From: Planctomycetaceae bacterium
GTDB taxonomy: Bacteria; Planctomycetota; Planctomycetia; Planctomycetales; Planctomycetaceae
Assembly (NCBI GenBank): GCA_002726205.1
Contig: PBSL01000006.1
Location: forward strand, 1-64,000
Length of the DNA: 64,000 bases
Reading direction: 5' to 3'
The notes beneath the pieces were generated by a model, which worked only from the letters and a program-made list of their open reading frames with translations, was not told the DNA's origin and did no database searches. The position numbers and the translations under genes were made by a program. Below are positions 1 to 64,000 of this stretch, one piece after another; position 1 is the stretch's first letter; each line of letters opens with the position of its first letter.

Positions 1-555
1 TACTGGGGATCTCCCAACGGATTCCACACCCGGCGGCGTTCGACGCTGATCTGCGATTCGGTCAATGATTCCCTGGCGGGCGATTTCAACGGCGACGGAT
101 TGATCGACCTGGCCGTCGCCTGCCACACGCAGCACGGCAATCACCGGGTATTCTCTCGCGTCTTCTACAACGACGGGCGCCGCTTCAAAAACCCACGAAT
201 GACCCGCCTACCGACCAACGGGACGCACCTGATGTGGGCACTGGACATCGGCAACGTGATGGATCGCAGCTACCGCGAGACGTTCGAGTCACGGGTCTGG
301 GAATGGGCCGACCCAGCCCGCCGGGGCCGGGTACGGATCGACGCTGATATACCCCGCGGGGGCGGCCTGGCGATCGCCGTGCGGTCAGCCTCGAGACGTG
401 CCCAACTTGCCCGCCGCCCCTGGCGAACGGTCCGCGACAAGAAGTTCACACTATTGCCTGAAGATCGTCTTCTGCAGTACCGTGCCACGTTCACCTCCGA
501 CAACGGCGACCGGTACCCGGTGCTGGGCCGCGTGGAAATCAAGCTCACAGACTAG
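1..555 (+). CDS. FG-GAP repeat protein, C-terminal part (5' end outside window)
   Basis: The reading frame is open from base 1 and stops at 553-555, so this is the 3' end of a longer gene. Residues 27-40 of the visible part (GDFNGDGLIDLAVA) form a typical FG-GAP/VCBS blade motif with the Asp/Asn calcium-loop pattern; such blades build secreted beta-propellers. The remaining roughly 140 residues are basic and end in a beta-rich tail without a domain I recognise. The number of blades and the signal peptide lie outside the window. Function is unknown beyond probable extracellular binding. A TTG at 100 could in principle start translation, but it lies inside the blade motif, so an internal start is unlikely. 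Confidence 0.7.
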   Translation, partial: YWGSPNGFHTRRRSTLICDSVNDSLAGDFNGDGLIDLAVACHTQHGNHRVFSRVFYNDGRRFKNPRMTRLPTNGTHLMWALDIGNVMDRSYRETFESRVWEWADPARRGRVRIDADIPRGGGLAIAVRSASRRAQLARRPWRTVRDKKFTLLPEDRLLQYRATFTSDNGDRYPVLGRVEIKLTD

Positions 556-647
556 GACCGAAGACCATGGACAGTGTTCGAATCGGAATGATCGGCAAAG
601 GCACAATGTACCTCTCGGGGTTGCTGTGTTTCTTGAGAGATGGGGCG

Positions 648-1316
648 ATGCATGATCTTCGGAGGTTGACCAGGCGTTCGCTCCCGACGATCGCTTTGGG
701 CGTGGTTTTGACCTGCAGTCCTTGTTTCAGCGCCGACAAGAAGAGTGAAGACGGATTCGTACCACTCTTCAACGGCAAGAACTTCGCTGGCTGGATGATC
801 ATGGGCAAGAAGGCGGGATGGGTGATCAAGGACGGCGTCATCCACTCCGACGGCGGCCAGGGAGGCAACTGGTTGCGCACGAAACGCAAGTACAAGAATT
901 TCATCCTGAAAGTCGAGTGGAAGGTCTCAAAAGGTGGCAACAGTGGCGTGTTCATTCGCTCGGGCCGCGACTTGGCCCTGAGTCCCGTTCGACAGCGATT
1001 GGTAACCGGTTACGAAGTGCAGATCTCAAACGCCCGGCGCGACGACAGTCATTGCACCGGATCGCTTTACGGTTTCGTCGCCGTCAAACCGCGGCCAGAT
1101 GAATCACCCGACAAGTGGCACACGTTCGAAATCCGCTGCCAGGGCAACCACGTCACTGTCAAATCCGACGGCCTGAAGTGCATCGACTTCGACCAGTCGA
1201 CGAACGAAGCGACCAGGAAGAAGCCTCTGAAGGGTTACATTGGCCTGCAGGATTCCCACTCGCCTAAGGGACACTACATCGAATATCGCAATGTCCGCAT
1301 CAAGGCGCTGAAATAG
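648..1316 (+). CDS. Secreted DUF1080 (3-keto-disaccharide hydrolase-like) protein
   Basis: The product is 222 residues if it starts at ATG 648, which gives a clean signal peptide (basic MHDLRRLTRRS, then a hydrophobic stretch ending near CFSA). An in-frame ATG at 567 would add 27 residues without a good leader. The mature part follows the DUF1080 pattern: FVPLFNGKNFAGW, the central GNSGVFIRSGRD, GYEVQISN and WHTFEIRCQGNHV, ending in a beta-strand (HYIEYRNVRIKAL). DUF1080 proteins have a concanavalin-like fold; some hydrolyse 3-keto-glycosides and others may only bind glycans. It is common among planctomycete polysaccharide genes. Substrate cannot be read from sequence. Confidence 0.85.
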   Translation: MHDLRRLTRRSLPTIALGVVLTCSPCFSADKKSEDGFVPLFNGKNFAGWMIMGKKAGWVIKDGVIHSDGGQGGNWLRTKRKYKNFILKVEWKVSKGGNSGVFIRSGRDLALSPVRQRLVTGYEVQISNARRDDSHCTGSLYGFVAVKPRPDESPDKWHTFEIRCQGNHVTVKSDGLKCIDFDQSTNEATRKKPLKGYIGLQDSHSPKGHYIEYRNVRIKALK

Positions 1317-1416
1317 TGCTGGTACTGTTTGCCCGAGCCGGCATATTCCCACACGCCCCCGGACGTCGCCCCCCTCGGCTTTCGATGTTCTCGAAGATCA
1401 ACACCGGGCGTTGATG

Positions 1417-3150
1417 TCACTCCTTCTGTTTCTCGATGATCAGTTTGACCGGCTTCCAGATACCACCACCAAAGGGACCATAGTCGGCGACCCGGACAGC
1501 GACGTCGTTGAGTTTTCCGGGACGCAAACGACCGGACACATCGATCAGAAATCGTTGTCTCCACGGTTCCCCCTTGGTATAGGGCCAACCGTCCATGTTG
1601 TGACTGCCGACTTTCGTGCCGTTCAGATACACCTCGGCACCGTGAGCAACGGCACCAAAGGCCAGATGGACCTTGCTGTTCATCGGAAATGACGGCGATT
1701 GAAACCTCTGACGATACCAGCCATACCCGTCATAGGTTCGATAGCCGTGATTGTCCCAGGGAACCAGGTCGGTAATCCAGAACCAGGACCTTTCTCCCAC
1801 GCCTGGCTTGTACCAGCCCTCCTTAACACCCACGTTGCCAGGATCAATCCGAAATCTCCACAAGTGTTTCAATTCCGCTAGTTGTCGATACCTCTGCCAC
1901 AGGTCGCCGAACGTCTGTTGCTCGTCATAACCGCTGAACTCGGGAAACCCCGGGACCGGTAGCCCGATCTTGCGGGGGGGCAGGGCGCTACCTGGATGCG
2001 GTGACGCGTGGGCGTCGAGATTACGAACCAGGGGCACCGATCGTTGCGGTTTTCGCGAGGCGGCAATTGCGTCCTTGTAGGCCTGCGGAATAACAATCGT
2101 CGCCTTGCCGGATTTCGACCAGAGATCACAACCGGGCGTGTACAACCAGACGTACTCGTCGCTGTGCTTCAACGCCGCGTGCAACGACCACGCCAGTTCC
2201 TCGGGCGTGTAATAGTTGCTGTTAAAATTCCGGGAAAAACCGAGTGTCCCGAAACGACCAATCAAGAACGAGTAAGCCGCCTGGCAGTGCTTCTCGTACT
2301 TGAGCGGCACTCGACTCAGATCACGCATCGTGTGTTTCATCACGTGTCGTGCGCGGGCAAACGTATCCGGAGCCCGGTAACCGTATGCCATTTCGTGTCC
2401 ATCGATGATTCTCGCCCCACCAGTACATTCCGACAGCAATCCATCAAAAAACGCCCGCAGCAATCCGCTGTCGGCAGCGTAGTCGGTCTCACCCCGGGTC
2501 TGGCTGGGGCCATGCAGAGAGAGAATGTGGATATCGGGAAACACCGTGTTGATCGCCCGCATAATTTGTGCACCGCGCAGGAAGGCCTGGCCGGCGTATT
2601 GATCAGCGGTCTTGGTCTTCGTGTATTTCAGATCCCGGTAGGTCCACAGGTGCAGACCATAGTACGCCTCATCATCAAAAACGAACCCCTTCAGTCCCGC
2701 TCGTCGACAGAACTCGGCACTGACCTTCCAGTTGTTGACCACCGCGTCGAACTGATCGTCGAACCAGTCGGGAACCTCTTTCTTCTTGTCACCGGTGGTC
2801 AAATAGGTCATCAGGAAGTTGTGCTTGTAGCGTTTCGCTTTGGCGAGGCCGGATCGGGACTCCTCGATTGCCTCCAGGAAGTCCTCGATCCGATGGCGGT
2901 CCGTTCGGAACGGACGACCGATCGCTTCGGTCACGACGCCCTGTTTCCAGGTGGTCGGATACATGGCAATCCCGTCGATCCCCGGCAGCAGTGTCTCCAA
3001 CTCGCGGACAGCCTTGTTGAACCCACGTGCTGAGGGCCCTTTGAAGGCGATGATCTTCTTACGAGGACCGATTGTCTGGGATCTCGCTGGTGTGACCACG
3101 AGGCCGACAAGCAGCAATCCTGCGACACATCTCCAGTGACCGACTCTCAT
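1417..3150 (-). CDS. Secreted TIM-barrel-like glycosidase candidate with C-terminal sugar-binding domain
   Basis: 577 residues, starting at ATG 3150 with GGAG seven bases upstream. Residues 1-25 are a signal peptide (ends PARSQ). The middle region, about 27-400, alternates hydrophobic strands and helices; acidic residues at strand ends (KGFVFDDEAYYG) suggest a barrel-type glycoside hydrolase, but I cannot assign a family. Residues about 430-577 look like a GH2-type jelly-roll (GYGWYRQRF, GAEVYLNGTKVG, NDVAVRVADYG). It is on the opposite strand to the DUF1080 gene, with 62 bp between it and the sialidase-like gene upstream on the same strand, so the two may be co-transcribed. Catalytic acids are not assigned. 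Confidence 0.7.
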   Translation of the reverse strand: MRVGHWRCVAGLLLVGLVVTPARSQTIGPRKKIIAFKGPSARGFNKAVRELETLLPGIDGIAMYPTTWKQGVVTEAIGRPFRTDRHRIEDFLEAIEESRSGLAKAKRYKHNFLMTYLTTGDKKKEVPDWFDDQFDAVVNNWKVSAEFCRRAGLKGFVFDDEAYYGLHLWTYRDLKYTKTKTADQYAGQAFLRGAQIMRAINTVFPDIHILSLHGPSQTRGETDYAADSGLLRAFFDGLLSECTGGARIIDGHEMAYGYRAPDTFARARHVMKHTMRDLSRVPLKYEKHCQAAYSFLIGRFGTLGFSRNFNSNYYTPEELAWSLHAALKHSDEYVWLYTPGCDLWSKSGKATIVIPQAYKDAIAASRKPQRSVPLVRNLDAHASPHPGSALPPRKIGLPVPGFPEFSGYDEQQTFGDLWQRYRQLAELKHLWRFRIDPGNVGVKEGWYKPGVGERSWFWITDLVPWDNHGYRTYDGYGWYRQRFQSPSFPMNSKVHLAFGAVAHGAEVYLNGTKVGSHNMDGWPYTKGEPWRQRFLIDVSGRLRPGKLNDVAVRVADYGPFGGGIWKPVKLIIEKQKE

Positions 3151-3212
3151 AATTAGTCTCCGTAGAACTTCCGAGGCAGGGCCACACGACCGGGATCACA
3201 GCGAGTCGAGTC

Positions 3213-4436
3213 TCACTTTTCTACCGAATACAGCCACGCGATGGGAAATACCCGCCAACGACTTGTGCCACTCCCTTCCGGAGGGGTAACGCCGTAGTTG
3301 ATGAAGATCTTGTCCTCGGAGAGGAAGACCGTCGGGTAGTGGTAATGCATGAAACCATCCGGGATCTCACCCAGAATCTCGTTTGGACCACTTCCGCCCC
3401 GAACCATCGCCCGCAGCGGTGGGGGCTTGACTTGCGTGACTTTCCCATCAATGCCAGGACTGACTTCCAGGTTCCGACGATGGATCCAGGTCTGGCCTTC
3501 GTCCCGGGAAATAGCGATCGTGAGTCTTCCACGTCGATAGCCTCTCTTGATCTCCTCGGCTGACATCTGGTTCCAGACCATCACCAGGTCGCCGGTCCTC
3601 GGGAGTCGCTTCAGCATCGCCGGCGAACTGGACATGGCCAAGTCGGTCAACTGCACTTTCAGCCAGTTCTTGCCACCGTCGGAACTGTAACTCTTGAGAA
3701 TTCGGCCACAGGTGGAACGCATGAAGCACAAGAGGCGGCCGTCTTTAAGTTCGGCCACAACCGGTTCTTCACAGGTCAGGTGTCCCAGGTGGCCGTCCTT
3801 GAAATAGCCCACCATGAATCCCCTGGCCTGGGCGGAAACGCAACTTTGCCAGGTCTTGCCCTCGTCGTCGCTGTAGCAGACGAAACTCCCGGACATTTCC
3901 GGGATGTGTGTGTGGGTTTCCAGCAGGATCTTCTTGCCCTTCCAGATCGCGTACCCGCCGCGATCGGTCGTCGTGTAATCGGGATGGTTCCCGTACATGC
4001 CAAAGTAGAAAGGAACGACAATTCGGCCCCTGTACTTTGCAGACCGCAACTGAATCGCGACCCCCTTGAGCTTCCAGCCGAGGCCAAGGGGATTGATCTG
4101 GCCACCCCGCTGCCAGGTCTTTCCTCCGTCGACTGAAGTTTGCGAATCCTTGCCATTGACCCGGAACAGCTTTCCGGACAACAGCCGCAAGAATCGGGGA
4201 CGTTCGTCTTTCACTTGTTCGAATGCGATTTCTCCCGGTGCCACATCACCGGCGACAATCGGGCTGAAACAGCTCAGCAGCAGCGTCATGAACGCCGCCG
4301 CAATTCTGACCACGCGACGTGGACAGCCACGAACTTTGCGCGAGTTTCTTTGCAAACTGAAAACCTGATCCCCGCCCAGGTCATATACACAACGGAGGTG
4401 ACTCGAAGCCGCGACGTGCAATGCTGTTTGGTTCAT
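3213..4436 (-). CDS. Secreted sialidase-like (BNR/Asp-box) protein
   Basis: Up to 407 residues. Asp-box motifs (S/T-x-D-x-G-x-T-W) recur at SVDGGKTW, SDDEGKTW, SSDGGKNW and SRDEGQTW, and the periodicity fits a six-bladed sialidase propeller. In this group the fold is used by exo-sialidases and other glycosidases; the catalytic Arg triad was not assigned. The start is uncertain. ATG 4436 has a G-rich stretch upstream but gives a 50-residue lead before the hydrophobic segment FMTLLLSCFSPIVAG; GTG 4313 would give a conventional signal peptide but lacks a Shine-Dalgarno. A second sialidase-like protein lies at 25778. Confidence 0.75.
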   Translation of the reverse strand: MNQTALHVAASSHLRCVYDLGGDQVFSLQRNSRKVRGCPRRVVRIAAAFMTLLLSCFSPIVAGDVAPGEIAFEQVKDERPRFLRLLSGKLFRVNGKDSQTSVDGGKTWQRGGQINPLGLGWKLKGVAIQLRSAKYRGRIVVPFYFGMYGNHPDYTTTDRGGYAIWKGKKILLETHTHIPEMSGSFVCYSDDEGKTWQSCVSAQARGFMVGYFKDGHLGHLTCEEPVVAELKDGRLLCFMRSTCGRILKSYSSDGGKNWLKVQLTDLAMSSSPAMLKRLPRTGDLVMVWNQMSAEEIKRGYRRGRLTIAISRDEGQTWIHRRNLEVSPGIDGKVTQVKPPPLRAMVRGGSGPNEILGEIPDGFMHYHYPTVFLSEDKIFINYGVTPPEGSGTSRWRVFPIAWLYSVEK

Positions 4437-4740
4437 CTCGAGATTCCCCCCGAATCTTTCATGTACTGGGCGTGAAACGAGACGAGTATATCGAGGTGCG
4501 GATCATTCCGCAGGAAACATGCTCCGAACCCAACTCCGCCGGCACGTTCAGCCCATCACATCATCGCCTTCCAAAGGCTGTACCAGGGGTCCCGTTGCGA
4601 CCCAGCGAGTTGAACGCCGGGGCAGGGGCGCGGAGAATGGGATGGTCGCTGGCCCATAACGGACTCGGTCGATCCAGTGCTTCGACCGTTGCCGTGGCGG
4701 TGTCAGTGCACCTCGCAAAAAGGTCATTGGAGAAATCATC
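4437..4740. other. Intergenic region between divergent genes
   Basis: About 300 bp between the sialidase-like gene (minus) and the Tat-exported gene (plus). No convincing reading frame, terminator or sigma-54 site was seen. It should hold both promoters. The GGAG at 4726-4732 serves the GTG start at 4741. Confidence 0.5.
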
Positions 4741-6159
4741 GTGGCACAATCCGTTTCCAGACGAATGGCCCTGCGTGGTCTGGCCGGAGCGGCCGGTGCT
4801 GTGATCTTCTCACCGCGCGCCCGTTCCGGAGCGACGAGTGCCGATCACCGCCGTAGCATTGTGAGCGTCAGTCGCAGCGAGGCCGACCTGGTGGTGCCTC
4901 CCGATGGCGAGGGTTTCCGATACGGGACCGGTTACATGTTCCAGGCCGGCCCCACGCAGGCCGGCTTGATGTGCAATCTGCGCACCGAGGGTTTTCCGGT
5001 GGGGGATTTTGAAGCGGGCATGGACGCGGTGATCTTTGACGATGCCGCGAAGATCAATCAGCCCAAGCCGGTGCCGGTCACGCGGACGACAAAATACGCC
5101 GACCGGATCACCGGACGTTGGCGAATCGTACTCAAGCACGGGGTGAAGGGAGGCTTTGTGCCCTTCGGTGCCAAACGACCCGACGGCAGCCCCCACCCGT
5201 TTGCCGGCACTGGTGTCACATTCTGCGAGGCGCTGGATTTCCCGATGAAGGGGAACGGGTATTACGACAAAAGAGAGAAGACGCGAGGGATGGTCCGAAC
5301 CACCGAGGTCCAGCATCTCGCATTCGACGGCAAACGGTTCTCGGTAACGGGTATCGAGACATTCACCGAGGCAAAGCCCCTGAGGGTGGCCGGGACGCCC
5401 TGGAAGATCTACTGCCCCAGTTTGCGAATGGGAATTCCTGACGGCGACGACCTGCTGATGGCCGTGGCGGCGACGACCGGTAGCACGCGGGTTTGGTTCG
5501 CCAAACCTCACACCGTCGGCGTGTCACGATGGCGGTGCCACCAAGGGCGATGGCGACCGGTCGAGTTTCATCCGGTGGACGGTGACCGCAAGACATCCAA
5601 GCGCCAGGTGGTCTACGGTGTCGAGGTGCGCCTGGTTCCGATCGAACCGACATTGATCCGTGACATTGACGGTTCACTCCTGTTCTCGGCCCGTTTTGCC
5701 TACGAGGCCTACGATGAGCATGCGTTGAGGGTCTGGCGATCCAGGGACGGGGCGGATTGGAAACGGATCATCGAGAGTCCCGAGACCAAGGGACAGGCAC
5801 CGGTATCGATCAACCAGGCCGCCGACGGAACGCCGTACCTGGTGTCGAATCCGCTGGGTCGAGAACGAGACCGCCTGGTACTGTGGCCGCTCAACGACCA
5901 ACGGACCGGACTGCTCGCACCGGTCCTGGCCCGCGATGCACTCGAACAATTCGGACCAGCCCCCAGCGGCAAGGCGTGGTTCATGGATCACCCCAACGCG
6001 GCGGTCGTACGTCTGGCCGACGGCCATTGGCACAACCTGCTGGTCTACCGGATAATGGACCGGGGCGAGCATTCCGGGCGGGCGCCGGCAAAGCAGACGG
6101 GGCTGTATGTCGAGACGGTTCGTTCGACTGGACCCGAGCATCCACAGTGGAACTTTTGA
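4741..6159 (+). CDS. Tat-exported protein of unknown function
   Basis: 472 residues, starting at GTG 4741, which is preceded by TTGGAGAAATC. The leader (RRMALRGLAGAAGAVIF) is of the twin-arginine kind. The mature part is rich in beta-strand and Trp, with repeated short units such as GRWRIVLKHG and LRVWRSRDGADWKRI; the latter resembles a degenerate Asp-box. I therefore suspect a propeller related to the BNR proteins nearby, but no family signature is clear. A 71-bp gap separates it from the next gene on the same strand, and the two may form one unit. Confidence 0.6.
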   Translation: MAQSVSRRMALRGLAGAAGAVIFSPRARSGATSADHRRSIVSVSRSEADLVVPPDGEGFRYGTGYMFQAGPTQAGLMCNLRTEGFPVGDFEAGMDAVIFDDAAKINQPKPVPVTRTTKYADRITGRWRIVLKHGVKGGFVPFGAKRPDGSPHPFAGTGVTFCEALDFPMKGNGYYDKREKTRGMVRTTEVQHLAFDGKRFSVTGIETFTEAKPLRVAGTPWKIYCPSLRMGIPDGDDLLMAVAATTGSTRVWFAKPHTVGVSRWRCHQGRWRPVEFHPVDGDRKTSKRQVVYGVEVRLVPIEPTLIRDIDGSLLFSARFAYEAYDEHALRVWRSRDGADWKRIIESPETKGQAPVSINQAADGTPYLVSNPLGRERDRLVLWPLNDQRTGLLAPVLARDALEQFGPAPSGKAWFMDHPNAAVVRLADGHWHNLLVYRIMDRGEHSGRAPAKQTGLYVETVRSTGPEHPQWNF

Positions 6160-6230
6160 CTGAACAGAACCGGGGACACGCACTGCTGCCCGCCCCCCGC
6201 GTTTCAATGCCAGCCGATGGAGAGACGGTC

Positions 6231-7571
6231 ATGATACGAGTCATTTTCAGGTTGTTGCTTGTGACAGCGATGGCACTGGTGTGGACGACCGCTGTTGCCG
6301 GGGCTGACAGTCGTTACCACCGGTGGCAGAACAAGAAATCGTTCGTCATCGGAGCGATGTATTACGACCTGGCTTATGGCCCGGTGTGGTGGAAGCCCGT
6401 TCCGAAGAACTTCCGCGGTGACCCGGTCATCGATGTGCTCAAGCAGGCCGGCCTGAACCTGCTTGACGAGGTCAGCATGTCATCGGGCGGTCACACCTGG
6501 TATCCGGGCCTCCGCACGGTTCGCCGACAGAAACTTCCGTTCCTGACCCTGGCTGGACCGTGGGAACCGTTCGAACATTTCCAGACTCGCGTCAACTGGT
6601 TTGCCGAGGACTCGAACTTCTTCGGCGTCCAACTTGCCGACGAGCCACAAAAGCCGGCCAACCAGACAATCCATCGCCGACAACAGGTGTGGATCGAGAA
6701 GACGCATCCGCGGCTGCTCACATTGATCTGCGAGAGCTTGACCAATACGCCGGCCTGGCAAGCCGAGTGGACCGCGATCAAGAGTGACGCGATCATCTTC
6801 CAGTGGTATCCGTACGGCACCTCCGACGGACGTTCCCCGACAATCACCCGACCGGTTCTTGCCTGCCTGGAGCGAGCGGCCCGCCATTGCGAGTCGCATG
6901 GCCTGGGTTTCTTTGTTGCCCGTGGCATCCGCAGCCGTCCGAAAAGCGAATCGACGCTGAGGCTGAACACGTTTGCCGCACTCGCGGCAGGATGTCGAGG
7001 ATTCGTTGATTTCACCTGGGGCGCGAGTTCTCCCGAAAGCGGTTATGTCTGGTACAAGGACAAGACCTACCAGGGACCGTCGCACCGATTCCAACTGCTG
7101 GCGAGGATCAACCGGGAAGTCGCCCACCTCGGTCGGTGCCTGCTGAAACTGAGAGCCGTCCGAACCTATCATGTCGATCTGCGGACACACCTGACCTGGG
7201 CGGGACCGAACTACGGATTCGATGAACCCGACAAACTGCGTACCGGCAAACTGGTCGCCGTCGAAGGCAGTCCGATCGAGCGGGCCCCACGACTGATGGT
7301 CGGTTTCTTCCGTGACCCCGCTGACCAGGAGTATTTCATGGTCGTCAACAAGCGGGAGAGTCGTTCGGTCGACGTCGATCACGATCAACTGGCTCAACCG
7401 GTGACCCTGCGATTTCGCGATGACGTGACAGCTGTCGAGCGGCTCAACCGGGAAACTGGCAAGGTCGAACGGTTGCCATTAAAGGACGGTGCCGTTGAAT
7501 TCATCTTGCCGGGCGGAACCGGCGACTTGCTGAAGGTTTCCAACGGCCGACCGTTCGCCGGAATCAAGTAG
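6231..7571 (+). CDS. Secreted glycoside-hydrolase-like protein, unassigned family
   Basis: 446 residues from ATG 6231, with GGAGAGACGGTC just upstream. Residues 1-26 are a signal peptide (ends VAGA). The body alternates strands and helices like a TIM barrel (IGAMYYDLAYG, PFLTLAGPWEPF, FFGVQLADEPQ, FQWYPYG, GFVDFTWGASS). LADEP is a candidate catalytic strand end. The last 80 residues form a small beta domain (MVGFFRD, YFMVVNKRESR, VTLRF), as in many glycosidases. In-frame sequence upstream of 6231 overlaps the previous gene and was excluded. Confidence 0.65.
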   Translation: MIRVIFRLLLVTAMALVWTTAVAGADSRYHRWQNKKSFVIGAMYYDLAYGPVWWKPVPKNFRGDPVIDVLKQAGLNLLDEVSMSSGGHTWYPGLRTVRRQKLPFLTLAGPWEPFEHFQTRVNWFAEDSNFFGVQLADEPQKPANQTIHRRQQVWIEKTHPRLLTLICESLTNTPAWQAEWTAIKSDAIIFQWYPYGTSDGRSPTITRPVLACLERAARHCESHGLGFFVARGIRSRPKSESTLRLNTFAALAAGCRGFVDFTWGASSPESGYVWYKDKTYQGPSHRFQLLARINREVAHLGRCLLKLRAVRTYHVDLRTHLTWAGPNYGFDEPDKLRTGKLVAVEGSPIERAPRLMVGFFRDPADQEYFMVVNKRESRSVDVDHDQLAQPVTLRFRDDVTAVERLNRETGKVERLPLKDGAVEFILPGGTGDLLKVSNGRPFAGIK

Positions 7572-7703
7572 TGTCCGGGCGTGGTTCGGATCGGGAGGGA
7601 CAACGGCGACAAACAGGCTTGGGATTGAGGCGACAATAGTGAATAGTGAGTACAGATCCCCAGCCGCCTTTGACCATTTCCGTTTTGACCCCACGGCTTC
7701 CAG

Positions 7704-10700
7704 ATGATCGGGACCCGCCCACCCACTCTGCGTGGTCTGCTACTGCTGCTGGTGGTGCTGGCAGCAACGTCTAACCGGGCCTGGCCTGAACCATCGGCCA
7801 CACCGACGGTCACCCAGCACGACGTCGAGGCGATCCTGCTGCGGCATTGCACGGTCTGTCACGGGCGGCGGCACAAGGAGGGCGGGTTGAGCCTGCTCGA
7901 TCGCAAGTCGCTCTTGAAGGGTGGCAAGTCGGGACCGGCGATCATCGTCAGGAAGGGCACAACCCAAGAGCAGGCCGCAGCACTGAGATCGGCCCAGACG
8001 CGGTTTGATGCAGCGAACAATCTGTTACAACGCCGGATACCTGAGTTGACGAACCGTCTCAGAAAACAGTTCCCCACCGGAAAGGCCGAACCGGCATCCT
8101 CGGGACTGGTCGCGCATTTCCCGCTGGACGGCCCAGCAACACAGGTCGTCAAAGACAAGCTCTCGAAACACGACGCCGTGTACTACGGACCGGGTGCTCT
8201 TAAAACCACGTCCGGTCACGGCTCGCAGGACGGAACACCACAACACGGCGCACTCTTTCTCAACGGATCCGGACAACATCTTGACGCCGGCAACCACTCC
8301 GGTTTCCGGAGCGACCAGCCGTTCACCTGTTCGGCCTGGATCAAGCCAGCCGATCACGTCGGCGCCATCATCACCAAGATCAACGAGCCCAACGATTTTC
8401 GCGGTATCGATTTCACTACCAATCGCGGTCTTCTCGAGGTCCACCTGGTCGACAAGTGGCCGGTCAACGCGATCAAGGTTGTTCCCGAAACTGTCCGGCT
8501 TACCACCGACCAGTGGCACCACGTTTTGTTCTCATACGACGGCTCCAAGAAAGCCAATGGCGTCAAGATTTATATCGATGGAGTAAGGGCCAAGCTCAAG
8601 ATCTTCTTCGACACGTTGACAGGATCTTTCGACACCCCTGATCCATGGCGGATTGGACGCCGCAAAACGTCCGCCTACTACCGGGGATCGATCGATGACG
8701 TCCGAATTTACAGCCGCGTCCTCGACGACGCAGACGTCATGCTGTTGGCGGCCGATAATAGACACCTGAAACAGGCACTGAAAATCGCTGCACAGAAAGA
8801 AGCCGACCGAACACAAACAGAAAAGGAAACACTGCTGCAGTACTTTGTTGAACGCGACGACAATGTTTCAAAGCGGAAACAGGAACTGCAGCAGCTGAAA
8901 ATGAAACCCGGCGACAGCCTGATACTCAAAAGGATTCGATCAGGGCACATGCCGCCCAAGGACAATCTGCTCAACACCGGCACGCGTCCGCTAAAAGCTC
9001 GTGACATCGTTCGACTCGAAGAATGGATCAATTCTGGAGCTCCCGAGGTGGCATTGCCTCTTGAGACAGCCGGCGGTCCTGCCGATCCCCTGGTCGACGG
9101 AGAAGACCGAAGCTACTGGGCCTTTCAGCCGCCACAACACATCACCGTTCCGGAACCCCCGGCCGGACGGGTCAACAACCGGATCCGGAACCCCATCGAC
9201 GCGTTTGTGGCCGTGCGACTGAAAGAGGCAAACCTTGAATTCTCGCCAACGGCCGACCGCGGCACGCTCGCACGGCGCGCCTGTTTCGACCTGCATGGGT
9301 TGCCACCGAGCCCCGCACAATTGCAACGGTTTCTTGACGACGGTCGGCCCGGAGCGTTCTCTCGACTGATCGACCGACTGCTCGCCTCTCCCCGATACGG
9401 TGAGCGCTGGGGTCGCCACTGGCTCGACGCGGTCGGCTACGCCGATTCGTTCGGTGGCAAGCTCGCGGCTGACCATCTGCGGCCCTACGCCTGGCGGTAT
9501 CGCGACTACGTGATCCGCGCTTTCAACGCCGACAAGCCTTATGACCGCTTTTTGCTGGAACAACTCGCCGGCGACGAACTTGCGGACTACAGCAACCCGG
9601 CCGAGATCACGCAGGAGATCTACGACAACCTGGTGGCGACGGGATTCATGAGGATGGCTCCCGACAGCACCAGCGAACGGGAGGTTTCTTTCATCTCGGA
9701 CCGGCTCGACGTGATCGCCGACCAGATCGATATCTTCAGCAGCGTTGTGCTGGGATTGACTCTCAAGTGCGGAAGGTGCCATGACCACAAGTACGACCCG
9801 TTCCCCCAACGCGACTACTACCGATTGACGGCGATCTTCAAGGGGGCCTTTGATGAAAACGACTGGCTGAAACCCGTCGGCGGAACGGAAAAGAAGTACA
9901 AGTTCGGAATTCGTCGGCTGAACATCGTGTCCACCGACGAAAAGGACGAAAACGACCGTTTGCAGATCAAGATCAACAACGTGCAGCACAAGGTGAACGT
10001 CGAGGCCGATCGGTTACGCAAGGGATTGCCGGAAAAGCAAAAGAAACTTGGGCGGAACGAGTTGATTGCCCACCTGCTGAAGTCTGACAAGGCATTCAAG
10101 GCGTTTGCCGATCCGTTACTCGAACAGGTAAGAACCCTGGAATCGCGACGGCCACCTGCCCAGGCCATCCAGGCCTTGTGGGACCGGGGCACTCCTTCAC
10201 CGACTTACATCCTGATCCGGGGCGACCATGACAACCCGGGGCGCGTGGTCTCACCGGGAGTGCCTGCGGTGCTCAGCAACCCGCGGGTCCCATTCGTTGT
10301 TCGTCCACCCTGGAAAGGCGCGACACAGACCGGTCGCCGACTGGCCCTCGCCCGCTGGGTCACTCAGCCCGAGCATCCGCTGACCTCCCGCGTGATGATC
10401 AACCGAATCTGGAAACACCATTTCGCACGTGGCCTGGTGGCCTCACTGAGTAACTTCGGCCAAACCGGTTTCGAACCGACCCATCCGGGGTTGCTCGATT
10501 GGCTTGCCGGCGAGTTCGTAACGCGCGGCTGGCGAATCAAGGCAATGCACCGGTTGATGATGAACACCACCACCTACTGCCAGTCCTCTTCCAACAAGGC
10601 ACCACACAGCGGTCCGTCCGCATCGCAGCGCAAGGATCCGTTGAACGAGTGGTTCTCGAGAATGCCTTTGAAACGAATGGAAGCCGAGCTCGTTCGGGAC

Positions 10701-11249
10701 ACGGCGTTGTGGGTTGCCGACCGCCTGAACAGTTCCCAGTTCGGTCCCGCCGATCCGGTCACCGTTCGCAAGGATGGGCTGGTCACGGCCAAACTGATCG
10801 GGGGAGGGTGGCGACGCAGTGTTTACCTGAGACAACGGCGCAAGGAGTTTCCAACATTCCTGTCAACCTTCGACTTGCCCAGCATGTCGCCCAACTGCAT
10901 TGAAAGACCCGAGTCGACCGTGGCGACCCAGGCCCTGTACATGATGAACAACGCCACAATTGATCAGCTGGCAACTTCTTTCGCCCGACGAATCCGCGGG
11001 GAAATTGGCGAGGATCGCGATCGCCAGATCCAACGAGCACACCTGCTCGCTTTCAGTCGCACGGCAGACAACGACGAGTTGAAAGCAGGACGCGCGGCGC
11101 TGAAAGAATTCACACGACACTGGGCCCGCCACCTCGAATCCGTGACCAAAACGAAAAATCGCAAGTCTGCCGCACCAGCGAGTCAACGGGCACTTGCCTC
11201 GTACTGCCACGTCTTGCTCAACTCGGCTTCATTTCTTTACATCGACTGA
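7704..11249 (+). CDS. PSCyt1 / LamG / DUF1549 / DUF1553 protein (planctomycete surface cytochrome)
   Basis: 1181 residues with a signal peptide (1-28). A heme motif CTVCH is at 49-53 in the first half of a PSCyt1 domain, which breaks off after SGPAI (about residue 80). A LamG-type domain (134-350; AHFPLDG, FTCSAWIKP, GSIDDVRIYSRVL) and a charged helical stretch follow. PSCyt1 resumes at 401 (KPGDSLILKRIRSGHMPP). DUF1549 begins near 496 (NPIDAFVAVRLKEANL) and includes a second heme-type motif, CGRCH. DUF1553 forms the C-terminal third (PLTSRVMINRIWKHHF). Such proteins are always found with a DUF1501 partner, present here 26 bp downstream. Their reaction is not established; extracellular redox chemistry on polysaccharides is suspected. 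Confidence 0.9.
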   Translation: MIGTRPPTLRGLLLLLVVLAATSNRAWPEPSATPTVTQHDVEAILLRHCTVCHGRRHKEGGLSLLDRKSLLKGGKSGPAIIVRKGTTQEQAAALRSAQTRFDAANNLLQRRIPELTNRLRKQFPTGKAEPASSGLVAHFPLDGPATQVVKDKLSKHDAVYYGPGALKTTSGHGSQDGTPQHGALFLNGSGQHLDAGNHSGFRSDQPFTCSAWIKPADHVGAIITKINEPNDFRGIDFTTNRGLLEVHLVDKWPVNAIKVVPETVRLTTDQWHHVLFSYDGSKKANGVKIYIDGVRAKLKIFFDTLTGSFDTPDPWRIGRRKTSAYYRGSIDDVRIYSRVLDDADVMLLAADNRHLKQALKIAAQKEADRTQTEKETLLQYFVERDDNVSKRKQELQQLKMKPGDSLILKRIRSGHMPPKDNLLNTGTRPLKARDIVRLEEWINSGAPEVALPLETAGGPADPLVDGEDRSYWAFQPPQHITVPEPPAGRVNNRIRNPIDAFVAVRLKEANLEFSPTADRGTLARRACFDLHGLPPSPAQLQRFLDDGRPGAFSRLIDRLLASPRYGERWGRHWLDAVGYADSFGGKLAADHLRPYAWRYRDYVIRAFNADKPYDRFLLEQLAGDELADYSNPAEITQEIYDNLVATGFMRMAPDSTSEREVSFISDRLDVIADQIDIFSSVVLGLTLKCGRCHDHKYDPFPQRDYYRLTAIFKGAFDENDWLKPVGGTEKKYKFGIRRLNIVSTDEKDENDRLQIKINNVQHKVNVEADRLRKGLPEKQKKLGRNELIAHLLKSDKAFKAFADPLLEQVRTLESRRPPAQAIQALWDRGTPSPTYILIRGDHDNPGRVVSPGVPAVLSNPRVPFVVRPPWKGATQTGRRLALARWVTQPEHPLTSRVMINRIWKHHFARGLVASLSNFGQTGFEPTHPGLLDWLAGEFVTRGWRIKAMHRLMMNTTTYCQSSSNKAPHSGPSASQRKDPLNEWFSRMPLKRMEAELVRDTALWVADRLNSSQFGPADPVTVRKDGLVTAKLIGGGWRRSVYLRQRRKEFPTFLSTFDLPSMSPNCIERPESTVATQALYMMNNATIDQLATSFARRIRGEIGEDRDRQIQRAHLLAFSRTADNDELKAGRAALKEFTRHWARHLESVTKTKNRKSAAPASQRALASYCHVLLNSASFLYID

Positions 11250-11275
11250 CTCCGAACGCTCGACACCAACCCGAC

Positions 11276-12784
11276 ATGATTCCACCAACGGTTCCATCCC
11301 GACACGTCGATCGCTGCGCGGATCTTCCCGGCCGTGTGTCTCGTCGACGTTTCTTTGATCGGATGAGCGACGGACTGAGTGGAACAGCACTTGCGTGGTT
11401 ATTCTCACGCGACCTATTTGGCAGTTCAGGGTTACTGGCCGATGAGGAAACGCCAAGACAGCTACCTGTTTACGACGTGGCTCCCAGAAATCCACCCAAT
11501 CCGCCCCGGGCCAAGGCCGTGATCCAGTTGTTCATGCAGGGAGGTCCCAGCCAGATGGACCTGCTGGACCCCAAGCCCAAGCTCCACGAGCTTCACGGCG
11601 AGGGTTACTACGACAAGGTAATCGCCGACCTGACCGGCCCCGAACAGGCGGGGAAACTCTTCCGTAGTCCCTGGAAGTTTCACCGTCATGGTGAATCCGG
11701 GCTGCCGATATCGGAACTGCTGCCCCACCTGGGCAGCGTTGCCGATGAACTGACAGTCGTCCGATCCATGTACACGACACACCCCAACCACGAGCCTGCG
11801 ATTTTCAAATACCAGTCCGGACGATTGATCCAGGGCTTACCCTCTCTGGGATCGTGGGTGGTGTACGGCCTGGGAACCGAAAACCAGAACCTCCCAGCTT
11901 TTGTCGTCCTGGCAGCCGAAGGCAAATTGCCGGTCAATGGCACACAGAATTGGCACAACGGAATGTTGCCCCCGGTCTACCAGGGAACACCCTTGCGGAC
12001 CCAGGGCGCTCCGTTGCTGAATCTCTCTCGCGAGGTCCCCCAGGCGGCCGGCGTGCTGGATGTTGAACGTGATCTCCTCCAGAAGCTCGATCGAATCCAT
12101 CGCCGTCGCCGACCCGGCCACCTGCAGTTGGATGCCCGGATTGCCAGTTACAACCTGGCCGCTCGCATGCAACTGGAGGCAACCGATGCCCTGGACCTTT
12201 CTCGGGAATCCAAAACGACGCTCTCCTCCTACGGTGTCGGCAACAAGACGACCGACAACTACGGCCGCCGTTGCCTGATGGCGCGGCGACTGGTCGAGCG
12301 TGGCGTACGATTTGTGCAGATCTGCACCGAACGTCAGATCTGGGACAACCACAGCGGGATCGTCGCCGGGCTGAAGAAATGCTGTGACCGAACCGACCAA
12401 CCGATCGCCGCGCTGTTGAAGGATCTCCGACAGCGTGGACTGCTCGAGGACACGCTTGTCGTCTGGGGTGGTGAATTCGGACGGATGCCGATCGCTCAAC
12501 TTCCCGACAAGAAGAACCTCTCGACAGCCGGCCGCGACCACAATCCGCGAGGATTCACCGTGTGGTTGGCCGGGGGCGGAGTGAAGGCCGGCAGTGTCTA
12601 CGGGGCCACCGATGAACTGGGTTACGAGGCAGCCGAGAACCGAGTCAGTGTGGCCGACTTCCACGCCACGCTGCTCCACCTGCTCGGGATGCACCATGAA
12701 CAGCTGTTCTTCGAACACAACGGCCTGGAAGAGAAGTTGACATCAGTCTTCCAGGCCCGTGTCGTTCGCGAACTTCTGGCCTGA
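11276..12784 (+). CDS. DUF1501 family exported protein
   Basis: 502 residues. The leader contains SRRRFFDRMSDGLSGTALAWLF, a Tat-like RR motif. The body shows the DUF1501 (sulfatase/alkaline phosphatase-like fold) landmarks: FMQGGPSQMDLLDPKP near the N-terminus, a central NHEPAIFKYQSG, then WGGEFGRMP, GRDHNPRGF and a C-terminal YEAAENRVSVADFHATLLH. It starts 26 bp after the DUF1553 gene and should be co-transcribed with it. Its substrate is unknown. A second full DUF1501 gene (58192) and a decayed remnant (57924) are also present in the window. Confidence 0.9.
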   Translation: MIPPTVPSRHVDRCADLPGRVSRRRFFDRMSDGLSGTALAWLFSRDLFGSSGLLADEETPRQLPVYDVAPRNPPNPPRAKAVIQLFMQGGPSQMDLLDPKPKLHELHGEGYYDKVIADLTGPEQAGKLFRSPWKFHRHGESGLPISELLPHLGSVADELTVVRSMYTTHPNHEPAIFKYQSGRLIQGLPSLGSWVVYGLGTENQNLPAFVVLAAEGKLPVNGTQNWHNGMLPPVYQGTPLRTQGAPLLNLSREVPQAAGVLDVERDLLQKLDRIHRRRRPGHLQLDARIASYNLAARMQLEATDALDLSRESKTTLSSYGVGNKTTDNYGRRCLMARRLVERGVRFVQICTERQIWDNHSGIVAGLKKCCDRTDQPIAALLKDLRQRGLLEDTLVVWGGEFGRMPIAQLPDKKNLSTAGRDHNPRGFTVWLAGGGVKAGSVYGATDELGYEAAENRVSVADFHATLLHLLGMHHEQLFFEHNGLEEKLTSVFQARVVRELLA

Positions 12785-12797
12785 CCCGAGAAACCGC

Positions 12798-13961
12798 CTA
12801 ACGTCCTGGCAGCGGGGTGCTCCTGAGCACGATGGCCGTGCGAGGGGCCTGTCGGTTGACGGCGACCAGGAACAGGTTGTCGCGGTACGCGACCGCGTAG
12901 TCAGACTGCAAGTGGGAGAGTTGTTCACCGGGTCGGGTGGGAAAGTCCAGCCGCGAGAACTTCCGGGCCGCCGGATCGAAGACTGTCCAACTGCCAATGA
13001 AGTGGTGAGGCTTTCCATCGATCGACCCCTTGCCACCCGTCCAGGTTGAATGGTCAAAGTAGAGGTGATCACCGAAGAGAACCCCGCCACTGAGGTAGCC
13101 AAACCATTTTCCATGTCCCGGGACCGGAATCGGTTTGCCCCATTGCCCGGTGATCGTATCGAGCGGGACAATCTGGCCCTGGAACATGTTGCTGATGTAG
13201 AGCGTCTTGCCGTCAAAGAGCCGCCCACCAACAACGGTTCTGGCGGTGGGCGATGGGTGGCGAAAATGACCCGTCCAGCGCCGCTGCTTCAGATCGAAGC
13301 GGACGATATCGTTCCCATTCCATGTCGAACCCCAGTACGTGGAACGAGACGGATCGGCAAACATCATGTAGAGCTCCGCACGAAGCTTGTAGGGACACGG
13401 GAACAGTTCACCGGAATGGCGGGTGACATCCCACAACAGGACCGCGGAATGCCGCGTGTCGTACAGCAGGATCGTGTTGCTTTCCGGAAGCGCGTGTCCA
13501 CCGTAAACGGCAGGCCGCTCGTGAGGAAATCGATGCTGGGTGACCCGACCGGTATCACGGTGCCAGACCCAAAGCCGCGGCCGACCAGGAGTACATAGCA
13601 GGACCTGGCTGCCATGGGCAATCGGCCACAGGTGCAGACCACGCCAGGACTGCCCGGTCAACTTCTTCAGGTCGATCCTCTCAGTTTCTCCGCTGGGACA
13701 GTGGTAACGCCACAGGACCCCATCCAGCGGGCTGGTCCACATGTTGCCATCAGAACCAACCGAGGGTTCGTGCAGGCGACTGGGTGCCGTACCGATGTCA
13801 TGGCGAACAAATCGGGGAGTGGTCACGTCGCCGATGCCACGCGTCGTCAACAGACGCTCCTTTCCGGCGGATGACCCGGCCACGCCAGGCGAGCCAGAAA
13901 GCAAGGCTCCTGCTGTCGTGGCCAGCGACACCAGGCAGTCGCGACGTGTGGGATCAATCAT
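12798..13961 (-). CDS. Secreted beta-propeller protein, unknown function
   Basis: 387 residues from ATG 13961, chosen because AGGTGATCCCG precedes it and the leader MIDPTRRDCLVSLATTAGALLSG is Tat-like; an ATG 54 bp further upstream lacks these. The mature part has repeated four-stranded units (GNMWTSPLDGVLWRYH, PRLWVWHRDTGRVTQH, NTILLYDTRHSAVLLWD, KTLYISNMFQGQIVPLD), which suggests a six- or seven-bladed propeller of the NHL/virginiamycin-lyase-like kind. No catalytic signature was recognised. It converges with the DUF1501 gene, leaving only 13 bp between stop codons. Confidence 0.6.
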   Translation of the reverse strand: MIDPTRRDCLVSLATTAGALLSGSPGVAGSSAGKERLLTTRGIGDVTTPRFVRHDIGTAPSRLHEPSVGSDGNMWTSPLDGVLWRYHCPSGETERIDLKKLTGQSWRGLHLWPIAHGSQVLLCTPGRPRLWVWHRDTGRVTQHRFPHERPAVYGGHALPESNTILLYDTRHSAVLLWDVTRHSGELFPCPYKLRAELYMMFADPSRSTYWGSTWNGNDIVRFDLKQRRWTGHFRHPSPTARTVVGGRLFDGKTLYISNMFQGQIVPLDTITGQWGKPIPVPGHGKWFGYLSGGVLFGDHLYFDHSTWTGGKGSIDGKPHHFIGSWTVFDPAARKFSRLDFPTRPGEQLSHLQSDYAVAYRDNLFLVAVNRQAPRTAIVLRSTPLPGR

Positions 13962-14033
13962 CGGGATCACCTGAAATCTCCGCCGCGTGCTTCTGGCACA
14001 AGGACTCGCAGTCAAACGGTTTACCGGCAGGGG

Positions 14034-17000
14034 TCATTGCTGCCCACGGTTTGGCCGCACCAGCTCGATCTCATCGATCCTGTACCGTCCATTAAACAGT
14101 CCCAGGTAAATCGAACCGTTGGCCGCCATGTCCGACAGGCCATGTTTGTACCGGCACACCAGGGAATTGTCGGATTCGTCGTAACCGCCTGCAGCCGCAA
14201 ACACGGTCACCTCGGTTGGGCCGAAATAGAACGTGCACCAGATGTCGCGACCGCGGTTGGCCAGATGCTTGACGTTCCACGAGGAAGTGAACTTTCGGGT
14301 TCCGGCCTGGTCATTGAAGCACGAGAGCATCGGTTGTGATCGGCCGGCCCCACTGAAGTAGAAATACCACAGCATTCGCGTGACTGATCTTTGCGAGTTG
14401 GTGAGACTGAACGAGGCCACGCTGGGCTGCCCTTTTACCGCCGCCGCGCTCGCGGTGGTGTGAAGTCGAAGACGATAACGCCCAGCACCGCGGTGCTTGA
14501 TCAGGTCATTGAACCTGGCGAGCGAATTGACCGGGTGCACCCCTTCCTCATCCATCGCCAAGGAGCCATTTCTTGTCGGGGGAGGATCCACTCCACCTTG
14601 AACAGGCATGCGGGTCCATCTGCTCATATCCAGCCGTCGACCGTCGAAGGAATCGGCCAGCGCTCCATGTTTGACAGGAGGCCCCTCCCGGAGCCTCTCC
14701 AGCACCACGTCATCCCAGAGCGTGTTGCCATTAAAGGTTCGCTTGAGTTTGATGACGGCCGAATCGGCACGGGCGGGAACCGTGACGGTCAACTGCAACC
14801 GGGCCCATTCATCCGACGGATCCAGCGTCCTCAGCATGCAGCGGGTCGGCACGGTATACACCGCTTGCTGTCGATCGAAAAACTCGACGGTGACTTCCAG
14901 CGGAACCGCCACGTCCGGCGGCTTGGTCGTGTACCGGCCCCAGGCGGTCAGGCGATACCGCTCGAATGGTGACACCGAGACCCTCTGCGAGACGGTTGTT
15001 GGCCCGCCGATCGTCGAGGCGACCGAGAAACTTCCCGAGCGTGCCGGCCCCTTGGTCACCGCCACCTGCCCCTGCTCGACAACCCAGCCCCGCAAGTCAC
15101 CGGACTCGAAGCCGCCGTTGACCAACCGGCTGACCGGATCCTCTCCGAGCATCGCGACCTGCGTCCGGGCGGCATCGTGCAGACTGTCGCCTCGTTCCAC
15201 GCTGTTCCAGAAACTGGCGGCAGTCGCCTTGCCTTGTTTCTTGAGTTGAAACCGGGTCGCTGCCGAACACAGTGCGTCGAGCAACGCGTTTTCGTGACTG
15301 AATATCGAGATGGCCGATCCGTTCGACCAGAAACCAATCCGGCTGGCTCGCGGATTGATGTAGGGGTGAGAACGCATCCGTGACAGGCTGGTCGAACGTG
15401 TCCGTTGAACCTCGGCCACGTGTCGAGCCCGCTGGATTACCGCTTGCAGGCCGTCCTCGGTCCTGACGGTGATATCCAGGGACGCCGGGTAGAATTCCAG
15501 GAAGCTGACCAGCAGGCTGCGCTGGAACTGCCAGGCATCGGCGAGACGTTCGAGCCGGAACCGGGCCCCTTCGGTGTCCCGGGCGGCCAGACGCGTGGCG
15601 AGGGAGATGCAGCGGTCGAGAAAGTCGATGTCCGCTTTCGTGTATTCCTGAAACTCGTCGTTGGGTTGCACGTAGGAATCGTTGTTCCACGAGACCCATT
15701 GGTAGAACAGCCAGTTCTTGCGATGTTTCCGGTAGGGTCCCGGTCGACGACGTTCGTAGACGACCTCGAGCCGATCCCAGAACTCTCGCATCGGTTTGGC
15801 GGCAGCCCGGCCATAGGATGCAACACAGAACTCCTCCATGATGCGATCGACATCGGCATTCACGTCCCACTGCAGGGCCTGGATGTAGTGGTACTTGGGT
15901 CCGTCAAACGTCCAATCACCACCGCACTCGGCGATGTGCGACAAGGCTCCCAGTTCGTCGTGGCCCCATTTCAAGAACTGCTGGGCGGCATGGGGATAAT
16001 GCCGAAAACCCAGGAACGAGCCGCCGTACATGTAAGAATAGAGATTGACCGACCGGCAGATGGCCTTCCATTGCTCTGCCTGCTTGAACTCGCTGTCCAG
16101 AACAAACGTCTTGGTCACGGCGACATTCGGTTCGAGCTTGAATCGTGGCGGGGCGGACGTGTTGGCGTAGGCCATCGCTTCGACCCACTTGCCGGGGTGC
16201 TTCTTGCCCACCTCCCGGGCGACCAGGTTCACCCAGTGGAACCATCGCTCGGTCAGCGAGTAAGCCGGTTTCGCCGAGTTGACGAACTTCGTGCAGCGGT
16301 CACATTTGCACCACCCGTTGCCATCGTTCTGGCCGACCGAGACCACCGGCGCATGTGGGTGTTTCCTGAAGAACTCGTCGATGTACTCGACGGCCCGTTC
16401 AACGGTGCCAGGATGGGTCGTGCAGATCTGCCAGCCATTCCCGTAACTCCACCACTGCCGCTTGCCGTCGAACAATGCAAACCAATCGGGTCGTTCCCGA
16501 AACTGCTTGGCGGAAAAGATGTGCTGAATGGCGTGATTGCCGTATTGACCGTCCCCGTAAGGGCCCAGTCGGAGCAACTTGTGAGCGGGCGTGAAAAAGT
16601 ACATCCCGCAGTTGGACCGATTGACAAAGTCGGGTTGGACGGTCTTTGAGAGCTGGCGTCCCACCGTGATGGTGGTTCGCTTTGGCACCACCTCGCCGTG
16701 GACCGAACCGGGAAACAGCCAGCGGACGCCAAGGTGATCGGCAAGAAACCTCTCAACGGCCCACTGTGCCGCGCGACCCACTTTGCCGGCGAGTACCAGG
16801 TGCTGGATTTCACCATGTTCCAGGCACTTGATCATGAAGCCGTCGGCCCGCAGGTCGGAGATCTGGGCCACGTGTTTTTCAACGAATCCGTCGCGACCGA
16901 CGTGAATGACGACCCTGGCATGTTCCACCGTGTCGGCAATCGTGATCTTTCGCCCGGTAATTCGGGAAAGATAATTGCAGAGGTCTGTAGCCGCTCCCCG

Positions 17001-17150
17001 CTCGAGGGGGTGCGGGCCGCTCACAACACGGGGCAACGGCGACCCGGGATCAACCACGGTGAACCGTTTGTCGGCGCCACAGACCGTGCACGCCATTACG
17101 ACGACGACCGCCACTACGGCACCACCACGAAATATCTCGCCGGATCTCAT
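14034..17150 (-). CDS. Large secreted DUF4838 protein with C-terminal carbohydrate-binding regions
   Basis: 1038 residues from ATG 17150; GGAGACGAGT directly precedes it and a signal peptide follows (GGAVVAVVVVMACTVCGA). Residues 30-150 match the GH67-type N-terminal domain that accompanies DUF4838 (HPLERGAATDLCNYLSRITG, AAQWAVERFLADHLGVRWLFPG). DUF4838 follows (PVVSVGQNDGNGWCKCDRC, KWVEAMAYANT). A CBM4/9-like unit is near 650-800 (VNGGFESGDLRGWVVEQG), and the C-terminus is a second lectin-like beta domain. DUF4838 proteins are presumed polysaccharide-active enzymes. A shorter homologue without these tails is at 38630. Confidence 0.8.
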   Translation of the reverse strand: MRSGEIFRGGAVVAVVVVMACTVCGADKRFTVVDPGSPLPRVVSGPHPLERGAATDLCNYLSRITGRKITIADTVEHARVVIHVGRDGFVEKHVAQISDLRADGFMIKCLEHGEIQHLVLAGKVGRAAQWAVERFLADHLGVRWLFPGSVHGEVVPKRTTITVGRQLSKTVQPDFVNRSNCGMYFFTPAHKLLRLGPYGDGQYGNHAIQHIFSAKQFRERPDWFALFDGKRQWWSYGNGWQICTTHPGTVERAVEYIDEFFRKHPHAPVVSVGQNDGNGWCKCDRCTKFVNSAKPAYSLTERWFHWVNLVAREVGKKHPGKWVEAMAYANTSAPPRFKLEPNVAVTKTFVLDSEFKQAEQWKAICRSVNLYSYMYGGSFLGFRHYPHAAQQFLKWGHDELGALSHIAECGGDWTFDGPKYHYIQALQWDVNADVDRIMEEFCVASYGRAAAKPMREFWDRLEVVYERRRPGPYRKHRKNWLFYQWVSWNNDSYVQPNDEFQEYTKADIDFLDRCISLATRLAARDTEGARFRLERLADAWQFQRSLLVSFLEFYPASLDITVRTEDGLQAVIQRARHVAEVQRTRSTSLSRMRSHPYINPRASRIGFWSNGSAISIFSHENALLDALCSAATRFQLKKQGKATAASFWNSVERGDSLHDAARTQVAMLGEDPVSRLVNGGFESGDLRGWVVEQGQVAVTKGPARSGSFSVASTIGGPTTVSQRVSVSPFERYRLTAWGRYTTKPPDVAVPLEVTVEFFDRQQAVYTVPTRCMLRTLDPSDEWARLQLTVTVPARADSAVIKLKRTFNGNTLWDDVVLERLREGPPVKHGALADSFDGRRLDMSRWTRMPVQGGVDPPPTRNGSLAMDEEGVHPVNSLARFNDLIKHRGAGRYRLRLHTTASAAAVKGQPSVASFSLTNSQRSVTRMLWYFYFSGAGRSQPMLSCFNDQAGTRKFTSSWNVKHLANRGRDIWCTFYFGPTEVTVFAAAGGYDESDNSLVCRYKHGLSDMAANGSIYLGLFNGRYRIDEIELVRPNRGQQ

Positions 17151-17348
17151 ACTCGTCTCCCGGTCCATGCAGATCGCTGCCGAACAATCGTGAGAGCGTT
17201 CACATGAGAACGCCTTCACGAGTCGATCCCAGCGGCAAACCCTCCGCGCGGTACAGCATGCCCAAGTCGACGGTGTACGACAAGCGGTGGTAACGACGCT
17301 CGCGCCATCGCCAGCCATCCAGCGAGGCTTCGACGGGACTGCCCACCG

Positions 17349-18188
17349 TCAGGAACCAGACCGCTCGAAGACGAATTCGTTGCAACCCCGGCCCTGGCCG
17401 CAGATCTTCTGACGCACCAATCGAAAATCCCGTTGCCGGCAGAAATCGATGACGGCTTCAGGTCTGGCTACTTCGAAAGGATAACCACCAACCCAATCAA
17501 CCACGTCGCGCCAGGGACTCATTCCGCGACTGGTTTTCGAGTAGTCTCTCCACGTCTGAAACGGCCTTGCTCGCAGGAAATCGCGGACCGTTGTCGGACC
17601 CCACAATCGGACAAACGCCGGCCAGAGGATCATCCAACGCAGGAAAGTCGGCAGGCGATTGTACCATCGCTTGACCGCCGTCCACCGCCGACTGGCCCTT
17701 CCCTGATCGTTATAGATTGCGACGAACAATCGACCTCCCGGAGCAACCCGCTGCATCACATTCTCCAGCGCCCTCCACATCTCTCCGGTGTGATGCAACA
17801 CACCCCACGAATAGGCAACGTCGAACAGTCCGAGTCGCCCGAGGAACGCCTGGTCAAGGACCGAGCCTTGTTGAATGACCCAACCGTCGTTGTCAGCGAC
17901 AAACCGCTGCTTCATTTCTCCGGTGCATCGAACCGATTGAATATCGAGATCGAAAGAGAAAACCGATGCCCCCAACTGGTGTGCTGCGAGGCTGAACAGG
18001 CCACTGCCCGATCCCGCATCGAGAAATCGTTTGCCATTCAGGTCCTCGAATTCGAGTGTTTCGCAAAGCGACCGTTTCGCCTGATCGATGACCTTCGCGT
18101 CAACGCTCTTCAGGAAGAGACGCCAGTTCTCACCGAACTCGAATCGCTCGGACTCGTTTACAGCATCGTGATTGTCTGCCGTCGCCAT
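17349..18188 (-). CDS. Class I SAM-dependent methyltransferase
   Basis: 279 residues, starting at ATG 18188. Motif I is FLDAGSGSGLFSLAAHQLG, followed by an acidic strand end (VFSFDLD), then FDVAYSWGVLHHTGEMW and APGGRLFVAIYNDQG. This is the full class I Rossmann order of Methyltransf_11/25 types. The C-terminus (CGQGRGCNEFVFERS) resembles small-molecule or lipid methyltransferases with a lid. No signal peptide, so it is cytoplasmic. Its substrate is unknown and its neighbours do not suggest one. It runs opposite to the TPR gene, with a 342-bp divergent gap. Confidence 0.85.
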   Translation of the reverse strand: MATADNHDAVNESERFEFGENWRLFLKSVDAKVIDQAKRSLCETLEFEDLNGKRFLDAGSGSGLFSLAAHQLGASVFSFDLDIQSVRCTGEMKQRFVADNDGWVIQQGSVLDQAFLGRLGLFDVAYSWGVLHHTGEMWRALENVMQRVAPGGRLFVAIYNDQGRASRRWTAVKRWYNRLPTFLRWMILWPAFVRLWGPTTVRDFLRARPFQTWRDYSKTSRGMSPWRDVVDWVGGYPFEVARPEAVIDFCRQRDFRLVRQKICGQGRGCNEFVFERSGS

Positions 18189-18530
18189 TCACCGCTCGCT
18201 TGCAGGATCAGCCCGCGGCCAGGTTCGTCCCGATGCAACCCGGACACAGCCTTGCCCCAAAAGTTCCAGTCTAGTTCAGTGCGGTCGCGCGATGCTATCT
18301 GCTGCCGAAAGACCTTCAGTCTCGACACGGGAACGCTCTGCTGGCCAACCGATGTTCCTCCAGGACTCTCACCGGTTGGCTGAGAACCTCACCGTGTCGC
18401 CGTTGTACGGTGGGTTGATTTCGGGGACAATGCACGTCTCGTACCAGCTCAACGAAGCGATCCTGAACGGGCCCGGGCAACAATCGCAACGGTAGAAACT
18501 GAACAAGCTGGCCCCTCACCTGCTTCCCCT
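18189..18530. other. Divergent intergenic region with an inverted repeat
   Basis: 342 bp between the methyltransferase (minus) and the TPR gene (plus). An 8-bp perfect inverted repeat, GCCAACCG at 18344-18351 and CGGTTGGC at 18373-18380, is separated by 21 bases; the spacing would suit a dimeric regulator, but evidence is thin. The TPR frame is open back to a stop at 18381, with no ATG, GTG or TTG before 18531. No RNA gene was seen. Confidence 0.4.
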
Positions 18531-19112
18531 GTGTGGCTGCGGGCGACTTTTTGGCTGGGAGTAACCGTTTCGCTGGCCGGCATGGCTGCGGGGCTGCTGT
18601 ATTCGATCCAGCGCGACCGTTCTTTACCCCGCCTCCGGTTGGCCTACTATCCCGGCATAGAGCAGTTGGTTGATGCGGGAGAATATCGGCAGGCCCTGGA
18701 TCAATTCGACGTTGCCATCGATCTGGATTTTCTTAGACGGGTGCAGATCTATCAGGAGATTGCCCGGATTGCCCTGCAGAACGATGAACTGGATGACCAT
18801 CTTCGCGCGTGGGATAACTTGATCAAGCTCCGAGCGATCGATGCGCTGACCCAGGTCAACCTGTCCAGTTTCGGATTCCGACGCGGTAAACCCGGCGACT
18901 ATCGACAAACCGAAGAATTGAGTCGAGAGTTGCGACGACAATTGCCGCACCAGCCGGGCGTGAACTGCAATCTCGGGTTCGTACTGCTGGCCCAGGATCG
19001 CCTGGATGAAGCTGAACAGTTCTTTATTCAAGCATTGCAAGTGAACCCCTATTTTGGACCTGCCCGGCAGGGATTGGCCGGGGTCCAGAAGGCAAGGGCA
19101 CTGCATGAATGA
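18531..19112 (+). CDS. Membrane-anchored TPR protein
   Basis: 193 residues. GTG 18531 is the only usable start after the in-frame stop at 18381, but no Shine-Dalgarno is visible. An N-terminal membrane segment (FWLGVTVSLAGMAAGLLYSI) anchors helical repeats: EQLVDAGEYRQALDQFDVAI, then CNLGFVLLAQDRLDEAEQFF and FIQALQVNPYFGPARQGLA, which are TPR-like. It overlaps the next gene by 8 bp (ATGAATGA), so the two are translationally coupled and the products probably work together. TPR domains bind protein partners. Confidence 0.65.
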   Translation: MWLRATFWLGVTVSLAGMAAGLLYSIQRDRSLPRLRLAYYPGIEQLVDAGEYRQALDQFDVAIDLDFLRRVQIYQEIARIALQNDELDDHLRAWDNLIKLRAIDALTQVNLSSFGFRRGKPGDYRQTEELSRELRRQLPHQPGVNCNLGFVLLAQDRLDEAEQFFIQALQVNPYFGPARQGLAGVQKARALHE

Positions 19113-20217
19113 TCGCCAGGACAAACCGGCGGTTGGGCCTCTGCTGCTGGGCAAGTCATTTGTCCACCCGCTCTTTGATTACCTGCTGATTGGCGGTGGC
19201 CTGAGCTTGTTAGTGGCGGCCCTGGTTTACTGGCCCGCGGCCACAGCTTCCAGCGGGGATGCCGGAAACCTCACGTTTGATGAACGGTTTGCCTGGATTC
19301 CCGTTTTGATCCTGTTGAGCAACAGTGCCCATTTCGCATCTTCCACCGTGCGGCTCTACAGCAAGCCGGAAACTTTTCACACGATGCCATTCCTGACCAT
19401 GGGTTTTCCATTGGTCTGCTTGCTGGTGACAAGTCTCTGCATCTTTTACCCGGGCAACCTTGGTGCTCAACTCAACTCACTCTACTTGACCTGGTCGCCC
19501 TACCATTATGCGGCCCAGGCTTACGGTCTGGCGGTGATGTACAGTTACCGTTCGGGCTGTGTTTTGAGCCTGGCGAACAAGCGATTGCTGCGATGGACCA
19601 GCTTGTTGCCGTTCTTCTTCATGTGTGTGGGAGGAGAGGGAGTTGGTCTGTACTGGCTATTGCCAGACTCATGGATGGCGAACCCGCGTGTGGATTTGCT
19701 GGTGATGTACCTCAAGAAGTGGGTTTTCCCGGCATTGATCTTTGGCCTGCCCACGATCCTGTTTGCCAAGGTGTGGGTGAACGAGAGACGTCCGTTGCCC
19801 CTTATCAGCCTGCTGGTATTGATCACCAATGGCCTCTGGTTCGTGACCTTCAACTACTTGCAGGCCTTTACGCTGGCGACGATCTTCCATGGGGTCCAGT
19901 ACCTGGCGATCGTTCTCATTTTTCATGTACGAGATCGCAAGCAACGACCGGAAAACCGGCATGGGACCTTCTATCATGTGGCCTGGTTTTATGGCCTGAG
20001 CCTCATGCTGGGATATGGCCTGTTTCATTGTCTCCCCTGGGCTTATCGTCTGGCCGGATTCGGTGTTGTCGAGAGCATGCTGCTGGTGGCTGCGGCCATC
20101 AATCTTCACCATTTCATTGTGGATGGTTACATCTGGAGGTTGGGAAAACAGGACAGCAACCGGACAATTGTCGACAGTGATCAGACTCCAGGATCCGCCA
20201 CTTCCCATCCGGGATGA
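19105..20217 (+). CDS. Polytopic membrane protein, unknown function
   Basis: 370 residues from ATG 19105, which overlaps the TPR gene. I count about nine or ten hydrophobic segments from FDYLLIGGGLSLLVAALVYW to FGVVESMLLVAAAINLHH. Polar residues within membrane regions include SPYHYAAQAYGL, TIFHGVQYLAIV and NLHHFIVDGYIWR. The repeated His residues in or near helices suggest a buried metal or heme site, as in membrane di-iron or heme proteins, but no family was recognised. The C-terminal 30 residues are hydrophilic. Its coupling to the TPR gene is the only functional context. Confidence 0.65.
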   Translation: MNDRQDKPAVGPLLLGKSFVHPLFDYLLIGGGLSLLVAALVYWPAATASSGDAGNLTFDERFAWIPVLILLSNSAHFASSTVRLYSKPETFHTMPFLTMGFPLVCLLVTSLCIFYPGNLGAQLNSLYLTWSPYHYAAQAYGLAVMYSYRSGCVLSLANKRLLRWTSLLPFFFMCVGGEGVGLYWLLPDSWMANPRVDLLVMYLKKWVFPALIFGLPTILFAKVWVNERRPLPLISLLVLITNGLWFVTFNYLQAFTLATIFHGVQYLAIVLIFHVRDRKQRPENRHGTFYHVAWFYGLSLMLGYGLFHCLPWAYRLAGFGVVESMLLVAAAINLHHFIVDGYIWRLGKQDSNRTIVDSDQTPGSATSHPG

Positions 20218-20259
20218 CACGAGATTTCGAAGCAGGTTTCGCACACACGGGAGACAACA

Positions 20260-20829
20260 ATGCGGCGTTTCCTCACACCACTGACTTGTGTGCTTGTCCT
20301 GACCGGATTGGCGGGATGTGACTTCAAGTTTCCACTGACCCCTCCCGATCGGGCAAAAGTGGACGTTCAGTTGATTGGAAACTGGAACACCGTTTCCACA
20401 TCAGATGAAGCGGGAGGAAAAGACTGGATCTTTTCAGTTGGCCGCGTAGGGGACGTCGACCCCACGACAAGGCATCAGGCCCCCAAGGGGGCCATGACGT
20501 TTGCCAGCATCAGCTATCGACATCCCTCCTTCTCGCCCAGGCAGCCTTCCGTCTTCTGGCCAACCCTCATTGGCAGTTCGCGCTACCTGAACGGCTGCGC
20601 GGACCCGGACTTGATCAAGAAGGGGGCGGTGTCGGGTAACGCCTACGTCATATTCAAGTATGAAATCAAGGGAGACACCTTGACGGTCTACAAGCAAGAC
20701 AAAAAGAGCCTCGACGCAATGAAGAAGCGTCTGGGAAAAGAATACACCCCGGCGGATCTGCGGTTGGAAATGGCGAGGCCTGGCGTCACCGACTGGAAAT
20801 TTCATTTCCGTGCCATTCGTATCAAGTGA
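20260..20829 (+). CDS. Predicted lipoprotein
   Basis: 189 residues. The signal peptide ends in a lipobox (LAGC, Cys20), so the protein is probably lipid-anchored. The mature part includes LIGNWNTVSTSD near the start and YEIKGDTLTVYKQDKKSL later, which looks like a small beta-barrel of the lipocalin-like 'LIGTW' type used by many unnamed planctomycete lipoproteins. It lies 42 bp after the membrane protein, in the same direction. No function can be assigned. Confidence 0.65.
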   Translation: MRRFLTPLTCVLVLTGLAGCDFKFPLTPPDRAKVDVQLIGNWNTVSTSDEAGGKDWIFSVGRVGDVDPTTRHQAPKGAMTFASISYRHPSFSPRQPSVFWPTLIGSSRYLNGCADPDLIKKGAVSGNAYVIFKYEIKGDTLTVYKQDKKSLDAMKKRLGKEYTPADLRLEMARPGVTDWKFHFRAIRIK

Positions 20830-20983
20830 GGCCGTCGGTGGAAAAGTATTTCGCCGCCGCGACCTGCCTGGTCTCCGGGTCCATTTTCTCGAAACACGGT
20901 AGCCGTCAACGGCTTCGCCATGCAGGATGGAGGTAGATCCTGTGCCTTGACCACCAAGAATTGGAAAGAAGAAGGAGCTGACC

Positions 20984-21703
20984 ATGAGTCTCTCACGTCG
21001 CGAGTTCGTGTTCCTTTCGTCGGGAGCTGTTGCCGGGAACCTGGCAGTGCCGGGCATCGAAATTGCCGAAGGCGACACGAAGCAGGCTCGCGAGTTCGCC
21101 GACAGCGGACTTGTCACCGGAAAACCAAAGCCGCTCAAGCACAAGTCGATTCCAGGGTTTCTCAGCGCAGAGCAGATCGCTCCACACCATACCGCGCACT
21201 ACGGCGGCGCACTGAGGGGATACAACGGCCTGGACGACCAACTGCAATCGAGCATCAACTCCGGAAAACCGGTCTCTCCGAATGCCTACGGGGCCATGCA
21301 GCGAGCCCGCGAAGGCAAGGGCAACAGCGTGCTCCTGCACGAGTTGTACTTTGACGGTCTTGCCCCCAAGGCGCCCTCACCAAAAGGCGACGTCCGGGCA
21401 GCGATCGCGAAGCGGTTCGGCTCCGTCGAAAAGTGGGCCGGCGATTTTCAGGCGAGCGCCAAGACGGCTGCCGGTTGGGCATTGCTCGCACGGCACCCGG
21501 TCAATGGCAAACTCTACAACGTCGTCAGCGACGCCCATGCCAACGGTGTGCTGTGGATGGCTCGTCCACTGGTCGTGATCGACGTCTACGAGCACGCATT
21601 CTACGTGGACTACAAGAATCGCAAGGCAGAGTACGTCGCCACGTTCATGGACCACATCGACTGGGATGTCGTGAACCAGCGCTATCGCCGTGCCCTGGCG
21701 TAG
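20984..21703 (+). CDS. Tat-exported Fe/Mn-type superoxide dismutase
   Basis: 239 residues, with AAGGAG seven bases before the ATG. The leader SRREFVFLSSGAVAG is a Tat signal. The fold and metal site match Fe/Mn superoxide dismutases: first ligand in APHHTAHYGGAL (His68), second in LLHELYFDGL (His119), third and fourth in VIDVYEHAFYVDY (Asp200 and His204). All four ligands are present; the usual Trp of the DVWEH motif is Tyr. It would convert superoxide to peroxide and oxygen outside the cytoplasm. Export by Tat fits insertion of the metal before export. Metal identity cannot be decided by eye. Confidence 0.85.
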   Translation: MSLSRREFVFLSSGAVAGNLAVPGIEIAEGDTKQAREFADSGLVTGKPKPLKHKSIPGFLSAEQIAPHHTAHYGGALRGYNGLDDQLQSSINSGKPVSPNAYGAMQRAREGKGNSVLLHELYFDGLAPKAPSPKGDVRAAIAKRFGSVEKWAGDFQASAKTAAGWALLARHPVNGKLYNVVSDAHANGVLWMARPLVVIDVYEHAFYVDYKNRKAEYVATFMDHIDWDVVNQRYRRALA

Positions 21704-21710
21704 AACGGCT

Positions 21711-22168
21711 ATGACGACGGAAACCCCGTCTCCGGCTGACGCCCCTGGATGGCATCGGCCTCTTGCCGTGACTCTCTGCCTGCTGATCGGTGTGGTCGTC
21801 GCAATCCCGGCCTATGCCGTCTGCCAATCGACACGACGTTTTATCTTCAAGAACGCGGGCACGAACGGACCGGCCACCGTGACCTGTTTGACCGAACACT
21901 CGGGTGGCGAAATCTCCCGGGTTGGAAAGCGGTAACATTCGACAAGCCGCTGACAATCAACTCACGAGGCCTGCGGGATCGTGAACACACGCCGACGAAG
22001 CCCAACGGCACCTACCTTGACCTGGACGCTGTTTACGTGGCCGAACAAACAACGGTCAAACAGCTCATGGTGGGTAACCACGGTTATCACTGGAATGCAT
22101 TCGGCCGCGCGCTGACTGCACGACGGTTGTACAACACGCTCCGCGACACCGGGATGATTGGCAGGTAG
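21711..22168 (+). pseudogene. Decayed SGNH/GDSL hydrolase gene (frameshift plus internal deletion)
   Basis: From ATG 21711 one frame gives a short cytoplasmic tail and a membrane segment (AVTLCLLIGVVVAIPAYAVC), then stops at 21935. From about 21885 another frame continues with a conserved block (LGWRNLPGWKAVTFDKPLT, then INSRGLRDREH and KPNGTY), the region that in membrane-anchored SGNH hydrolases precedes the GDS nucleophile. After KPNGTY the frame jumps to what looks like the C-terminal catalytic-His region (NHGYHWNAFGRALTARRLY). About 200 or more residues, including the Ser nucleophile block, are missing. I infer at least one frameshift and one internal deletion. Confidence 0.65.
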
Positions 22169-22298
22169 ACCAACCAGAGCAGGCTCGACGGTGTCTGTGT
22201 TGAACGAGAGGCTTTTGGATACTGACCTCGGCAGTTGCTCGAGGTCTGGCCGTTCAGGTAAAACCCATTCGTTCCTTACCATTCTCGATAGCCAGCGC

Positions 22299-24158
22299 AT
22301 GCAGACGCCCGCCTCACGGACCGCGAACTTTTGCCTGGGGGCGATCCTCCTGTTGGCAGCCACAGCCAGTCCGACCCACGGACAACAAGCGACCGGTCCC
22401 AGCTCGTCACTGGCTGCCAGGCTACGACCGTATCTCGCGGCATTCTCCGGCGAACAACAACCCTTCGAACTTCGCGGCCGCATCCTGCTGTCAATCGACG
22501 GCAAGCCCCAGTCCATAGAACTTCGACTGGCCCGAATTGACCGCCGCTCATTCGACCTGGAACTGACTCACCCCGACTACGCCGTCAGTATCCGCAGGCG
22601 GTCGGTCGGCACAGCGTTTGCCCTGCCCAGGCACAAGGTTGTCTTTGTCAGTCGTGGCCGACTGGATGGCCCAGAACACCTCTCACCGCTGGGAATCGCG
22701 ACTCGGCTACTGAGTTCCCGAACGGCCGTTGCCCCTTACGCGGCGGCGATGCTCCAGGCGAACGCCGACACTGTGACCTCCCTGCTGACAAACCTGCTGG
22801 GAATCACTTTTGATGTCGAAACGGCCAAGGGCACTGCGGGCAACAACGGCTCGTTCCAATTTGACGCCACCGGAGCACTTGCTTTCGAATCGGGAAAGAC
22901 CCGCGTCCGACTTTCCCTCTCCTCGAATATCTCGAAACCCGAAACGTTTGACACCTGGCCGGGCATGCGAACCGTTGCCATCGACCGTACCGAACTCGAA
23001 CGTCAACTGGTACGAGGCGTTCGCCGTGCGATCGAGATTCTCGCGCCATCCCCACTGTTGACACAGCCACCACGCCTGCCCCGCCGCGTTGCACACGGAG
23101 AACTCAGGTGGATAGACGGCCAAAGGATCGTCTTGCTTGATGGTTCGCCGCAGGAAATCGGGAGAGCTCATGGGGAACTCCTGCAGAACGAAACGCGTGC
23201 CTGCATCGACTCGGTGCTCTACACCTTCGGCACGGCCGAGACCATCCGCAGCGGTCGCTGGTTTCGGCACGACCTCGAGGCCGCCTACGCGAGACTGTCA
23301 CCGCACATCCCCGAGCGTCACAAGGCCGAAACCCGCGCAATGGCCACCGCCCTGCAATTGGATCCGGGGATCGTTGAAGCGATCAACGTCTTTCCCGAAC
23401 TCTTTCACTGTTCGGGATTTGCCCTGTTCGGCAGGGCCACCAAGGATGGAAAACTTTACCACGGTCGCGTACTCGATTACATGACCGCCATCGGCCTGCA
23501 GGATGCCGCGACAACCTTCATCGTCCGCGTCAAGGACCGGATTCCATTTGCCAACGTCGGTTATGCCGGGTTCATCGGCAGCGTCAGCGGCATGAACGCC
23601 CGGGCGATTTCGCTGGGTGAGATGGGCGGAAGAGGTGAGGGCCGCTGGGATGGTGTCCCGATGGCGACACTGATGCGACGTGCCTTGGAAGAATGCGACA
23701 CACTCGACGAGGTCATGCAGCTCTGGCGGTCAAGTCCCCGCACCTGCGAGTATTTCTACGTCTTCGCAGACGGCAAGACCAACCGCGCGGTGGGCGTTTC
23801 GGCCACTCCCGATGCCATCGAGTTCGTCCAACCCGGCCAGGATCATCCCCGGCTCGGCAAGGGAATCCCCGACGCTGTCGTTCTTTCGGCAGGCACCCGG
23901 CTGAAAACGCTCCGCAAAAGAGTGCTCTCGCGTCACGGCCGCTTCGACACGGCACTTGGACAGTGGCTGATGAGCCGCCCCGTAGCCATGCAATCAAACC
24001 TCCACAACGTGCTATTCGTCCCCGCCGACGGCCTTCTCTATGTCGCCAACGCCAGCCACAACCAACCCGCCGCCGAACGACCCTACGTCCGCCTGGATCT
24101 GCGAGAGCTCCTGCGAACGATGAAACCCTCGTCCAAGAGTTCTTCTCCATCCAATTGA
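22299..24158 (+). CDS. C45-type autoproteolytic acyltransferase/hydrolase with long N-terminal domain
   Basis: 619 residues from ATG 22299, chosen for the signal peptide (NFCLGAILLLAATASPTHG). The C-terminal half belongs to the acyl-CoA:6-aminopenicillanate acyltransferase-like Ntn hydrolases: EIGRAHGELL, PELFHCSGFALFG, LYHGRVLDY, GFIGSVSGMNARAISLGEMG. Cys371 in FHCSG is the expected nucleophile after self-cleavage. The first 270 residues form a beta-rich domain (ELRGRILLSIDGK, KVVFVSRGRL) of uncertain family, somewhat like LolA-type lipid-binding folds. The substrate is unknown. No Shine-Dalgarno is obvious. Confidence 0.75.
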   Translation: MQTPASRTANFCLGAILLLAATASPTHGQQATGPSSSLAARLRPYLAAFSGEQQPFELRGRILLSIDGKPQSIELRLARIDRRSFDLELTHPDYAVSIRRRSVGTAFALPRHKVVFVSRGRLDGPEHLSPLGIATRLLSSRTAVAPYAAAMLQANADTVTSLLTNLLGITFDVETAKGTAGNNGSFQFDATGALAFESGKTRVRLSLSSNISKPETFDTWPGMRTVAIDRTELERQLVRGVRRAIEILAPSPLLTQPPRLPRRVAHGELRWIDGQRIVLLDGSPQEIGRAHGELLQNETRACIDSVLYTFGTAETIRSGRWFRHDLEAAYARLSPHIPERHKAETRAMATALQLDPGIVEAINVFPELFHCSGFALFGRATKDGKLYHGRVLDYMTAIGLQDAATTFIVRVKDRIPFANVGYAGFIGSVSGMNARAISLGEMGGRGEGRWDGVPMATLMRRALEECDTLDEVMQLWRSSPRTCEYFYVFADGKTNRAVGVSATPDAIEFVQPGQDHPRLGKGIPDAVVLSAGTRLKTLRKRVLSRHGRFDTALGQWLMSRPVAMQSNLHNVLFVPADGLLYVANASHNQPAAERPYVRLDLRELLRTMKPSSKSSSPSN

Positions 24159-24175
24159 CTCAAGTTGGTTTGCTG

Positions 24176-25738
24176 ATGACGCAACACACCCGTCGATTCC
24201 TGGTCGTGCTGACGATCACTTCGGTGATCGTCCCGGCAGCCAGTGCAGACAAGCCCAACATCATCGTCATCATGGCCGACGACCTCGGTTATGGAGACGT
24301 ATCGTGTTATGGAGCAACCGCCCTGAAGACGCCCAATATCGATCGGCTTGCGTCAGAGGGGTTGAGATTCACAAGCGGATACTGCTCGGCATCGACCTGC
24401 ACCCCAACGCGTTTTTCCTTCCTGACCGGCACCTACGCCTTCCGAAAAAAGGGCACCGGGATCGCCTCTCCCAACAATCCGGCGATCATCCAGCCGGGCA
24501 CGGTCACACTGCCGTCGTTGCTGCAGCGGGCGGGCTACAAGACAGCCGTCATTGGCAAGTGGCACCTCGGCCTGGGCGGACCCACCGGACCCAACTGGAA
24601 TGGTCAACTCAGGCCCGGACCGCTCGAGATCGGGTTCGACCACAGCTTTCTGCTGCCTACGACCAACGATCGTGTCCCGCAAGTCTACGTCCAGGGCCAT
24701 CGTGTACTAGGCCTTGACCCGCGCGATCCGCTCTGGGTTGGCAACAGAAAACCCAGCCCTGACCATCCCACCGGGCTGACTCATCGCGACACACTGAAGA
24801 TGGACTGGTCACATGGCCACAACGGGACCATTCACAACGGCATCAGCCGCATCGGTTTCTACACCGGTGGCCACGCCGCGCGATTCCGCGACGAGGACCT
24901 CGCCGACGAATGGGTCAAGCGGTCGGTAAAATGGATCGAGCAAAACAAGGCCAACCCGTTCTTTCTGTTCTTTTCGTCACATGATCTTCACGTTCCACGG
25001 ATGCCGCACGAGCGATTCCACGGCAAGACGCCACTGGGTTTTCGCGGCGATGCCATCGTTCAACTGGACTGGTGTGTCGGCGAATTGCTCGCGACGCTCG
25101 ACCGCCTGAAATTGACCAGCAACACGCTCGTAATTTTCTGCTCTGACAACGGCCCGGTCCTCGATGACGGTTACAAGGATGGGGCCGTGACGAAACGCGG
25201 CGAACATCGGCCCGCCGGCCCCTACAGCGGTGGAAAGTACAGCGTACTCGAAGGGGGCACACGAACCCCGCTGATCACCCGCTGGCCGGGACGAATTCAA
25301 CCGGGACTGTCCGACCAGGTCGTCTGCACGATCGACTTCGCCGCCAGCTTCGCCGCCATGACCGGGGTGCCCCTGCCGAAAGATGCTTGCCTGGACAGTT
25401 TCAATGTCCTGGCAGCGCTCCTGGGCGAGCCCCGGGCAAAAGGACGCGAACACCTGGTGCAACAGGACAACGGACGTCGCGGCAACTTCGGTCTTCGCGT
25501 CGGGTCATGGAAACTGCAGCGTCACGATTCGCGGAAGAAGCGCAACGCGAAGCTGAAACTGAAGACCCGGAAGGTCTCCCGCTACGCGATCTTCGATCTG
25601 GCCAACGATCCCGCAGAAAAGACCAATGTCGCCAAGCAACATCCGGAGGTCGCACAACGCCTCATCAAGAAACTGGAGCATCTCATCCGCAACAAGCGAA
25701 GCCGACCGGCCAATCAAGGTCCTGGCCCCACCAGGTGA
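24176..25738 (+). CDS. Secreted S1-type sulfatase
   Basis: 520 residues, ATG 24176, signal peptide ending VPAASA. The N-terminal metal site is NIIVIMADDLGYGDVSCYGA. The formylglycine motif is CTPTR (Cys75), a Thr variant of C-x-P-S-R found in S1 arylsulfatases, and is followed by KTAVIGKWHLG. The second metal-site region is VIFCSDNGPV. The mature enzyme hydrolyses sulfate esters, probably on sulfated polysaccharides, once an anaerobic or FGE-type maturase converts the Cys; no maturase is in the window. It lies 17 bp after the C45 gene. Residue 162 of the longer upstream frame is the true start. Confidence 0.9.
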   Translation: MTQHTRRFLVVLTITSVIVPAASADKPNIIVIMADDLGYGDVSCYGATALKTPNIDRLASEGLRFTSGYCSASTCTPTRFSFLTGTYAFRKKGTGIASPNNPAIIQPGTVTLPSLLQRAGYKTAVIGKWHLGLGGPTGPNWNGQLRPGPLEIGFDHSFLLPTTNDRVPQVYVQGHRVLGLDPRDPLWVGNRKPSPDHPTGLTHRDTLKMDWSHGHNGTIHNGISRIGFYTGGHAARFRDEDLADEWVKRSVKWIEQNKANPFFLFFSSHDLHVPRMPHERFHGKTPLGFRGDAIVQLDWCVGELLATLDRLKLTSNTLVIFCSDNGPVLDDGYKDGAVTKRGEHRPAGPYSGGKYSVLEGGTRTPLITRWPGRIQPGLSDQVVCTIDFAASFAAMTGVPLPKDACLDSFNVLAALLGEPRAKGREHLVQQDNGRRGNFGLRVGSWKLQRHDSRKKRNAKLKLKTRKVSRYAIFDLANDPAEKTNVAKQHPEVAQRLIKKLEHLIRNKRSRPANQGPGPTR

Positions 25739-25777
25739 TCCCACAAACCAATCCGCATTTCTCCAGGTGACAACTCA

Positions 25778-27043
25778 ATGACCAACCAACGCCAGTTTTC
25801 TCGACGAGATTGGCTGAGTCTCTCTTGCGGATACGGATTCGCATCGCTCCCCCTCACGGGGAATGCTGCCTCGCGCCGGCGTCACCAATCCGGGCGATCC
25901 ACCACACTGAAAGCCACGCAAGCAAGACTGTGCGTCACGGGCCATGATCACAATCGCCCGACCGCATTCCCCGGACTCGGCGATTTCATCGGTTGGGCCG
26001 AAGCCATCGAACGCATGCCCAACGGGGATCTTCTCCTGGCTCACTCGGCCGGCTACTGGCACGCCTCTTTCGCATCCCCTCGCCAATTCCTACCCGAACT
26101 CAAGAAGCGATACGCGGCCGAGGGTTGGCCGGTCGACCACATCGCCCCCACCGGGGGACGCTCGATGGTCTGCCGCTCGTCGGACAACGGAAAGACCTGG
26201 TCGCGCCCATCCACCGTGATCGATTATCGTCTCGACGACCGGCCCGACGCGCTCTTTACCTGTCGTGACCGAACCGTTCTTTGTTTCGTCAACGTCCAGG
26301 CGTCATGGTACGGCTACCCCAAGGCGCCTCCCGCCTTCCAGAACGACATCAATGGCCTCAACACCCAGCAACTGGTCGTGCGATCGTCTGACAACGGCCG
26401 AACCTGGTCCAAGCCAATCTGGATCCAGCCCCCGCCCGGGGCGACATACGAGCGAGCGCACGGCCGTCCGATTCAACTCGCCGATGGCGGTATCCTTTGG
26501 GCAACCTACTGCAACAGCCCCAACGGACTTTTCGGAGCGATCCACCGCTCAGATGATTCCGGTAAGACGTGGAAGGCAATCTCGGTGATTCGCAGAAAAC
26601 TGGGGAAGCCTGTCGATGAGCCCGCGATCGCAGAACTGGGCGACGGCCGCTTGATCCTGGTGACTCGCCCTGACGGAGGCGTGCTGTATTCGAAGGACCA
26701 CGGGGTCAGTTGGTCCGAACCCGGCAACACGATCGTTCCCGCACCCACCAGCCCCAAGTTCAAGGCCCCGCAGATTTTCCTGTTGAAAGACGGAACGCTG
26801 GTTACGATTGCCACCCGGGGCAACCTGCGGGTCTGGATCAGCAAAGACGGTGGGCGAAGCTGGACCAGGGACATACCGCTGGACACATCCTGCTACGGCT
26901 ATCCCGGTGGGCTGTTGCTCGACGACGAGTCGATCCTGGTCTCGTATTGCCAAAGCGGCAGGGCTCCCAACCGCGTGTACGTCATCCGCTTCAGGCTGAA
27001 CAAGGCTCGCAGCGGAATCGAGTTGCTACCGATTGGCAAATGA
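25778..27043 (+). CDS. Tat-exported sialidase-like (BNR) protein
   Basis: 421 residues. The leader SRRDWLSLSCGYGFASLPL is Tat-like. Five Asp-boxes are visible (SSDNGKTW, SSDNGRTW, SDDSGKTW, SKDHGVSW, SKDGGRSW), indicating a complete six-bladed propeller. Planctomycete proteins of this type are often annotated as exo-alpha-sialidases, but many act on other sugars or only bind. It follows the sulfatase by 39 bp, so a shared role in degrading a sulfated glycan is likely. The related protein at 3213 shares the Asp-box layout. Confidence 0.85.
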   Translation: MTNQRQFSRRDWLSLSCGYGFASLPLTGNAASRRRHQSGRSTTLKATQARLCVTGHDHNRPTAFPGLGDFIGWAEAIERMPNGDLLLAHSAGYWHASFASPRQFLPELKKRYAAEGWPVDHIAPTGGRSMVCRSSDNGKTWSRPSTVIDYRLDDRPDALFTCRDRTVLCFVNVQASWYGYPKAPPAFQNDINGLNTQQLVVRSSDNGRTWSKPIWIQPPPGATYERAHGRPIQLADGGILWATYCNSPNGLFGAIHRSDDSGKTWKAISVIRRKLGKPVDEPAIAELGDGRLILVTRPDGGVLYSKDHGVSWSEPGNTIVPAPTSPKFKAPQIFLLKDGTLVTIATRGNLRVWISKDGGRSWTRDIPLDTSCYGYPGGLLLDDESILVSYCQSGRAPNRVYVIRFRLNKARSGIELLPIGK

Positions 27044-27053
27044 TCTTCCCCGG

Positions 27054-28271
27054 TCACCCCCCTGGCCGCCGCGGCAAGACCATCACTCCGGATTCGCATC
27101 TTTTCAGCAGACTCGCCAGCGGCAGGGTAGCCAGGGCGACCAGGGCCACGACGGTCAACGACGATTCCACGGATGTGCGATCCGAAACCACGCCAAAAGT
27201 CGGCGGAGCCAGAGCACCTGCCGCGATCACGATCGTGTAGAAGACACCGAATGCCCGCGTTCGCCGTTGTGGACTCACGAAGTCAGCCACGCTGCCGTAC
27301 AGCACTGTTGACGTGCCGTTCAACGCCGCGCCAACCAATGGCAGCAAGACCACCAGCGCACCCGGAGGAACCAGCAACAACGCGATGATCCCACCGCTGG
27401 TCATGATCTCGGTCAGCCACACCGTCGCCAACACCCCGATTCGTTGGGCGAGAAACCCACAGAGAAACTTACCGACAGCTCCGCCGGCAAACAAAAGGCC
27501 CAGTGCCATCCCGGCCGACGATGCGGTATACCCCCGCGAGATCAGCAGGAAAGGCAACAGTGTCAGCAAGCCATACCGGGTCAATGAATCAATCATTCCG
27601 ATACTCGACAGAACCGCAAATCCTCTCGGGTTGTGAACTTGCTCACCTTGCCGCTCAACGGCTGACCCCGACCGGGTCTCCAGTGTGTCGATCCGCCACT
27701 TGCCCGACGCCACCAGGAACAGGGCCGCCATCGAGACGGCCACCATCCCCAGCCCCGATGTGACCACCGTCCAACCGACACTCAGCAGGGCCAGACCGGC
27801 CACTGTTGGAAAGAATGCCTTGCCCAGATCGCCGGAGAAATTGTACGTCCCGATCGCCACCCGCCGCCCCTCGCCGGCGTAGGCCCGTGCCACCAACGCC
27901 GCTCCCAACGGGTGCTGCACCGTCGACCCCAGCCCGGTCAGAAACACAACCACCAACAGCCCCGCAAATCCTCCGACCCAACCCAACACCAGGAATCCCA
28001 GGCCCAGCGCCGTCGTTCCAACGACTAGCAACCGTCGTTCTCCCACCCGTTCAGCCAGCAACGCTGCCGGCAACTGGAACGTGGCCAACGCGCCGAAATA
28101 CAACGTGACAACCAGGCCGACCTCGGCATACGACAGTGCAAACTGCTTCTGCCAGATCGGCAGAAACACATACAGCGTGTCGGCCAACCCGTCATGCAGC
28201 AGGTGGCAACCGCAGATGCCGATCAAGACACCGGTTCTACCAGCCGTCTCCTTGTTCGAGTGATCCGCCAC
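27054..28271 (-). CDS. MFS transporter, fosmidomycin-resistance (FsR)-like
   Basis: 405 residues from GTG 28271, with GGAG upstream. About twelve hydrophobic segments are arranged as two six-helix halves joined by a hydrophilic loop (ETRSGSAVERQGEQV). The start HLLHDGLADTLYVFLPIWQK and PAALLAERVGERRLL resemble FsR-type efflux carriers, and a cytoplasmic motif LLAERVGERR sits between helices 2 and 3. It would export a small compound by proton antiport. It converges with the sialidase-like gene (10 bp between stops) and is divergent from the M14 fusion gene. Confidence 0.8.
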   Translation of the reverse strand: MADHSNKETAGRTGVLIGICGCHLLHDGLADTLYVFLPIWQKQFALSYAEVGLVVTLYFGALATFQLPAALLAERVGERRLLVVGTTALGLGFLVLGWVGGFAGLLVVVFLTGLGSTVQHPLGAALVARAYAGEGRRVAIGTYNFSGDLGKAFFPTVAGLALLSVGWTVVTSGLGMVAVSMAALFLVASGKWRIDTLETRSGSAVERQGEQVHNPRGFAVLSSIGMIDSLTRYGLLTLLPFLLISRGYTASSAGMALGLLFAGGAVGKFLCGFLAQRIGVLATVWLTEIMTSGGIIALLLVPPGALVVLLPLVGAALNGTSTVLYGSVADFVSPQRRTRAFGVFYTIVIAAGALAPPTFGVVSDRTSVESSLTVVALVALATLPLASLLKRCESGVMVLPRRPGG

Positions 28272-28435
28272 TCTCTCACACTCCAGTTGCCTGCATCTTT
28301 CGATACTAGGATCCAGACGATTCCGCGTGAAAACAAGTGGGGAACTTGAGAGAATGCACGTGCCGGCTGGCCGGACCGATTTCCGGACGGTCCGTCGAAT
28401 CCATCACACAACCGATTGCGACTCAAGGAGCCGCC

Positions 28436-30043
28436 ATGTTTTCGATCAATCGCCGCAGTCTGCTGCTCGGCATCCTTTCGATGGGCCTTGGCGTTCTTTC
28501 CGGCAGCCTGGTTCCCGCGGATCTGGTGGCTGGCCAACTGCATCGCTCGTCGGGACGGATTGCCAAGGGAACAACCTGGGAGACCCCCTATTACGAGATC
28601 CGCGCCGATGCAACCGGCCCCACGGTGATGATCGTTGGCGGAGTCCACGGTAACGAACCCGCCGGCGCCTATGCTGCCGAACAGATCCGCCACTGGTCGA
28701 TTGGCCGGGGGACACTGATCGTGCTCCCTTGCGCCAATCGTCCCGGCCGCGCCGCGAACACCCGTTATCTGCCGAATCAGCCGATGAGCGATCGCGACCT
28801 GAATCGCAACTTTCCCAGCAAGAGCCGGCCTTCCCTCCGGGGCAGCATGGCCGCCGCGATCTGGGAACTCACGCTGAAAGTCAAACCCGACTGGGTACTT
28901 GATCTGCACGAGGGTTACGAATTCAACGTCAGCCACAAACCCCCGAAAGGCAAGAAGAGATCGGTTGGCACCAGCCTGATCTACCTGCGATCCGAGGCCA
29001 ATCGGCCACTGGTCAATCGGCTGCTCAAGACGGTCAACCAGACGATCACCGACACGGATCGCCGCTTCGTCCCGTTGGGAAGGGGACCGGTCGAAGGCAG
29101 CTGGGTCCGTGCCTGCCTCCGCGAGTTGAAAATCCCGGGGATGATTCTGGAAACAACGTTCAAAGACCAACCGCTGTCTCTGCGTGCTCGCCAGCACCGC
29201 CTGCTGGTCAACGAGATTCTCGACTCGCTGAAAATGCTCGAAGAATCCCAGGTCCCGACGCTCGTCGATCCGGCTGCCCGGAAATTTACCGTCGGCATCT
29301 TCGATGGGCCCGGTGCCTCCTCCGGGGGCGTCCAGCGGTTCATCAAACTGATCGGCAAGGAGGCGGACATGCAGTGTTGTGCGCTCGGGCCCGAAGACAT
29401 CACACCCGGCATTCTCGACCAATTCAATGTCGTCCTGTTTCCCGGGGGCAGTGGTTCGCGACAGGGGCGTGCGATCGGCCAGCGGGGTCGTGGTGCCGTT
29501 CGCAAATTTATCGCCAGCGGGGGAGGTTGCGTGGGGGTCTGCGCCGGAGCCTACCTGTGCTCGGCCTACTACCCGTGGTCACTGAAAGTCATCGACACGG
29601 CCGTCTTTACCGGGTCCCGCGAGATCAAAGGCGTCGGCCGCAAGCAAATGTGGTATCGCGGAAAATCCACCAGCGTCCAGATCGAATTGACCGCCGACGG
29701 CAAAAAGTTCTTCACCGGCTTGCCGGCCAGCAATGCGGTCCGTTACCACAACGGCCCCATCGTCTCGGCGATGTGGACCGGTTGGAATGACCCCCTGTTG
29801 CCCGACTACACCGTGCTGGCTCATTTTCGCACCGAAACCGGTCTCTATCCCCCACAAGAGGGGACAATGATCAACACGCCGGCGATCGTGGCCGCCCCGT
29901 TTGGCCGTGGACGCGTCGTCTCGATCAGTCCTCACCCCGAATCGACACCCGGTTTACAGGAAATGATCGGGTTCTCGATCCGCTGGACCCGCAAGCATTC
30001 CGCCCCAAAACCCCCAGGTCCCCGGACACCTCAGTCCCGATAG
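28436..30043 (+). CDS. Fusion of an M14-type (aspartoacylase-like) peptidase with a GATase1-like domain
   Basis: 535 residues from ATG 28436, with AAGGAG ten bases upstream; the leader is Tat/Sec-like (INRRSLLLGILSMGLGVL). Residues about 55-260 are an M14/succinylglutamate desuccinylase-like zinc peptidase: H71-GNE74 in GGVHGNEPAGAY, DRDLNRNFP and VLDLHEGYEF. From about 280 a class I glutamine-amidotransferase-like/BPL_N domain follows (VVLFPGGSGSRQG, GCVGVCAGAYLC, with a Cys in the nucleophile elbow, and FGRGRVVSISPHPE). The pair resembles amidohydrolase plus ligase chemistry, but its substrate is unknown. This order is unusual. Confidence 0.8.
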   Translation: MFSINRRSLLLGILSMGLGVLSGSLVPADLVAGQLHRSSGRIAKGTTWETPYYEIRADATGPTVMIVGGVHGNEPAGAYAAEQIRHWSIGRGTLIVLPCANRPGRAANTRYLPNQPMSDRDLNRNFPSKSRPSLRGSMAAAIWELTLKVKPDWVLDLHEGYEFNVSHKPPKGKKRSVGTSLIYLRSEANRPLVNRLLKTVNQTITDTDRRFVPLGRGPVEGSWVRACLRELKIPGMILETTFKDQPLSLRARQHRLLVNEILDSLKMLEESQVPTLVDPAARKFTVGIFDGPGASSGGVQRFIKLIGKEADMQCCALGPEDITPGILDQFNVVLFPGGSGSRQGRAIGQRGRGAVRKFIASGGGCVGVCAGAYLCSAYYPWSLKVIDTAVFTGSREIKGVGRKQMWYRGKSTSVQIELTADGKKFFTGLPASNAVRYHNGPIVSAMWTGWNDPLLPDYTVLAHFRTETGLYPPQEGTMINTPAIVAAPFGRGRVVSISPHPESTPGLQEMIGFSIRWTRKHSAPKPPGPRTPQSR

Positions 30044-30075
30044 CTCCAGTTCCGACAACCTTCTGGACGGGTTGC

Positions 30076-32238
30076 TCATCCTATGCCGAGTGCCCCGCAT
30101 CCCTGGTAGACGACCAGCGCTGCCACGTAGGCCATCATCGTCATGTAGAACAACTGCAGGGCGGCCCACTTCCAGGAACCAGTTTCCTTGCGGGTGATCA
30201 CCTGCGTTGGCAGTCACTGCATCGCCAGCACAAAAAAGACCAACAGGCTCAATCCGGTCCGGATCGTAAACGTCGGCGTTCCATCGGCTCGCTTCTGTCG
30301 CCGCAACGTCTCGACGAGACTCTTCTGGTCCTCAGCCGAGTCGTCACCGATGCCGTACATGATCGCCAGTGTCGACACGATGACCTCGCGCGCTGCAAAA
30401 GAACTGATCACGCCAACATTAATTCGCCAATCAAATCCCAGCGGTTCAAAGACTGGTTCCACGAAACGTCCCAGGCGTCCGGCGAACGAGTAGGCCAACC
30501 TCGCCTGCGAAAGTTCTCTTTGAACATCGGCAGGCAACACCTCCGCTGCCTGCCTGGCCGTATCCAGTCGCACCGCCAACTCCCCCGGGAGTTCGTCGTC
30601 GGGGATCGAGGGGTAGGTTGCCAACCCCCACAGGATCACTGATATCAGCAGAATCACGCTCCCGGCCTGCCGCACGAACAACACGCCCCGTTCGAAAACC
30701 GTCCACAGCGCATTCCGCAGGCTCGGCAAACGATAGGGCGGCAACTCGATCACCAGCGGAATCGCTTCCCCTTTCAGGATCGTCTTCTTCAGGCACAACG
30801 CCGAAAACAGGGCCGCCCCAATGCCCAGCACGTACGCCCCGACAAAGAGCAGGGCCGCCGACAATGGCGACTCGCTGAAGAGCAGGGCGGCAATCATCGA
30901 ATAAATCGGAAGACGGGCCGAGCACGTCAGCAAGGGCAGCACCAGGATCGTCACCAACCGGTCGCGCCAGTCCGGAATCACCCGGGCCGCCATGATTCCG
31001 GGAATCGCACAGGCGTGGGCCGACAGCATCGGGACAAACGCTTTTCCAGGTAGCCCCACCAGTCGCATCAAGCGTTCCATCACGAATGCACCGCGGGCCA
31101 TGTATCCGCTTTGCTCCAGCAGTGAAATGAAGAAGAACAGAATGCAGATCTGCGGCAGGAAGATCACGACCCCGCCGACGCCGCCGATCACCCCGTCAAC
31201 CAACAGGCTCTGGAACTCTGCCGCAGGCAACAGGCCCAGCAGAATCGAGACGATCGCCGCCGCGCCAAGACTCCTGCTGGTCCAGGCAATTCCTGCCGCT
31301 CGAAAGGCCACCGCCCCCACACCCATCGTGATTGTCGCGGCCAGCCCGAACCACAAGCCGGGCCGCAGGTCATCATCGGGAAAAGATCCCGCGACGACGC
31401 TTGCCAATTCGGCAAATCCCCGATCCACCAGCGTCATCGGCACGTCGGCCAACGAGAAAATCAGGTAGAAGAACCCAATCATTACCAGCAGAAAAGCAAT
31501 CAATCCGCCCAGCGGATTGACCAGGACACGATCGAGCGCAGCGGAACGTCGACCGTGTGACGACGGAGTGTCCACACACTCAGCACTAACCTGCCCCGCC
31601 CATTCGTACCTCGCGGAAAACAGGCAACCAGCACAGCCTTCCGTGCAAGAGACGTGTTCCTTCGGTGCACCATCCAATAACACGTCGCCCACGGCTTTTC
31701 TCAGCAGCGAAAGCCCCGAACCGGTCCTTGAGCTCACCGCCACCACAGGGCATTTCAAGAGCGTTGCCAGACGTTCCACCTCGATCGAAATCGAGGCGTC
31801 CTCAGCGGCATCGATCATGTTCAAAGCGACAACCGTCGGCAGGCGCAAGTCAACAATCTCGCTGACAAGAAACAGATTCCTCTCAACATTTGTCGCGTCC
31901 ACGACAACAAGCACGGCGTCGGGCACAGCCTCGTTCTCGCCGGCTCCCCGCAAGACACTCGCAGCCAGTTCCTCTTCAGGACTCAACGCATCGAGGCTGT
32001 AGAGACCGGGAAGATCGACCAGCTGTGCCGTTGTGCTTTCCAGTTCGAGAGGTCCACGTCGGACATCGATGGTGCTGCCTGGATAATTGGCCGTCTTGGC
32101 CCGCAGGCCTGTCAGCGAGTTGAACAGCGACGTCTTGCCCGTATTCGGGTTCCCGACCAGTACGACGCGTGGAGCTGAAGCGACCTCTTCGGCGCGAGGG
32201 ATCTCGAGGTTGTCGGGAACTGCCATGTTCGTCGTCAT
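30076..32238 (-). CDS. feoB: Ferrous iron transporter FeoB with in-frame TGA (candidate selenocysteine)
   Basis: 720 residues if the TGA at 30214-30216 (codon 675) is read as an amino acid, 674 if not. The GTPase is complete: G1 GNPNTGKTS, G3 DLPG, G4 NMID. Two Gate (nucleoside-recognition) blocks and the central FeoB_C region follow (IFLPQICILFFFISLLEQSG, LMRLVGLPGKAF, CARLPIYSMIAAL). The TGA follows LVFFVLAMQ; related FeoB proteins have Cys here (AMQC). After it the same frame continues for 45 codons (LPTQVITRKETGSWKW, QLFYMTMMAYVAALVVYQG) to a stop at 30076, the usual C-terminus. It imports Fe(II) using GTP. Start ATG 32238 follows a purine-rich run; ATG 32226 is possible. It lies 7 bp after feoA. 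Confidence 0.85.
30190..30205 (-). promoter_or_regulatory. SECIS-like hairpin downstream of the feoB TGA (weak)
   Basis: Reading the minus strand, GC, a mismatch and GGT pair with ACC, a mismatch and GC around a GATC loop (loop at 30196-30199). The loop begins with G, as bacterial SECIS loops do. It starts 14 bases after the TGA, slightly nearer than the commonly used 16-37 base range. Five base pairs with one internal mismatch is modest, so this could be chance. Confidence 0.3.
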
Positions 32239-32245
32239 CCCCCCT

Positions 32246-32494
32246 CTAGTCAGAAACAGGCTCTGGCCCACTTTCTCTGAGCTGAGAGACCAACACCCGT
32301 GACGCCAATTTGCGGGAGATCCCTAATCTTGCGCCAACCACAACCAGCACCATCGGGTCACCCGGTTGGATCACGTCGATCTGACGGCCGGGGCAAATCC
32401 CCAGTCGCTTCAGACGCACAACCTCGGCTCCGTCCCCTGTAAGGGACTCGCATACGACCGGTCCACATCGACAAGTTGACAGTTCGGCAGACAC
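32246..32494 (-). CDS. feoA: FeoA-type protein
   Basis: 82 residues, starting at GTG 32494; the frame is open further upstream but has no better start. LKRLGICPGRQIDVIQPGDP and VVVGARLGISRKLASRVLV match the SH3-like FeoA fold, which supports FeoB in Fe(II) uptake. The N-terminus is unusually Cys-rich (STCRCGPVVC), with one more Cys in GICPG, and could bind iron or a cluster. It is directly upstream of feoB in one operon. No Shine-Dalgarno is evident, and no Fur-type box was seen upstream. Confidence 0.85.
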   Translation of the reverse strand: MSAELSTCRCGPVVCESLTGDGAEVVRLKRLGICPGRQIDVIQPGDPMVLVVVGARLGISRKLASRVLVSQLRESGPEPVSD

Positions 32495-32863
32495 AATCTT
32501 GCCCGGTTGGCATCGACTCGGTGGGGCGTGAAGTCCTCAGCCTGACCATCATACACACATGCAGCTCATGGTCCGAGCGGACCGCCTGCACAGAAATGGC
32601 TCACGCTGCCAGCAGACTTCGATCGGTTTAGCACGGTGACGTGCCATTTCGCACACTTTGTCGCGGCGATTCGGCTGACACAGACACTTCTGACGGGCCT
32701 GGTGGCCCGCAGAGCCACTGGAAGCCGGGTTTTTCTGTCGCCTTGCGATTTTGCCTCCCGCGGACAGATTCATGGCACTCCAGTTGCAGTAGTCGGGACC
32801 AGGCTCCGCTGCTCTCGGGAGAGTTGGAGTCTCGTCGAACTGAACCGGATGAAGGAGGCCGCG
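32495..32863. other. Divergent intergenic region between feoA and the universal stress gene
   Basis: 369 bp that must contain promoters for the feo operon and usp. No Fur-box-like palindrome, sigma-54 motif or strong hairpin was noticed. The only clear element is AAGGAGG at 32852-32858, the ribosome binding site for usp. Confidence 0.5.
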
Positions 32864-33325
32864 ATGATCCGAGTAAAAAACATTCTTGTCCCGACTGACT
32901 TCAGTGAACACAGCGACACGGCAGTCCTGTACGGCTGTGAACTGGCATCCCGATTCGATGCCGACCTTCACCTGCTGCACGTCGTCGAATTCACTCCGCT
33001 GATGTACGGGGAAGGAGCATATTTCGCACCAGAGACCGAAGCCCAGCTCGAACACGACGCCCAGCAACTGATCGGTGACATACCGGCACCAGAGTGGCGC
33101 AGCCGGATCCCCAATGTCACCCGGTCGACGCTGCGTGGCCATCCGCTTCCGGAAATTTGTCGTTACGCAAAGGAACAGAACATCGATCTGATCATCCTCG
33201 GTACCCACGGACGAGGCGCTATCGCTCACGTCCTGCTCGGCAGTGTGGCCGAAAAGGTCGTTCGCAAGGCTCCCTGTCCCGTACTGACTGTCCACCACCC
33301 GGAAAGAGAGTTTGTCATGCCCTAG
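32864..33325 (+). CDS. Universal stress protein (UspA family)
   Basis: 153 residues from ATG 32864, preceded by a perfect AAGGAGG at five bases. The fold runs VKNILVPTDFSEHSDTAV at the start to LIILGTHGRGAIAHVLLGS, then AEKVVRKAPCPVLTV. The G-x2-G-x9-G-S/T loop that binds ATP is present (GTHGRGAIAHVLLGS), so this is the ATP-binding subgroup. It acts in the cytoplasm in stress or dormancy; it is likely induced by iron or oxidative stress given its neighbours, but this is inference. In-frame sequence upstream of 32864 was excluded because of the strong ribosome binding site. Confidence 0.9.
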   Translation: MIRVKNILVPTDFSEHSDTAVLYGCELASRFDADLHLLHVVEFTPLMYGEGAYFAPETEAQLEHDAQQLIGDIPAPEWRSRIPNVTRSTLRGHPLPEICRYAKEQNIDLIILGTHGRGAIAHVLLGSVAEKVVRKAPCPVLTVHHPEREFVMP

Positions 33326-33622
33326 TCGTTGGCATGTCGCGACCTGGACCAGTCGATTCCTCCTGTCGGCGTTCGCCGCAACAGCAGGCAGCCGTTGCGC
33401 TACGGGTCCCAGCCCTTGCGACGCTCGGACTGCGCTGCGCCATCGTTCCTGGCGGGATCGACGGTCGACCGGGACGAGTGAATCGCTCGCATTTTCAGTG
33501 AATCGGCACATTTCACTGAAAGCTATCCGCTCCTGGCCAATAGTATATGCTGGAGCGAGCGGACCACGAACAGGCTCCAGCGTTTCAGATCCCCAGGGCC
33601 TGCAACTCGTGAGGAAGACATC
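33326..33622. other. Leader region of the thioredoxin-like gene, with two inverted repeats
   Basis: The first repeat is TTTCAGTGAA (33493-33502) and TTCACTGAAA (33512-33521), perfect over 10 bp with a 9-base spacer and no T tract, so an operator is likelier than a terminator. A TAGTATAT stretch at 33541 could be part of a -10 region. The second is GCTGGAGC (33549-33556) and GCTCCAGC (33574-33581), an 8-bp stem that would lie in the 5' leader. GAGGAAG at 33611 is the ribosome binding site. Confidence 0.45.
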
Positions 33623-34768
33623 ATGTTGCGTTACCTGTTGTGCCTGGTTTCGTTGCTACTGACACCAACCGTATCGTCAGCACAGGACCGGACCGCCAAC
33701 CGGATCCTCACGAAGTACCGCGCCACCCGGCCGTCGTCGAAGGAACTGGCGATGTACCGGCTCGACTGGAGCCCCTCCTACGGCGAGGCTCTCCGCCGCG
33801 CTGCCGCCGAGAGCCGTCCGGTGTTCCTTGTCATCATTCACGCACGATATGGTGACATTGCCTCGGGACATTGCTGAGCAACCGCAACGCAGGTCCGTGG
33901 GACCTCGCTGCTGGACCCGGCAGTCATCAAACAGTTGCAGCCGTATATCGTGACGTCGTGGCACGGTCATCGGAACGACCCGGACATCCCCGAGGCTGTC
34001 AGGTCCGTCTGGAAGCGGAAGTTCGACCCGGCCCACACCCCTCGCGAACGCCGACAGAGCAACGTCGACCTTGCGATTCTCACCTCTGCCGGTCAGCTCG
34101 TACACTGGTTCGACGGTTTCCACTACCGTGGTTCCGGCCGTCGAGAATCACTTGCCCAATACACGGCCCGGGAACTGCAAACGGGGACCAGTTGGTTGCG
34201 GCTCGTGGAGACACCGCCCCGGCTCGTCAAGAAACCGACACTCCAACTGCCCGACCTCATCCAGTCCCGTGGTGTGCGGGTGATCGTCCGCCTGGAAGAC
34301 GACCGAATGCCCGCTTACCGGGCACCGGTTGTAGAAGCCGTGCCGCTGGAATCCGCAGACTGGAAACCGCTCGCCTGGCGCGACCAACGACACGTCGTCG
34401 ACGCCTCGGAACTCCAGAAATGGCTCTCCCAGGTCTATCCACCCGGCATCATGGAAAGAACCAATCCTCAGACCAAGCGGGTCTACAAGATTCGCTCTGT
34501 CGCCGGAACACTGACGCTGACCCCCGCCGGAACCAACGCAACACATCGCTACGCGGTGGCCAGTGGATCGATCCGACTGACTGATGAGGGTGATGACAAT
34601 TTCCGTTTCGAGGGAAGACTGGATCTCGTCCTGACCTACAATCGCGACGCGCCCGAAGTGGTTTCACTGCGCGGCGTTTTTGACGGAATCTACCCGCGGG
34701 TCGAACGCCGGACGGGACGCACCCGACAACTTCCGCTCCAGGCAGTCTTTGAGTCTCGCCCACAATGA
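33623..34768 (+). CDS. Exported thioredoxin-like protein with in-frame TGA after Cys (candidate selenoprotein, Cys-Sec)
   Basis: 381 residues if the TGA at 33875-33877 (codon 85) is decoded. Start ATG 33623 with GAGGAAG six bases upstream; signal peptide to about 21 (PTVSSAQ). Residues 60-85 resemble a thioredoxin-like strand and active-site loop: AAAESRPVFLVIIHARYG then DIASGHC-TGA. Past the TGA the same frame runs on for 296 codons to 34768 without another stop (ATATQVRGTSLLDPAVIKQL, YIVTSWHG), with a beta-rich C-terminal half. A Cys followed by the recoded residue would form an adjacent redox pair. Without decoding the product would be 84 residues, and the remainder would have no good start. 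Confidence 0.8.
33884..33911 (+). promoter_or_regulatory. Bacterial SECIS-like hairpin in the thioredoxin-like gene
   Basis: AGGTCC (33891-33896) pairs perfectly with GGACCT (33900-33905) around a GTG loop. A lower stem, GCAACG with CGCTGC, extends it to about 11 pairs with one mismatch and one bulge. The loop begins 19 bases after the TGA and starts with G then T, matching the accepted bacterial SECIS rules on distance and loop. SelB recognises such a hairpin when UGA is decoded as selenocysteine. Confidence 0.6.
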
Positions 34769-34813
34769 TCCTGTTTGCCCCGCCCGGGCGATCAGCCTTC
34801 CGGAGTCACCAGC

Positions 34814-35764
34814 ATGCAGCGACGCGACTTTCTTGCCACCGGCCTGTCCGCGGCCGTGTACAGCAGTATGGGAAACTGGTTGCCCGCCGCCCCGGCCCGC
34901 GGCGGCATGACGTTTGGCTTCAGCACCTACGGAGCCAAAACTCTTAAGACCGAGGCGGCGATCGATCTCGTGGCCGACATCGGTTTCGATTCCGTGGAAT
35001 TGACGATCTGGCCCGGGTGGGACGCGAATCCCGCCCAGATGTCGTCACGTCGTCGTCGCAATCTACGCAAGCAACTCGCCTCACGCCGGATTCGACTGAC
35101 CAGCCTGATGGAGCATCTGCATATCGACGAAAGCAACCGGAGCCTTCGTGCACGGCTCGATCGGGTGAAACTCGCCGCGGAACTCGCCCACGACCTCTCG
35201 CCCGGCACTCCTCCCCTGATGCAAACGACGATTGGCGGAGGCGGGCAATGGAAGGATGTCCGCGGCCGTTATGCCGCAGAGCTTGCTCGCTGGCTGAAGG
35301 TTGCCGATGCCGAAGACCTCGTCATCGCCGTCAAACCGCACCGGGGCGGAGCATTCAGCCGACCCGTCGAAGCGGACGAGCTCATCAAGCGACTCGACCG
35401 GCCGAAGCGACTGCGGATGTGCTACGACTTTTCGCATTACGATTTTCGTGACATGACCCTCGAAGGCACCATTCGCACCGCATTGCCGCATGTCGCCCAC
35501 GTCGCCATCAAGGATGTGGTCCAGAAGGACGGCCGCACGCGATTCGTACTTCCCGGCGAGGGAGGCCGAATCAACTACGAGCGTTTGCTGCGACTTTTTC
35601 ACGAGGGAGGGTACCGGGGCGACATCTGCTGCGAAATCAGTGGCCAGGTCTGGTCCAAAGCAGGTTACACGCCCTCGAAATCTGCCCGAACCTGCTACTC
35701 GAACATCGCCGCCGCCTTCAGGAAGGCCCGTGTGCCGCGTGCAGGCAAACCCGGTCGTCGCTGA
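34814..35764 (+). CDS. Tat-exported sugar phosphate isomerase/epimerase-like TIM barrel
   Basis: 316 residues from ATG 34814. The leader MQRRDFLATGLSAAVYSSM is a Tat signal. The body is an AP-endonuclease-2/xylose isomerase-like barrel: FGFSTYGAKTL, GFDSVELTIWPG, LTSLMEHLHI, CYDFSHYDF, HVAIKDVVQ and DICCEISGQVW. Metal ligands of the family (Glu, Asp, His) are plausible in ELTIW, SHYDF and EISGQ. It probably epimerises or isomerises a free sugar. A 45-bp gap separates it from the preceding gene. Confidence 0.75.
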   Translation: MQRRDFLATGLSAAVYSSMGNWLPAAPARGGMTFGFSTYGAKTLKTEAAIDLVADIGFDSVELTIWPGWDANPAQMSSRRRRNLRKQLASRRIRLTSLMEHLHIDESNRSLRARLDRVKLAAELAHDLSPGTPPLMQTTIGGGGQWKDVRGRYAAELARWLKVADAEDLVIAVKPHRGGAFSRPVEADELIKRLDRPKRLRMCYDFSHYDFRDMTLEGTIRTALPHVAHVAIKDVVQKDGRTRFVLPGEGGRINYERLLRLFHEGGYRGDICCEISGQVWSKAGYTPSKSARTCYSNIAAAFRKARVPRAGKPGRR

Positions 35765-35781
35765 ACTGGGCCCGGGTCTTT

Positions 35782-37224
35782 TCAACGCCGGGCAGCCGGA
35801 TACACGGTTTCCAGCTCGACGAAATCCCAAAACAGGACCGCACCCTGCCGCGTTTTTGTGTCGTGAAGTTCGATGTGAATCGTCGATTGACTCGGCTGAA
35901 AATCAAAGACCAGGCGTGTCCATTCGTTCCACTGCGTGCCCCGACCGGCCCGGCCGGTCTCTTCTTCGGCAATGAGTCTTCCATCAGGCCCTTTCACTCG
36001 CAGTCCCGCGTGACGCCCTGGCTTGTCGGAATGGACCCACGCCGAGACCGTGTAGATCATCCGCGGATCGAGTCGCCCCACTTCGAACGAGGCCGTGTTC
36101 GGACTGCTGCCGCGCACCATCTTCAATCCGTGTTTACCATGTGCTGACCAACCATGATCATCGTGATCATTCTGCAGCCCGGTGATCGCGGCGTAATCAA
36201 ACTGCTCGACGCTGCCACCTTCTCCGGCCTGGCACTTCCAGCCTGCCAGTGTCGTGAACAACGGATTGCCGACCAACTGACCGGCCTTACCGTCGCCGAG
36301 ATAATCGGTCTTGCGTTCCAGAAAATAGTGATCGACAAGCCGGGCGAGATGGCCAGGAGTCACCCCGGTTTCGCTGCGGTAATACACCCAGAACATGATT
36401 CCCGGCATCTTCGACGCATCGGCGTCGGTCCGGATGCTGCGAAACTGCTGGTCGAGGTGTCCGAAGAACCCAACATCGGTCGAGTCGTCGTAAAGGTATC
36501 CACGCTGCGCGATGCCCAGCCCGTACACCGTCTTCTTCAACAGTCCCGGTTCCACCGCTTTCAACTGATCGGCCCAGGCGGCGAAATACCCGTAAGCTCG
36601 CCTGGTTTCCCGCAGGTAGACTTCGAGCATCAACATATCGACGTGTCGGTACACCGCACGCAGTTGCCGGGAGTACTTCGACGCCTCACGGCCCAGTTGC
36701 CAGGTGGCCGCCGCGTAAATCTGTTTTCCTGGGTACAGCTTTCTCAGATCTTCCAGAGCCTGGCAGACCCGGGCCGACTGGACACTTCCGTCGGGGTTCG
36801 CCCGGAGTTCGTCGATGGCGATCGCGTCGTAGCCCCCGGGCAATTGGCCCGTCAAGGTGTTTTCAAACGGTTTACGCCACAACGAAACCAGTTCGGCGGC
36901 AGTGCCGTTGACCGGGTTCGTCACGTGGGCGGCGTAAATGCAACCCTTGCCGCGCAGCGCCACGATGAACTTCGCATCACTGCTGGTACCCTCGATCACG
37001 CTGAACCGGGGAATCAGCTTCCAGAACGCCGCGGTCACACCCGCATCGTCGCTGTGCCCGTACATGCAGATGAATGGTCGAGGCGGAACCCGGTTCGCTC
37101 CAGAACGCGGCCTCGCTGCCCCAGCCTCAGCGACTCCCGGTGCACCGTCGTGACAAAGACTGGATCCAGCGACGATCAAGGCGACGGCAAGCATCGGCCA
37201 AATCAGCCAGTGGCGATTCACCAT
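35782..37224 (-). CDS. Secreted barrel-like glycosidase candidate with C-terminal carbohydrate-binding domain
   Basis: 480 residues from ATG 37224, 11 bp after the Rrf2 gene in the same direction. The leader is WLIWPMLAVALIVAGSSLC. Residues 40-330 alternate strands and helices; GGYDAIAIDELRAN and VDMLMLEVYLRET put acidic residues at strand ends, as in barrel hydrolases. From about 350 the protein is beta-rich (FEVGRLDPRMIYTVSAWV, IHIELHDTKTRQGAVLFWD), like a CBM. No family is identified. Co-transcription with the regulator gene is likely from the spacing, though a link in function is not obvious. Confidence 0.65.
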   Translation of the reverse strand: MVNRHWLIWPMLAVALIVAGSSLCHDGAPGVAEAGAARPRSGANRVPPRPFICMYGHSDDAGVTAAFWKLIPRFSVIEGTSSDAKFIVALRGKGCIYAAHVTNPVNGTAAELVSLWRKPFENTLTGQLPGGYDAIAIDELRANPDGSVQSARVCQALEDLRKLYPGKQIYAAATWQLGREASKYSRQLRAVYRHVDMLMLEVYLRETRRAYGYFAAWADQLKAVEPGLLKKTVYGLGIAQRGYLYDDSTDVGFFGHLDQQFRSIRTDADASKMPGIMFWVYYRSETGVTPGHLARLVDHYFLERKTDYLGDGKAGQLVGNPLFTTLAGWKCQAGEGGSVEQFDYAAITGLQNDHDDHGWSAHGKHGLKMVRGSSPNTASFEVGRLDPRMIYTVSAWVHSDKPGRHAGLRVKGPDGRLIAEEETGRAGRGTQWNEWTRLVFDFQPSQSTIHIELHDTKTRQGAVLFWDFVELETVYPAARR

Positions 37225-37234
37225 GCGAATCCAC

Positions 37235-37666
37235 TCACTCTTTGCTGAAATCACACAGCGGCGTGGAGCCAGTCGGTTCCGAGAGAACTTCGGCAAGCGT
37301 GGTGTTCCGAAACGCCTCTTCGATCCCCGACAACGCATGATCGATCCTGGCATGGAGCGGGCACAACTGATCCCCGTGCGATTTCAGATCAAGTGGACAG
37401 CGTGAAATCCTCTCGATCGGATCCACAGCATTGACCACATCCAGAATCGTCAAGTCCTCGACACCTCGCGCCAGCCGCACGCCTCCACTCGCTCCCCGCT
37501 GCGATGTCACCAGCTCGGCACGTCCAAGTGCCTGCAACACTTTCCTCAGGTACGGTTCGGGAACCTGCGTCGCCGCGGAAATCTGCTCGGTTGTCGCAAC
37601 GTCCGGAGCAACGTGCGCCAGTTGCACGATCGCCCGCAAAGCGTATTCCACCGTACGCGAAAACAC
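37235..37666 (-). CDS. Rrf2 family transcriptional regulator
   Basis: 143 residues from GTG 37666, chosen because GGAGG precedes it; a longer frame upstream lacks one. The winged helix is FSRTVEYALRAIVQLAH, TTEQISAATQVPEPYLRKVL and QRGASGGVRLARG. Cys90, Cys102 and a Cys near residue 139 (RCPLDLKSHGDQLCPLH) are candidate Fe-S ligands, as in NsrR, IscR and RsrR; such proteins sense NO, redox state or cluster supply. It is transcribed divergently from the DUF3365 gene, across the palindrome at 37727, and probably regulates that gene and its own. Confidence 0.85.
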   Translation of the reverse strand: MFSRTVEYALRAIVQLAHVAPDVATTEQISAATQVPEPYLRKVLQALGRAELVTSQRGASGGVRLARGVEDLTILDVVNAVDPIERISRCPLDLKSHGDQLCPLHARIDHALSGIEEAFRNTTLAEVLSEPTGSTPLCDFSKE

Positions 37667-37687
37667 TCCCGTCCTCCAAACAGGACA

Positions 37688-37716
37688 TTGACATCCACTT
37701 TGTTCCCGATTACGCT
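37688..37716 (+). promoter_or_regulatory. Possible sigma-70-type promoter for the DUF3365 gene
   Basis: TTGACA at 37688-37693 is a perfect -35 match, and TACGCT follows 17 bases later as a weak -10. Transcription would begin near 37723, so the 22-bp palindrome would sit just downstream, where a bound repressor blocks transcription. The -10 match is only 3 of 6, so this is tentative. Confidence 0.4.
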
Positions 37717-37726
37717 GCAAGAATCG

Positions 37727-37748
37727 AATGGGACATCGATGTCCCATT
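37727..37748. promoter_or_regulatory. Perfect 22-bp palindrome, probable Rrf2 operator
   Basis: The half-site AATGGGACAT is followed by CG and by its exact reverse complement ATGTCCCATT. It lies between the divergent Rrf2 (start 37666) and DUF3365 (start 37911) genes. Rrf2 proteins bind dyad sites of this size. A weaker related half-site, GGACAT, occurs at 37683-37688. Confidence 0.6.
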
Positions 37749-37910
37749 ATGGACAGCGCGCGGTGGAAGAACCAGTCCGTTCTTTCTAGAACTGGAAGAC
37801 GGTCAGAATCGAGACCGGCGAACGCGGTTTGCAACCAGCGATCCCGCCGGTTTTAACAACACATACCCGTTGAAGACGACATAGACCCTGGTTTTCTGAA
37901 AGGAACTGAA

Positions 37911-38453
37911 ATGCAAAAGATGCGGAAGTCACTTCTGGTAGTCGCTCCGATGGTGATCCTGCTGATCGCGGCGATACTCTTGCCGCTGGCCAACTCGGCA
38001 AACAACCTGGTCCTGGCGAACAAGAAGGCAGTGAACCGAACACGCAAGACCGTCCGGATGCTTGACGACATCTACAAGACGGCCGTGGTGTTGATCACGA
38101 CCCATTACGTCAAGGACAAGGACTCGCTGCCGGCCGGCAGCGCGGCCAAGGCTCTCTTCGCGGCAGTCAAGAAGAAGGGGTGGCACGAGGTCAAGATTCT
38201 CGATGTCAGCGGCGAACCCTACAACGACGACAATGTCGCCAAGGATGCTTTCGACAAGGCCGCGGCGAAGTTGATCAAGTCGGGCAAGCCCTATGTCGAC
38301 GAGGTCATCAAGAAGGACGGAAAATCCTATCTCCGGGCCGCGACGATCATTCCGGTCGTGATGGAAAAGTGCATCATGTGCCACGCAAACTACAAGAAGG
38401 CCAAGAAGGGCGAGGCGATCGGGATGTTGAGCTACACGATTCCCGTGGAGTGA
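37911..38453 (+). CDS. DUF3365 (Tll0287-like) single-heme c-type sensor protein
   Basis: 180 residues. An N-terminal membrane segment (LLVVAPMVILLIAAILLPL) anchors an extracytoplasmic domain containing one c-type heme motif, CIMCH (154-158). The domain spans YKTAVVLITTHYVKDKD, GWHEVKILDVSG and SYLRAATIIPVVMEKCIMCH. DUF3365 resembles the PAS-like Tll0287 heme fold; family members often stand alone or precede signalling domains, so a redox or gas sensor is likely. AAAGGAACTGAA precedes the ATG. The terminator at 38485 follows. Its divergent partner is an Rrf2 regulator with candidate cluster cysteines. Confidence 0.85.
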   Translation: MQKMRKSLLVVAPMVILLIAAILLPLANSANNLVLANKKAVNRTRKTVRMLDDIYKTAVVLITTHYVKDKDSLPAGSAAKALFAAVKKKGWHEVKILDVSGEPYNDDNVAKDAFDKAAAKLIKSGKPYVDEVIKKDGKSYLRAATIIPVVMEKCIMCHANYKKAKKGEAIGMLSYTIPVE

Positions 38454-38484
38454 ACCACCTGACTGGCTCGACCAAGTCGATTTC

Positions 38485-38524
38485 GGGCCCCCATGCCGCG
38501 AGGCGTGGGGGCCCGTTTCGTTTT
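38485..38524 (+). terminator. Intrinsic terminator after the DUF3365 gene
   Basis: A 13-bp GC-rich stem, GGGCCCCCATGCC (38485-38497) with GGCGTGGGGGCCC (38502-38514; one G-T pair), has loop GCGA and is followed by GTTTCGTTTT. This is a classic rho-independent layout, 31 bp after the stop codon. Confidence 0.85.
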
Positions 38525-38629
38525 GATCCACTCCGTCGGGGCGTTTCCCTGGACGAGGCCTGTTGCGGTGCGGTCTGCAGTGCTTCGCTGGCGGCACCGC
38601 GTATTCGCGGCTGGCTGACCGGCGAAGGA

Positions 38630-41023
38630 TCATTTCCCCGTCTTCCGATAAAGAAACGGCCTGCGGAACATGCCACCGAAATGATGCTCGCAGTGTCCGC
38701 GCAGGGCAATCTCGTTCTTGCCCGCCTTCATTTTCCCGGCCAGCTCCACGTCCCATTCAAATCGATAGTCGTTGCGCCACCACAATTTCCCTTGCTTGCG
38801 GTAGGCCACCTCGCGGCCGTTGACATAGAGCCAGCTCTCGTTAAACAGGCCGGGGAATCGCAGGTGAACCGCGCCGGCCGCCTGCTTCGCTGTCAGTTCC
38901 ACACTGGTCCGATACCAGAAGTGCCCGGTGTAGCTTTGTCGATCCGGGTGACGAACGCCCTGCGCCTGCAGGTACAGGTCGGTACGGAGCAGACTCCAGC
39001 GATCAGGATAATCCTTACGGTTGTCCAGCGTCAGTTTTGCCTGGTTCGCGTTCCAGTAAGCCAGGCCGACTGGTCCGTCAAAATACTTCTGCTTCACACC
39101 GACGTTGTCCGGATCGCGACGAAAAGACCATTCGATCGGCAACTTCGTGATCAACTTTCCCCGGGTTCCGTCGGTCGCCTCCAGCAGTTGCCGGTACTGC
39201 CGCACTTCCCCCGGCCACCACGGAGTGCCGTCGCGTTCCAGCTTGGTGGTCGTGAAGATCCCTCCCAGGGCGGTCATCGCCTTTCGAGCCGCCAGACCCC
39301 GCTCGCCTGCGGTAACCGCAGCCCGATAATCGCCATCCGTAGCCGCCGAATTGACCATCGCGATGTAGGCATCGAGAATGCCGAAACTCAATCGTGTGAA
39401 TTTCAGTCGACGCAGCACGAGTTGCTCGTTGCGGGTCGACTGCCGACCGCTTCCGCCAACCCCCCGCCCAATCCTCTCTGCGTCTTCCAACTGTTTTCTG
39501 AGGATGCCGATCACACGCGGCGTGTAGATCGCCGTGGCAAGGAAATACTCGTGCTCGGTACATATCGACTTTTCCCAGGCGTCAAAGATGGTCGACCAGT
39601 AGATCTTCATCGGTGCTGCTGCGGCTCCGTAGAACCGCGGATAGAAATCTGCAAGCAACTCGTCGACATCCGCGTCCGGGTTCCACAGCAACCGGGACCG
39701 CAGGTACAGGTTAATGAAGGTGGTCGCAATCGCGTTGCGGCTTTCGGTATTCACGCCCAGGACACCCGCTCGCCGATAGTGTTTCACATCACGTCGGAAG
39801 GACTGGTGAGACGGATTGGGAATGTCTCTCCAGACGAGCATGCCCTGGTCATAGTCGTAGATGCTCAATCGCCCCTGCATCACCTTGGCCCACTTGTAGA
39901 GCATCTCACGAAATTCTCGCCGCGGCGGCGACTGCAGGTCATCCATGCCGTGGATGGGATCGATATCGATCGGCGCCAATTCGCAGAACAAAGAACGTTC
40001 GGCGACCATCGCCCGCACCGGGGGGATCGTCATGTTCGCGTACGCCAGGAATCCGATCTTTGCCCGGCTGTCTGGATATTTCGCCTGCAGGATCCTGGCG
40101 ACGTTGTTGTAGAGCTCCAGCATCGGATCGGTCACCGACCACCGCATGAAATACTTGTCCCACTGCAAACGCATCAATTCCTGGTCCTTTGAATCCGCCG
40201 AGTCGTAGGAACCATCCTCCATCCCCAGCGAAAAGGCGCCGCCCCGGGCATACCGCTTTTCGACCTGGCCGGCCACGTGTTTCGCAGTCGACGCTGCCGT
40301 GATCGGAAACTTGAACGTGCCCTTGCCCAGACCCGCGGTAAACTTTCCCAGGGCATGGCCGGTCGGCGGCATCGCGGAACGGTCGGTCATCATGTTCCGC
40401 AAACGAAACTCGTCCGCCCCGGCCTTGTCTCCGATCCAGGAGATCCAGTAGGTACGAATTTCGAACGGTGACGAGTAAACGCGGTCGAGCCTGGCGACGG
40501 TCAATTCCGGGCGATCGGGAATGCATTCACCAAATTCGGTTGGCATGTACCAGCGGCAGCCCCAGTAGCGCAACAACTCGGCGACGGCAAAGTAGTGGCT
40601 ACGGTCGTTGTTCCCAGCCAGGTAGACACGCCGACCGTGCCGACAGACTGCGATTCCGTCGGTACGCAAGAGTGCCTTCCTTTTCAGGACCGCCTTGATC
40701 CGAACCTCGAGCGAAGGCAACGCCGTCAGGGCTTCCTTTCCCACCACCAGCAGTGGTCGCGGACCGGCCAACGCCGCCGCGATCGCCGGTCGCGTGGCCA
40801 CGATCTGCGGCCGGGAACCGCTCATCAGGCCAATGTACTTCGCAAGGTCATCGGCCCCACGACGTTCGAGACGTCCGGCCTGTGGTGAAACCACGATCAC
40901 CGCCATGGTCTGGCCGTCCGAGGCAATCACGAGTTCTTTGTGACCAGGCGCGTCGGCGACCGCCTTGTCGCAGGCCCCCGGACAAACCGCCCACAGCAGA
41001 ACCGGGAAAACGTATTTCAACAT
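38630..41023 (-). CDS. Secreted DUF4838 protein
   Basis: 797 residues from ATG 41023, with GAGG nine bases upstream; signal peptide MLKYVFPVLLWAVCPGACDK. Residues 50-170 resemble the GH67-type N-terminal domain (QAGRLERRGADDLAKYIGLM, YFAVAELLRYWGCRWYMP). DUF4838 then follows (IGFLAYANMTIPPVRAMVAE, DYDQGMLVWRD). The C-terminal 190 residues are beta-rich (FNESWLYVNGREVAYRK), a likely sugar-binding jelly-roll. It is shorter than the 14034 homologue and lacks its CBM4/9-like block. It is presumed to act on a polysaccharide; its catalytic residues are not established for this family. Confidence 0.8.
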   Translation of the reverse strand: MLKYVFPVLLWAVCPGACDKAVADAPGHKELVIASDGQTMAVIVVSPQAGRLERRGADDLAKYIGLMSGSRPQIVATRPAIAAALAGPRPLLVVGKEALTALPSLEVRIKAVLKRKALLRTDGIAVCRHGRRVYLAGNNDRSHYFAVAELLRYWGCRWYMPTEFGECIPDRPELTVARLDRVYSSPFEIRTYWISWIGDKAGADEFRLRNMMTDRSAMPPTGHALGKFTAGLGKGTFKFPITAASTAKHVAGQVEKRYARGGAFSLGMEDGSYDSADSKDQELMRLQWDKYFMRWSVTDPMLELYNNVARILQAKYPDSRAKIGFLAYANMTIPPVRAMVAERSLFCELAPIDIDPIHGMDDLQSPPRREFREMLYKWAKVMQGRLSIYDYDQGMLVWRDIPNPSHQSFRRDVKHYRRAGVLGVNTESRNAIATTFINLYLRSRLLWNPDADVDELLADFYPRFYGAAAAPMKIYWSTIFDAWEKSICTEHEYFLATAIYTPRVIGILRKQLEDAERIGRGVGGSGRQSTRNEQLVLRRLKFTRLSFGILDAYIAMVNSAATDGDYRAAVTAGERGLAARKAMTALGGIFTTTKLERDGTPWWPGEVRQYRQLLEATDGTRGKLITKLPIEWSFRRDPDNVGVKQKYFDGPVGLAYWNANQAKLTLDNRKDYPDRWSLLRTDLYLQAQGVRHPDRQSYTGHFWYRTSVELTAKQAAGAVHLRFPGLFNESWLYVNGREVAYRKQGKLWWRNDYRFEWDVELAGKMKAGKNEIALRGHCEHHFGGMFRRPFLYRKTGK

Positions 41024-41194
41024 TCCGTTGACCCTCGATCCCACATTTCCACAACTGCCGGGCACGGTTGCTTGTGAAAACAACCTCGAACCCGCACCAT
41101 GACAAAGCTCGCAGGTGATAGGCAACCGTGTTGCCAACCCGCGGCCTGATCAGCTGACCGACTCACATCCCGTAACGACCGGAGCAACTTGAAG

Positions 41195-42166
41195 ATGAGC
41201 AACAGGAGTTTTTTCGGCCTGCTGATCGTATTGAGTTTTTCGACAACACTCGTCGCCGGGGAGGGCGCCTTCCGTTTCCTGGCCACTGGAGATGTCCCCT
41301 ACTCGCAGGAACAAGAGGCCGACTACCGCCGTTTCCTGAAACAGTCGGAAGCCGAGAATTTTCAGTTCATGGTGCATGTCGGCGACATCAAGTCTGGTGG
41401 ATCTCCCTGTACCGACGAGTCTTTCGTCAAGATCCGTGACCTCTTTCGGGCCTACCCGAAACCGGTCGTTTACACTCCCGGCGACAACGAGTGGACCGAC
41501 TGTCACGGTACCGGCAGCGACCCGATCGAACGACTCAAGAAGTTGCGAGAACTGTTCTTCAAAGACCCGGCCACCTTGCGTCTGTCAAAGCTGGGCGCCA
41601 TCCAGCAAAGCCGTTCGAAACAGTACCTGAGATACGTAGAGAATTATCGATTCTCCCGATCGGGTGTCCTGTTCATCGTGGTTCACGTTGTTGGAAGTGG
41701 GAACAATCGTCGGGCGGATGACCCCCCGTCTTTGAAGGAGTTCACCGAACGCGACCAGGCGAATACGGCATTTCTGAAGGAGAGTTTCGCGGAAGCCATC
41801 AAGAAAGATGTCCCCGGTGTCGCGGTCATATTTCATGCCAACCCGGATTTCGAGAATGTCGCCGGGGAAGGATTCAAGAGTTTCATCGCCACGATGCGTG
41901 AGTTTCTCTCGAAGTACCACAAGCCAGTCATCGGACTGCACGGCGATTCCCATTACTTCCGCATCGACAAGCCACTCAAGAGCGAGTTGATCAAGGTCAA
42001 GGACACCGACAAGCAGGAGGGCGGCAAGACCCTCCTGCATTTCAGCCGCGTGGAAGTCTTTGGCTCCCCGGTGGTTGCGGGACTCGCGATTACGGTCAAT
42101 CCCAAGGATCCGCAAGTGTTTACCGTCCGCCCCTACTTCTTGAAGGACAAGAAGAACGACAAGTAA
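41195..42166 (+). CDS. Secreted metallophosphatase
   Basis: 323 residues from ATG 41195; GGAG (41181) is ten bases upstream. A TTG at 41189 is closer but less likely. Signal peptide GLLIVLSFSTTLVAG. The calcineurin-like core shows FRFLATGDVPYS, FMVHVGDIKSG, VVYTPGDNEWTD, VAVIFHANPDF and IGLHGDSHYF, but the metal-binding order is looser than in classical PPP enzymes. It would hydrolyse phosphoesters outside the cytoplasm. Its substrate is unknown. A second metallophosphatase lies at 47343. Confidence 0.75.
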   Translation: MSNRSFFGLLIVLSFSTTLVAGEGAFRFLATGDVPYSQEQEADYRRFLKQSEAENFQFMVHVGDIKSGGSPCTDESFVKIRDLFRAYPKPVVYTPGDNEWTDCHGTGSDPIERLKKLRELFFKDPATLRLSKLGAIQQSRSKQYLRYVENYRFSRSGVLFIVVHVVGSGNNRRADDPPSLKEFTERDQANTAFLKESFAEAIKKDVPGVAVIFHANPDFENVAGEGFKSFIATMREFLSKYHKPVIGLHGDSHYFRIDKPLKSELIKVKDTDKQEGGKTLLHFSRVEVFGSPVVAGLAITVNPKDPQVFTVRPYFLKDKKNDK

Positions 42167-42237
42167 ACCGGCCTTGTCGCCTTCACCACTTGCCGTGCGC
42201 AACACGTCCTCGCATCGCTCTTCCCGGACAGGCAATC

Positions 42238-43860
42238 ATGAACACGCTCCTGCGCTCCGCCGGGCCACGCCTCACCCTGCAACCGCTGCGTTGCACCCTG
42301 GCCCTGCTGATGCTGGCATCACTGGTTGAACACGCCGGAGCGCAGACCGCGAAGGTGACCATGCCGGCGCGGGGCATTTGTGCACATCGTGGCGCCAGCG
42401 ATACGCATCCCGAGAACACCCTGGTCGCGTTTCGGGAAGCGATCCGCCTGGGGGCGCACATGATCGAATTTGACGTGGCATTGACCAAGGACGGCCAGCT
42501 CGTGTTGATGCATGACCGCACCGTCGACCGTACAACCAACGGCAAGGGACCGATTGCCGCGTTGACCCTCGCAGAAGTGGCCAAGCTCGACGCCGGCGCT
42601 TTCAAGGCATCCCAGTTCGCCGGCCAACGCGTGCCGACTCTCGACGCCGCGTTGCAGATGATGCCCGAGAACATCTGGCTCAACGTTCACCTGAAGGGCC
42701 GAGCAGAGTTGGCGGCCAAGGTCACTCGCCGCATCGTGGCCCACGGCCGCTTGCACCAGGCCTTTCTGGCCTGTGGGGCAGCCGCGGCCACAGCCGCTCG
42801 CAGCATCGAGCCCCGCATCAAAATCTGCAACATGGAACGCCAGGCCAATTCCCGAACCTACGTCAACGAAACGATCAAGGCCGGCGCCCAATTCATCCAA
42901 CTGCTCGGAGGTGAGACAGTCGATCCGGCAGACACGACATTGCTGAAACAGCGCAAGGTGCGAATCAACTACTGTTGTGCCAACGAGGCCGCGAAGGTGG
43001 AACGACTCTTCAATGCCGGTGTCGAATTTCCACTCGTCGATCGTTGCAGCGACATGCTCAGGGTCTCCGACGGCCAACAGATCCCCAGGCTGAAACCGGT
43101 TTATCGATCCCGGCTCAAATTCCCAAAACTCGCCACGCCCGCCTCGATCCTGCTCGAACAACGTCATCTCACCGGCGGATCCGCCCAGCAGGGGTTGGCA
43201 TTGACCGCGAAGCACTACTTCACTTCCACATCGCACACGATCTATCGCTACGACCGCAACTGGAAACTTCTCAACCAGAAAGCGATCAAGATTGAAGGCG
43301 TCAATCACATGGGCGCCATCCATCACCACGACGGATTCGTCTGGGCAGGACTGCTCCACGGACCGGTCGGAAACAAGTACGACCCGAAACTCGACCGATC
43401 CAAGATTGCCAAGATCCGCGCCGGCGACCTGGAGATCGTCAAGACTTGGGATATCACCAAGGACGTCACCTGGATCGACCCGGTCTGCTTTGACGGCCGG
43501 CACCTCTGGGTCGGCGACCTTCGCGACCTGGGACTACACCGGTACCGCATCGACGGTGACCGGATCCAGCGAGAGGGCGTTTTCCGGTACCCTCCGGCGA
43601 TGCATTTTTCCCAGGGCCTGCGAATCGTCGGGCGCAAACTTTACACGATCCACACCTTTGGGAGCATGGATGGCCTCTTTGAGTTCGACCTTCCCGAAAC
43701 CCTAAGCGACAAACTGCAGAACCCCACGCGGGTCTGGGAAATCACCGAGACACGGATGCATCTCGAGGGCTTCGACTTCATTCCGGGCAAACCCGGACAG
43801 ATCTGGCACGCCCAGGGAACCTATGTCGATCGCTACCAGCTACGAGAACTCGGCAAGTAG
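42238..43860 (+). CDS. Glycerophosphodiester phosphodiesterase fused to a beta-propeller-like domain
   Basis: 540 residues from ATG 42238; signal peptide to about 36 (EHAGAQ). Residues 45-290 are a GDPD barrel: ICAHRGASDTHPENT, IEFDVALTKDGQLVLMHD, and VNYCC-type strands. The catalytic His pair and acidic ligands (HRG, E-D, HD) are present. From about 300 a beta-rich domain with repeated units (TSHTIYRYDRNW, FVWAGLLHG, LWVGDLRDLGLHRYRID, KLYTIHTFG) looks like a propeller. It would cleave glycerophosphodiesters outside the cytoplasm. The fusion is uncommon. The gene is 71 bp after the metallophosphatase and probably co-transcribed. Confidence 0.8.
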   Translation: MNTLLRSAGPRLTLQPLRCTLALLMLASLVEHAGAQTAKVTMPARGICAHRGASDTHPENTLVAFREAIRLGAHMIEFDVALTKDGQLVLMHDRTVDRTTNGKGPIAALTLAEVAKLDAGAFKASQFAGQRVPTLDAALQMMPENIWLNVHLKGRAELAAKVTRRIVAHGRLHQAFLACGAAAATAARSIEPRIKICNMERQANSRTYVNETIKAGAQFIQLLGGETVDPADTTLLKQRKVRINYCCANEAAKVERLFNAGVEFPLVDRCSDMLRVSDGQQIPRLKPVYRSRLKFPKLATPASILLEQRHLTGGSAQQGLALTAKHYFTSTSHTIYRYDRNWKLLNQKAIKIEGVNHMGAIHHHDGFVWAGLLHGPVGNKYDPKLDRSKIAKIRAGDLEIVKTWDITKDVTWIDPVCFDGRHLWVGDLRDLGLHRYRIDGDRIQREGVFRYPPAMHFSQGLRIVGRKLYTIHTFGSMDGLFEFDLPETLSDKLQNPTRVWEITETRMHLEGFDFIPGKPGQIWHAQGTYVDRYQLRELGK

Positions 43861-43917
43861 ACACCGTCTCCCGATCCGAACCTGGATCGAAGGGACCCGA
43901 CGATTCCGGAGAGCACG

Positions 43918-45492
43918 ATGTCGGCCAATGACCATTTCTCTCACGATGGCACCGCGTCGGATTCCTTGATCGGGCGGCGAACATTCTGCCGAACCGGCCT
44001 GTTGGCCGGCTGCGGCTTCCTGAATCTGCTCGCACCCGACACGCTGGCCGCATTACCCGGCGTCCGCCCGCGCCGCAGCACCAGGCGGCGCGTCTGGCCA
44101 CTTTCCTGCGACACGATGGTCGCCATGCCCGACGCGACGGTCACAGGAACGACGGTGCTTGGAAAGAACAGCGACCGCCCTGTTTTCGATTGCCAACCGC
44201 TGGTCCAAACATCGCGCCGACGGCACAAGCCGGATTCATCACTGCAACTTGAGTACCGTACGATTCCGCAGGTCTCCCAGACCTATGCGACGGTCGGCTC
44301 GAGCCCCTACTGGTGCTGGGGCTACGAGGAGGGGTTCAACGAATTCGGCGTCGCGATCGGAAACGAGGCGATCTTCACCAAAACGTTTGCCGACGCCGTG
44401 AAGTCAAGCCAGGCCGGCAAACCACCTGAACTGGGCCTGCTGGGCATGGACTTGTTGCGCCTCGGCCTGGAACGCGGCAAGACGGCTCGAGAAGCACTCG
44501 ACGTGATCACCGGCCTTGTTCAACAGTACGGTCAGTGGGGCTCCGGTGTCCCTGGTCTGGATCACGAAACCGGCGGATACGACAATTCCTACATCATCGC
44601 CGACAGCAAGGAGGCCTGGGTCCTGGAGACGGTGGGGACGCGGTGGGTCGCCAGACGGATAACCCGCGGCGTGGCGACGATCTCCAATCAGCCCTCGATC
44701 CGTACCCGTTGGGATCTGGCCAGCCCCGACCTGGTCGACCATGCCATCGAGAAAGGCTGGTGGCCAAAGGCAAAGCGAAACGACTTTGATTTCGCCCGCG
44801 CCTACATCGATTTCAAGACCCCCTTGCAGCTATCGCAACTTCGCGTTCAAAGGTCTCGCCAGCTGCTAGGTCAAAAAGAGAATCGCGAGATCTCGCCGCG
44901 ATGGGTGATGCGTGTGCTTCGCGACCACTACGAAGACACTTTCCTGAAGGGACCAAATTTCAACGCGGCGTTACCGGACTTCCTGACTCTCTGCATGCAC
45001 AGTTCCCCTGCCAATTTCACCTGGGGAAACACGGCGAGTTCGGCTGTCTTCATTCTTCCCAAGGGATCCGAGGGCATTCCCAGGATGTGGTGGACACCGG
45101 TCACCCCCTGCACCGGACTTTACCTGCCGATCCATGTCACAAACTCTCGCTTACCGGAACCACTCACCACCGCTGGTCGTCGCGGCAAGACCATCACTCC
45201 TCCTCCTCAGGCCAAGCCAGATGCCTTTTCTCGCAAGTCCTACTGGTGGCTGTTCCGCGACTTGCTCGACAGGATCAAGGGCGATGAAACGGGCACCGAG
45301 TTCGCCAGTCGGCAACCGATGGCGAGGGCGACGTTCGATCGTCTGGAACACAAATGGCTGGCTGCCTCCGCGAAGGTCGATCAAGAGGCCATTCGCCAGA
45401 AGACCTCAGAGCCGCTGGATCGCTTCACCCATGATTGTTTCGACGAGGCTTTCGACGCGATCAAGCGACTGAGGAAATCCATGGACTCCTGA
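43918..45492 (+). CDS. Tat-exported C69 family (secernin-like) peptidase
   Basis: 524 residues. The leader GRRTFCRTGLLAGCGFLNL is Tat-like. The C69 signature lies near residue 64: CDTMVAMPDATVTGTTVLGK, with Cys64 as the expected N-terminal nucleophile after propeptide removal. Following features fit: GKNSDRP and YEEGFNEFGVAIGNEAIFTK. The remainder (SYIIADSKEAWVLETVGTRW, VATISNQPSI) also matches Ntn-type dipeptidases. It hydrolyses a dipeptide or acyl bond of unknown identity. It follows the GDPD gene by 57 bp. Confidence 0.85.
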   Translation: MSANDHFSHDGTASDSLIGRRTFCRTGLLAGCGFLNLLAPDTLAALPGVRPRRSTRRRVWPLSCDTMVAMPDATVTGTTVLGKNSDRPVFDCQPLVQTSRRRHKPDSSLQLEYRTIPQVSQTYATVGSSPYWCWGYEEGFNEFGVAIGNEAIFTKTFADAVKSSQAGKPPELGLLGMDLLRLGLERGKTAREALDVITGLVQQYGQWGSGVPGLDHETGGYDNSYIIADSKEAWVLETVGTRWVARRITRGVATISNQPSIRTRWDLASPDLVDHAIEKGWWPKAKRNDFDFARAYIDFKTPLQLSQLRVQRSRQLLGQKENREISPRWVMRVLRDHYEDTFLKGPNFNAALPDFLTLCMHSSPANFTWGNTASSAVFILPKGSEGIPRMWWTPVTPCTGLYLPIHVTNSRLPEPLTTAGRRGKTITPPPQAKPDAFSRKSYWWLFRDLLDRIKGDETGTEFASRQPMARATFDRLEHKWLAASAKVDQEAIRQKTSEPLDRFTHDCFDEAFDAIKRLRKSMDS

Positions 45493-45551
45493 GCACCACG
45501 GCCTGACAGGCAACCGCAACGCAATCCCCTCCCCGTACGAGTAGATTCCCG

Positions 45552-47222
45552 ATGACATTATCCCCCCGCGCCATCGCAGTTTTGACAATCCTGTTGGCAC
45601 TGCCTGCCGGGCCATCCCCCGCGGCAGCCCCCTCGCAGCGAAGTGTCAGCGTCGTGATGTTCGGAGCGATCGCCGACGGAAAAACAGACTGCCGACAACC
45701 GATCCAAAAGGCCATTGCCAGTGTGGCCGCCGCCGGCGGGGGCATTGTACGTTTTCCGAAATCCGACAAGCCCTACCTTGTTGGTGGCACCATCACGCTC
45801 ACCAGCAGCGACGTCGTACTGCTGGGGCCGGGAGCGACCATCAAACTCGCAGATGGAGCTGCCAACGGGACTCGCGGGCAGCGTACGACAGAGAGCCAGG
45901 TACACGTGATCCGCGTGACAGGCACGCCGCAACGCAAGCTCCGCAACATCGGCATCAAGGGCCTGACAATCGATGCCAACATTCACCGGCAGGCGGATTT
46001 CTACAATCCCAGGGCAATCGTCATCGAACGCGCCGAACATGTTCTCGTCGCCGACGTGACGATCGTGCGGACGTTTGTTGGACTGGACTTCGGTGCCGGC
46101 AGTAGCCATTGCGAGGCCCGAAACTGCATCATCCACGACTGGACCGAAGACGGCTTCGATGCCAGCGGCGACGCCGACAAGGGGTCCGGAGCGATCACGA
46201 CCGACATACGATTCGTCAACTGCCATGCTCGCGGGGCGCCGAACTCCACGGGCAACGCCTGGGAAATTGAGGACGGAGTGCGGCGTGTTCGTGTCGTGGA
46301 CTGCTCGGTCACTGATGTTCCTCGCGGCAACGCCTTCGGCATTCGACACCATTGGACGGCTGGTCCAATCGACGTCTCCAGCGACATCGAACTGCGCCGC
46401 GTCACGATCAAGAATGTCGGTGGCAAGTACGGCATCTACAGCAACAGCGCCCCCCGCGACCGCTTCCCCACGAATCGACTGACCGACGTGCGACTGCATG
46501 ATGTCATCTGCCCGGCACCAGTCCTGTTTTACGGACCGATGGAAAACATCCTCATTGAAGGAGGGAAATACGGCACCATCCATCTCGGCTGGGATTACGG
46601 ATCCAAGTCCAAACCCAATCCCGGTGATCCTCGCCCTTTGGTCAACACGACTGTCCGGATCCGAAATGCACAAGCCGGTCACATCAACATCTTTGCCCAA
46701 TCGGGCAACTTCGATTTCCACAACCTGCTGATCGATGCCACCGGTGATCATGCGTTCAACATTTTCGAGGGCACCAGGGTCCGTATTGCCGGTTGCACAC
46801 TGACCGGAGCTGCGAAGGCGGCTATCGCCTTGCATGGACAAGCCGCGCCAAAGATCGTGAACACGATTTTGTGGGGCAATCCACGCCCGTTTGCCACCGA
46901 AGTCGGAAAGCCTTCGCTGGATCACTGCTGCGTCCAGGGAGGTGTCCCCAGGGTGGCGATCGACAAGGGCGGCAACGTCGCTTCCGACCCCTTGTTCACC
47001 AAAGGACCTCGCGGAACGTTCTACCTGGCCGACACCGCATCCGGCCAGAAGAAGAGCAGCCCGTGTATCAATTCGGGTTCCGGCCTTGCCGCTTTCCTGC
47101 GACTCGATGAGTTCACGACACGCACTGACCGTATCCGCGACACAAAGACCGTCGACATCGGTTTTCATCACTCCCTGGATTCGGCGCCACGGCACCCAGC
47201 AACAAAGAGAAAGAATCGCTGA
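45552..47222 (+). CDS. Secreted right-handed beta-helix protein (pectate lyase/GH28-like)
   Basis: 556 residues, signal peptide ending SPAAA. The N-terminus VVMFGAIADGKTDCRQPIQK is the typical opening of pectate-lyase-3/GH28-type beta-helices. Turns repeat through the body (RNIGIKGLTIDANI, LVADVTIVRTFVGLDFG, DVRLHDVICPAPVL), each about 22-25 residues. It is likely to be a polysaccharide lyase, hydrolase or epimerase; catalytic residues were not assigned. A long open frame on the opposite strand (45558-47309) is an artefact of the GC-rich codon bias. Confidence 0.75.
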   Translation: MTLSPRAIAVLTILLALPAGPSPAAAPSQRSVSVVMFGAIADGKTDCRQPIQKAIASVAAAGGGIVRFPKSDKPYLVGGTITLTSSDVVLLGPGATIKLADGAANGTRGQRTTESQVHVIRVTGTPQRKLRNIGIKGLTIDANIHRQADFYNPRAIVIERAEHVLVADVTIVRTFVGLDFGAGSSHCEARNCIIHDWTEDGFDASGDADKGSGAITTDIRFVNCHARGAPNSTGNAWEIEDGVRRVRVVDCSVTDVPRGNAFGIRHHWTAGPIDVSSDIELRRVTIKNVGGKYGIYSNSAPRDRFPTNRLTDVRLHDVICPAPVLFYGPMENILIEGGKYGTIHLGWDYGSKSKPNPGDPRPLVNTTVRIRNAQAGHINIFAQSGNFDFHNLLIDATGDHAFNIFEGTRVRIAGCTLTGAAKAAIALHGQAAPKIVNTILWGNPRPFATEVGKPSLDHCCVQGGVPRVAIDKGGNVASDPLFTKGPRGTFYLADTASGQKKSSPCINSGSGLAAFLRLDEFTTRTDRIRDTKTVDIGFHHSLDSAPRHPATKRKNR

Positions 47223-47342
47223 AGTCCACGACGTGGAGCGGCGATCGCAGATGGTAGACTCAATTCCGCTCGATAGCCGCACAGTCACTTCGATTGTCCG
47301 CTCCTCCAAACCCTGTTGCCAATCAAGAATGGAGTCCGCCGG

Positions 47343-48365
47343 ATGACCGTTTTCAACCCGTCGACATCGGGCATCGATCGCCGAGATTTCTTCGCTTCCG
47401 GAACCGCCGGACTGGCTCTGGCCGGTTGTTCAAACTTACTGCAAGCCAATACGAAACCAGCACGCCTGCGGTTTGGCCTTAATGCCGATCCCCACCTTCA
47501 AGGCCCACGCCCGGCTGGTCGAGCAAACAAGTTCAAACGGTTCCTTGACCAGATGATGGTTTTTCGACCCGACTTCGCCATCGATCTGGGTGATTTCGGT
47601 ATCCAGATCTCCGAAGGGAAAACCACGCAGAAAATGCACGATGGGCAGATCGCCGGCCTGAAGCACCACGTCGGCGAATTCGCCCGGCTGAAATGCCCCC
47701 GATACCACGTCATGGGCAATCACGACGTCGGCTGGTTGAAGGGCGGCGAGGAGAAGATCGTGGCTGCCGACCTGATCGGACACTCGCATGCCGGAGAGGA
47801 CATCACAAAACAGGAATTTCTCGAGATCACCGGGACTCCGCATCGGTATTACTCTTTTGACGTACACGGATTTCATTTCATCGTGCTCGACGCGAACAAT
47901 GCCGCCGACGAATCCTCACCCCCGCGAGGCAAGGATGGGCTCGTCGGAGGTTACTGGATCGACGCAGCTCAGAAAAAATGGCTCGACGAAGACCTCTCCA
48001 AGCATCGGCAGAAGCCGAAACTCGTTTTCTGCCACGAGGAACTGCATCACACGCCCGAGGCAGGTTCCGGCCAGGGCGGCGACACTCCCTTCAAACCAGT
48101 CGGTAAACAACACTCGTATGTCGATAACGGCTGGGAAATCCGGAAGATGTTTGCTCGGGACGGACGGGTATTGGCCTGCTTCTTCGGACACAAGCATCGA
48201 AGCCGTTGGACCGTCTATGACGACACGCATTACCTGACGATGGCTGCCACGCATTTCAACGCCAGCTTCTCCGAGATCACGATCGATCAGAATTTCGTGA
48301 TCAAGGGCTTCGGTAGCCAGCGGTCCTACAAGTTCCCGCTGCCGAAATGGTTATCGACTGCCTGA
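47343..48365 (+). CDS. Exported metallophosphatase, Tat signal
   Basis: 340 residues from ATG 47343, with GGAG about seven bases upstream. The leader DRRDFFASGTAGLALAGC combines a Tat motif with a possible lipobox. The phosphoesterase motifs are GLNADPHLQ, IDLGDFG, VMGNHDVGW, LVFCHEELHH and CFFGHKHRSRW, a fuller calcineurin-like set than at 41195. Its substrate is unknown; such proteins often act on phospholipids or nucleotides. It is the last gene before the 338-bp gap with a sigma-54-like promoter. Confidence 0.85.
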   Translation: MTVFNPSTSGIDRRDFFASGTAGLALAGCSNLLQANTKPARLRFGLNADPHLQGPRPAGRANKFKRFLDQMMVFRPDFAIDLGDFGIQISEGKTTQKMHDGQIAGLKHHVGEFARLKCPRYHVMGNHDVGWLKGGEEKIVAADLIGHSHAGEDITKQEFLEITGTPHRYYSFDVHGFHFIVLDANNAADESSPPRGKDGLVGGYWIDAAQKKWLDEDLSKHRQKPKLVFCHEELHHTPEAGSGQGGDTPFKPVGKQHSYVDNGWEIRKMFARDGRVLACFFGHKHRSRWTVYDDTHYLTMAATHFNASFSEITIDQNFVIKGFGSQRSYKFPLPKWLSTA

Positions 48366-48556
48366 TCGGCCACCAGTCTGTCTTCGTCCACCGAACTCCG
48401 ACCGGGACGCGTGAGAAACGCGTCGACTGCCTTTGTTCGCTGCAACGGTCGCTGCCGTGTTGCGTTATGCAACACGTGCTTCGGACCGGTTGTCAACCAC
48501 CGTCGTTTTTCTTTCTTCCGACGAAGTTGACCTAACTGCGGCCTCAGACGCACCTT

Positions 48557-48571
48557 AGCAACTCGGTTGCT
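48557..48571. repeat. Inverted repeat upstream of the sigma-54-like site
   Basis: AGCAAC and GTTGCT are separated by TCG; T-A and T-G pairs extend it. It ends 14 bp before the -24 element. It could be a protein binding site, but activators of sigma-54 normally bind further upstream. Confidence 0.35.
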
Positions 48572-48585
48572 GAACGCCGGGAGTT

Positions 48586-48600
48586 TGGCACGCCGATTGC
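48586..48600 (+). promoter_or_regulatory. Sigma-54 (RpoN)-type promoter
   Basis: TGGCAC (48586-48591) and TTGC (48597-48600) have the exact 5-base spacing of the -24/-12 consensus, with a T before and a G after the first element. Transcription would begin near 48612, about 90 bp before the start codon at 48704. Confidence 0.65.
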
Positions 48601-48703
48601 GTTCTTCTCGTGTGTTGACCTGGTCACAGTCGCTGGTTCCGGCGCTGTCCAGGCCTGCTCATTTCTCGTCTCCGTTCCCGGTTCGAATTTTGGAGAGTCT
48701 GCT

Positions 48704-49468
48704 ATGTCTGCGATCACATTGCGCGCGTTGCTGATTGTTTCCGGCCTGTTTCTTGGGACCGCTCTCGCCGAGGCCCATGCTCATCAGTGCATCGATGTCG
48801 ACATTCTCAGTTCACCGGCGCGTGTTCGAGCTGGCAGCAATGCCAGGATGGTTGCCGGTGTCGTCAATTGCGGAAGCTGTGAAACGCCGGTTCATCTCGA
48901 CGCCTGGCTCGTCGATCCTGACAACATGTCGCGGATTCATCTCGGCGGCGAGAGGCTCCGTCTACGCGAAGGCGAAGGCCGCCGCGTCCGACTCCGCCTC
49001 GCGATTCCCAACGGCGTTCCTTCGGGACGCTACATGCTGGTGCTGACCGGCGAAACATCCGGGGGCTACATGGACCTTGCCCGAGCGCCGATCGCCGTGG
49101 TGCCTGGCCCAACCCTGGACATCCCTCGACTGCTCGCCCGCCTCGATGCGAATCCCGATGATGACGAGGCGATGGACGCCCTCTTCGTCGTGGCCGAATC
49201 AATGCTCGAACCCGCTTCGGGTGAACTGGAAGCGGCCGAACCCGTTCCCGCACAAGGAAGCATTACCGGCGAGATCGTCCACAAGCGAGGCAACAAGATC
49301 CGTGTCGTCAATCGTCTCGGCCGTACCAAGACCGTCAAGGTCGATCGCGCCACCGTCATTCGGGACGAGAACGGAAATCCGCTCCGTTTCAATCAACTCC
49401 ATGAGGGTGACCGTGTCGAGGTTGACTACGACTCGAGCGGCACGGCAACGCTGATCACGAAACTGTGA
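48704..49468 (+). CDS. Secreted protein with Ig-like and DUF5666-like SH3 domains
   Basis: 254 residues, ATG 48704 preceded by GGAGAGTCTGCT; signal peptide ends ALAEAHA. Residues 28-130 look like an Ig-like or CARDB-like domain (VRAGSNARMVAGVVNCGSCE, YMLVLTGETSGGYMDL). Two Cys in VNCGSC could form a disulfide. An acidic linker follows (DANPDDDEAMDALF), then at 185-254 a small beta domain resembling DUF5666/SH3 folds (GEIVHKRGNKIRVVNRLGRT, LHEGDRVEVDYD). Probably a surface or periplasmic scaffold. Expression is likely sigma-54 dependent. A strong hairpin ends the unit. Confidence 0.6.
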   Translation: MSAITLRALLIVSGLFLGTALAEAHAHQCIDVDILSSPARVRAGSNARMVAGVVNCGSCETPVHLDAWLVDPDNMSRIHLGGERLRLREGEGRRVRLRLAIPNGVPSGRYMLVLTGETSGGYMDLARAPIAVVPGPTLDIPRLLARLDANPDDDEAMDALFVVAESMLEPASGELEAAEPVPAQGSITGEIVHKRGNKIRVVNRLGRTKTVKVDRATVIRDENGNPLRFNQLHEGDRVEVDYDSSGTATLITKL

Positions 49469-49773
49469 CCAGCGATTCCGTGTTGGGACCCCGGGTCGGC
49501 AACTGGCCTGACGAGCCCTCAGCCTCCTGCCGCTCCGCCCCATCCCTCGTCCGGAGATCTTCCGGACGAGGGATGCTCGGTCCCCGGCGATTCCTGACGA
49601 CCGCCGTGCCATCCCCGCTTCAAGCCCCAAGGCCTCTCGGCCTCGTTCGATTACCCCGTGTTTCTTGCGTATGACCCAACGTTACGACATCGTGGGTTGA
49701 TCAACGGGAACACAAGAATCGAATTGATGCCTTGCGATTCTCACGGGCAGACTGAACTCGAGGATGCCGGTCC
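49469..49773. other. Intergenic region with terminator hairpin
   Basis: 305 bp between genes on the same strand. The 15-bp perfect hairpin at 49541-49575 is the only notable element. The promoter of the next gene should lie after it, but no consensus was recognised. Confidence 0.5.
49541..49575 (+). terminator. Perfect 15-bp hairpin, probable terminator
   Basis: CATCCCTCGTCCGGA (49541-49555) pairs with its exact reverse complement (49561-49575) around GATCT. It lies about 70 bp after the stop codon. No T tract follows, so it could instead be a stabilising hairpin or a bidirectional element. Confidence 0.6.
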
Positions 49774-51177
49774 ATGAAGCAACTCGCGATCTCACTTTCT
49801 TCATGCCTGGTCGTGTTGACGGCCGCCAGCAGCATGGCCGCCGAACCGGTTCTGGCGCCCTGGAAAGACAATCCGTGGTACTGGAGCTACCAGGCCAAAC
49901 CGGTGATGCTGCTGGGGGGCAGTGATGACGACAACCTGTTCCAGTGGCCCGAGAAGGCATTGCTCGTGCAACTCGACCGCCTCGCTGCTGCCGGCGGCAA
50001 CGTGATCCGCAACACGATGAGCGACAGAAAGGACAAGGGTTTCGAGGTCTACCCTTTCAAGCGTCTGGCCAACGGAAAGTTCGATCTCAACGAATGGAAC
50101 GACGAATACTGGGAACGCTTCGAACGCCTGCTGCGAGAGACCTCCAAACGCGGGATCTTCGTCCAGATCGAGATCTGGGACCGATTCGACTACACCGACG
50201 ACCGTGGCAGTAACCGATGGCAGATTCACCCCTACAACCCGGGAAACAACGTGAACTACACGTACGAACAGTCCGGGTTTGCTCGCCGCTATCCCAAACA
50301 TCCAGGAGCCAACGTCCAACCGTTCTTTTTCACGACACCACGACAAAGGAACAACAAGGTCGTCCTCCGCTTCCAGCAACGCTTTGTCGGCAGACTACTC
50401 GACCTTTCACTGCGGTTCTCCAACGTGCTGTACTGCATGGACAACGAGACCAGTGGCGAGGAGCAGTGGAGCCGCTACTGGGCGACGTTTGTCAAAGACC
50501 GCGCGGCAAGCAAACGGCGACGCGTCTACGTGACCGAGATGTGGGATGACTGGAATCTGAGGGCCAGCAGTCACAAGCGAACCTTCGACCACCCACAACT
50601 GTACGGCTTCGTCGATGTCTCGCAGAACAATCACAACAAAGGGCAAAAGCACTGGGACAACTTCCTGCACGTCCGTCGTTACCTGGCAGGCAAGCCACGC
50701 CCGATGAACACGACCAAAACCTACGGCGCCAACCGAAACAAGTTCGGCCACAGCGACCAGGACGGAATCGAACGTTTCTGGAGACACCTGTTGGCCGGAG
50801 CCGCCTCGATCCGTTTTCACCGTCCCGACGCTGGACTGGGACTCAACGACAAGGCTGTCGCCAGCATCCGCGCCGCCCGCCGTCTTGAAAAGCTTGTACC
50901 TCCCTGGACTGTCAAACCCGCCACCGAACTACTCTCCGGTCGCAGTGCCAATGAAGCCTATCTGTCCGCCGACCGCGGGCGTGCCTATATCGTCTATTTC
51001 CCCGCGGGTGGCGAGGTCCAACTGGACCTCTCTGCGGCCAAAGGTTCCTTCACCCTCCAGTGGATCGACATCTCCAAGGGCCAGGTCGGCCCACGCAGGA
51101 AACTGACCGCGCCGGGCCGGTTCGCCCTGTCGCCGCCGGACCGAAAGAACTGGGTTGCCGCGATTGCCAGGCCCTGA
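49774..51177 (+). CDS. Secreted glycoside hydrolase-like protein (GH140/DUF4038-like)
   Basis: 467 residues, signal peptide ending SSMAA. The barrel strands include KPVMLLGGSDDDNLFQW, VIRNTMSDRKD and GIFVQIEIWDRFD, with NVLYCMDNETSGEEQW as a likely catalytic strand (Glu in DNE). The C-terminal 80 residues are a small beta domain (AYIVYFPAGGEVQLDLS) often found in GH5-like and DUF4038/GH140-type enzymes. Trp- and Tyr-rich loops suggest sugar binding. Substrate is unknown; the family is tentative. Confidence 0.7.
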   Translation: MKQLAISLSSCLVVLTAASSMAAEPVLAPWKDNPWYWSYQAKPVMLLGGSDDDNLFQWPEKALLVQLDRLAAAGGNVIRNTMSDRKDKGFEVYPFKRLANGKFDLNEWNDEYWERFERLLRETSKRGIFVQIEIWDRFDYTDDRGSNRWQIHPYNPGNNVNYTYEQSGFARRYPKHPGANVQPFFFTTPRQRNNKVVLRFQQRFVGRLLDLSLRFSNVLYCMDNETSGEEQWSRYWATFVKDRAASKRRRVYVTEMWDDWNLRASSHKRTFDHPQLYGFVDVSQNNHNKGQKHWDNFLHVRRYLAGKPRPMNTTKTYGANRNKFGHSDQDGIERFWRHLLAGAASIRFHRPDAGLGLNDKAVASIRAARRLEKLVPPWTVKPATELLSGRSANEAYLSADRGRAYIVYFPAGGEVQLDLSAAKGSFTLQWIDISKGQVGPRRKLTAPGRFALSPPDRKNWVAAIARP

Positions 51178-51456
51178 GTCGGCTGCAACGAAACAGTTGC
51201 ACTTCCGGCATGTTCGCGATGCCCAACGCTGGAAGCAAACGCGTTTCCGACCGACCATCGATGTCCGATCGGCGGCGAGATATCCCAATCGGGCAAACTC
51301 GCAGCGTTCCCCGGAAACAGCCTCTCCGCCGGGGTCCCCGTCGTGCTATCCTCGCTATAGTACGCAGCTGAAGCCCGCCTGGCCGCCGTCGCCCCGACAG
51401 TGTTCAGCCCTCCCTTTTCCTCTCCGGCAAGCCTCATTCCTCCCGGAAACGATGTC

Positions 51457-52938
51457 ATGGTCATGACAGCACAAGGCGCTCACGCCACTGGCCGGGGCCG
51501 CGCGGGATTCTGGCGGAAAGTCGGCATCGCCACCGTGGGGAGCCTCGCCGTTGGACTCCTTGTCCTGTCCATCACCGCAAGTCCGAGTACGTCCACAGAG
51601 AGTGACGCCGAGACGCCGCTGGTCCACACGATACAGCGAGGCCCTTTCGAGTCGTTCGTAACGGAGACTGGCGATGTCGCCAGTTCGACCAATCTCGAGA
51701 TTCGCTGCGAGGTCAAATCGGGCAGCGGCGGTTCCCGAACCACGATCCTCGAGATCATCGATGAGGGCACTGTCGTCCAGAAAGGTGATTTTCTTGTCCA
51801 GTTTGACGATGCGGCACTCCAACTGAACCTGACCGAACAGCAGATCGTCGTGGCGACGAACACGGCCGGAGAAATCGAGTCCCGCAGCGATCTCGACAAG
51901 GCCGTCGCCGCTCTCAAGGAATACCTCAACGGAACGTTTCCGGTGGAAAAGGAAACCAGCGAGGGAGAACTCCTCCAGGCGACTTCAACGCAGAAAGCGG
52001 CAAGGGATCTGCTGGCACACACGCAACGAATGTTCCGCAAGGGATTTGTGACCAGGCTCCAGTTCCTCGGCGAGCAGGAGACCCTTGCCATGGCCGACAA
52101 GGCCGTGCAGGTCGCCAGAATCAAGCTGACTGTTCTCAAGACGTTCACTCGCGACAAGATGATCAAGGAATACAAGGCCGACATCGAAAAGCAGACGGCC
52201 TATCTGGTCGCCGCCAAGCACCGCCTCAAGCTTAGCCAGCAGCGCCGCGACGAACTGCTCAAGGACATTGTCGCCTGCCGTTGCCTGGCACCAACTTCCG
52301 GACAGGTGGTCTACGCGAACGACTACAGCAGGGAACCCCGGATCGTGATCGAGGAAGGTTCGCAGATCCGCCAGGGCCAACTCGTCATTCGTCTGCCCGA
52401 TCCCAGCCGAATGCAGATCGACACAAAGATCAGCGACTCGAAGATCAACCTGGTGAAGATGGACAATCCGGTGGAAATCGTGCTGGACGTCGATCCCGAC
52501 CGCAAGATCCGTGGCACACTCGAGAAGATCGAGCCGTTTCCCTATCCCCGCCGCTGGCACGGAGCTCCAATCGAATATGGTGCCGTGATCCGGGTACTCG
52601 ATCCCCCTGAAAGTCTCAGGACCGGCCAGCGAGCCAAGGTCCACATCTTCGTCGCGAAACGCAAGGACGTGCTGCAAACACCGATCCAATCAGTCGTGGA
52701 ACGTGGCGGAAAACACTACTGCCTGGTCAAGGATGCTGCCGGAGGCTGGTCGATCCAACAGGTGGCCCTCGGCCCCAACAACGACAGTTTCGTGGTCGTC
52801 AAGGAAGGACTTGACGAGGGCCAGGTGGTCGCAATCAATCCCGATCTGCTCTGGCGGACGATCGAAGAAGAGTTGCCGGACGGCAAGAAGAAATCACCCG
52901 CGTCGTTGTCAACGGGTGTCGCGGCAAAGAGTCCGTAG
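51457..52938 (+). CDS. HlyD/RND-type periplasmic adaptor (membrane fusion protein)
   Basis: 493 residues from ATG 51457 (ATG codons at 51457 and 51463 are both possible). One N-terminal membrane segment (VGIATVGSLAVGLLVLSI) is followed by the adaptor core: IQRGPFESFVTETGDVASST, a lipoyl half, coiled-coil hairpin (ATSTQKAARDLLAHTQRMF, TAYLVAAKHRLKLSQQRR), the second lipoyl half (LAPTSGQVVYAND), then a beta-barrel (VVERGGKHYCLVKDAAGGW). It links an inner-membrane transporter to an outer-membrane channel. The permease at 53025 follows; no ATPase or channel gene is seen nearby. Confidence 0.85.
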   Translation: MVMTAQGAHATGRGRAGFWRKVGIATVGSLAVGLLVLSITASPSTSTESDAETPLVHTIQRGPFESFVTETGDVASSTNLEIRCEVKSGSGGSRTTILEIIDEGTVVQKGDFLVQFDDAALQLNLTEQQIVVATNTAGEIESRSDLDKAVAALKEYLNGTFPVEKETSEGELLQATSTQKAARDLLAHTQRMFRKGFVTRLQFLGEQETLAMADKAVQVARIKLTVLKTFTRDKMIKEYKADIEKQTAYLVAAKHRLKLSQQRRDELLKDIVACRCLAPTSGQVVYANDYSREPRIVIEEGSQIRQGQLVIRLPDPSRMQIDTKISDSKINLVKMDNPVEIVLDVDPDRKIRGTLEKIEPFPYPRRWHGAPIEYGAVIRVLDPPESLRTGQRAKVHIFVAKRKDVLQTPIQSVVERGGKHYCLVKDAAGGWSIQQVALGPNNDSFVVVKEGLDEGQVVAINPDLLWRTIEEELPDGKKKSPASLSTGVAAKSP

Positions 52939-53024
52939 CTGATTTCTTTCTCCGGGTCCCGCCCTTGACTGCGGGTGCGGTTTTCCTGCCACCGGCGGTG
53001 GCAAGACAGGGCAGGGCGGTTTCG

Positions 53025-54341
53025 ATGCTGATTCGATCCCTTCGACTGCGAGCCAAGAGCCTGCTGCTGCATCCGTTGCGTTCGCTGCTGACGATCCTTG
53101 GAATTTTCATCGGCGTGGCCAGCGTGATCTGGCTGCTTGCCATCAGCGAGGGGATCAGCCGCGCCGCACAGAAACAGATCGAAGATCTCGGTGTCACCAA
53201 CATCATCCTGCGATCCGTTCTTCCGGCAAACGATGACCTGGAGGACACGACCTTCTACATTCCCTACGGGATCACCCGGCAGGATTATGCCACCCTGGTC
53301 GGTACCATACCCACTGTCAGCTACGCGTTGCGGATCCGCGAGGCATATCGCGAAGCCCACTACCGCGACAAGACGTTGCAGGTGCGACTGGTCGGCTGCA
53401 CTCCCGAATACGCCCGGGTCATGCACCTGTCTCCCAGTCGCGGACATTTCCTTTCAACGATCGACGTGGAAAATGATGACAACGTCTGTGTCCTCGGTGC
53501 CGGAACCGCTCGCATCTTCTTTCCCCTGGAGAATCCCGTGGGAAAGACGATCCGTATTCGAGACATTCCCTATCACGTCATTGGCGTGATGCGGGCCCGG
53601 CTTCCCATGGCCGGAATCGGTGGATCGCTGGCCGCCCAGGACTTCAGTCAGGACCTGTATATCCCGGTCACCACCTTCTGGCGACGGATCGGGGACCGCA
53701 CGCTCACAATTTCTGCCGGGCAACGCAACGGCCAGGAAATCCAACTGAGCCAGATCACCTTCCAGGTAGCATCCGTCAAGGACGTGCTGCCCACCGCCAA
53801 GGCAATCGAAAGCACGATGAAACGGCTCCACGACGTCCCCGACTACGCCGTCGTGACCCCGCTGGAATTGCTGGAGCAATCACGCACGACCCGGTTGATG
53901 TTCATGATCTTCATGGGGTTGATCGCCCTGATCTCATTGCTGGTCGGAGGCATCGGCATCATGAACATCATGCTGGCCACCGTCACAGAGCGGACCCGGG
54001 AAATCGGGGTCCGTCGGGCCCTGGGCGCCACGCGCTCTGACATCACGCGTCATTTCCTGATCGAAGTCACCCTGTTGACAAGCGTGGGGGGCGCCTTCGG
54101 AGTCCTCGGCGGCATCGGTTGCCCTTTCCTGATTGTGGAACTGCGTGAGCTGCTAGTCGAAGGATTTCCACAACTGGCACAGGGATTACCCGAGGTCATT
54201 CAAACGGCAACGCCGATCGTGCTTCCCTGGTCGATCGCCCTGGCCTTTGGTGTCTCGGTGGTGATCGGCGTTGTCTTTGGGTTATACCCGGCCATGCGGG
54301 CCGCCGCTCTCGACCCGATCGAAGCCCTGCGTCACGATTAA
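53025..54341 (+). CDS. ABC transporter permease, MacB/FtsX type
   Basis: 438 residues from ATG 53025, chosen over TTG 52965 because the standard MacB N-terminus (HPLRSLLTILGIFIGVASVI) follows. Residues 45-270 are the MacB periplasmic core domain. Three C-terminal membrane segments follow: FMGLIALISLLVGGIGIMNI, then VTERTREIGVRRALGATRSD, the conserved cytoplasmic coupling loop, and two more. With the adaptor 87 bp upstream it forms a tripartite efflux or lipoprotein-release system. The ATP-binding subunit is expected elsewhere in the genome. Confidence 0.85.
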   Translation: MLIRSLRLRAKSLLLHPLRSLLTILGIFIGVASVIWLLAISEGISRAAQKQIEDLGVTNIILRSVLPANDDLEDTTFYIPYGITRQDYATLVGTIPTVSYALRIREAYREAHYRDKTLQVRLVGCTPEYARVMHLSPSRGHFLSTIDVENDDNVCVLGAGTARIFFPLENPVGKTIRIRDIPYHVIGVMRARLPMAGIGGSLAAQDFSQDLYIPVTTFWRRIGDRTLTISAGQRNGQEIQLSQITFQVASVKDVLPTAKAIESTMKRLHDVPDYAVVTPLELLEQSRTTRLMFMIFMGLIALISLLVGGIGIMNIMLATVTERTREIGVRRALGATRSDITRHFLIEVTLLTSVGGAFGVLGGIGCPFLIVELRELLVEGFPQLAQGLPEVIQTATPIVLPWSIALAFGVSVVIGVVFGLYPAMRAAALDPIEALRHD

Positions 54342-54414
54342 CACGCGGTCGACAACATCCACTTCCGAGAGCCACCAGCTGACTCGGACCGACACACTCC
54401 AACGGAGAGCTTCG

Positions 54415-55707
54415 ATGCAGAACTCACGACGACAGTTCCTGGCCGGCATGGCCAGCTCGGTTCCACTCGCGGCAATGGCCGGCACACAGCGCAGGAGTCC
54501 GCGGCGGCCGAGGCTGGCTGCCATCACGACAACCTACTTCAAGTACTCTCACTCGCAACACATCGTCGACCGCTTCCTGGAAGGCTACAGCTGGGAGGGT
54601 CAGCACCACCGCCCAGAGATGGATGTCGTTTCGTTGTACGTCGAGCAGGTCGGCAAGAATGACCTGAGCCGTGAACGCCTGAAGCGTTTTCCCGGCATGA
54701 AGCACGCCGAGACGATCGAAGAGGCCCTGACACTGGGCAGCGGCGGACTTGCCGTCGACGGAGTTCTACTGATTGGTGAACACGGAACCTACCCGATCAA
54801 CGAGAAAGGGCAGACACAGTATCCGCGGTACGAGTACTTCCAGAAGATCGTCGACGTGTTCCGCAAGAGCGGTCGCACCGCCCCGATCTTCAACGACAAG
54901 CATCTCTCGTGGAACTGGAAATGGGCCCGGGAGATGTATGACACGGCACGTGAGTTGGACTTCGGCTTCATGGCCGGGTCGTCGCTGCCGGTCGCGCGAC
55001 GCATGCCCGCAATTGACCTTCCCTGGGGAGCCAAAATCCGCGAATCGCTGGTGATGCGGCCCGGAGGGATCGATGGCGGCGACATCCACACCATCGAAGC
55101 CCTGCAGGCGATTATCGAGCGCCGCGACGACGGGGAAACCGGGATCCAATGGGTTGAGGCACTCAGCGGCGAAAGATTCTGGCAGGCGATGGAAGCGGGC
55201 TCATGGGACAAGGGGGGCTGGGATCGCGAACTGATGAACGCGGCTCTCACCCGCAGCAACATGCTTCAGGTGGTCCGCGAGAATTACGGGGTCGTACTTC
55301 CCGGGATCTCCGACATGAAACGGATGGCGCCCGGGTCCTACGCCTATCGCTTCGGGTATCGCGACGGCACCCGCGCCACCGCGCTGGGCTTCCAGACCAA
55401 ACCACACCTGGGACGAATTCTCAGCGACACGCCGGTCGCCGTCCGCATGAAAAACGACGAGATCTTCTCGACTCTTGTCTACCTGCCGTACTACGAGATG
55501 CGCAACTTCTTCAACCCGCTGGTACATCATATCGAAACACTTTTCCGTACTGGGCGGTCGCCGTATCCGATCGAGAGAACCTTGCTGACGACGGGCATGA
55601 CCGCGGCGGGAATCGAATCGCTGTTCCAAGAACAGAAACGGCTCGACACACCACACCTGTCAATCAAGTACCGCCCGACCCGCAAATCGACATTCTGGAG
55701 AACGTGA
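54415..55707 (+). CDS. Tat-exported protein, unknown function
   Basis: 430 residues from ATG 54415, with GGAGAG six bases upstream. The leader NSRRQFLAGMASSVPLAAMA is a Tat signal. The mature part has TYFKYSHSQHIVDRFLEGY, VDGVLLIGEHGTYPINEKG, WARELDFGFMAGSS-like strands and HTIEALQAIIERRDDGETG. A Rossmann-like or barrel fold is possible, and the His-rich first loop may bind metal. I do not recognise the family. It is 73 bp after the permease gene and converges with the PqqB-like gene. Confidence 0.55.
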   Translation: MQNSRRQFLAGMASSVPLAAMAGTQRRSPRRPRLAAITTTYFKYSHSQHIVDRFLEGYSWEGQHHRPEMDVVSLYVEQVGKNDLSRERLKRFPGMKHAETIEEALTLGSGGLAVDGVLLIGEHGTYPINEKGQTQYPRYEYFQKIVDVFRKSGRTAPIFNDKHLSWNWKWAREMYDTARELDFGFMAGSSLPVARRMPAIDLPWGAKIRESLVMRPGGIDGGDIHTIEALQAIIERRDDGETGIQWVEALSGERFWQAMEAGSWDKGGWDRELMNAALTRSNMLQVVRENYGVVLPGISDMKRMAPGSYAYRFGYRDGTRATALGFQTKPHLGRILSDTPVAVRMKNDEIFSTLVYLPYYEMRNFFNPLVHHIETLFRTGRSPYPIERTLLTTGMTAAGIESLFQEQKRLDTPHLSIKYRPTRKSTFWRT

Positions 55708-55716
55708 GCGCCCGGG

Positions 55717-56604
55717 TCACAATTCGACCCGCTCGCCTTCGCTGGCAATCGTCACCCCGGCATTTGCAACGCGTTTGGATTCGGCCGAATCCGCGGTTGC
55801 GACTGGATTGCTGTGATTGAGGTGGACCAGCCGGATGTCAACCTCCAACTCGCGCGCCAGTCGGGAATATTCATCGAGATGTTCCCCGACACAGGGATGA
55901 GGGATCTGGGCCAGGTCGCGACCCGGCAATTCGGAACAGTCGAAGAACGTGCCATCCAGCCAGGCCACCTCGGCACCAGCCAACCACGTCGCCAACCGTT
56001 CGTCCCAGGTGTCGATGTCGGGCAACCACAACACCCGCGACGTCGGCCCCTCGATCCCAAACGCCACGGTTTCAGAACACTCGTCGCGATGCGGGACCGG
56101 AATCGCAACGACCCGCACGCTGTTTCCCAACGACACAGGCCGACCCGGAGCCAGTTCCTGCAAAACCACGTTTTCCCGACGAACCAACGATGCCCACGGC
56201 TGATTGTCCTGCAGGAACCGTTTCATCGCCGGCATCACCCACAACGGAACCCGGCGGCAATCCATCACCTCGTGGCCGAGGTTGATCAATCCCGCGTAGT
56301 GGCCGACGTGCGCGTGGGTCAAGAAGATGCCATCCGGCGGGCCCACTCTTCCCGTCGATGCCGCCACGCTGAGGTCGTGCAACTGCTGTGGGAATGCCGG
56401 GGTCGCATCGATAAGCCAGCGCCCCCCGGTCTCGGGGTCGACAATTCCCAGGCACGATGGGCGGCGCTGCAGCTCACGGCACTCGCGGGCAACCACGCAG
56501 GCCGGACAGCCACAACCGGCCTGAGGAATACCGGCGTCCTGGGCCGTTCCCAGTACGATCACAAATGGCGATCTGCCCACAGTCACAACACGTCTCCGAA
56601 ACAC
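55717..56604 (-). CDS. Metallo-beta-lactamase-fold protein, PqqB-like
   Basis: 295 residues. It opens with FVIVLGTAQDAGIPQAGCGC; the cluster CGCPAC resembles the structural zinc site of PqqB-type proteins. The metal loop is THAHVGHYAGL, the HxHxGHY variant found in this subgroup instead of HxHxDH. Further features are PVPHRDEC, VLWLPDIDTWDE and LVHLNHSNP. PqqB is a hydroxylase in pyrroloquinoline quinone synthesis, but no other pqq genes are present, so a general hydrolase is equally likely. It is adjacent to the DUF167 gene on the same strand. Confidence 0.8.
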   Translation of the reverse strand: MFRRRVVTVGRSPFVIVLGTAQDAGIPQAGCGCPACVVARECRELQRRPSCLGIVDPETGGRWLIDATPAFPQQLHDLSVAASTGRVGPPDGIFLTHAHVGHYAGLINLGHEVMDCRRVPLWVMPAMKRFLQDNQPWASLVRRENVVLQELAPGRPVSLGNSVRVVAIPVPHRDECSETVAFGIEGPTSRVLWLPDIDTWDERLATWLAGAEVAWLDGTFFDCSELPGRDLAQIPHPCVGEHLDEYSRLARELEVDIRLVHLNHSNPVATADSAESKRVANAGVTIASEGERVEL

Positions 56605-56635
56605 TCTCGCCTGAACGGTTGCACCTTCCCGACTG

Positions 56636-56956
56636 TCAGGTCACCCGTTCGATCGCATTTTTTGCCTGTTGCTCGCTGATTCCATTGACCGCGAATACCT
56701 TGTTGGCCACCGTCTCTCCCCGCACAAGTTCAATGGAGGCCCTCGGAACGTTCAGCACGTCGGCCAACAATTTGACCACCGCCTTGTTGGCCTTTCCTTT
56801 CTCCGGAGGCGCCTGAACCCTCACTTTCAGGGAGTCTCCCAGCCAGCCCATCACGCCCTCGTGCGATGCCCCGGGAACCACTTTGACGCGTAAATGAAAT
56901 CTGCTCACCGTTTTGCGAACGCCTCTATCCGGTGCTGGCCGCGACGGCTCTCTCAT
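56636..56956 (-). CDS. DUF167 (YggU) family protein
   Basis: 106 residues from ATG 56956; a GTG at 56908 gives a shorter version starting at the conserved fold. The body matches DUF167: FHLRVKVVPGASHEGVMGWL, LKVRVQAPPEKGKANKAVVK and LVRGETVANKVFAV. This small, widely conserved fold has no established biochemical role. It is 31 bp upstream of the PqqB-like gene and the two probably form an operon. Confidence 0.85.
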   Translation of the reverse strand: MREPSRPAPDRGVRKTVSRFHLRVKVVPGASHEGVMGWLGDSLKVRVQAPPEKGKANKAVVKLLADVLNVPRASIELVRGETVANKVFAVNGISEQQAKNAIERVT

Positions 56957-57056
56957 TCAACTGACGCGTGCATTAGGATAACGTCCACACCATGGCTTTG
57001 CCTGTTGCGCCCACGAAGGCGTTCACCGGTCTTTCTACACAACCTGGCAGGACCAG

Positions 57057-57899
57057 ATGACCTCGAAACAATCGCTCTCCCCGCCACACCCAACCCGCCT
57101 GTTGCTTGCGATTCTGGGCACGTGGTGTCTGCTCTCACCGCCGACCGCCAATGCCGACCCGAAGCCTCTGCCGGGAAAGCAATCCACCTGGAACGGGTTT
57201 GCACGTGTCGATTTTTCCCTGGACGGTTTCTCCTGTCGCGTTGTTCAGCCACAAACGGCTGCCAAAGGGTATCCATGGATCTGGCGGGCGAGATTCTGGG
57301 GACACCAACCGCAGACCGACATCGCATTGCTGAAGCATGGCTTCCACCTTGTCTATTGCGACGTTGCCGACCTCTGGGGAAACCAGGAAGCGATGAGACG
57401 CTGGGAACGCTGCTACGAATTCCTGACAACGCAGCACGGATTTTCGAGCCGGCCGGCCCTCGAAGGAATGAGCCGCGGCGGACTGATCATCTATCGTTGG
57501 GCCATCACACATCCCAGGTGCGTTTCCTGCATCTACGGCGACGCCCCGGCAATGGGAATTCGGCCCTATGTCAAAGGCCTCTCCAGGGGCGCTCCGGAGC
57601 TCAAACGCCTGCGTTCCTGGATGAACGCCCATGGTCTCTCGCTGGCCAAAGCAAAGTCCTATCGCGACGATGCACTCGATCATGCCCAGGTCCTGGCCCG
57701 AGCCGGTGTCCCCGTGATCCACGTCTGTGGTGATGCCGACGAAAGTGTGCCCTACCCACAGCACACAGCAGAATTCGCCCGGCGTTATCGTCGTTTTCGC
57801 GGCACGATCAAGCTCATCGTCAAGAAAGGGGGAAAGCACCACCCCCACAGTCTCAAGAACCCCACACCGATCGTCGAGTTCATTCTGTCCCATCAATGA
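57057..57899 (+). CDS. Secreted alpha/beta hydrolase
   Basis: 280 residues; signal peptide about 1-34 (LLLAILGTWCLLSPPTANA). The catalytic triad appears complete: nucleophile Ser in LEGMSRGGLIIY (G-x-S-x-G), Asp in IHVCGDADESVPY and His in GGKHHPHSLKN. WIWRARFWGHQPQTD supplies the oxyanion-side strand. It would hydrolyse esters, probably on polysaccharides (acetyl or feruloyl groups) in view of the neighbours. The start ATG 57057 has a weak Shine-Dalgarno. A DUF1501 remnant follows 25 bp after the stop codon. Confidence 0.8.
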   Translation: MTSKQSLSPPHPTRLLLAILGTWCLLSPPTANADPKPLPGKQSTWNGFARVDFSLDGFSCRVVQPQTAAKGYPWIWRARFWGHQPQTDIALLKHGFHLVYCDVADLWGNQEAMRRWERCYEFLTTQHGFSSRPALEGMSRGGLIIYRWAITHPRCVSCIYGDAPAMGIRPYVKGLSRGAPELKRLRSWMNAHGLSLAKAKSYRDDALDHAQVLARAGVPVIHVCGDADESVPYPQHTAEFARRYRRFRGTIKLIVKKGGKHHPHSLKNPTPIVEFILSHQ

Positions 57900-57923
57900 C
57901 CCAAGCCGTGGTAGACTAAACTC

Positions 57924-58157
57924 TTGGGCCAGATCAACTGGTTGACCGGTGGCACCGTCCCTGTCCGAATGACCTATGGACACTTCAATACCTTCGGCTA
58001 TCTTGCTGTCGAAGACTTCACCGATGTCCGTGACATGCAGGTGACGATCTTGTACCTGATGGGGTTTGACCCTCAACGACCAACTTATCAGTATGCGGGC
58101 CGTGATTTTCGGCTGACCGATGTCCCGGGTTGGGTTCTCACCGACCTGATCGCCTGA
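57924..58157 (+). pseudogene. Remnant of a DUF1501 gene (C-terminal 75 residues)
   Basis: An in-frame stop at 57912 closes the frame, and the visible frame encodes only the end of a DUF1501 protein: GYLAVEDFTDVRDMQVTILY aligns with GYEAAENRVSVADFHATLLH of the gene at 11276, and GRDFRLTDVPGWVLTDLIA is the usual DUF1501 C-terminus. The preceding glycine-rich motif has decayed (TGGTVPVRMTYG versus AGGGVKAGSVYG). TTG 57924 is only nominal. The full DUF1501 gene at 58192 follows. Confidence 0.7.
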
Positions 58158-58191
58158 TTCACCAGTACAGAACATCAGGAAAGGCCAAAAC

Positions 58192-59538
58192 GTGTTGATC
58201 TTCAACGACCCTCCCTGCCGTGGGCAAAGCGGCCGGCTCTCCCGTCGAACGTTTCTCCAGGTAGGTGGCCTGGCCGCCGGTGGCCTCACGCTGCCGCAAT
58301 TGCTAGCGGCAGAACAGGCCAACGGTCAAAAACGGTCGCACAAGGCCGTGATCATGATCTACCTCACCGGTGGCCCACCGCACCAGGACATGGTCGATCC
58401 CAAACCCGCCGCCCCAGCCGATATCCGGGGAGAATTCGCTCCGATCAGCACACGGCTACCGGGCATCCAATTCAGCGAGCATATGCCCGGCCTGGCTCAG
58501 CGGGCCGACCGCCTCGCGACAATCCGCACGCTGGTTGGCTCTGAAGGACGCCATTCCTCGTTCCAGTGCGTCACCGGGCATCGTTTCGCCAATCAGCCTG
58601 CCGGCGGTTGGCCGGGATATGAATCGGTGATTTCGAAGCTGCAAGGACCGGCCCACCCGGCCGTGCCACCCGCCATCAATCTTTTCATGAAGATGGCGCA
58701 TCTCCCCTACAACCACCCAGGGTCGGGATTCCTCGGCGCGTCGCACCAGGCCTTTCAGCCCGGAGGCGATGCCCGGGCCAACATGACTCTCAACAGCGTC
58801 AACCTCGGCCGCCTCGATCAACGCCGGGAACTACTGTCCGGCCTCGACCGTTTTCGCCGGCAGGTGGACGTTGTCCACACCAAGACCGGGCTCGACCCGT
58901 TCACCGAACAGGCACTCAATGTCCTGACCTCCAGTCGCCTTGCCGACGCGCTCGACCTGGAAAAGGAAGACCCTGCCATTCGCAACAGTTACGGCACCGA
59001 TGACCCCAAGGCCTTATCGTACGGCCACCTCGGCTACCAGGCGATCATGTCCAAGTTCCTGCTGGCGCGTCGACTTGTGCAGGCCGGAGCGCGCTGCGTT
59101 TCCGTGACCTTTGCCGATTTCGATTGGCACGGGGGGAACTTCTCGAACGGACGCAAGGTCATCCCGTTATTTGACCGCGGGCTTTCGGCATTGATCGACG
59201 ACCTCGAAAGGCACGGCCTGCAGGAGGACGTTACGGTCGTGGCCTGGGGCGAATTCGGTCGCACGCCCAAGATCAACAAGAGTGCCGGACGTGACCACTG
59301 GAACCGCAACGCTTTTGCGATACTGGCCGGCGGAGGCATGCCCACCGGGCAGGTCATTGGAACGACCAATCGTTATGCCGAAGAACCTGTCCAACGACCC
59401 GTCCATTTCCAGGAAGTCACGGCGACGCTCTACCGCAACCTGGGTCTCGATGTCGCCAAAGACAACATCACCGACCCCAATGGCCGACCCCACCTCGTCG
59501 TCGACAGTGGAGTTCGCCCCTTGCCGGAGTTGAGCTGA
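58192..59538 (+). CDS. DUF1501 family exported protein
   Basis: 448 residues from GTG 58192, with AGGAAAGG upstream. The leader RLSRRTFLQVGGLAAGG is Tat-like. The DUF1501 markers are VIMIYLTGGPPHQDMVDPKP, VVAWGEFGRTPKINKSAGRD and AGGGMPTGQVIGTTNRYAE, with a C-terminal FQEVTATLYRNLGLD. It stands without a DUF1553 partner in this window. It lies upstream of the phosphonate genes with a 69-bp gap, and might be transcribed with them. Confidence 0.9.
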   Translation: MLIFNDPPCRGQSGRLSRRTFLQVGGLAAGGLTLPQLLAAEQANGQKRSHKAVIMIYLTGGPPHQDMVDPKPAAPADIRGEFAPISTRLPGIQFSEHMPGLAQRADRLATIRTLVGSEGRHSSFQCVTGHRFANQPAGGWPGYESVISKLQGPAHPAVPPAINLFMKMAHLPYNHPGSGFLGASHQAFQPGGDARANMTLNSVNLGRLDQRRELLSGLDRFRRQVDVVHTKTGLDPFTEQALNVLTSSRLADALDLEKEDPAIRNSYGTDDPKALSYGHLGYQAIMSKFLLARRLVQAGARCVSVTFADFDWHGGNFSNGRKVIPLFDRGLSALIDDLERHGLQEDVTVVAWGEFGRTPKINKSAGRDHWNRNAFAILAGGGMPTGQVIGTTNRYAEEPVQRPVHFQEVTATLYRNLGLDVAKDNITDPNGRPHLVVDSGVRPLPELS

Positions 59539-59607
59539 CATCAGGCCGTGCCACGGCTTGCCTTGGCTGCTGGACACGAGCCTGTTTTTTCCGGAGAGGG
59601 CATTTCG

Positions 59608-60204
59608 ATGAGTCGTGGACACGACCTGCCTGCGGACGTTTCGCCCGCCGGTGTCACCGACTGCCTGCTGCACCTGTTCACGACTCGTGGTGCCAGCCTC
59701 TACGGCGGCGAACTTGTAACCCAACTCGAGCACGCTCTGCAGTCGGCCTGGCTTGCCGAGCAGGACAATCGACCGGCTGCTGACGTCGTCGCCGCACTGC
59801 TACACGACGTCGGCCACCTCCTGCACGAACTTGGTGAGGACTGCGCCGAGGAGGGTATCGACGACATCCACGAACAGTCCGCTGCCGACTGGTTGTGCGG
59901 TCAGGCCGGATTCAACGCCAGTGTCACCGAACCGATCCGGCTTCATGTCCAGGCGAAACGACACCTCTGCGCGACCGATCCGGAGTATCACACGGGCTTG
60001 TCCTATGCCTCGAAGTTGAGTCTTTCGCTGCAAGGGGGAGCATTCAGCGACGCCGAAGTGGCCGCTTTTCTGCAAAACCCTTACAGTGATGCGGCACTGC
60101 GTCTTCGCGGTTGGGACGATCGGGCCAAGACCGTCGGCCTGCAAACGCCCTCGCTGTCTCATTTTCTGGCATATATCGATTCAAACCTTTTTGACCAGAC
60201 ATGA
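59608..60204 (+). CDS. HD-domain mixed-valence di-iron oxygenase-like protein, PhnZ type
   Basis: 198 residues from ATG 59608, with GGAGAGGG upstream. It carries the residues of PhnZ-type HD proteins: YGGELVTQLEHALQ (Tyr, Glu, His), ALLHDVGHLLHE (HD pair), DDIHEQSAADWL and RLHVQAKRHL (His and Lys). PhnZ cleaves 2-amino-1-hydroxyethylphosphonate to glycine and phosphate using O2; its partner PhnY is not present. It overlaps phnX by 4 bp (ATGA). Proteins of this family are known to associate with phosphonate genes, so the family is well supported, but its actual substrate is unproven. Confidence 0.85.
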   Translation: MSRGHDLPADVSPAGVTDCLLHLFTTRGASLYGGELVTQLEHALQSAWLAEQDNRPAADVVAALLHDVGHLLHELGEDCAEEGIDDIHEQSAADWLCGQAGFNASVTEPIRLHVQAKRHLCATDPEYHTGLSYASKLSLSLQGGAFSDAEVAAFLQNPYSDAALRLRGWDDRAKTVGLQTPSLSHFLAYIDSNLFDQT

Positions 60205-61013
60205 CTCCTGAGCCAGAAATCGTCGGGCAAGACCGGACACCAATCCGCCTGGTCATTTTCGACTGGGCCGGCACGACGGTCGATCACGGCAGCCTGGCAC
60301 CGGTCTACGCCTTCCACGAGGCGTTTCGTGTCAATGGCGTCGAGATCTCTCATTCCGACATTCGCGGCCCGATGGGCCTGCACAAGAAGGACCACATCCG
60401 AGAGTTGTTTGGTCTGGATTCGGTGGCATCACAGTGGCGTGAAGCTCACGGATGCGATTGGTCGGAAGACGACGTCCAGACTCTTTACGAGACCTTCATG
60501 CCCGTCCAGGTCGAAAAGGCCCAGGAACTCTCCGACGTGATCCCGGGTGTGGCCGAATGCATCGACGAACTTCGCTCGCGTGGAATTCTCGTGGGAGCGT
60601 CGACGGGTTACCCCAGAATCGTCGCTGACCCAATCATCGCGGCAACCAAATCCCAGGGATACCATCCCGATGCCAACGTCTGCGCCGACGAGGTCCCAGG
60701 CGGTCGCCCGGCGCCCTGGATGATCTTCCGCAACATGGAACAACTCGGCGTTTTCCCGCCCCCAGCCGTTCTCAAGATCGGCGACACTCGTCCCGACATC
60801 CTTGCCGGCCTCAACGCCGGCGTGCGAACACTCGGAATCTCGGAAACCGGAAGCGAAGTCGGCCTCTCGGCCGAGGACTTTGAGAGCTTGTCCGAAACGG
60901 ATCAACAACAGGCCGTCACCCGCGCCGAGGAAGTGCTCGCAACCGCTGGCGCCGAAGCCGTCCTGCGTCGCGTGGCCGACCTGCCGCAATGGCTCGACGA
61001 AACCGGATGCTGA
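60201..61013 (+). CDS. phnX: Phosphonoacetaldehyde hydrolase (phosphonatase)
   Basis: 270 residues. A HAD-superfamily phosphonatase: motif I VIFDWAGTTVDHG with the nucleophile Asp, Schiff-base Lys in GPMGLHKKDHI, motif II GASTGY, and CADEVPGGRPAPWM with KIGDTRPDI as motif III/IV. It converts phosphonoacetaldehyde to acetaldehyde and phosphate. It is cytoplasmic. It overlaps the HD gene upstream (ATGA) and phnW follows closely, so the three are co-transcribed. Confidence 0.95.
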   Translation: MTPEPEIVGQDRTPIRLVIFDWAGTTVDHGSLAPVYAFHEAFRVNGVEISHSDIRGPMGLHKKDHIRELFGLDSVASQWREAHGCDWSEDDVQTLYETFMPVQVEKAQELSDVIPGVAECIDELRSRGILVGASTGYPRIVADPIIAATKSQGYHPDANVCADEVPGGRPAPWMIFRNMEQLGVFPPPAVLKIGDTRPDILAGLNAGVRTLGISETGSEVGLSAEDFESLSETDQQQAVTRAEEVLATAGAEAVLRRVADLPQWLDETGC

Positions 61014-61031
61014 TTCGTGGAGCCACAACCG

Positions 61032-62174
61032 ATGGACGGTGACTCTGACTACCTGTTATTGACTCCCGGACCGTTGACCACGACCCGTTCGGTTCGGGAT
61101 GCGATGTTGCGTGACGTCTCCACCTGGGACAGCGACTACAACAGCGTCGTCCAGGACATCCGCGGACGGTTGACCACACTTGTCGACGGGCAACAGGACT
61201 GCACCTGTGTCCTGATGCAGGGCAGTGGCACCTTCGGTGTCGAGGCCACGATCGGCTCGGTCCTTCCCCACGACGGCCAACTGCTGGTCATCAATAACGG
61301 AGCCTACGGCGCCAGGATGGTGCAGATCGCCCATCGCCTGGGCATCCCGGTCATCGAGGCAGCATTCGACGAGATTGTGCCCGCGTCGCCGCAGGAACTC
61401 GACCGTTTGCTGCACCGCAACCCGCAGGTGACCCACGTCGCCGCTGTCCACTGTGAAACAACCAGCGGAATGCTCAACCCGATCGAATCCCTGGGTCGCG
61501 TTGTCCGCGAACACCAACGATCCTTCATTGTTGATGCCATGTCGTCCTTCGGCGGAATGGAAATGACCATGTCCTCTCTCTCGGCCGACTTCCTGATCTC
61601 CTCGGCCAACAAGTGCGTGCAGGGCGTTCCTGGATTTTCATTCGTGATCGCTCGCCGCACGGCGTTGGAAGCCTCGCAGGGATTGGCCCGATCGCTCGCG
61701 CTCGACCTGTATGACCAGTGGGACGTGATGCAACGAAATCACGGAAAATGGCGTTTCACGTCACCGACTCATACCGTCCTCGCCTTTGCGCGGGCGCTGG
61801 ACGAATTGCAGGCCGAGGGTGGCGTTGCCGCTCGTCAACAACGTTACGTCAACAATCAGCGGCAGCTGGTCGAGGGCATGGCCACGTTGGGATTCCTTCC
61901 ACTGCTGGCCCGCGAACATCATTCTCCGATCATCACTTCATTTCGCGATCCGGTGGCCGATTTCGACTTCCCCACGTTCTATGACCGTCTCAAACAACGG
62001 GGCTTTGTGATTTACCCCGGCAAGGTGACCCAGGCCGCCACGTTCCGCATCGGAAATATCGGTGATGTTCATCAGGACGACATCGACCGTCTCCTGGTGG
62101 CGATTTCGGAGGTCGCCGCGGAAATGGAACTGCTCACGACTGGCCCCTCATCTAGCCTCCAGGGCCCCCGATGA
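61032..62174 (+). CDS. phnW: 2-aminoethylphosphonate-pyruvate aminotransferase
   Basis: 380 residues from ATG 61032, preferred over GTG 61017 because GGAG (61019-61022) is nine bases upstream. It is a class V PLP enzyme: [51 protein letters not shown] and the PLP Lys in [13 protein letters not shown]. It transfers the amino group of 2-aminoethylphosphonate to pyruvate, giving phosphonoacetaldehyde for PhnX. Stop overlaps the next start (ATGA). Confidence 0.95.
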
Positions 62175-63265
62175 GCGACACCTATTCAGCGGCCGTATTT
62201 CATGGCGCCGATTCGGGTTTCACTATCTCCACGGAGTCACTCGCGCCGGTGACCGACGGCGAAGTCCTGGTCGCGGTCACTGCCTGCTCGATCTGTGCCA
62301 GTGATCTGCACACGATCTCGGGCCGCCGCTCCTGCTCTTGCCCTGCGATTCTCGGGCATGAGATCGTTGGTCGAATCGTCGCGATCGGAGGCACGGTCCG
62401 CGACTGGCGCGGAGACCCACTGCAGATCGGCGATCGGCTTACCTGGTCAATTGCGGCATCTTGTGGAGGCTGCTTCTTCTGCATTCGCGGCATTCCGCAA
62501 AAATGCGAACAACTGGCCAAGTACGGACACGCCCAAATCGATCAAAGAGCGCCGCTGGGAGGACTCGCCACCCACTGCCGCCTGCTGAAAGGCACGTCAC
62601 TGTTTCGGCTCCCCGAGGGGTTGTCCGACCACGAAGCCGTCCCGGCCAACTGTTGCACGGCCACTTCGGTGGCTGCGATACGCACCGCCGGTGAGATTGA
62701 CGATGCCGTGGTACTGGTACTCGGTGCAGGTGCCCTGGGCCTGACGGTCGCCGAGTACGCCATTTACCAGAACGCCCGGCAGGTCATCGTCGCCGACGTG
62801 GACCCCTCGCGACTCGAGCGTGTCTCACTGATCCAGCGCTGCACGCCATTGCTGATCGATCCGGCCGACGATCCCACACGGATCCCCTCGCTGGTCACCC
62901 GACTGACAGAGCAGCGGGGAGTGGATCTTGCCGTCGAAGTCTCTGGTGCCCCCGCGGCGGTGAGCACGGCTCTCGCCTGCTGCCGAACCGGTGGCCGCAT
63001 CATCCTTGTCGGCTCCGTCTTCAAGACATCACCGATAGAACTCGAGCCCGAGACAATCGTCCGCAGGATGCTCAGGATCGAGGGACTGCACAACTACCGC
63101 CCGGAAGACCTCGCCCGGGCACTCGAGTTTCTTGACGATCTGCCATCAACGTCGATCTCCCGTTCACTCGTTGGGACGAGTTTTTCGTTGACCGACATTG
63201 CCGCAGCCGTTGACTGTGCGAGTTCGCATCAGCACCTGCGAGTGGCCGTGTCGCCGCAGGAATAG
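62171..63265 (+). CDS. Zinc-dependent alcohol dehydrogenase, phosphonate-associated type
   Basis: 364 residues. MDR-family dehydrogenase: catalytic zinc ligands in CSICASDLH and GHEIVG, structural zinc Cys in [16 protein letters not shown], and the nucleotide fold [17 protein letters not shown]. It belongs with phosphonate-linked dehydrogenases often named HpnZ. It probably handles acetaldehyde formed by PhnX or a hydroxyphosphonate; the direction is not known. It overlaps phnW by 4 bp and completes the operon. Confidence 0.85.
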
Positions 63266-63310
63266 GCTCCAGTGGTTCCTCAGCTCGTCTCTCACACCAG
63301 GATCACCGAC

Positions 63311-64000
63311 ATGCGGCTTGTCCACCTCGTCTCAGCAACCGCCGTGCTGATCATATGCCAGGGCCCGGCCAGCTCGGCTGAACCAGCCAAACGACCCAAT
63401 TTCGTTTTCCTGGTTTCCGAGGACAACTCGCTGCACTACATGAAACTTTACGGGGCAAAACACGGCGAGACCCCCAGCATCGCCGCTCTGGCGCGCCACG
63501 GCCTGGTCTTCAATCACGCCTTCTCCTGCAGTCCCGTGTGTTCGGTGGCCCGATCCACACTGGCAACCGGGATCTTCGCCCCCCGCGGAGGATTTCAATA
63601 TCACCGCAAGATGCAACTCGCCCCGTTGCCGACGGGTGTCGTGCCCTGGTCGGCCGTTCTCAAGGACAACGGCTACTACACGACGAACCGGCGAAAGACC
63701 GACTACAACTTCCAACACAGACTAAAACGTCTGTGGAACGAATCCTCGGCACGAGCTTCCTGGCGAAACCGGCTCCGCCCGGACATGCCCTTCTTTCACA
63801 TGCAGTCTTTCGGGCAGTCACACGAAAGTTCCCTGCATTTTCCGACCCGTCAACTCAAGCAACCCACGACAGTCTCACCCAATGCGGTGGAATTGCCACC
63901 CTATCATCCTGACACACCGACCTTCCGATACACCCACGCGCGTTATTTCGATCGCATCGGTGTCATCGACAAGCAAATCGGCCGGCTGGTGTCGCAACTC
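63311..64000 (+). CDS. Sulfatase (S1 type), 5' part (gene continues beyond window)
   Basis: 230 visible residues from ATG 63311; signal peptide about 1-23 (ASSAE). The first metal site is NFVFLVSEDNSLHYMKLYG, with ED-N instead of the usual DD. The formylglycine region reads SCSPVCSVARSTLATG, so the Cys77 motif is C-S-V-A-R rather than C-x-P-S-R. Then GYYTTNRRKTDYNF takes the place of the usual GKWHL region. It is probably a divergent planctomycete sulfatase subfamily. It lies 45 bp after the dehydrogenase gene. Confidence 0.8.
   Translation, partial: MRLVHLVSATAVLIICQGPASSAEPAKRPNFVFLVSEDNSLHYMKLYGAKHGETPSIAALARHGLVFNHAFSCSPVCSVARSTLATGIFAPRGGFQYHRKMQLAPLPTGVVPWSAVLKDNGYYTTNRRKTDYNFQHRLKRLWNESSARASWRNRLRPDMPFFHMQSFGQSHESSLHFPTRQLKQPTTVSPNAVELPPYHPDTPTFRYTHARYFDRIGVIDKQIGRLVSQL

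Follow-up and report, generated by a model that had tools for sequence, protein, structure and literature searches.

The gene at positions 33623–34768 of the forward strand of the stretch analyzed here (64,000 nucleotides from a Planctomycetaceae bacterium, referred to below as the window) very probably encodes a selenoprotein of a so far undescribed family, in which an in-frame TGA is read as selenocysteine (Sec). Decoding of this UGA as Sec is strongly supported by comparison of sequences; no protein or expression data are available. According to the best reading, the family comprises exported thioredoxin-like oxidoreductases, so far found only in Sec form, with a center of adjacent Cys and Sec and a C-terminal β domain. 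The features of the gene are as follows.

33623–34768, + strand: predicted selenoprotein gene; 381 residues, Sec at codon 85, stop TGA 34766–34768
33623–33682, + strand: predicted signal peptide, residues 1–20, ending SSA-Q; from the sequence and the hydrophobic N-termini of aligned members
33740–34213, + strand: thioredoxin-like domain, residues 40–197, with Sec85 at the N-terminus of helix 86–95; from an AlphaFold2 model
33872–33874, + strand: Cys84 codon, neighbor of Sec, kept in all aligned members but three (Thr in L027–L029)
33875–33877, + strand: in-frame TGA, putative Sec85, invariant within the family
33891–33905, + strand: bSECIS-like hairpin AGGTCC-GTG-GGACCT with 6 pairs and a 3-nt loop; by the rules of PMC13188914
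34229–34765, + strand: C-terminal domain, residues 203–381, with long antiparallel β strands in a barrel-like arrangement; no close solved relative

Re-reading of the frame agrees with the preliminary description, which had named the TGA, placed directly after the Cys84 codon (TGC), as the sole interruption of a 381-codon frame followed by about 296 clean codons; exactly 296 sense codons separate it from the second TGA. The latter is judged from the alignment to be the true stop, since the homologues terminate near the same point with varied stop codons. The frame begins with an ATG (33623–33625), 5 nt upstream of which is located GAGGAAG, and the N-terminus of the product resembles a signal peptide (MLRYLLCLVSLLLTPTVSSAQ). 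When the TGA is read as Sec, the translation of 381 residues carries the site SGHC-U-ATATQVRGTSL. An open run of 296 codons would arise by chance at the local base composition with a probability of about 9e-5. The decisive argument for a real frame is its conservation across homologues: in each of the 33 homologous frames that were aligned, no in-frame stop other than this TGA occurs, the TGA falls in one shared column, and substitution by codon position is protein-like both upstream (0.30/0.23/0.62) and downstream (0.37/0.29/0.63) of it.

A FeoB-type ferrous iron transporter (30214–32271, − strand) and a universal stress protein (32864–33325, + strand) are encoded just upstream of the gene, and an AstE/AspA-like deacylase-type protein (28337–30043, + strand) lies 3.6 kb upstream. 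In two homologous loci (L045 and L046), an AstE/AspA-like relative is found directly upstream, 13–18 nt from the selenoprotein gene; as a functional link this neighbor was rejected, the evidence being too weak. Comparison of the gene neighborhoods of homologous loci revealed no conserved operon. Sulfatases follow the gene in several of these loci, and they are a very common family in planctomycetes.

Relatives of the gene are present in 14 of 197 related genomes, its own included, as well as at 23 loci of the GTDB collection. The homologues, with identities of 21–60%, come from Planctomycetota and from metagenome-assembled genomes (MAGs) labelled Verrucomicrobia/Kiritimatiellia, and the sample is drawn mostly from MAGs. 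Homologues had been expected to carry Cys or TGA at this codon if Sec is encoded, and they do: TGA occupies the site in every homologue that covers it (34 loci with distinct site windows), and Cys is found at the aligned site in distant relatives, for example L077 and L089–L094. The Sec position is never a sense codon in the family, and no Cys orthologue was found within the family, so that the usual Sec/Cys pairing is seen in the distant relatives only. When 392 genomes of the phylum were searched with a profile, more members came to light, again with TGA. Among 388 genomes of the phylum of G557, a MAG titled Verrucomicrobiales, profile A1 detected the family in G557 alone; the family is therefore rare in that phylum.

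The distribution of the family follows that of selA. All 14 carriers have a selA match over the cut-off, as opposed to 85 of the 183 genomes without the gene (p 4e-5 by Fisher test). A selB match over the cut-off is present in 19 of the 23 GTDB carrier genomes; the remaining four, each a draft MAG or a single-cell genome, include some with fragments. The genome that contains the window, a draft of 4.86 Mb in 76 contigs, has all of the genes that the preliminary description had suggested looking for, namely selA, selB, selC, and selD. Its tRNA-Sec scores 69.6 bits, over the gathering score, and is called by ARAGORN as tRNA-SeC with anticodon TCA. The match to selA (510 bits) adjoins that to selB (354 bits), and selD (347 bits) has its own in-frame TGA within the GUAGKL motif, a usual feature of that gene. 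Outside the window, the same genome contains two other TGA-interrupted genes (L128:1106–1753, + strand, and L129:1001–1582, − strand), whose motifs are FRCERU-QAC and FRCETU-PEC; one or the other sits on the contig that carries selA and selB. By their sequences, including a CxxCH motif, both probably belong to NF041199, the Trx7/PDZ (seleno)protein family. Since selA, selB, selD, and tRNA-Sec are accompanied by these two additional TGA-bearing genes of the Trx7/PDZ type, the organism, as far as sequence can tell, makes selenoproteins.

The hairpin AGGTCC/GGACCT begins 13 nt past the TGA, with 19 nt from the TGA to the GTG loop. Bacterial SECIS (bSECIS) rules call for a loop of 3–9 nt, a stem of 4–16 bp, a G among the first two loop nucleotides, a distance of 16–37 nt from the UGA, and a minimum free energy of at most −7.5 kcal/mol (PMC13188914), and they are satisfied here by the GUG loop, the 6-bp stem, and the spacing of 19 nt; the folding energy of a 48-nt stretch is −16.9 kcal/mol. 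A single hairpin of such quality is nothing out of the ordinary (median p of 0.09 when compared with synonymous re-draws), and the folding energy after the TGA is only marginally below that of synonymous shuffles (mean z −0.79). As this free-energy test is weak, the case for a functional RNA element was built on synonymous conservation across sequences. Of 172 columns scored in 23 close homologues, only Q90 (CAG), V91 (GTC), G93 (GGG), and T94 (ACC) are fully synonymously frozen; these codons form the stem and represent the strongest cluster of frozen codons in the gene. The loop codon, R92, is exclusively CGT or CGG in 23 of 23 sequences, whereas the commonest Arg codon in these genes is CGC; the loop thus begins with G-U or G-G, as the SECIS model requires. 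The naive probability of 1e-10 overstates the significance of this pattern, since the sequences are related. Where the stem has changed naturally, from ACC to GCC or ATC, the pairing is retained as G-U, and farther clades have different stems, such as GCGAGGG-AGTT-CTCTCGC or GGGCTC-CGTGC-GGGCCC, with a G within loop positions 1–2. A scan of the gene region against Rfam gave no match, as expected, because bSECIS elements vary.

Other explanations of the TGA can be weighed against these observations. TGA is one base away from TGC, TGT, and TGG, and the genome is a draft in many contigs, so that one might suspect an ordinary Cys or Trp codon that was misread in sequencing or recently mutated to a stop; however, this possibility has already been refuted by the homologues, every one of which that covers the site has TGA, in independent assemblies and in frames without any other stop, and it can be regarded as virtually ruled out. 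Translation beyond the TGA, which is plain from the frame, might instead reflect readthrough without Sec, due either to genome-wide reassignment of TGA, for example to Trp, or to leakiness. The same gene terminates in TGA, however, which therefore is not a general sense codon here, and the complete Sec machinery, the fit of the hairpin and its frozen codons to SECIS, the location of the residue where a thioredoxin fold has its redox center, and the co-occurrence of the gene with selA all speak against such readthrough, making it very unlikely. That the region encodes two products, a protein of 84 residues and another started separately downstream, is suggested by the presence past the TGA of a TTG-started ORF of 277 amino acids (33935–34768). 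A stop at the TGA would, however, split the thioredoxin domain between strand 67–72 and helix 86–95, and the codons between the TGA and the TTG show conservation at the protein level; we consider this arrangement extremely improbable, although a truncated by-product is possible when selenium is short.

The model of the selenoprotein obtained with AlphaFold2 from the 33-row alignment is confident (pLDDT 89.7) and bears out the placement of the TGA, proposed earlier from the sequence alone, at the active site of a thioredoxin-like fold. The model fulfils the criterion for a thioredoxin-like fold, a thioredoxin core whose redox residue opens the active-site helix: Sec85 stands at the N-terminus of that helix. 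The closest solved structures (Z 9 to 11.6) are a Bacteroides cytochrome-biogenesis-related domain, AGR2/AGR3, DsbH, and DsbD-gamma, the best VIA match having Z 11.6 over 126 residues with rmsd 3.5; a sequence search of solved structures gave marginal matches only. Since the first Cys of distant CxxC relatives (L097, L098, L100, and L101) aligns with Sec85, the latter is predicted to hold the position of the attacking Cys of CxxC, with Ala88 in the resolving position. The motif is C-U-A-T-A, and all 33 rows lack a Cys at +3, so that the CxxC (or UxxC/CxxU) criterion is not met. The β domain is modeled with a pLDDT of 91.9, and structure comparison yielded no clear solved relative for it. Its best VIA matches are outer-membrane barrels with Z of 8 or less and low identity, too little for a fold or a location to be assigned.

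As had been supposed initially, no described selenoprotein family matches, a statement that now holds against Pfam, NCBIfam, and the 119 prokaryotic selenoprotein families catalogued in 2026 (PMC13188914). The window protein has no match in Pfam at E up to 1 or in NCBIfam at E up to 10, and a thioredoxin-like family of the SGHCU type is absent from the catalogue. The motifs of the family found no match in the papers searched, and overlap with the planctomycete selenoprotein candidates of PMC4807772 is not excluded. Judged in this way, the family appears to lie outside those described families that could be compared. Thioredoxin_7 gives weak matches in six of the 33 members (best E 0.002), none of them being the window protein. 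Together with DsbH, DsbD-gamma, and AGR2/AGR3, it shares with the window protein the modeled fold (VIA Z about 9–11.6 over 110–136 residues) and the alignment of the first Cys of CxxC with Sec85; the window protein differs in having no CxxC, an adjacent Cys-Sec pair in its place, and an additional C-terminal β domain.

The VPGUxxT families (NF041382 and NF041383) have in common with the window protein a thioredoxin-like domain whose single Sec takes the place of the first Cys of CxxC. From the clan considered here, distant members match these models weakly (best E about 1e-4), as they do those of Trx7/PDZ, whereas the window protein has no match at E up to 10, short of the family cut-off, and the position of the gene is not among the NF041382 matches listed for its genome. 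The sole member here over the VPGUxxT cut-off, L109, has EPGU-ATC where the window protein has SGHCU-ATATQVRG; it lacks a Cys before Sec and differs in its C-terminal half. Trx7/PDZ (NF041199), the Thioredoxin_7-like selenoprotein family with two likely members in the same genome (compared as truncated sequences), is characterized by CExUxxC with a resolving Cys, followed by CxxCH, and likewise fails to match the window protein, whether with E up to 10 or above its cut-off. A Cys immediately preceding Sec is also found in KCU-star (NF033934), SaoC (NF040734), and HgcA (NF040863) (PMC13188914). The window protein differs from these three in having no NCBIfam sequence match. To our knowledge, and in part from the catalogue, none of the listed families with Cys-Sec is thioredoxin-like with this architecture.

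The Cys-Sec redox center put forward in the preliminary description stands, at the level of sequence evidence and with one refinement: Sec is invariant and Cys84 is present in most members, but Thr replaces it in one clade (L027–L029). The protein itself is unobserved. As Cys84 is kept in most, not all, members, the alignment identifies Sec as the invariant center and Cys84 as its frequent partner. In many members, the mature protein would contain no Cys or Sec residues besides these two. We propose that SelB and Sec-tRNA recognize the hairpin behind the UGA so that Sec is inserted, and that the ribosome continues past the UGA to yield a 381-residue preprotein, which would be exported via its signal peptide, export being inferred from the N-terminus, and would fold into the thioredoxin-like and β domains. 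Outside the cytoplasm, the selenolate of Sec85 might then attack a disulfide, a peroxide, or a comparable oxidant, giving a selenenyl intermediate that could be resolved by Cys84 through a vicinal Cys-Sec bond or, where Cys84 is Thr, by an outside thiol. We can speculate that the β domain supplies the substrate or fixes the location. A vicinal Cys84-Sec85 bond as a resting or catalytic state is plausible and unproven, and it cannot hold throughout the family, as one clade has another residue in place of Cys84. The redox role is inferred from fold and position only, and we lean just slightly toward the mechanism in the form proposed.

A different function is compatible with the same reading of the TGA, as it agrees on Sec and concerns function only: rather than a thiol-disulfide oxidoreductase, the selenoprotein might be, for example, a Sec peroxidase, or its Sec might serve as a ligand for a metal or for a reactive small molecule. 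The lack of a resolving Cys of CxxC, the clade with Thr in place of Cys84, and the export of a protein whose C-terminal domain is unknown would fit such a role, whereas the location of Sec at the attacking position of folds of the Thioredoxin_7/DsbH/DsbD-gamma type and the retention of the neighboring Cys in most members argue against it. We regard this alternative as tenable and somewhat doubtful.

Beyond the family as defined here, distant relatives in many planctomycete genomes (L074–L088 and L103–L108) have a TGA in the same place within other motifs (GCTU-NNGVRGRQ, GGLU-SAGH, and EHCU-LGG). They are present in several copies in some genomes, and none of those scanned has a Pfam or NCBIfam assignment above the cut-off. 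At L074 (+ strand, about 3–1457), a paralogue adjoining a gene with the TGA carries Asp where Sec would stand (GRT-D-GGS) and is possibly an inactive copy; L099 likewise has Asp there. It seems fairly probable that the gene described here forms one branch of a large clan of thioredoxin-like proteins that Planctomycetota export, that depend on Sec, and that annotation has mostly missed. In place of CxxC, this clan would work with a single Sec or with Cys next to Sec, its motifs including SGHCU-ATATQVRG, GHTU-ANVDHVRG, GCTU-NNGVRGRQ, GGLU-SAGHSxRAVTL, GRCU-GGA, and EHCU-LGG. Unlike most known selenoproteins, some branches of this clan appear to have Sec throughout.

Standard annotation cuts such genes short or calls them pseudogenes. 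A family that appears to exist only in Sec form, and whose thioredoxin fold carries Cys-Sec at the attacking position, would add testable redox chemistry and would hint at why some planctomycetes retain a selenium system. To judge from the wider clan, the selenoproteins of the planctomycete phylum seem to be considerably under-counted.
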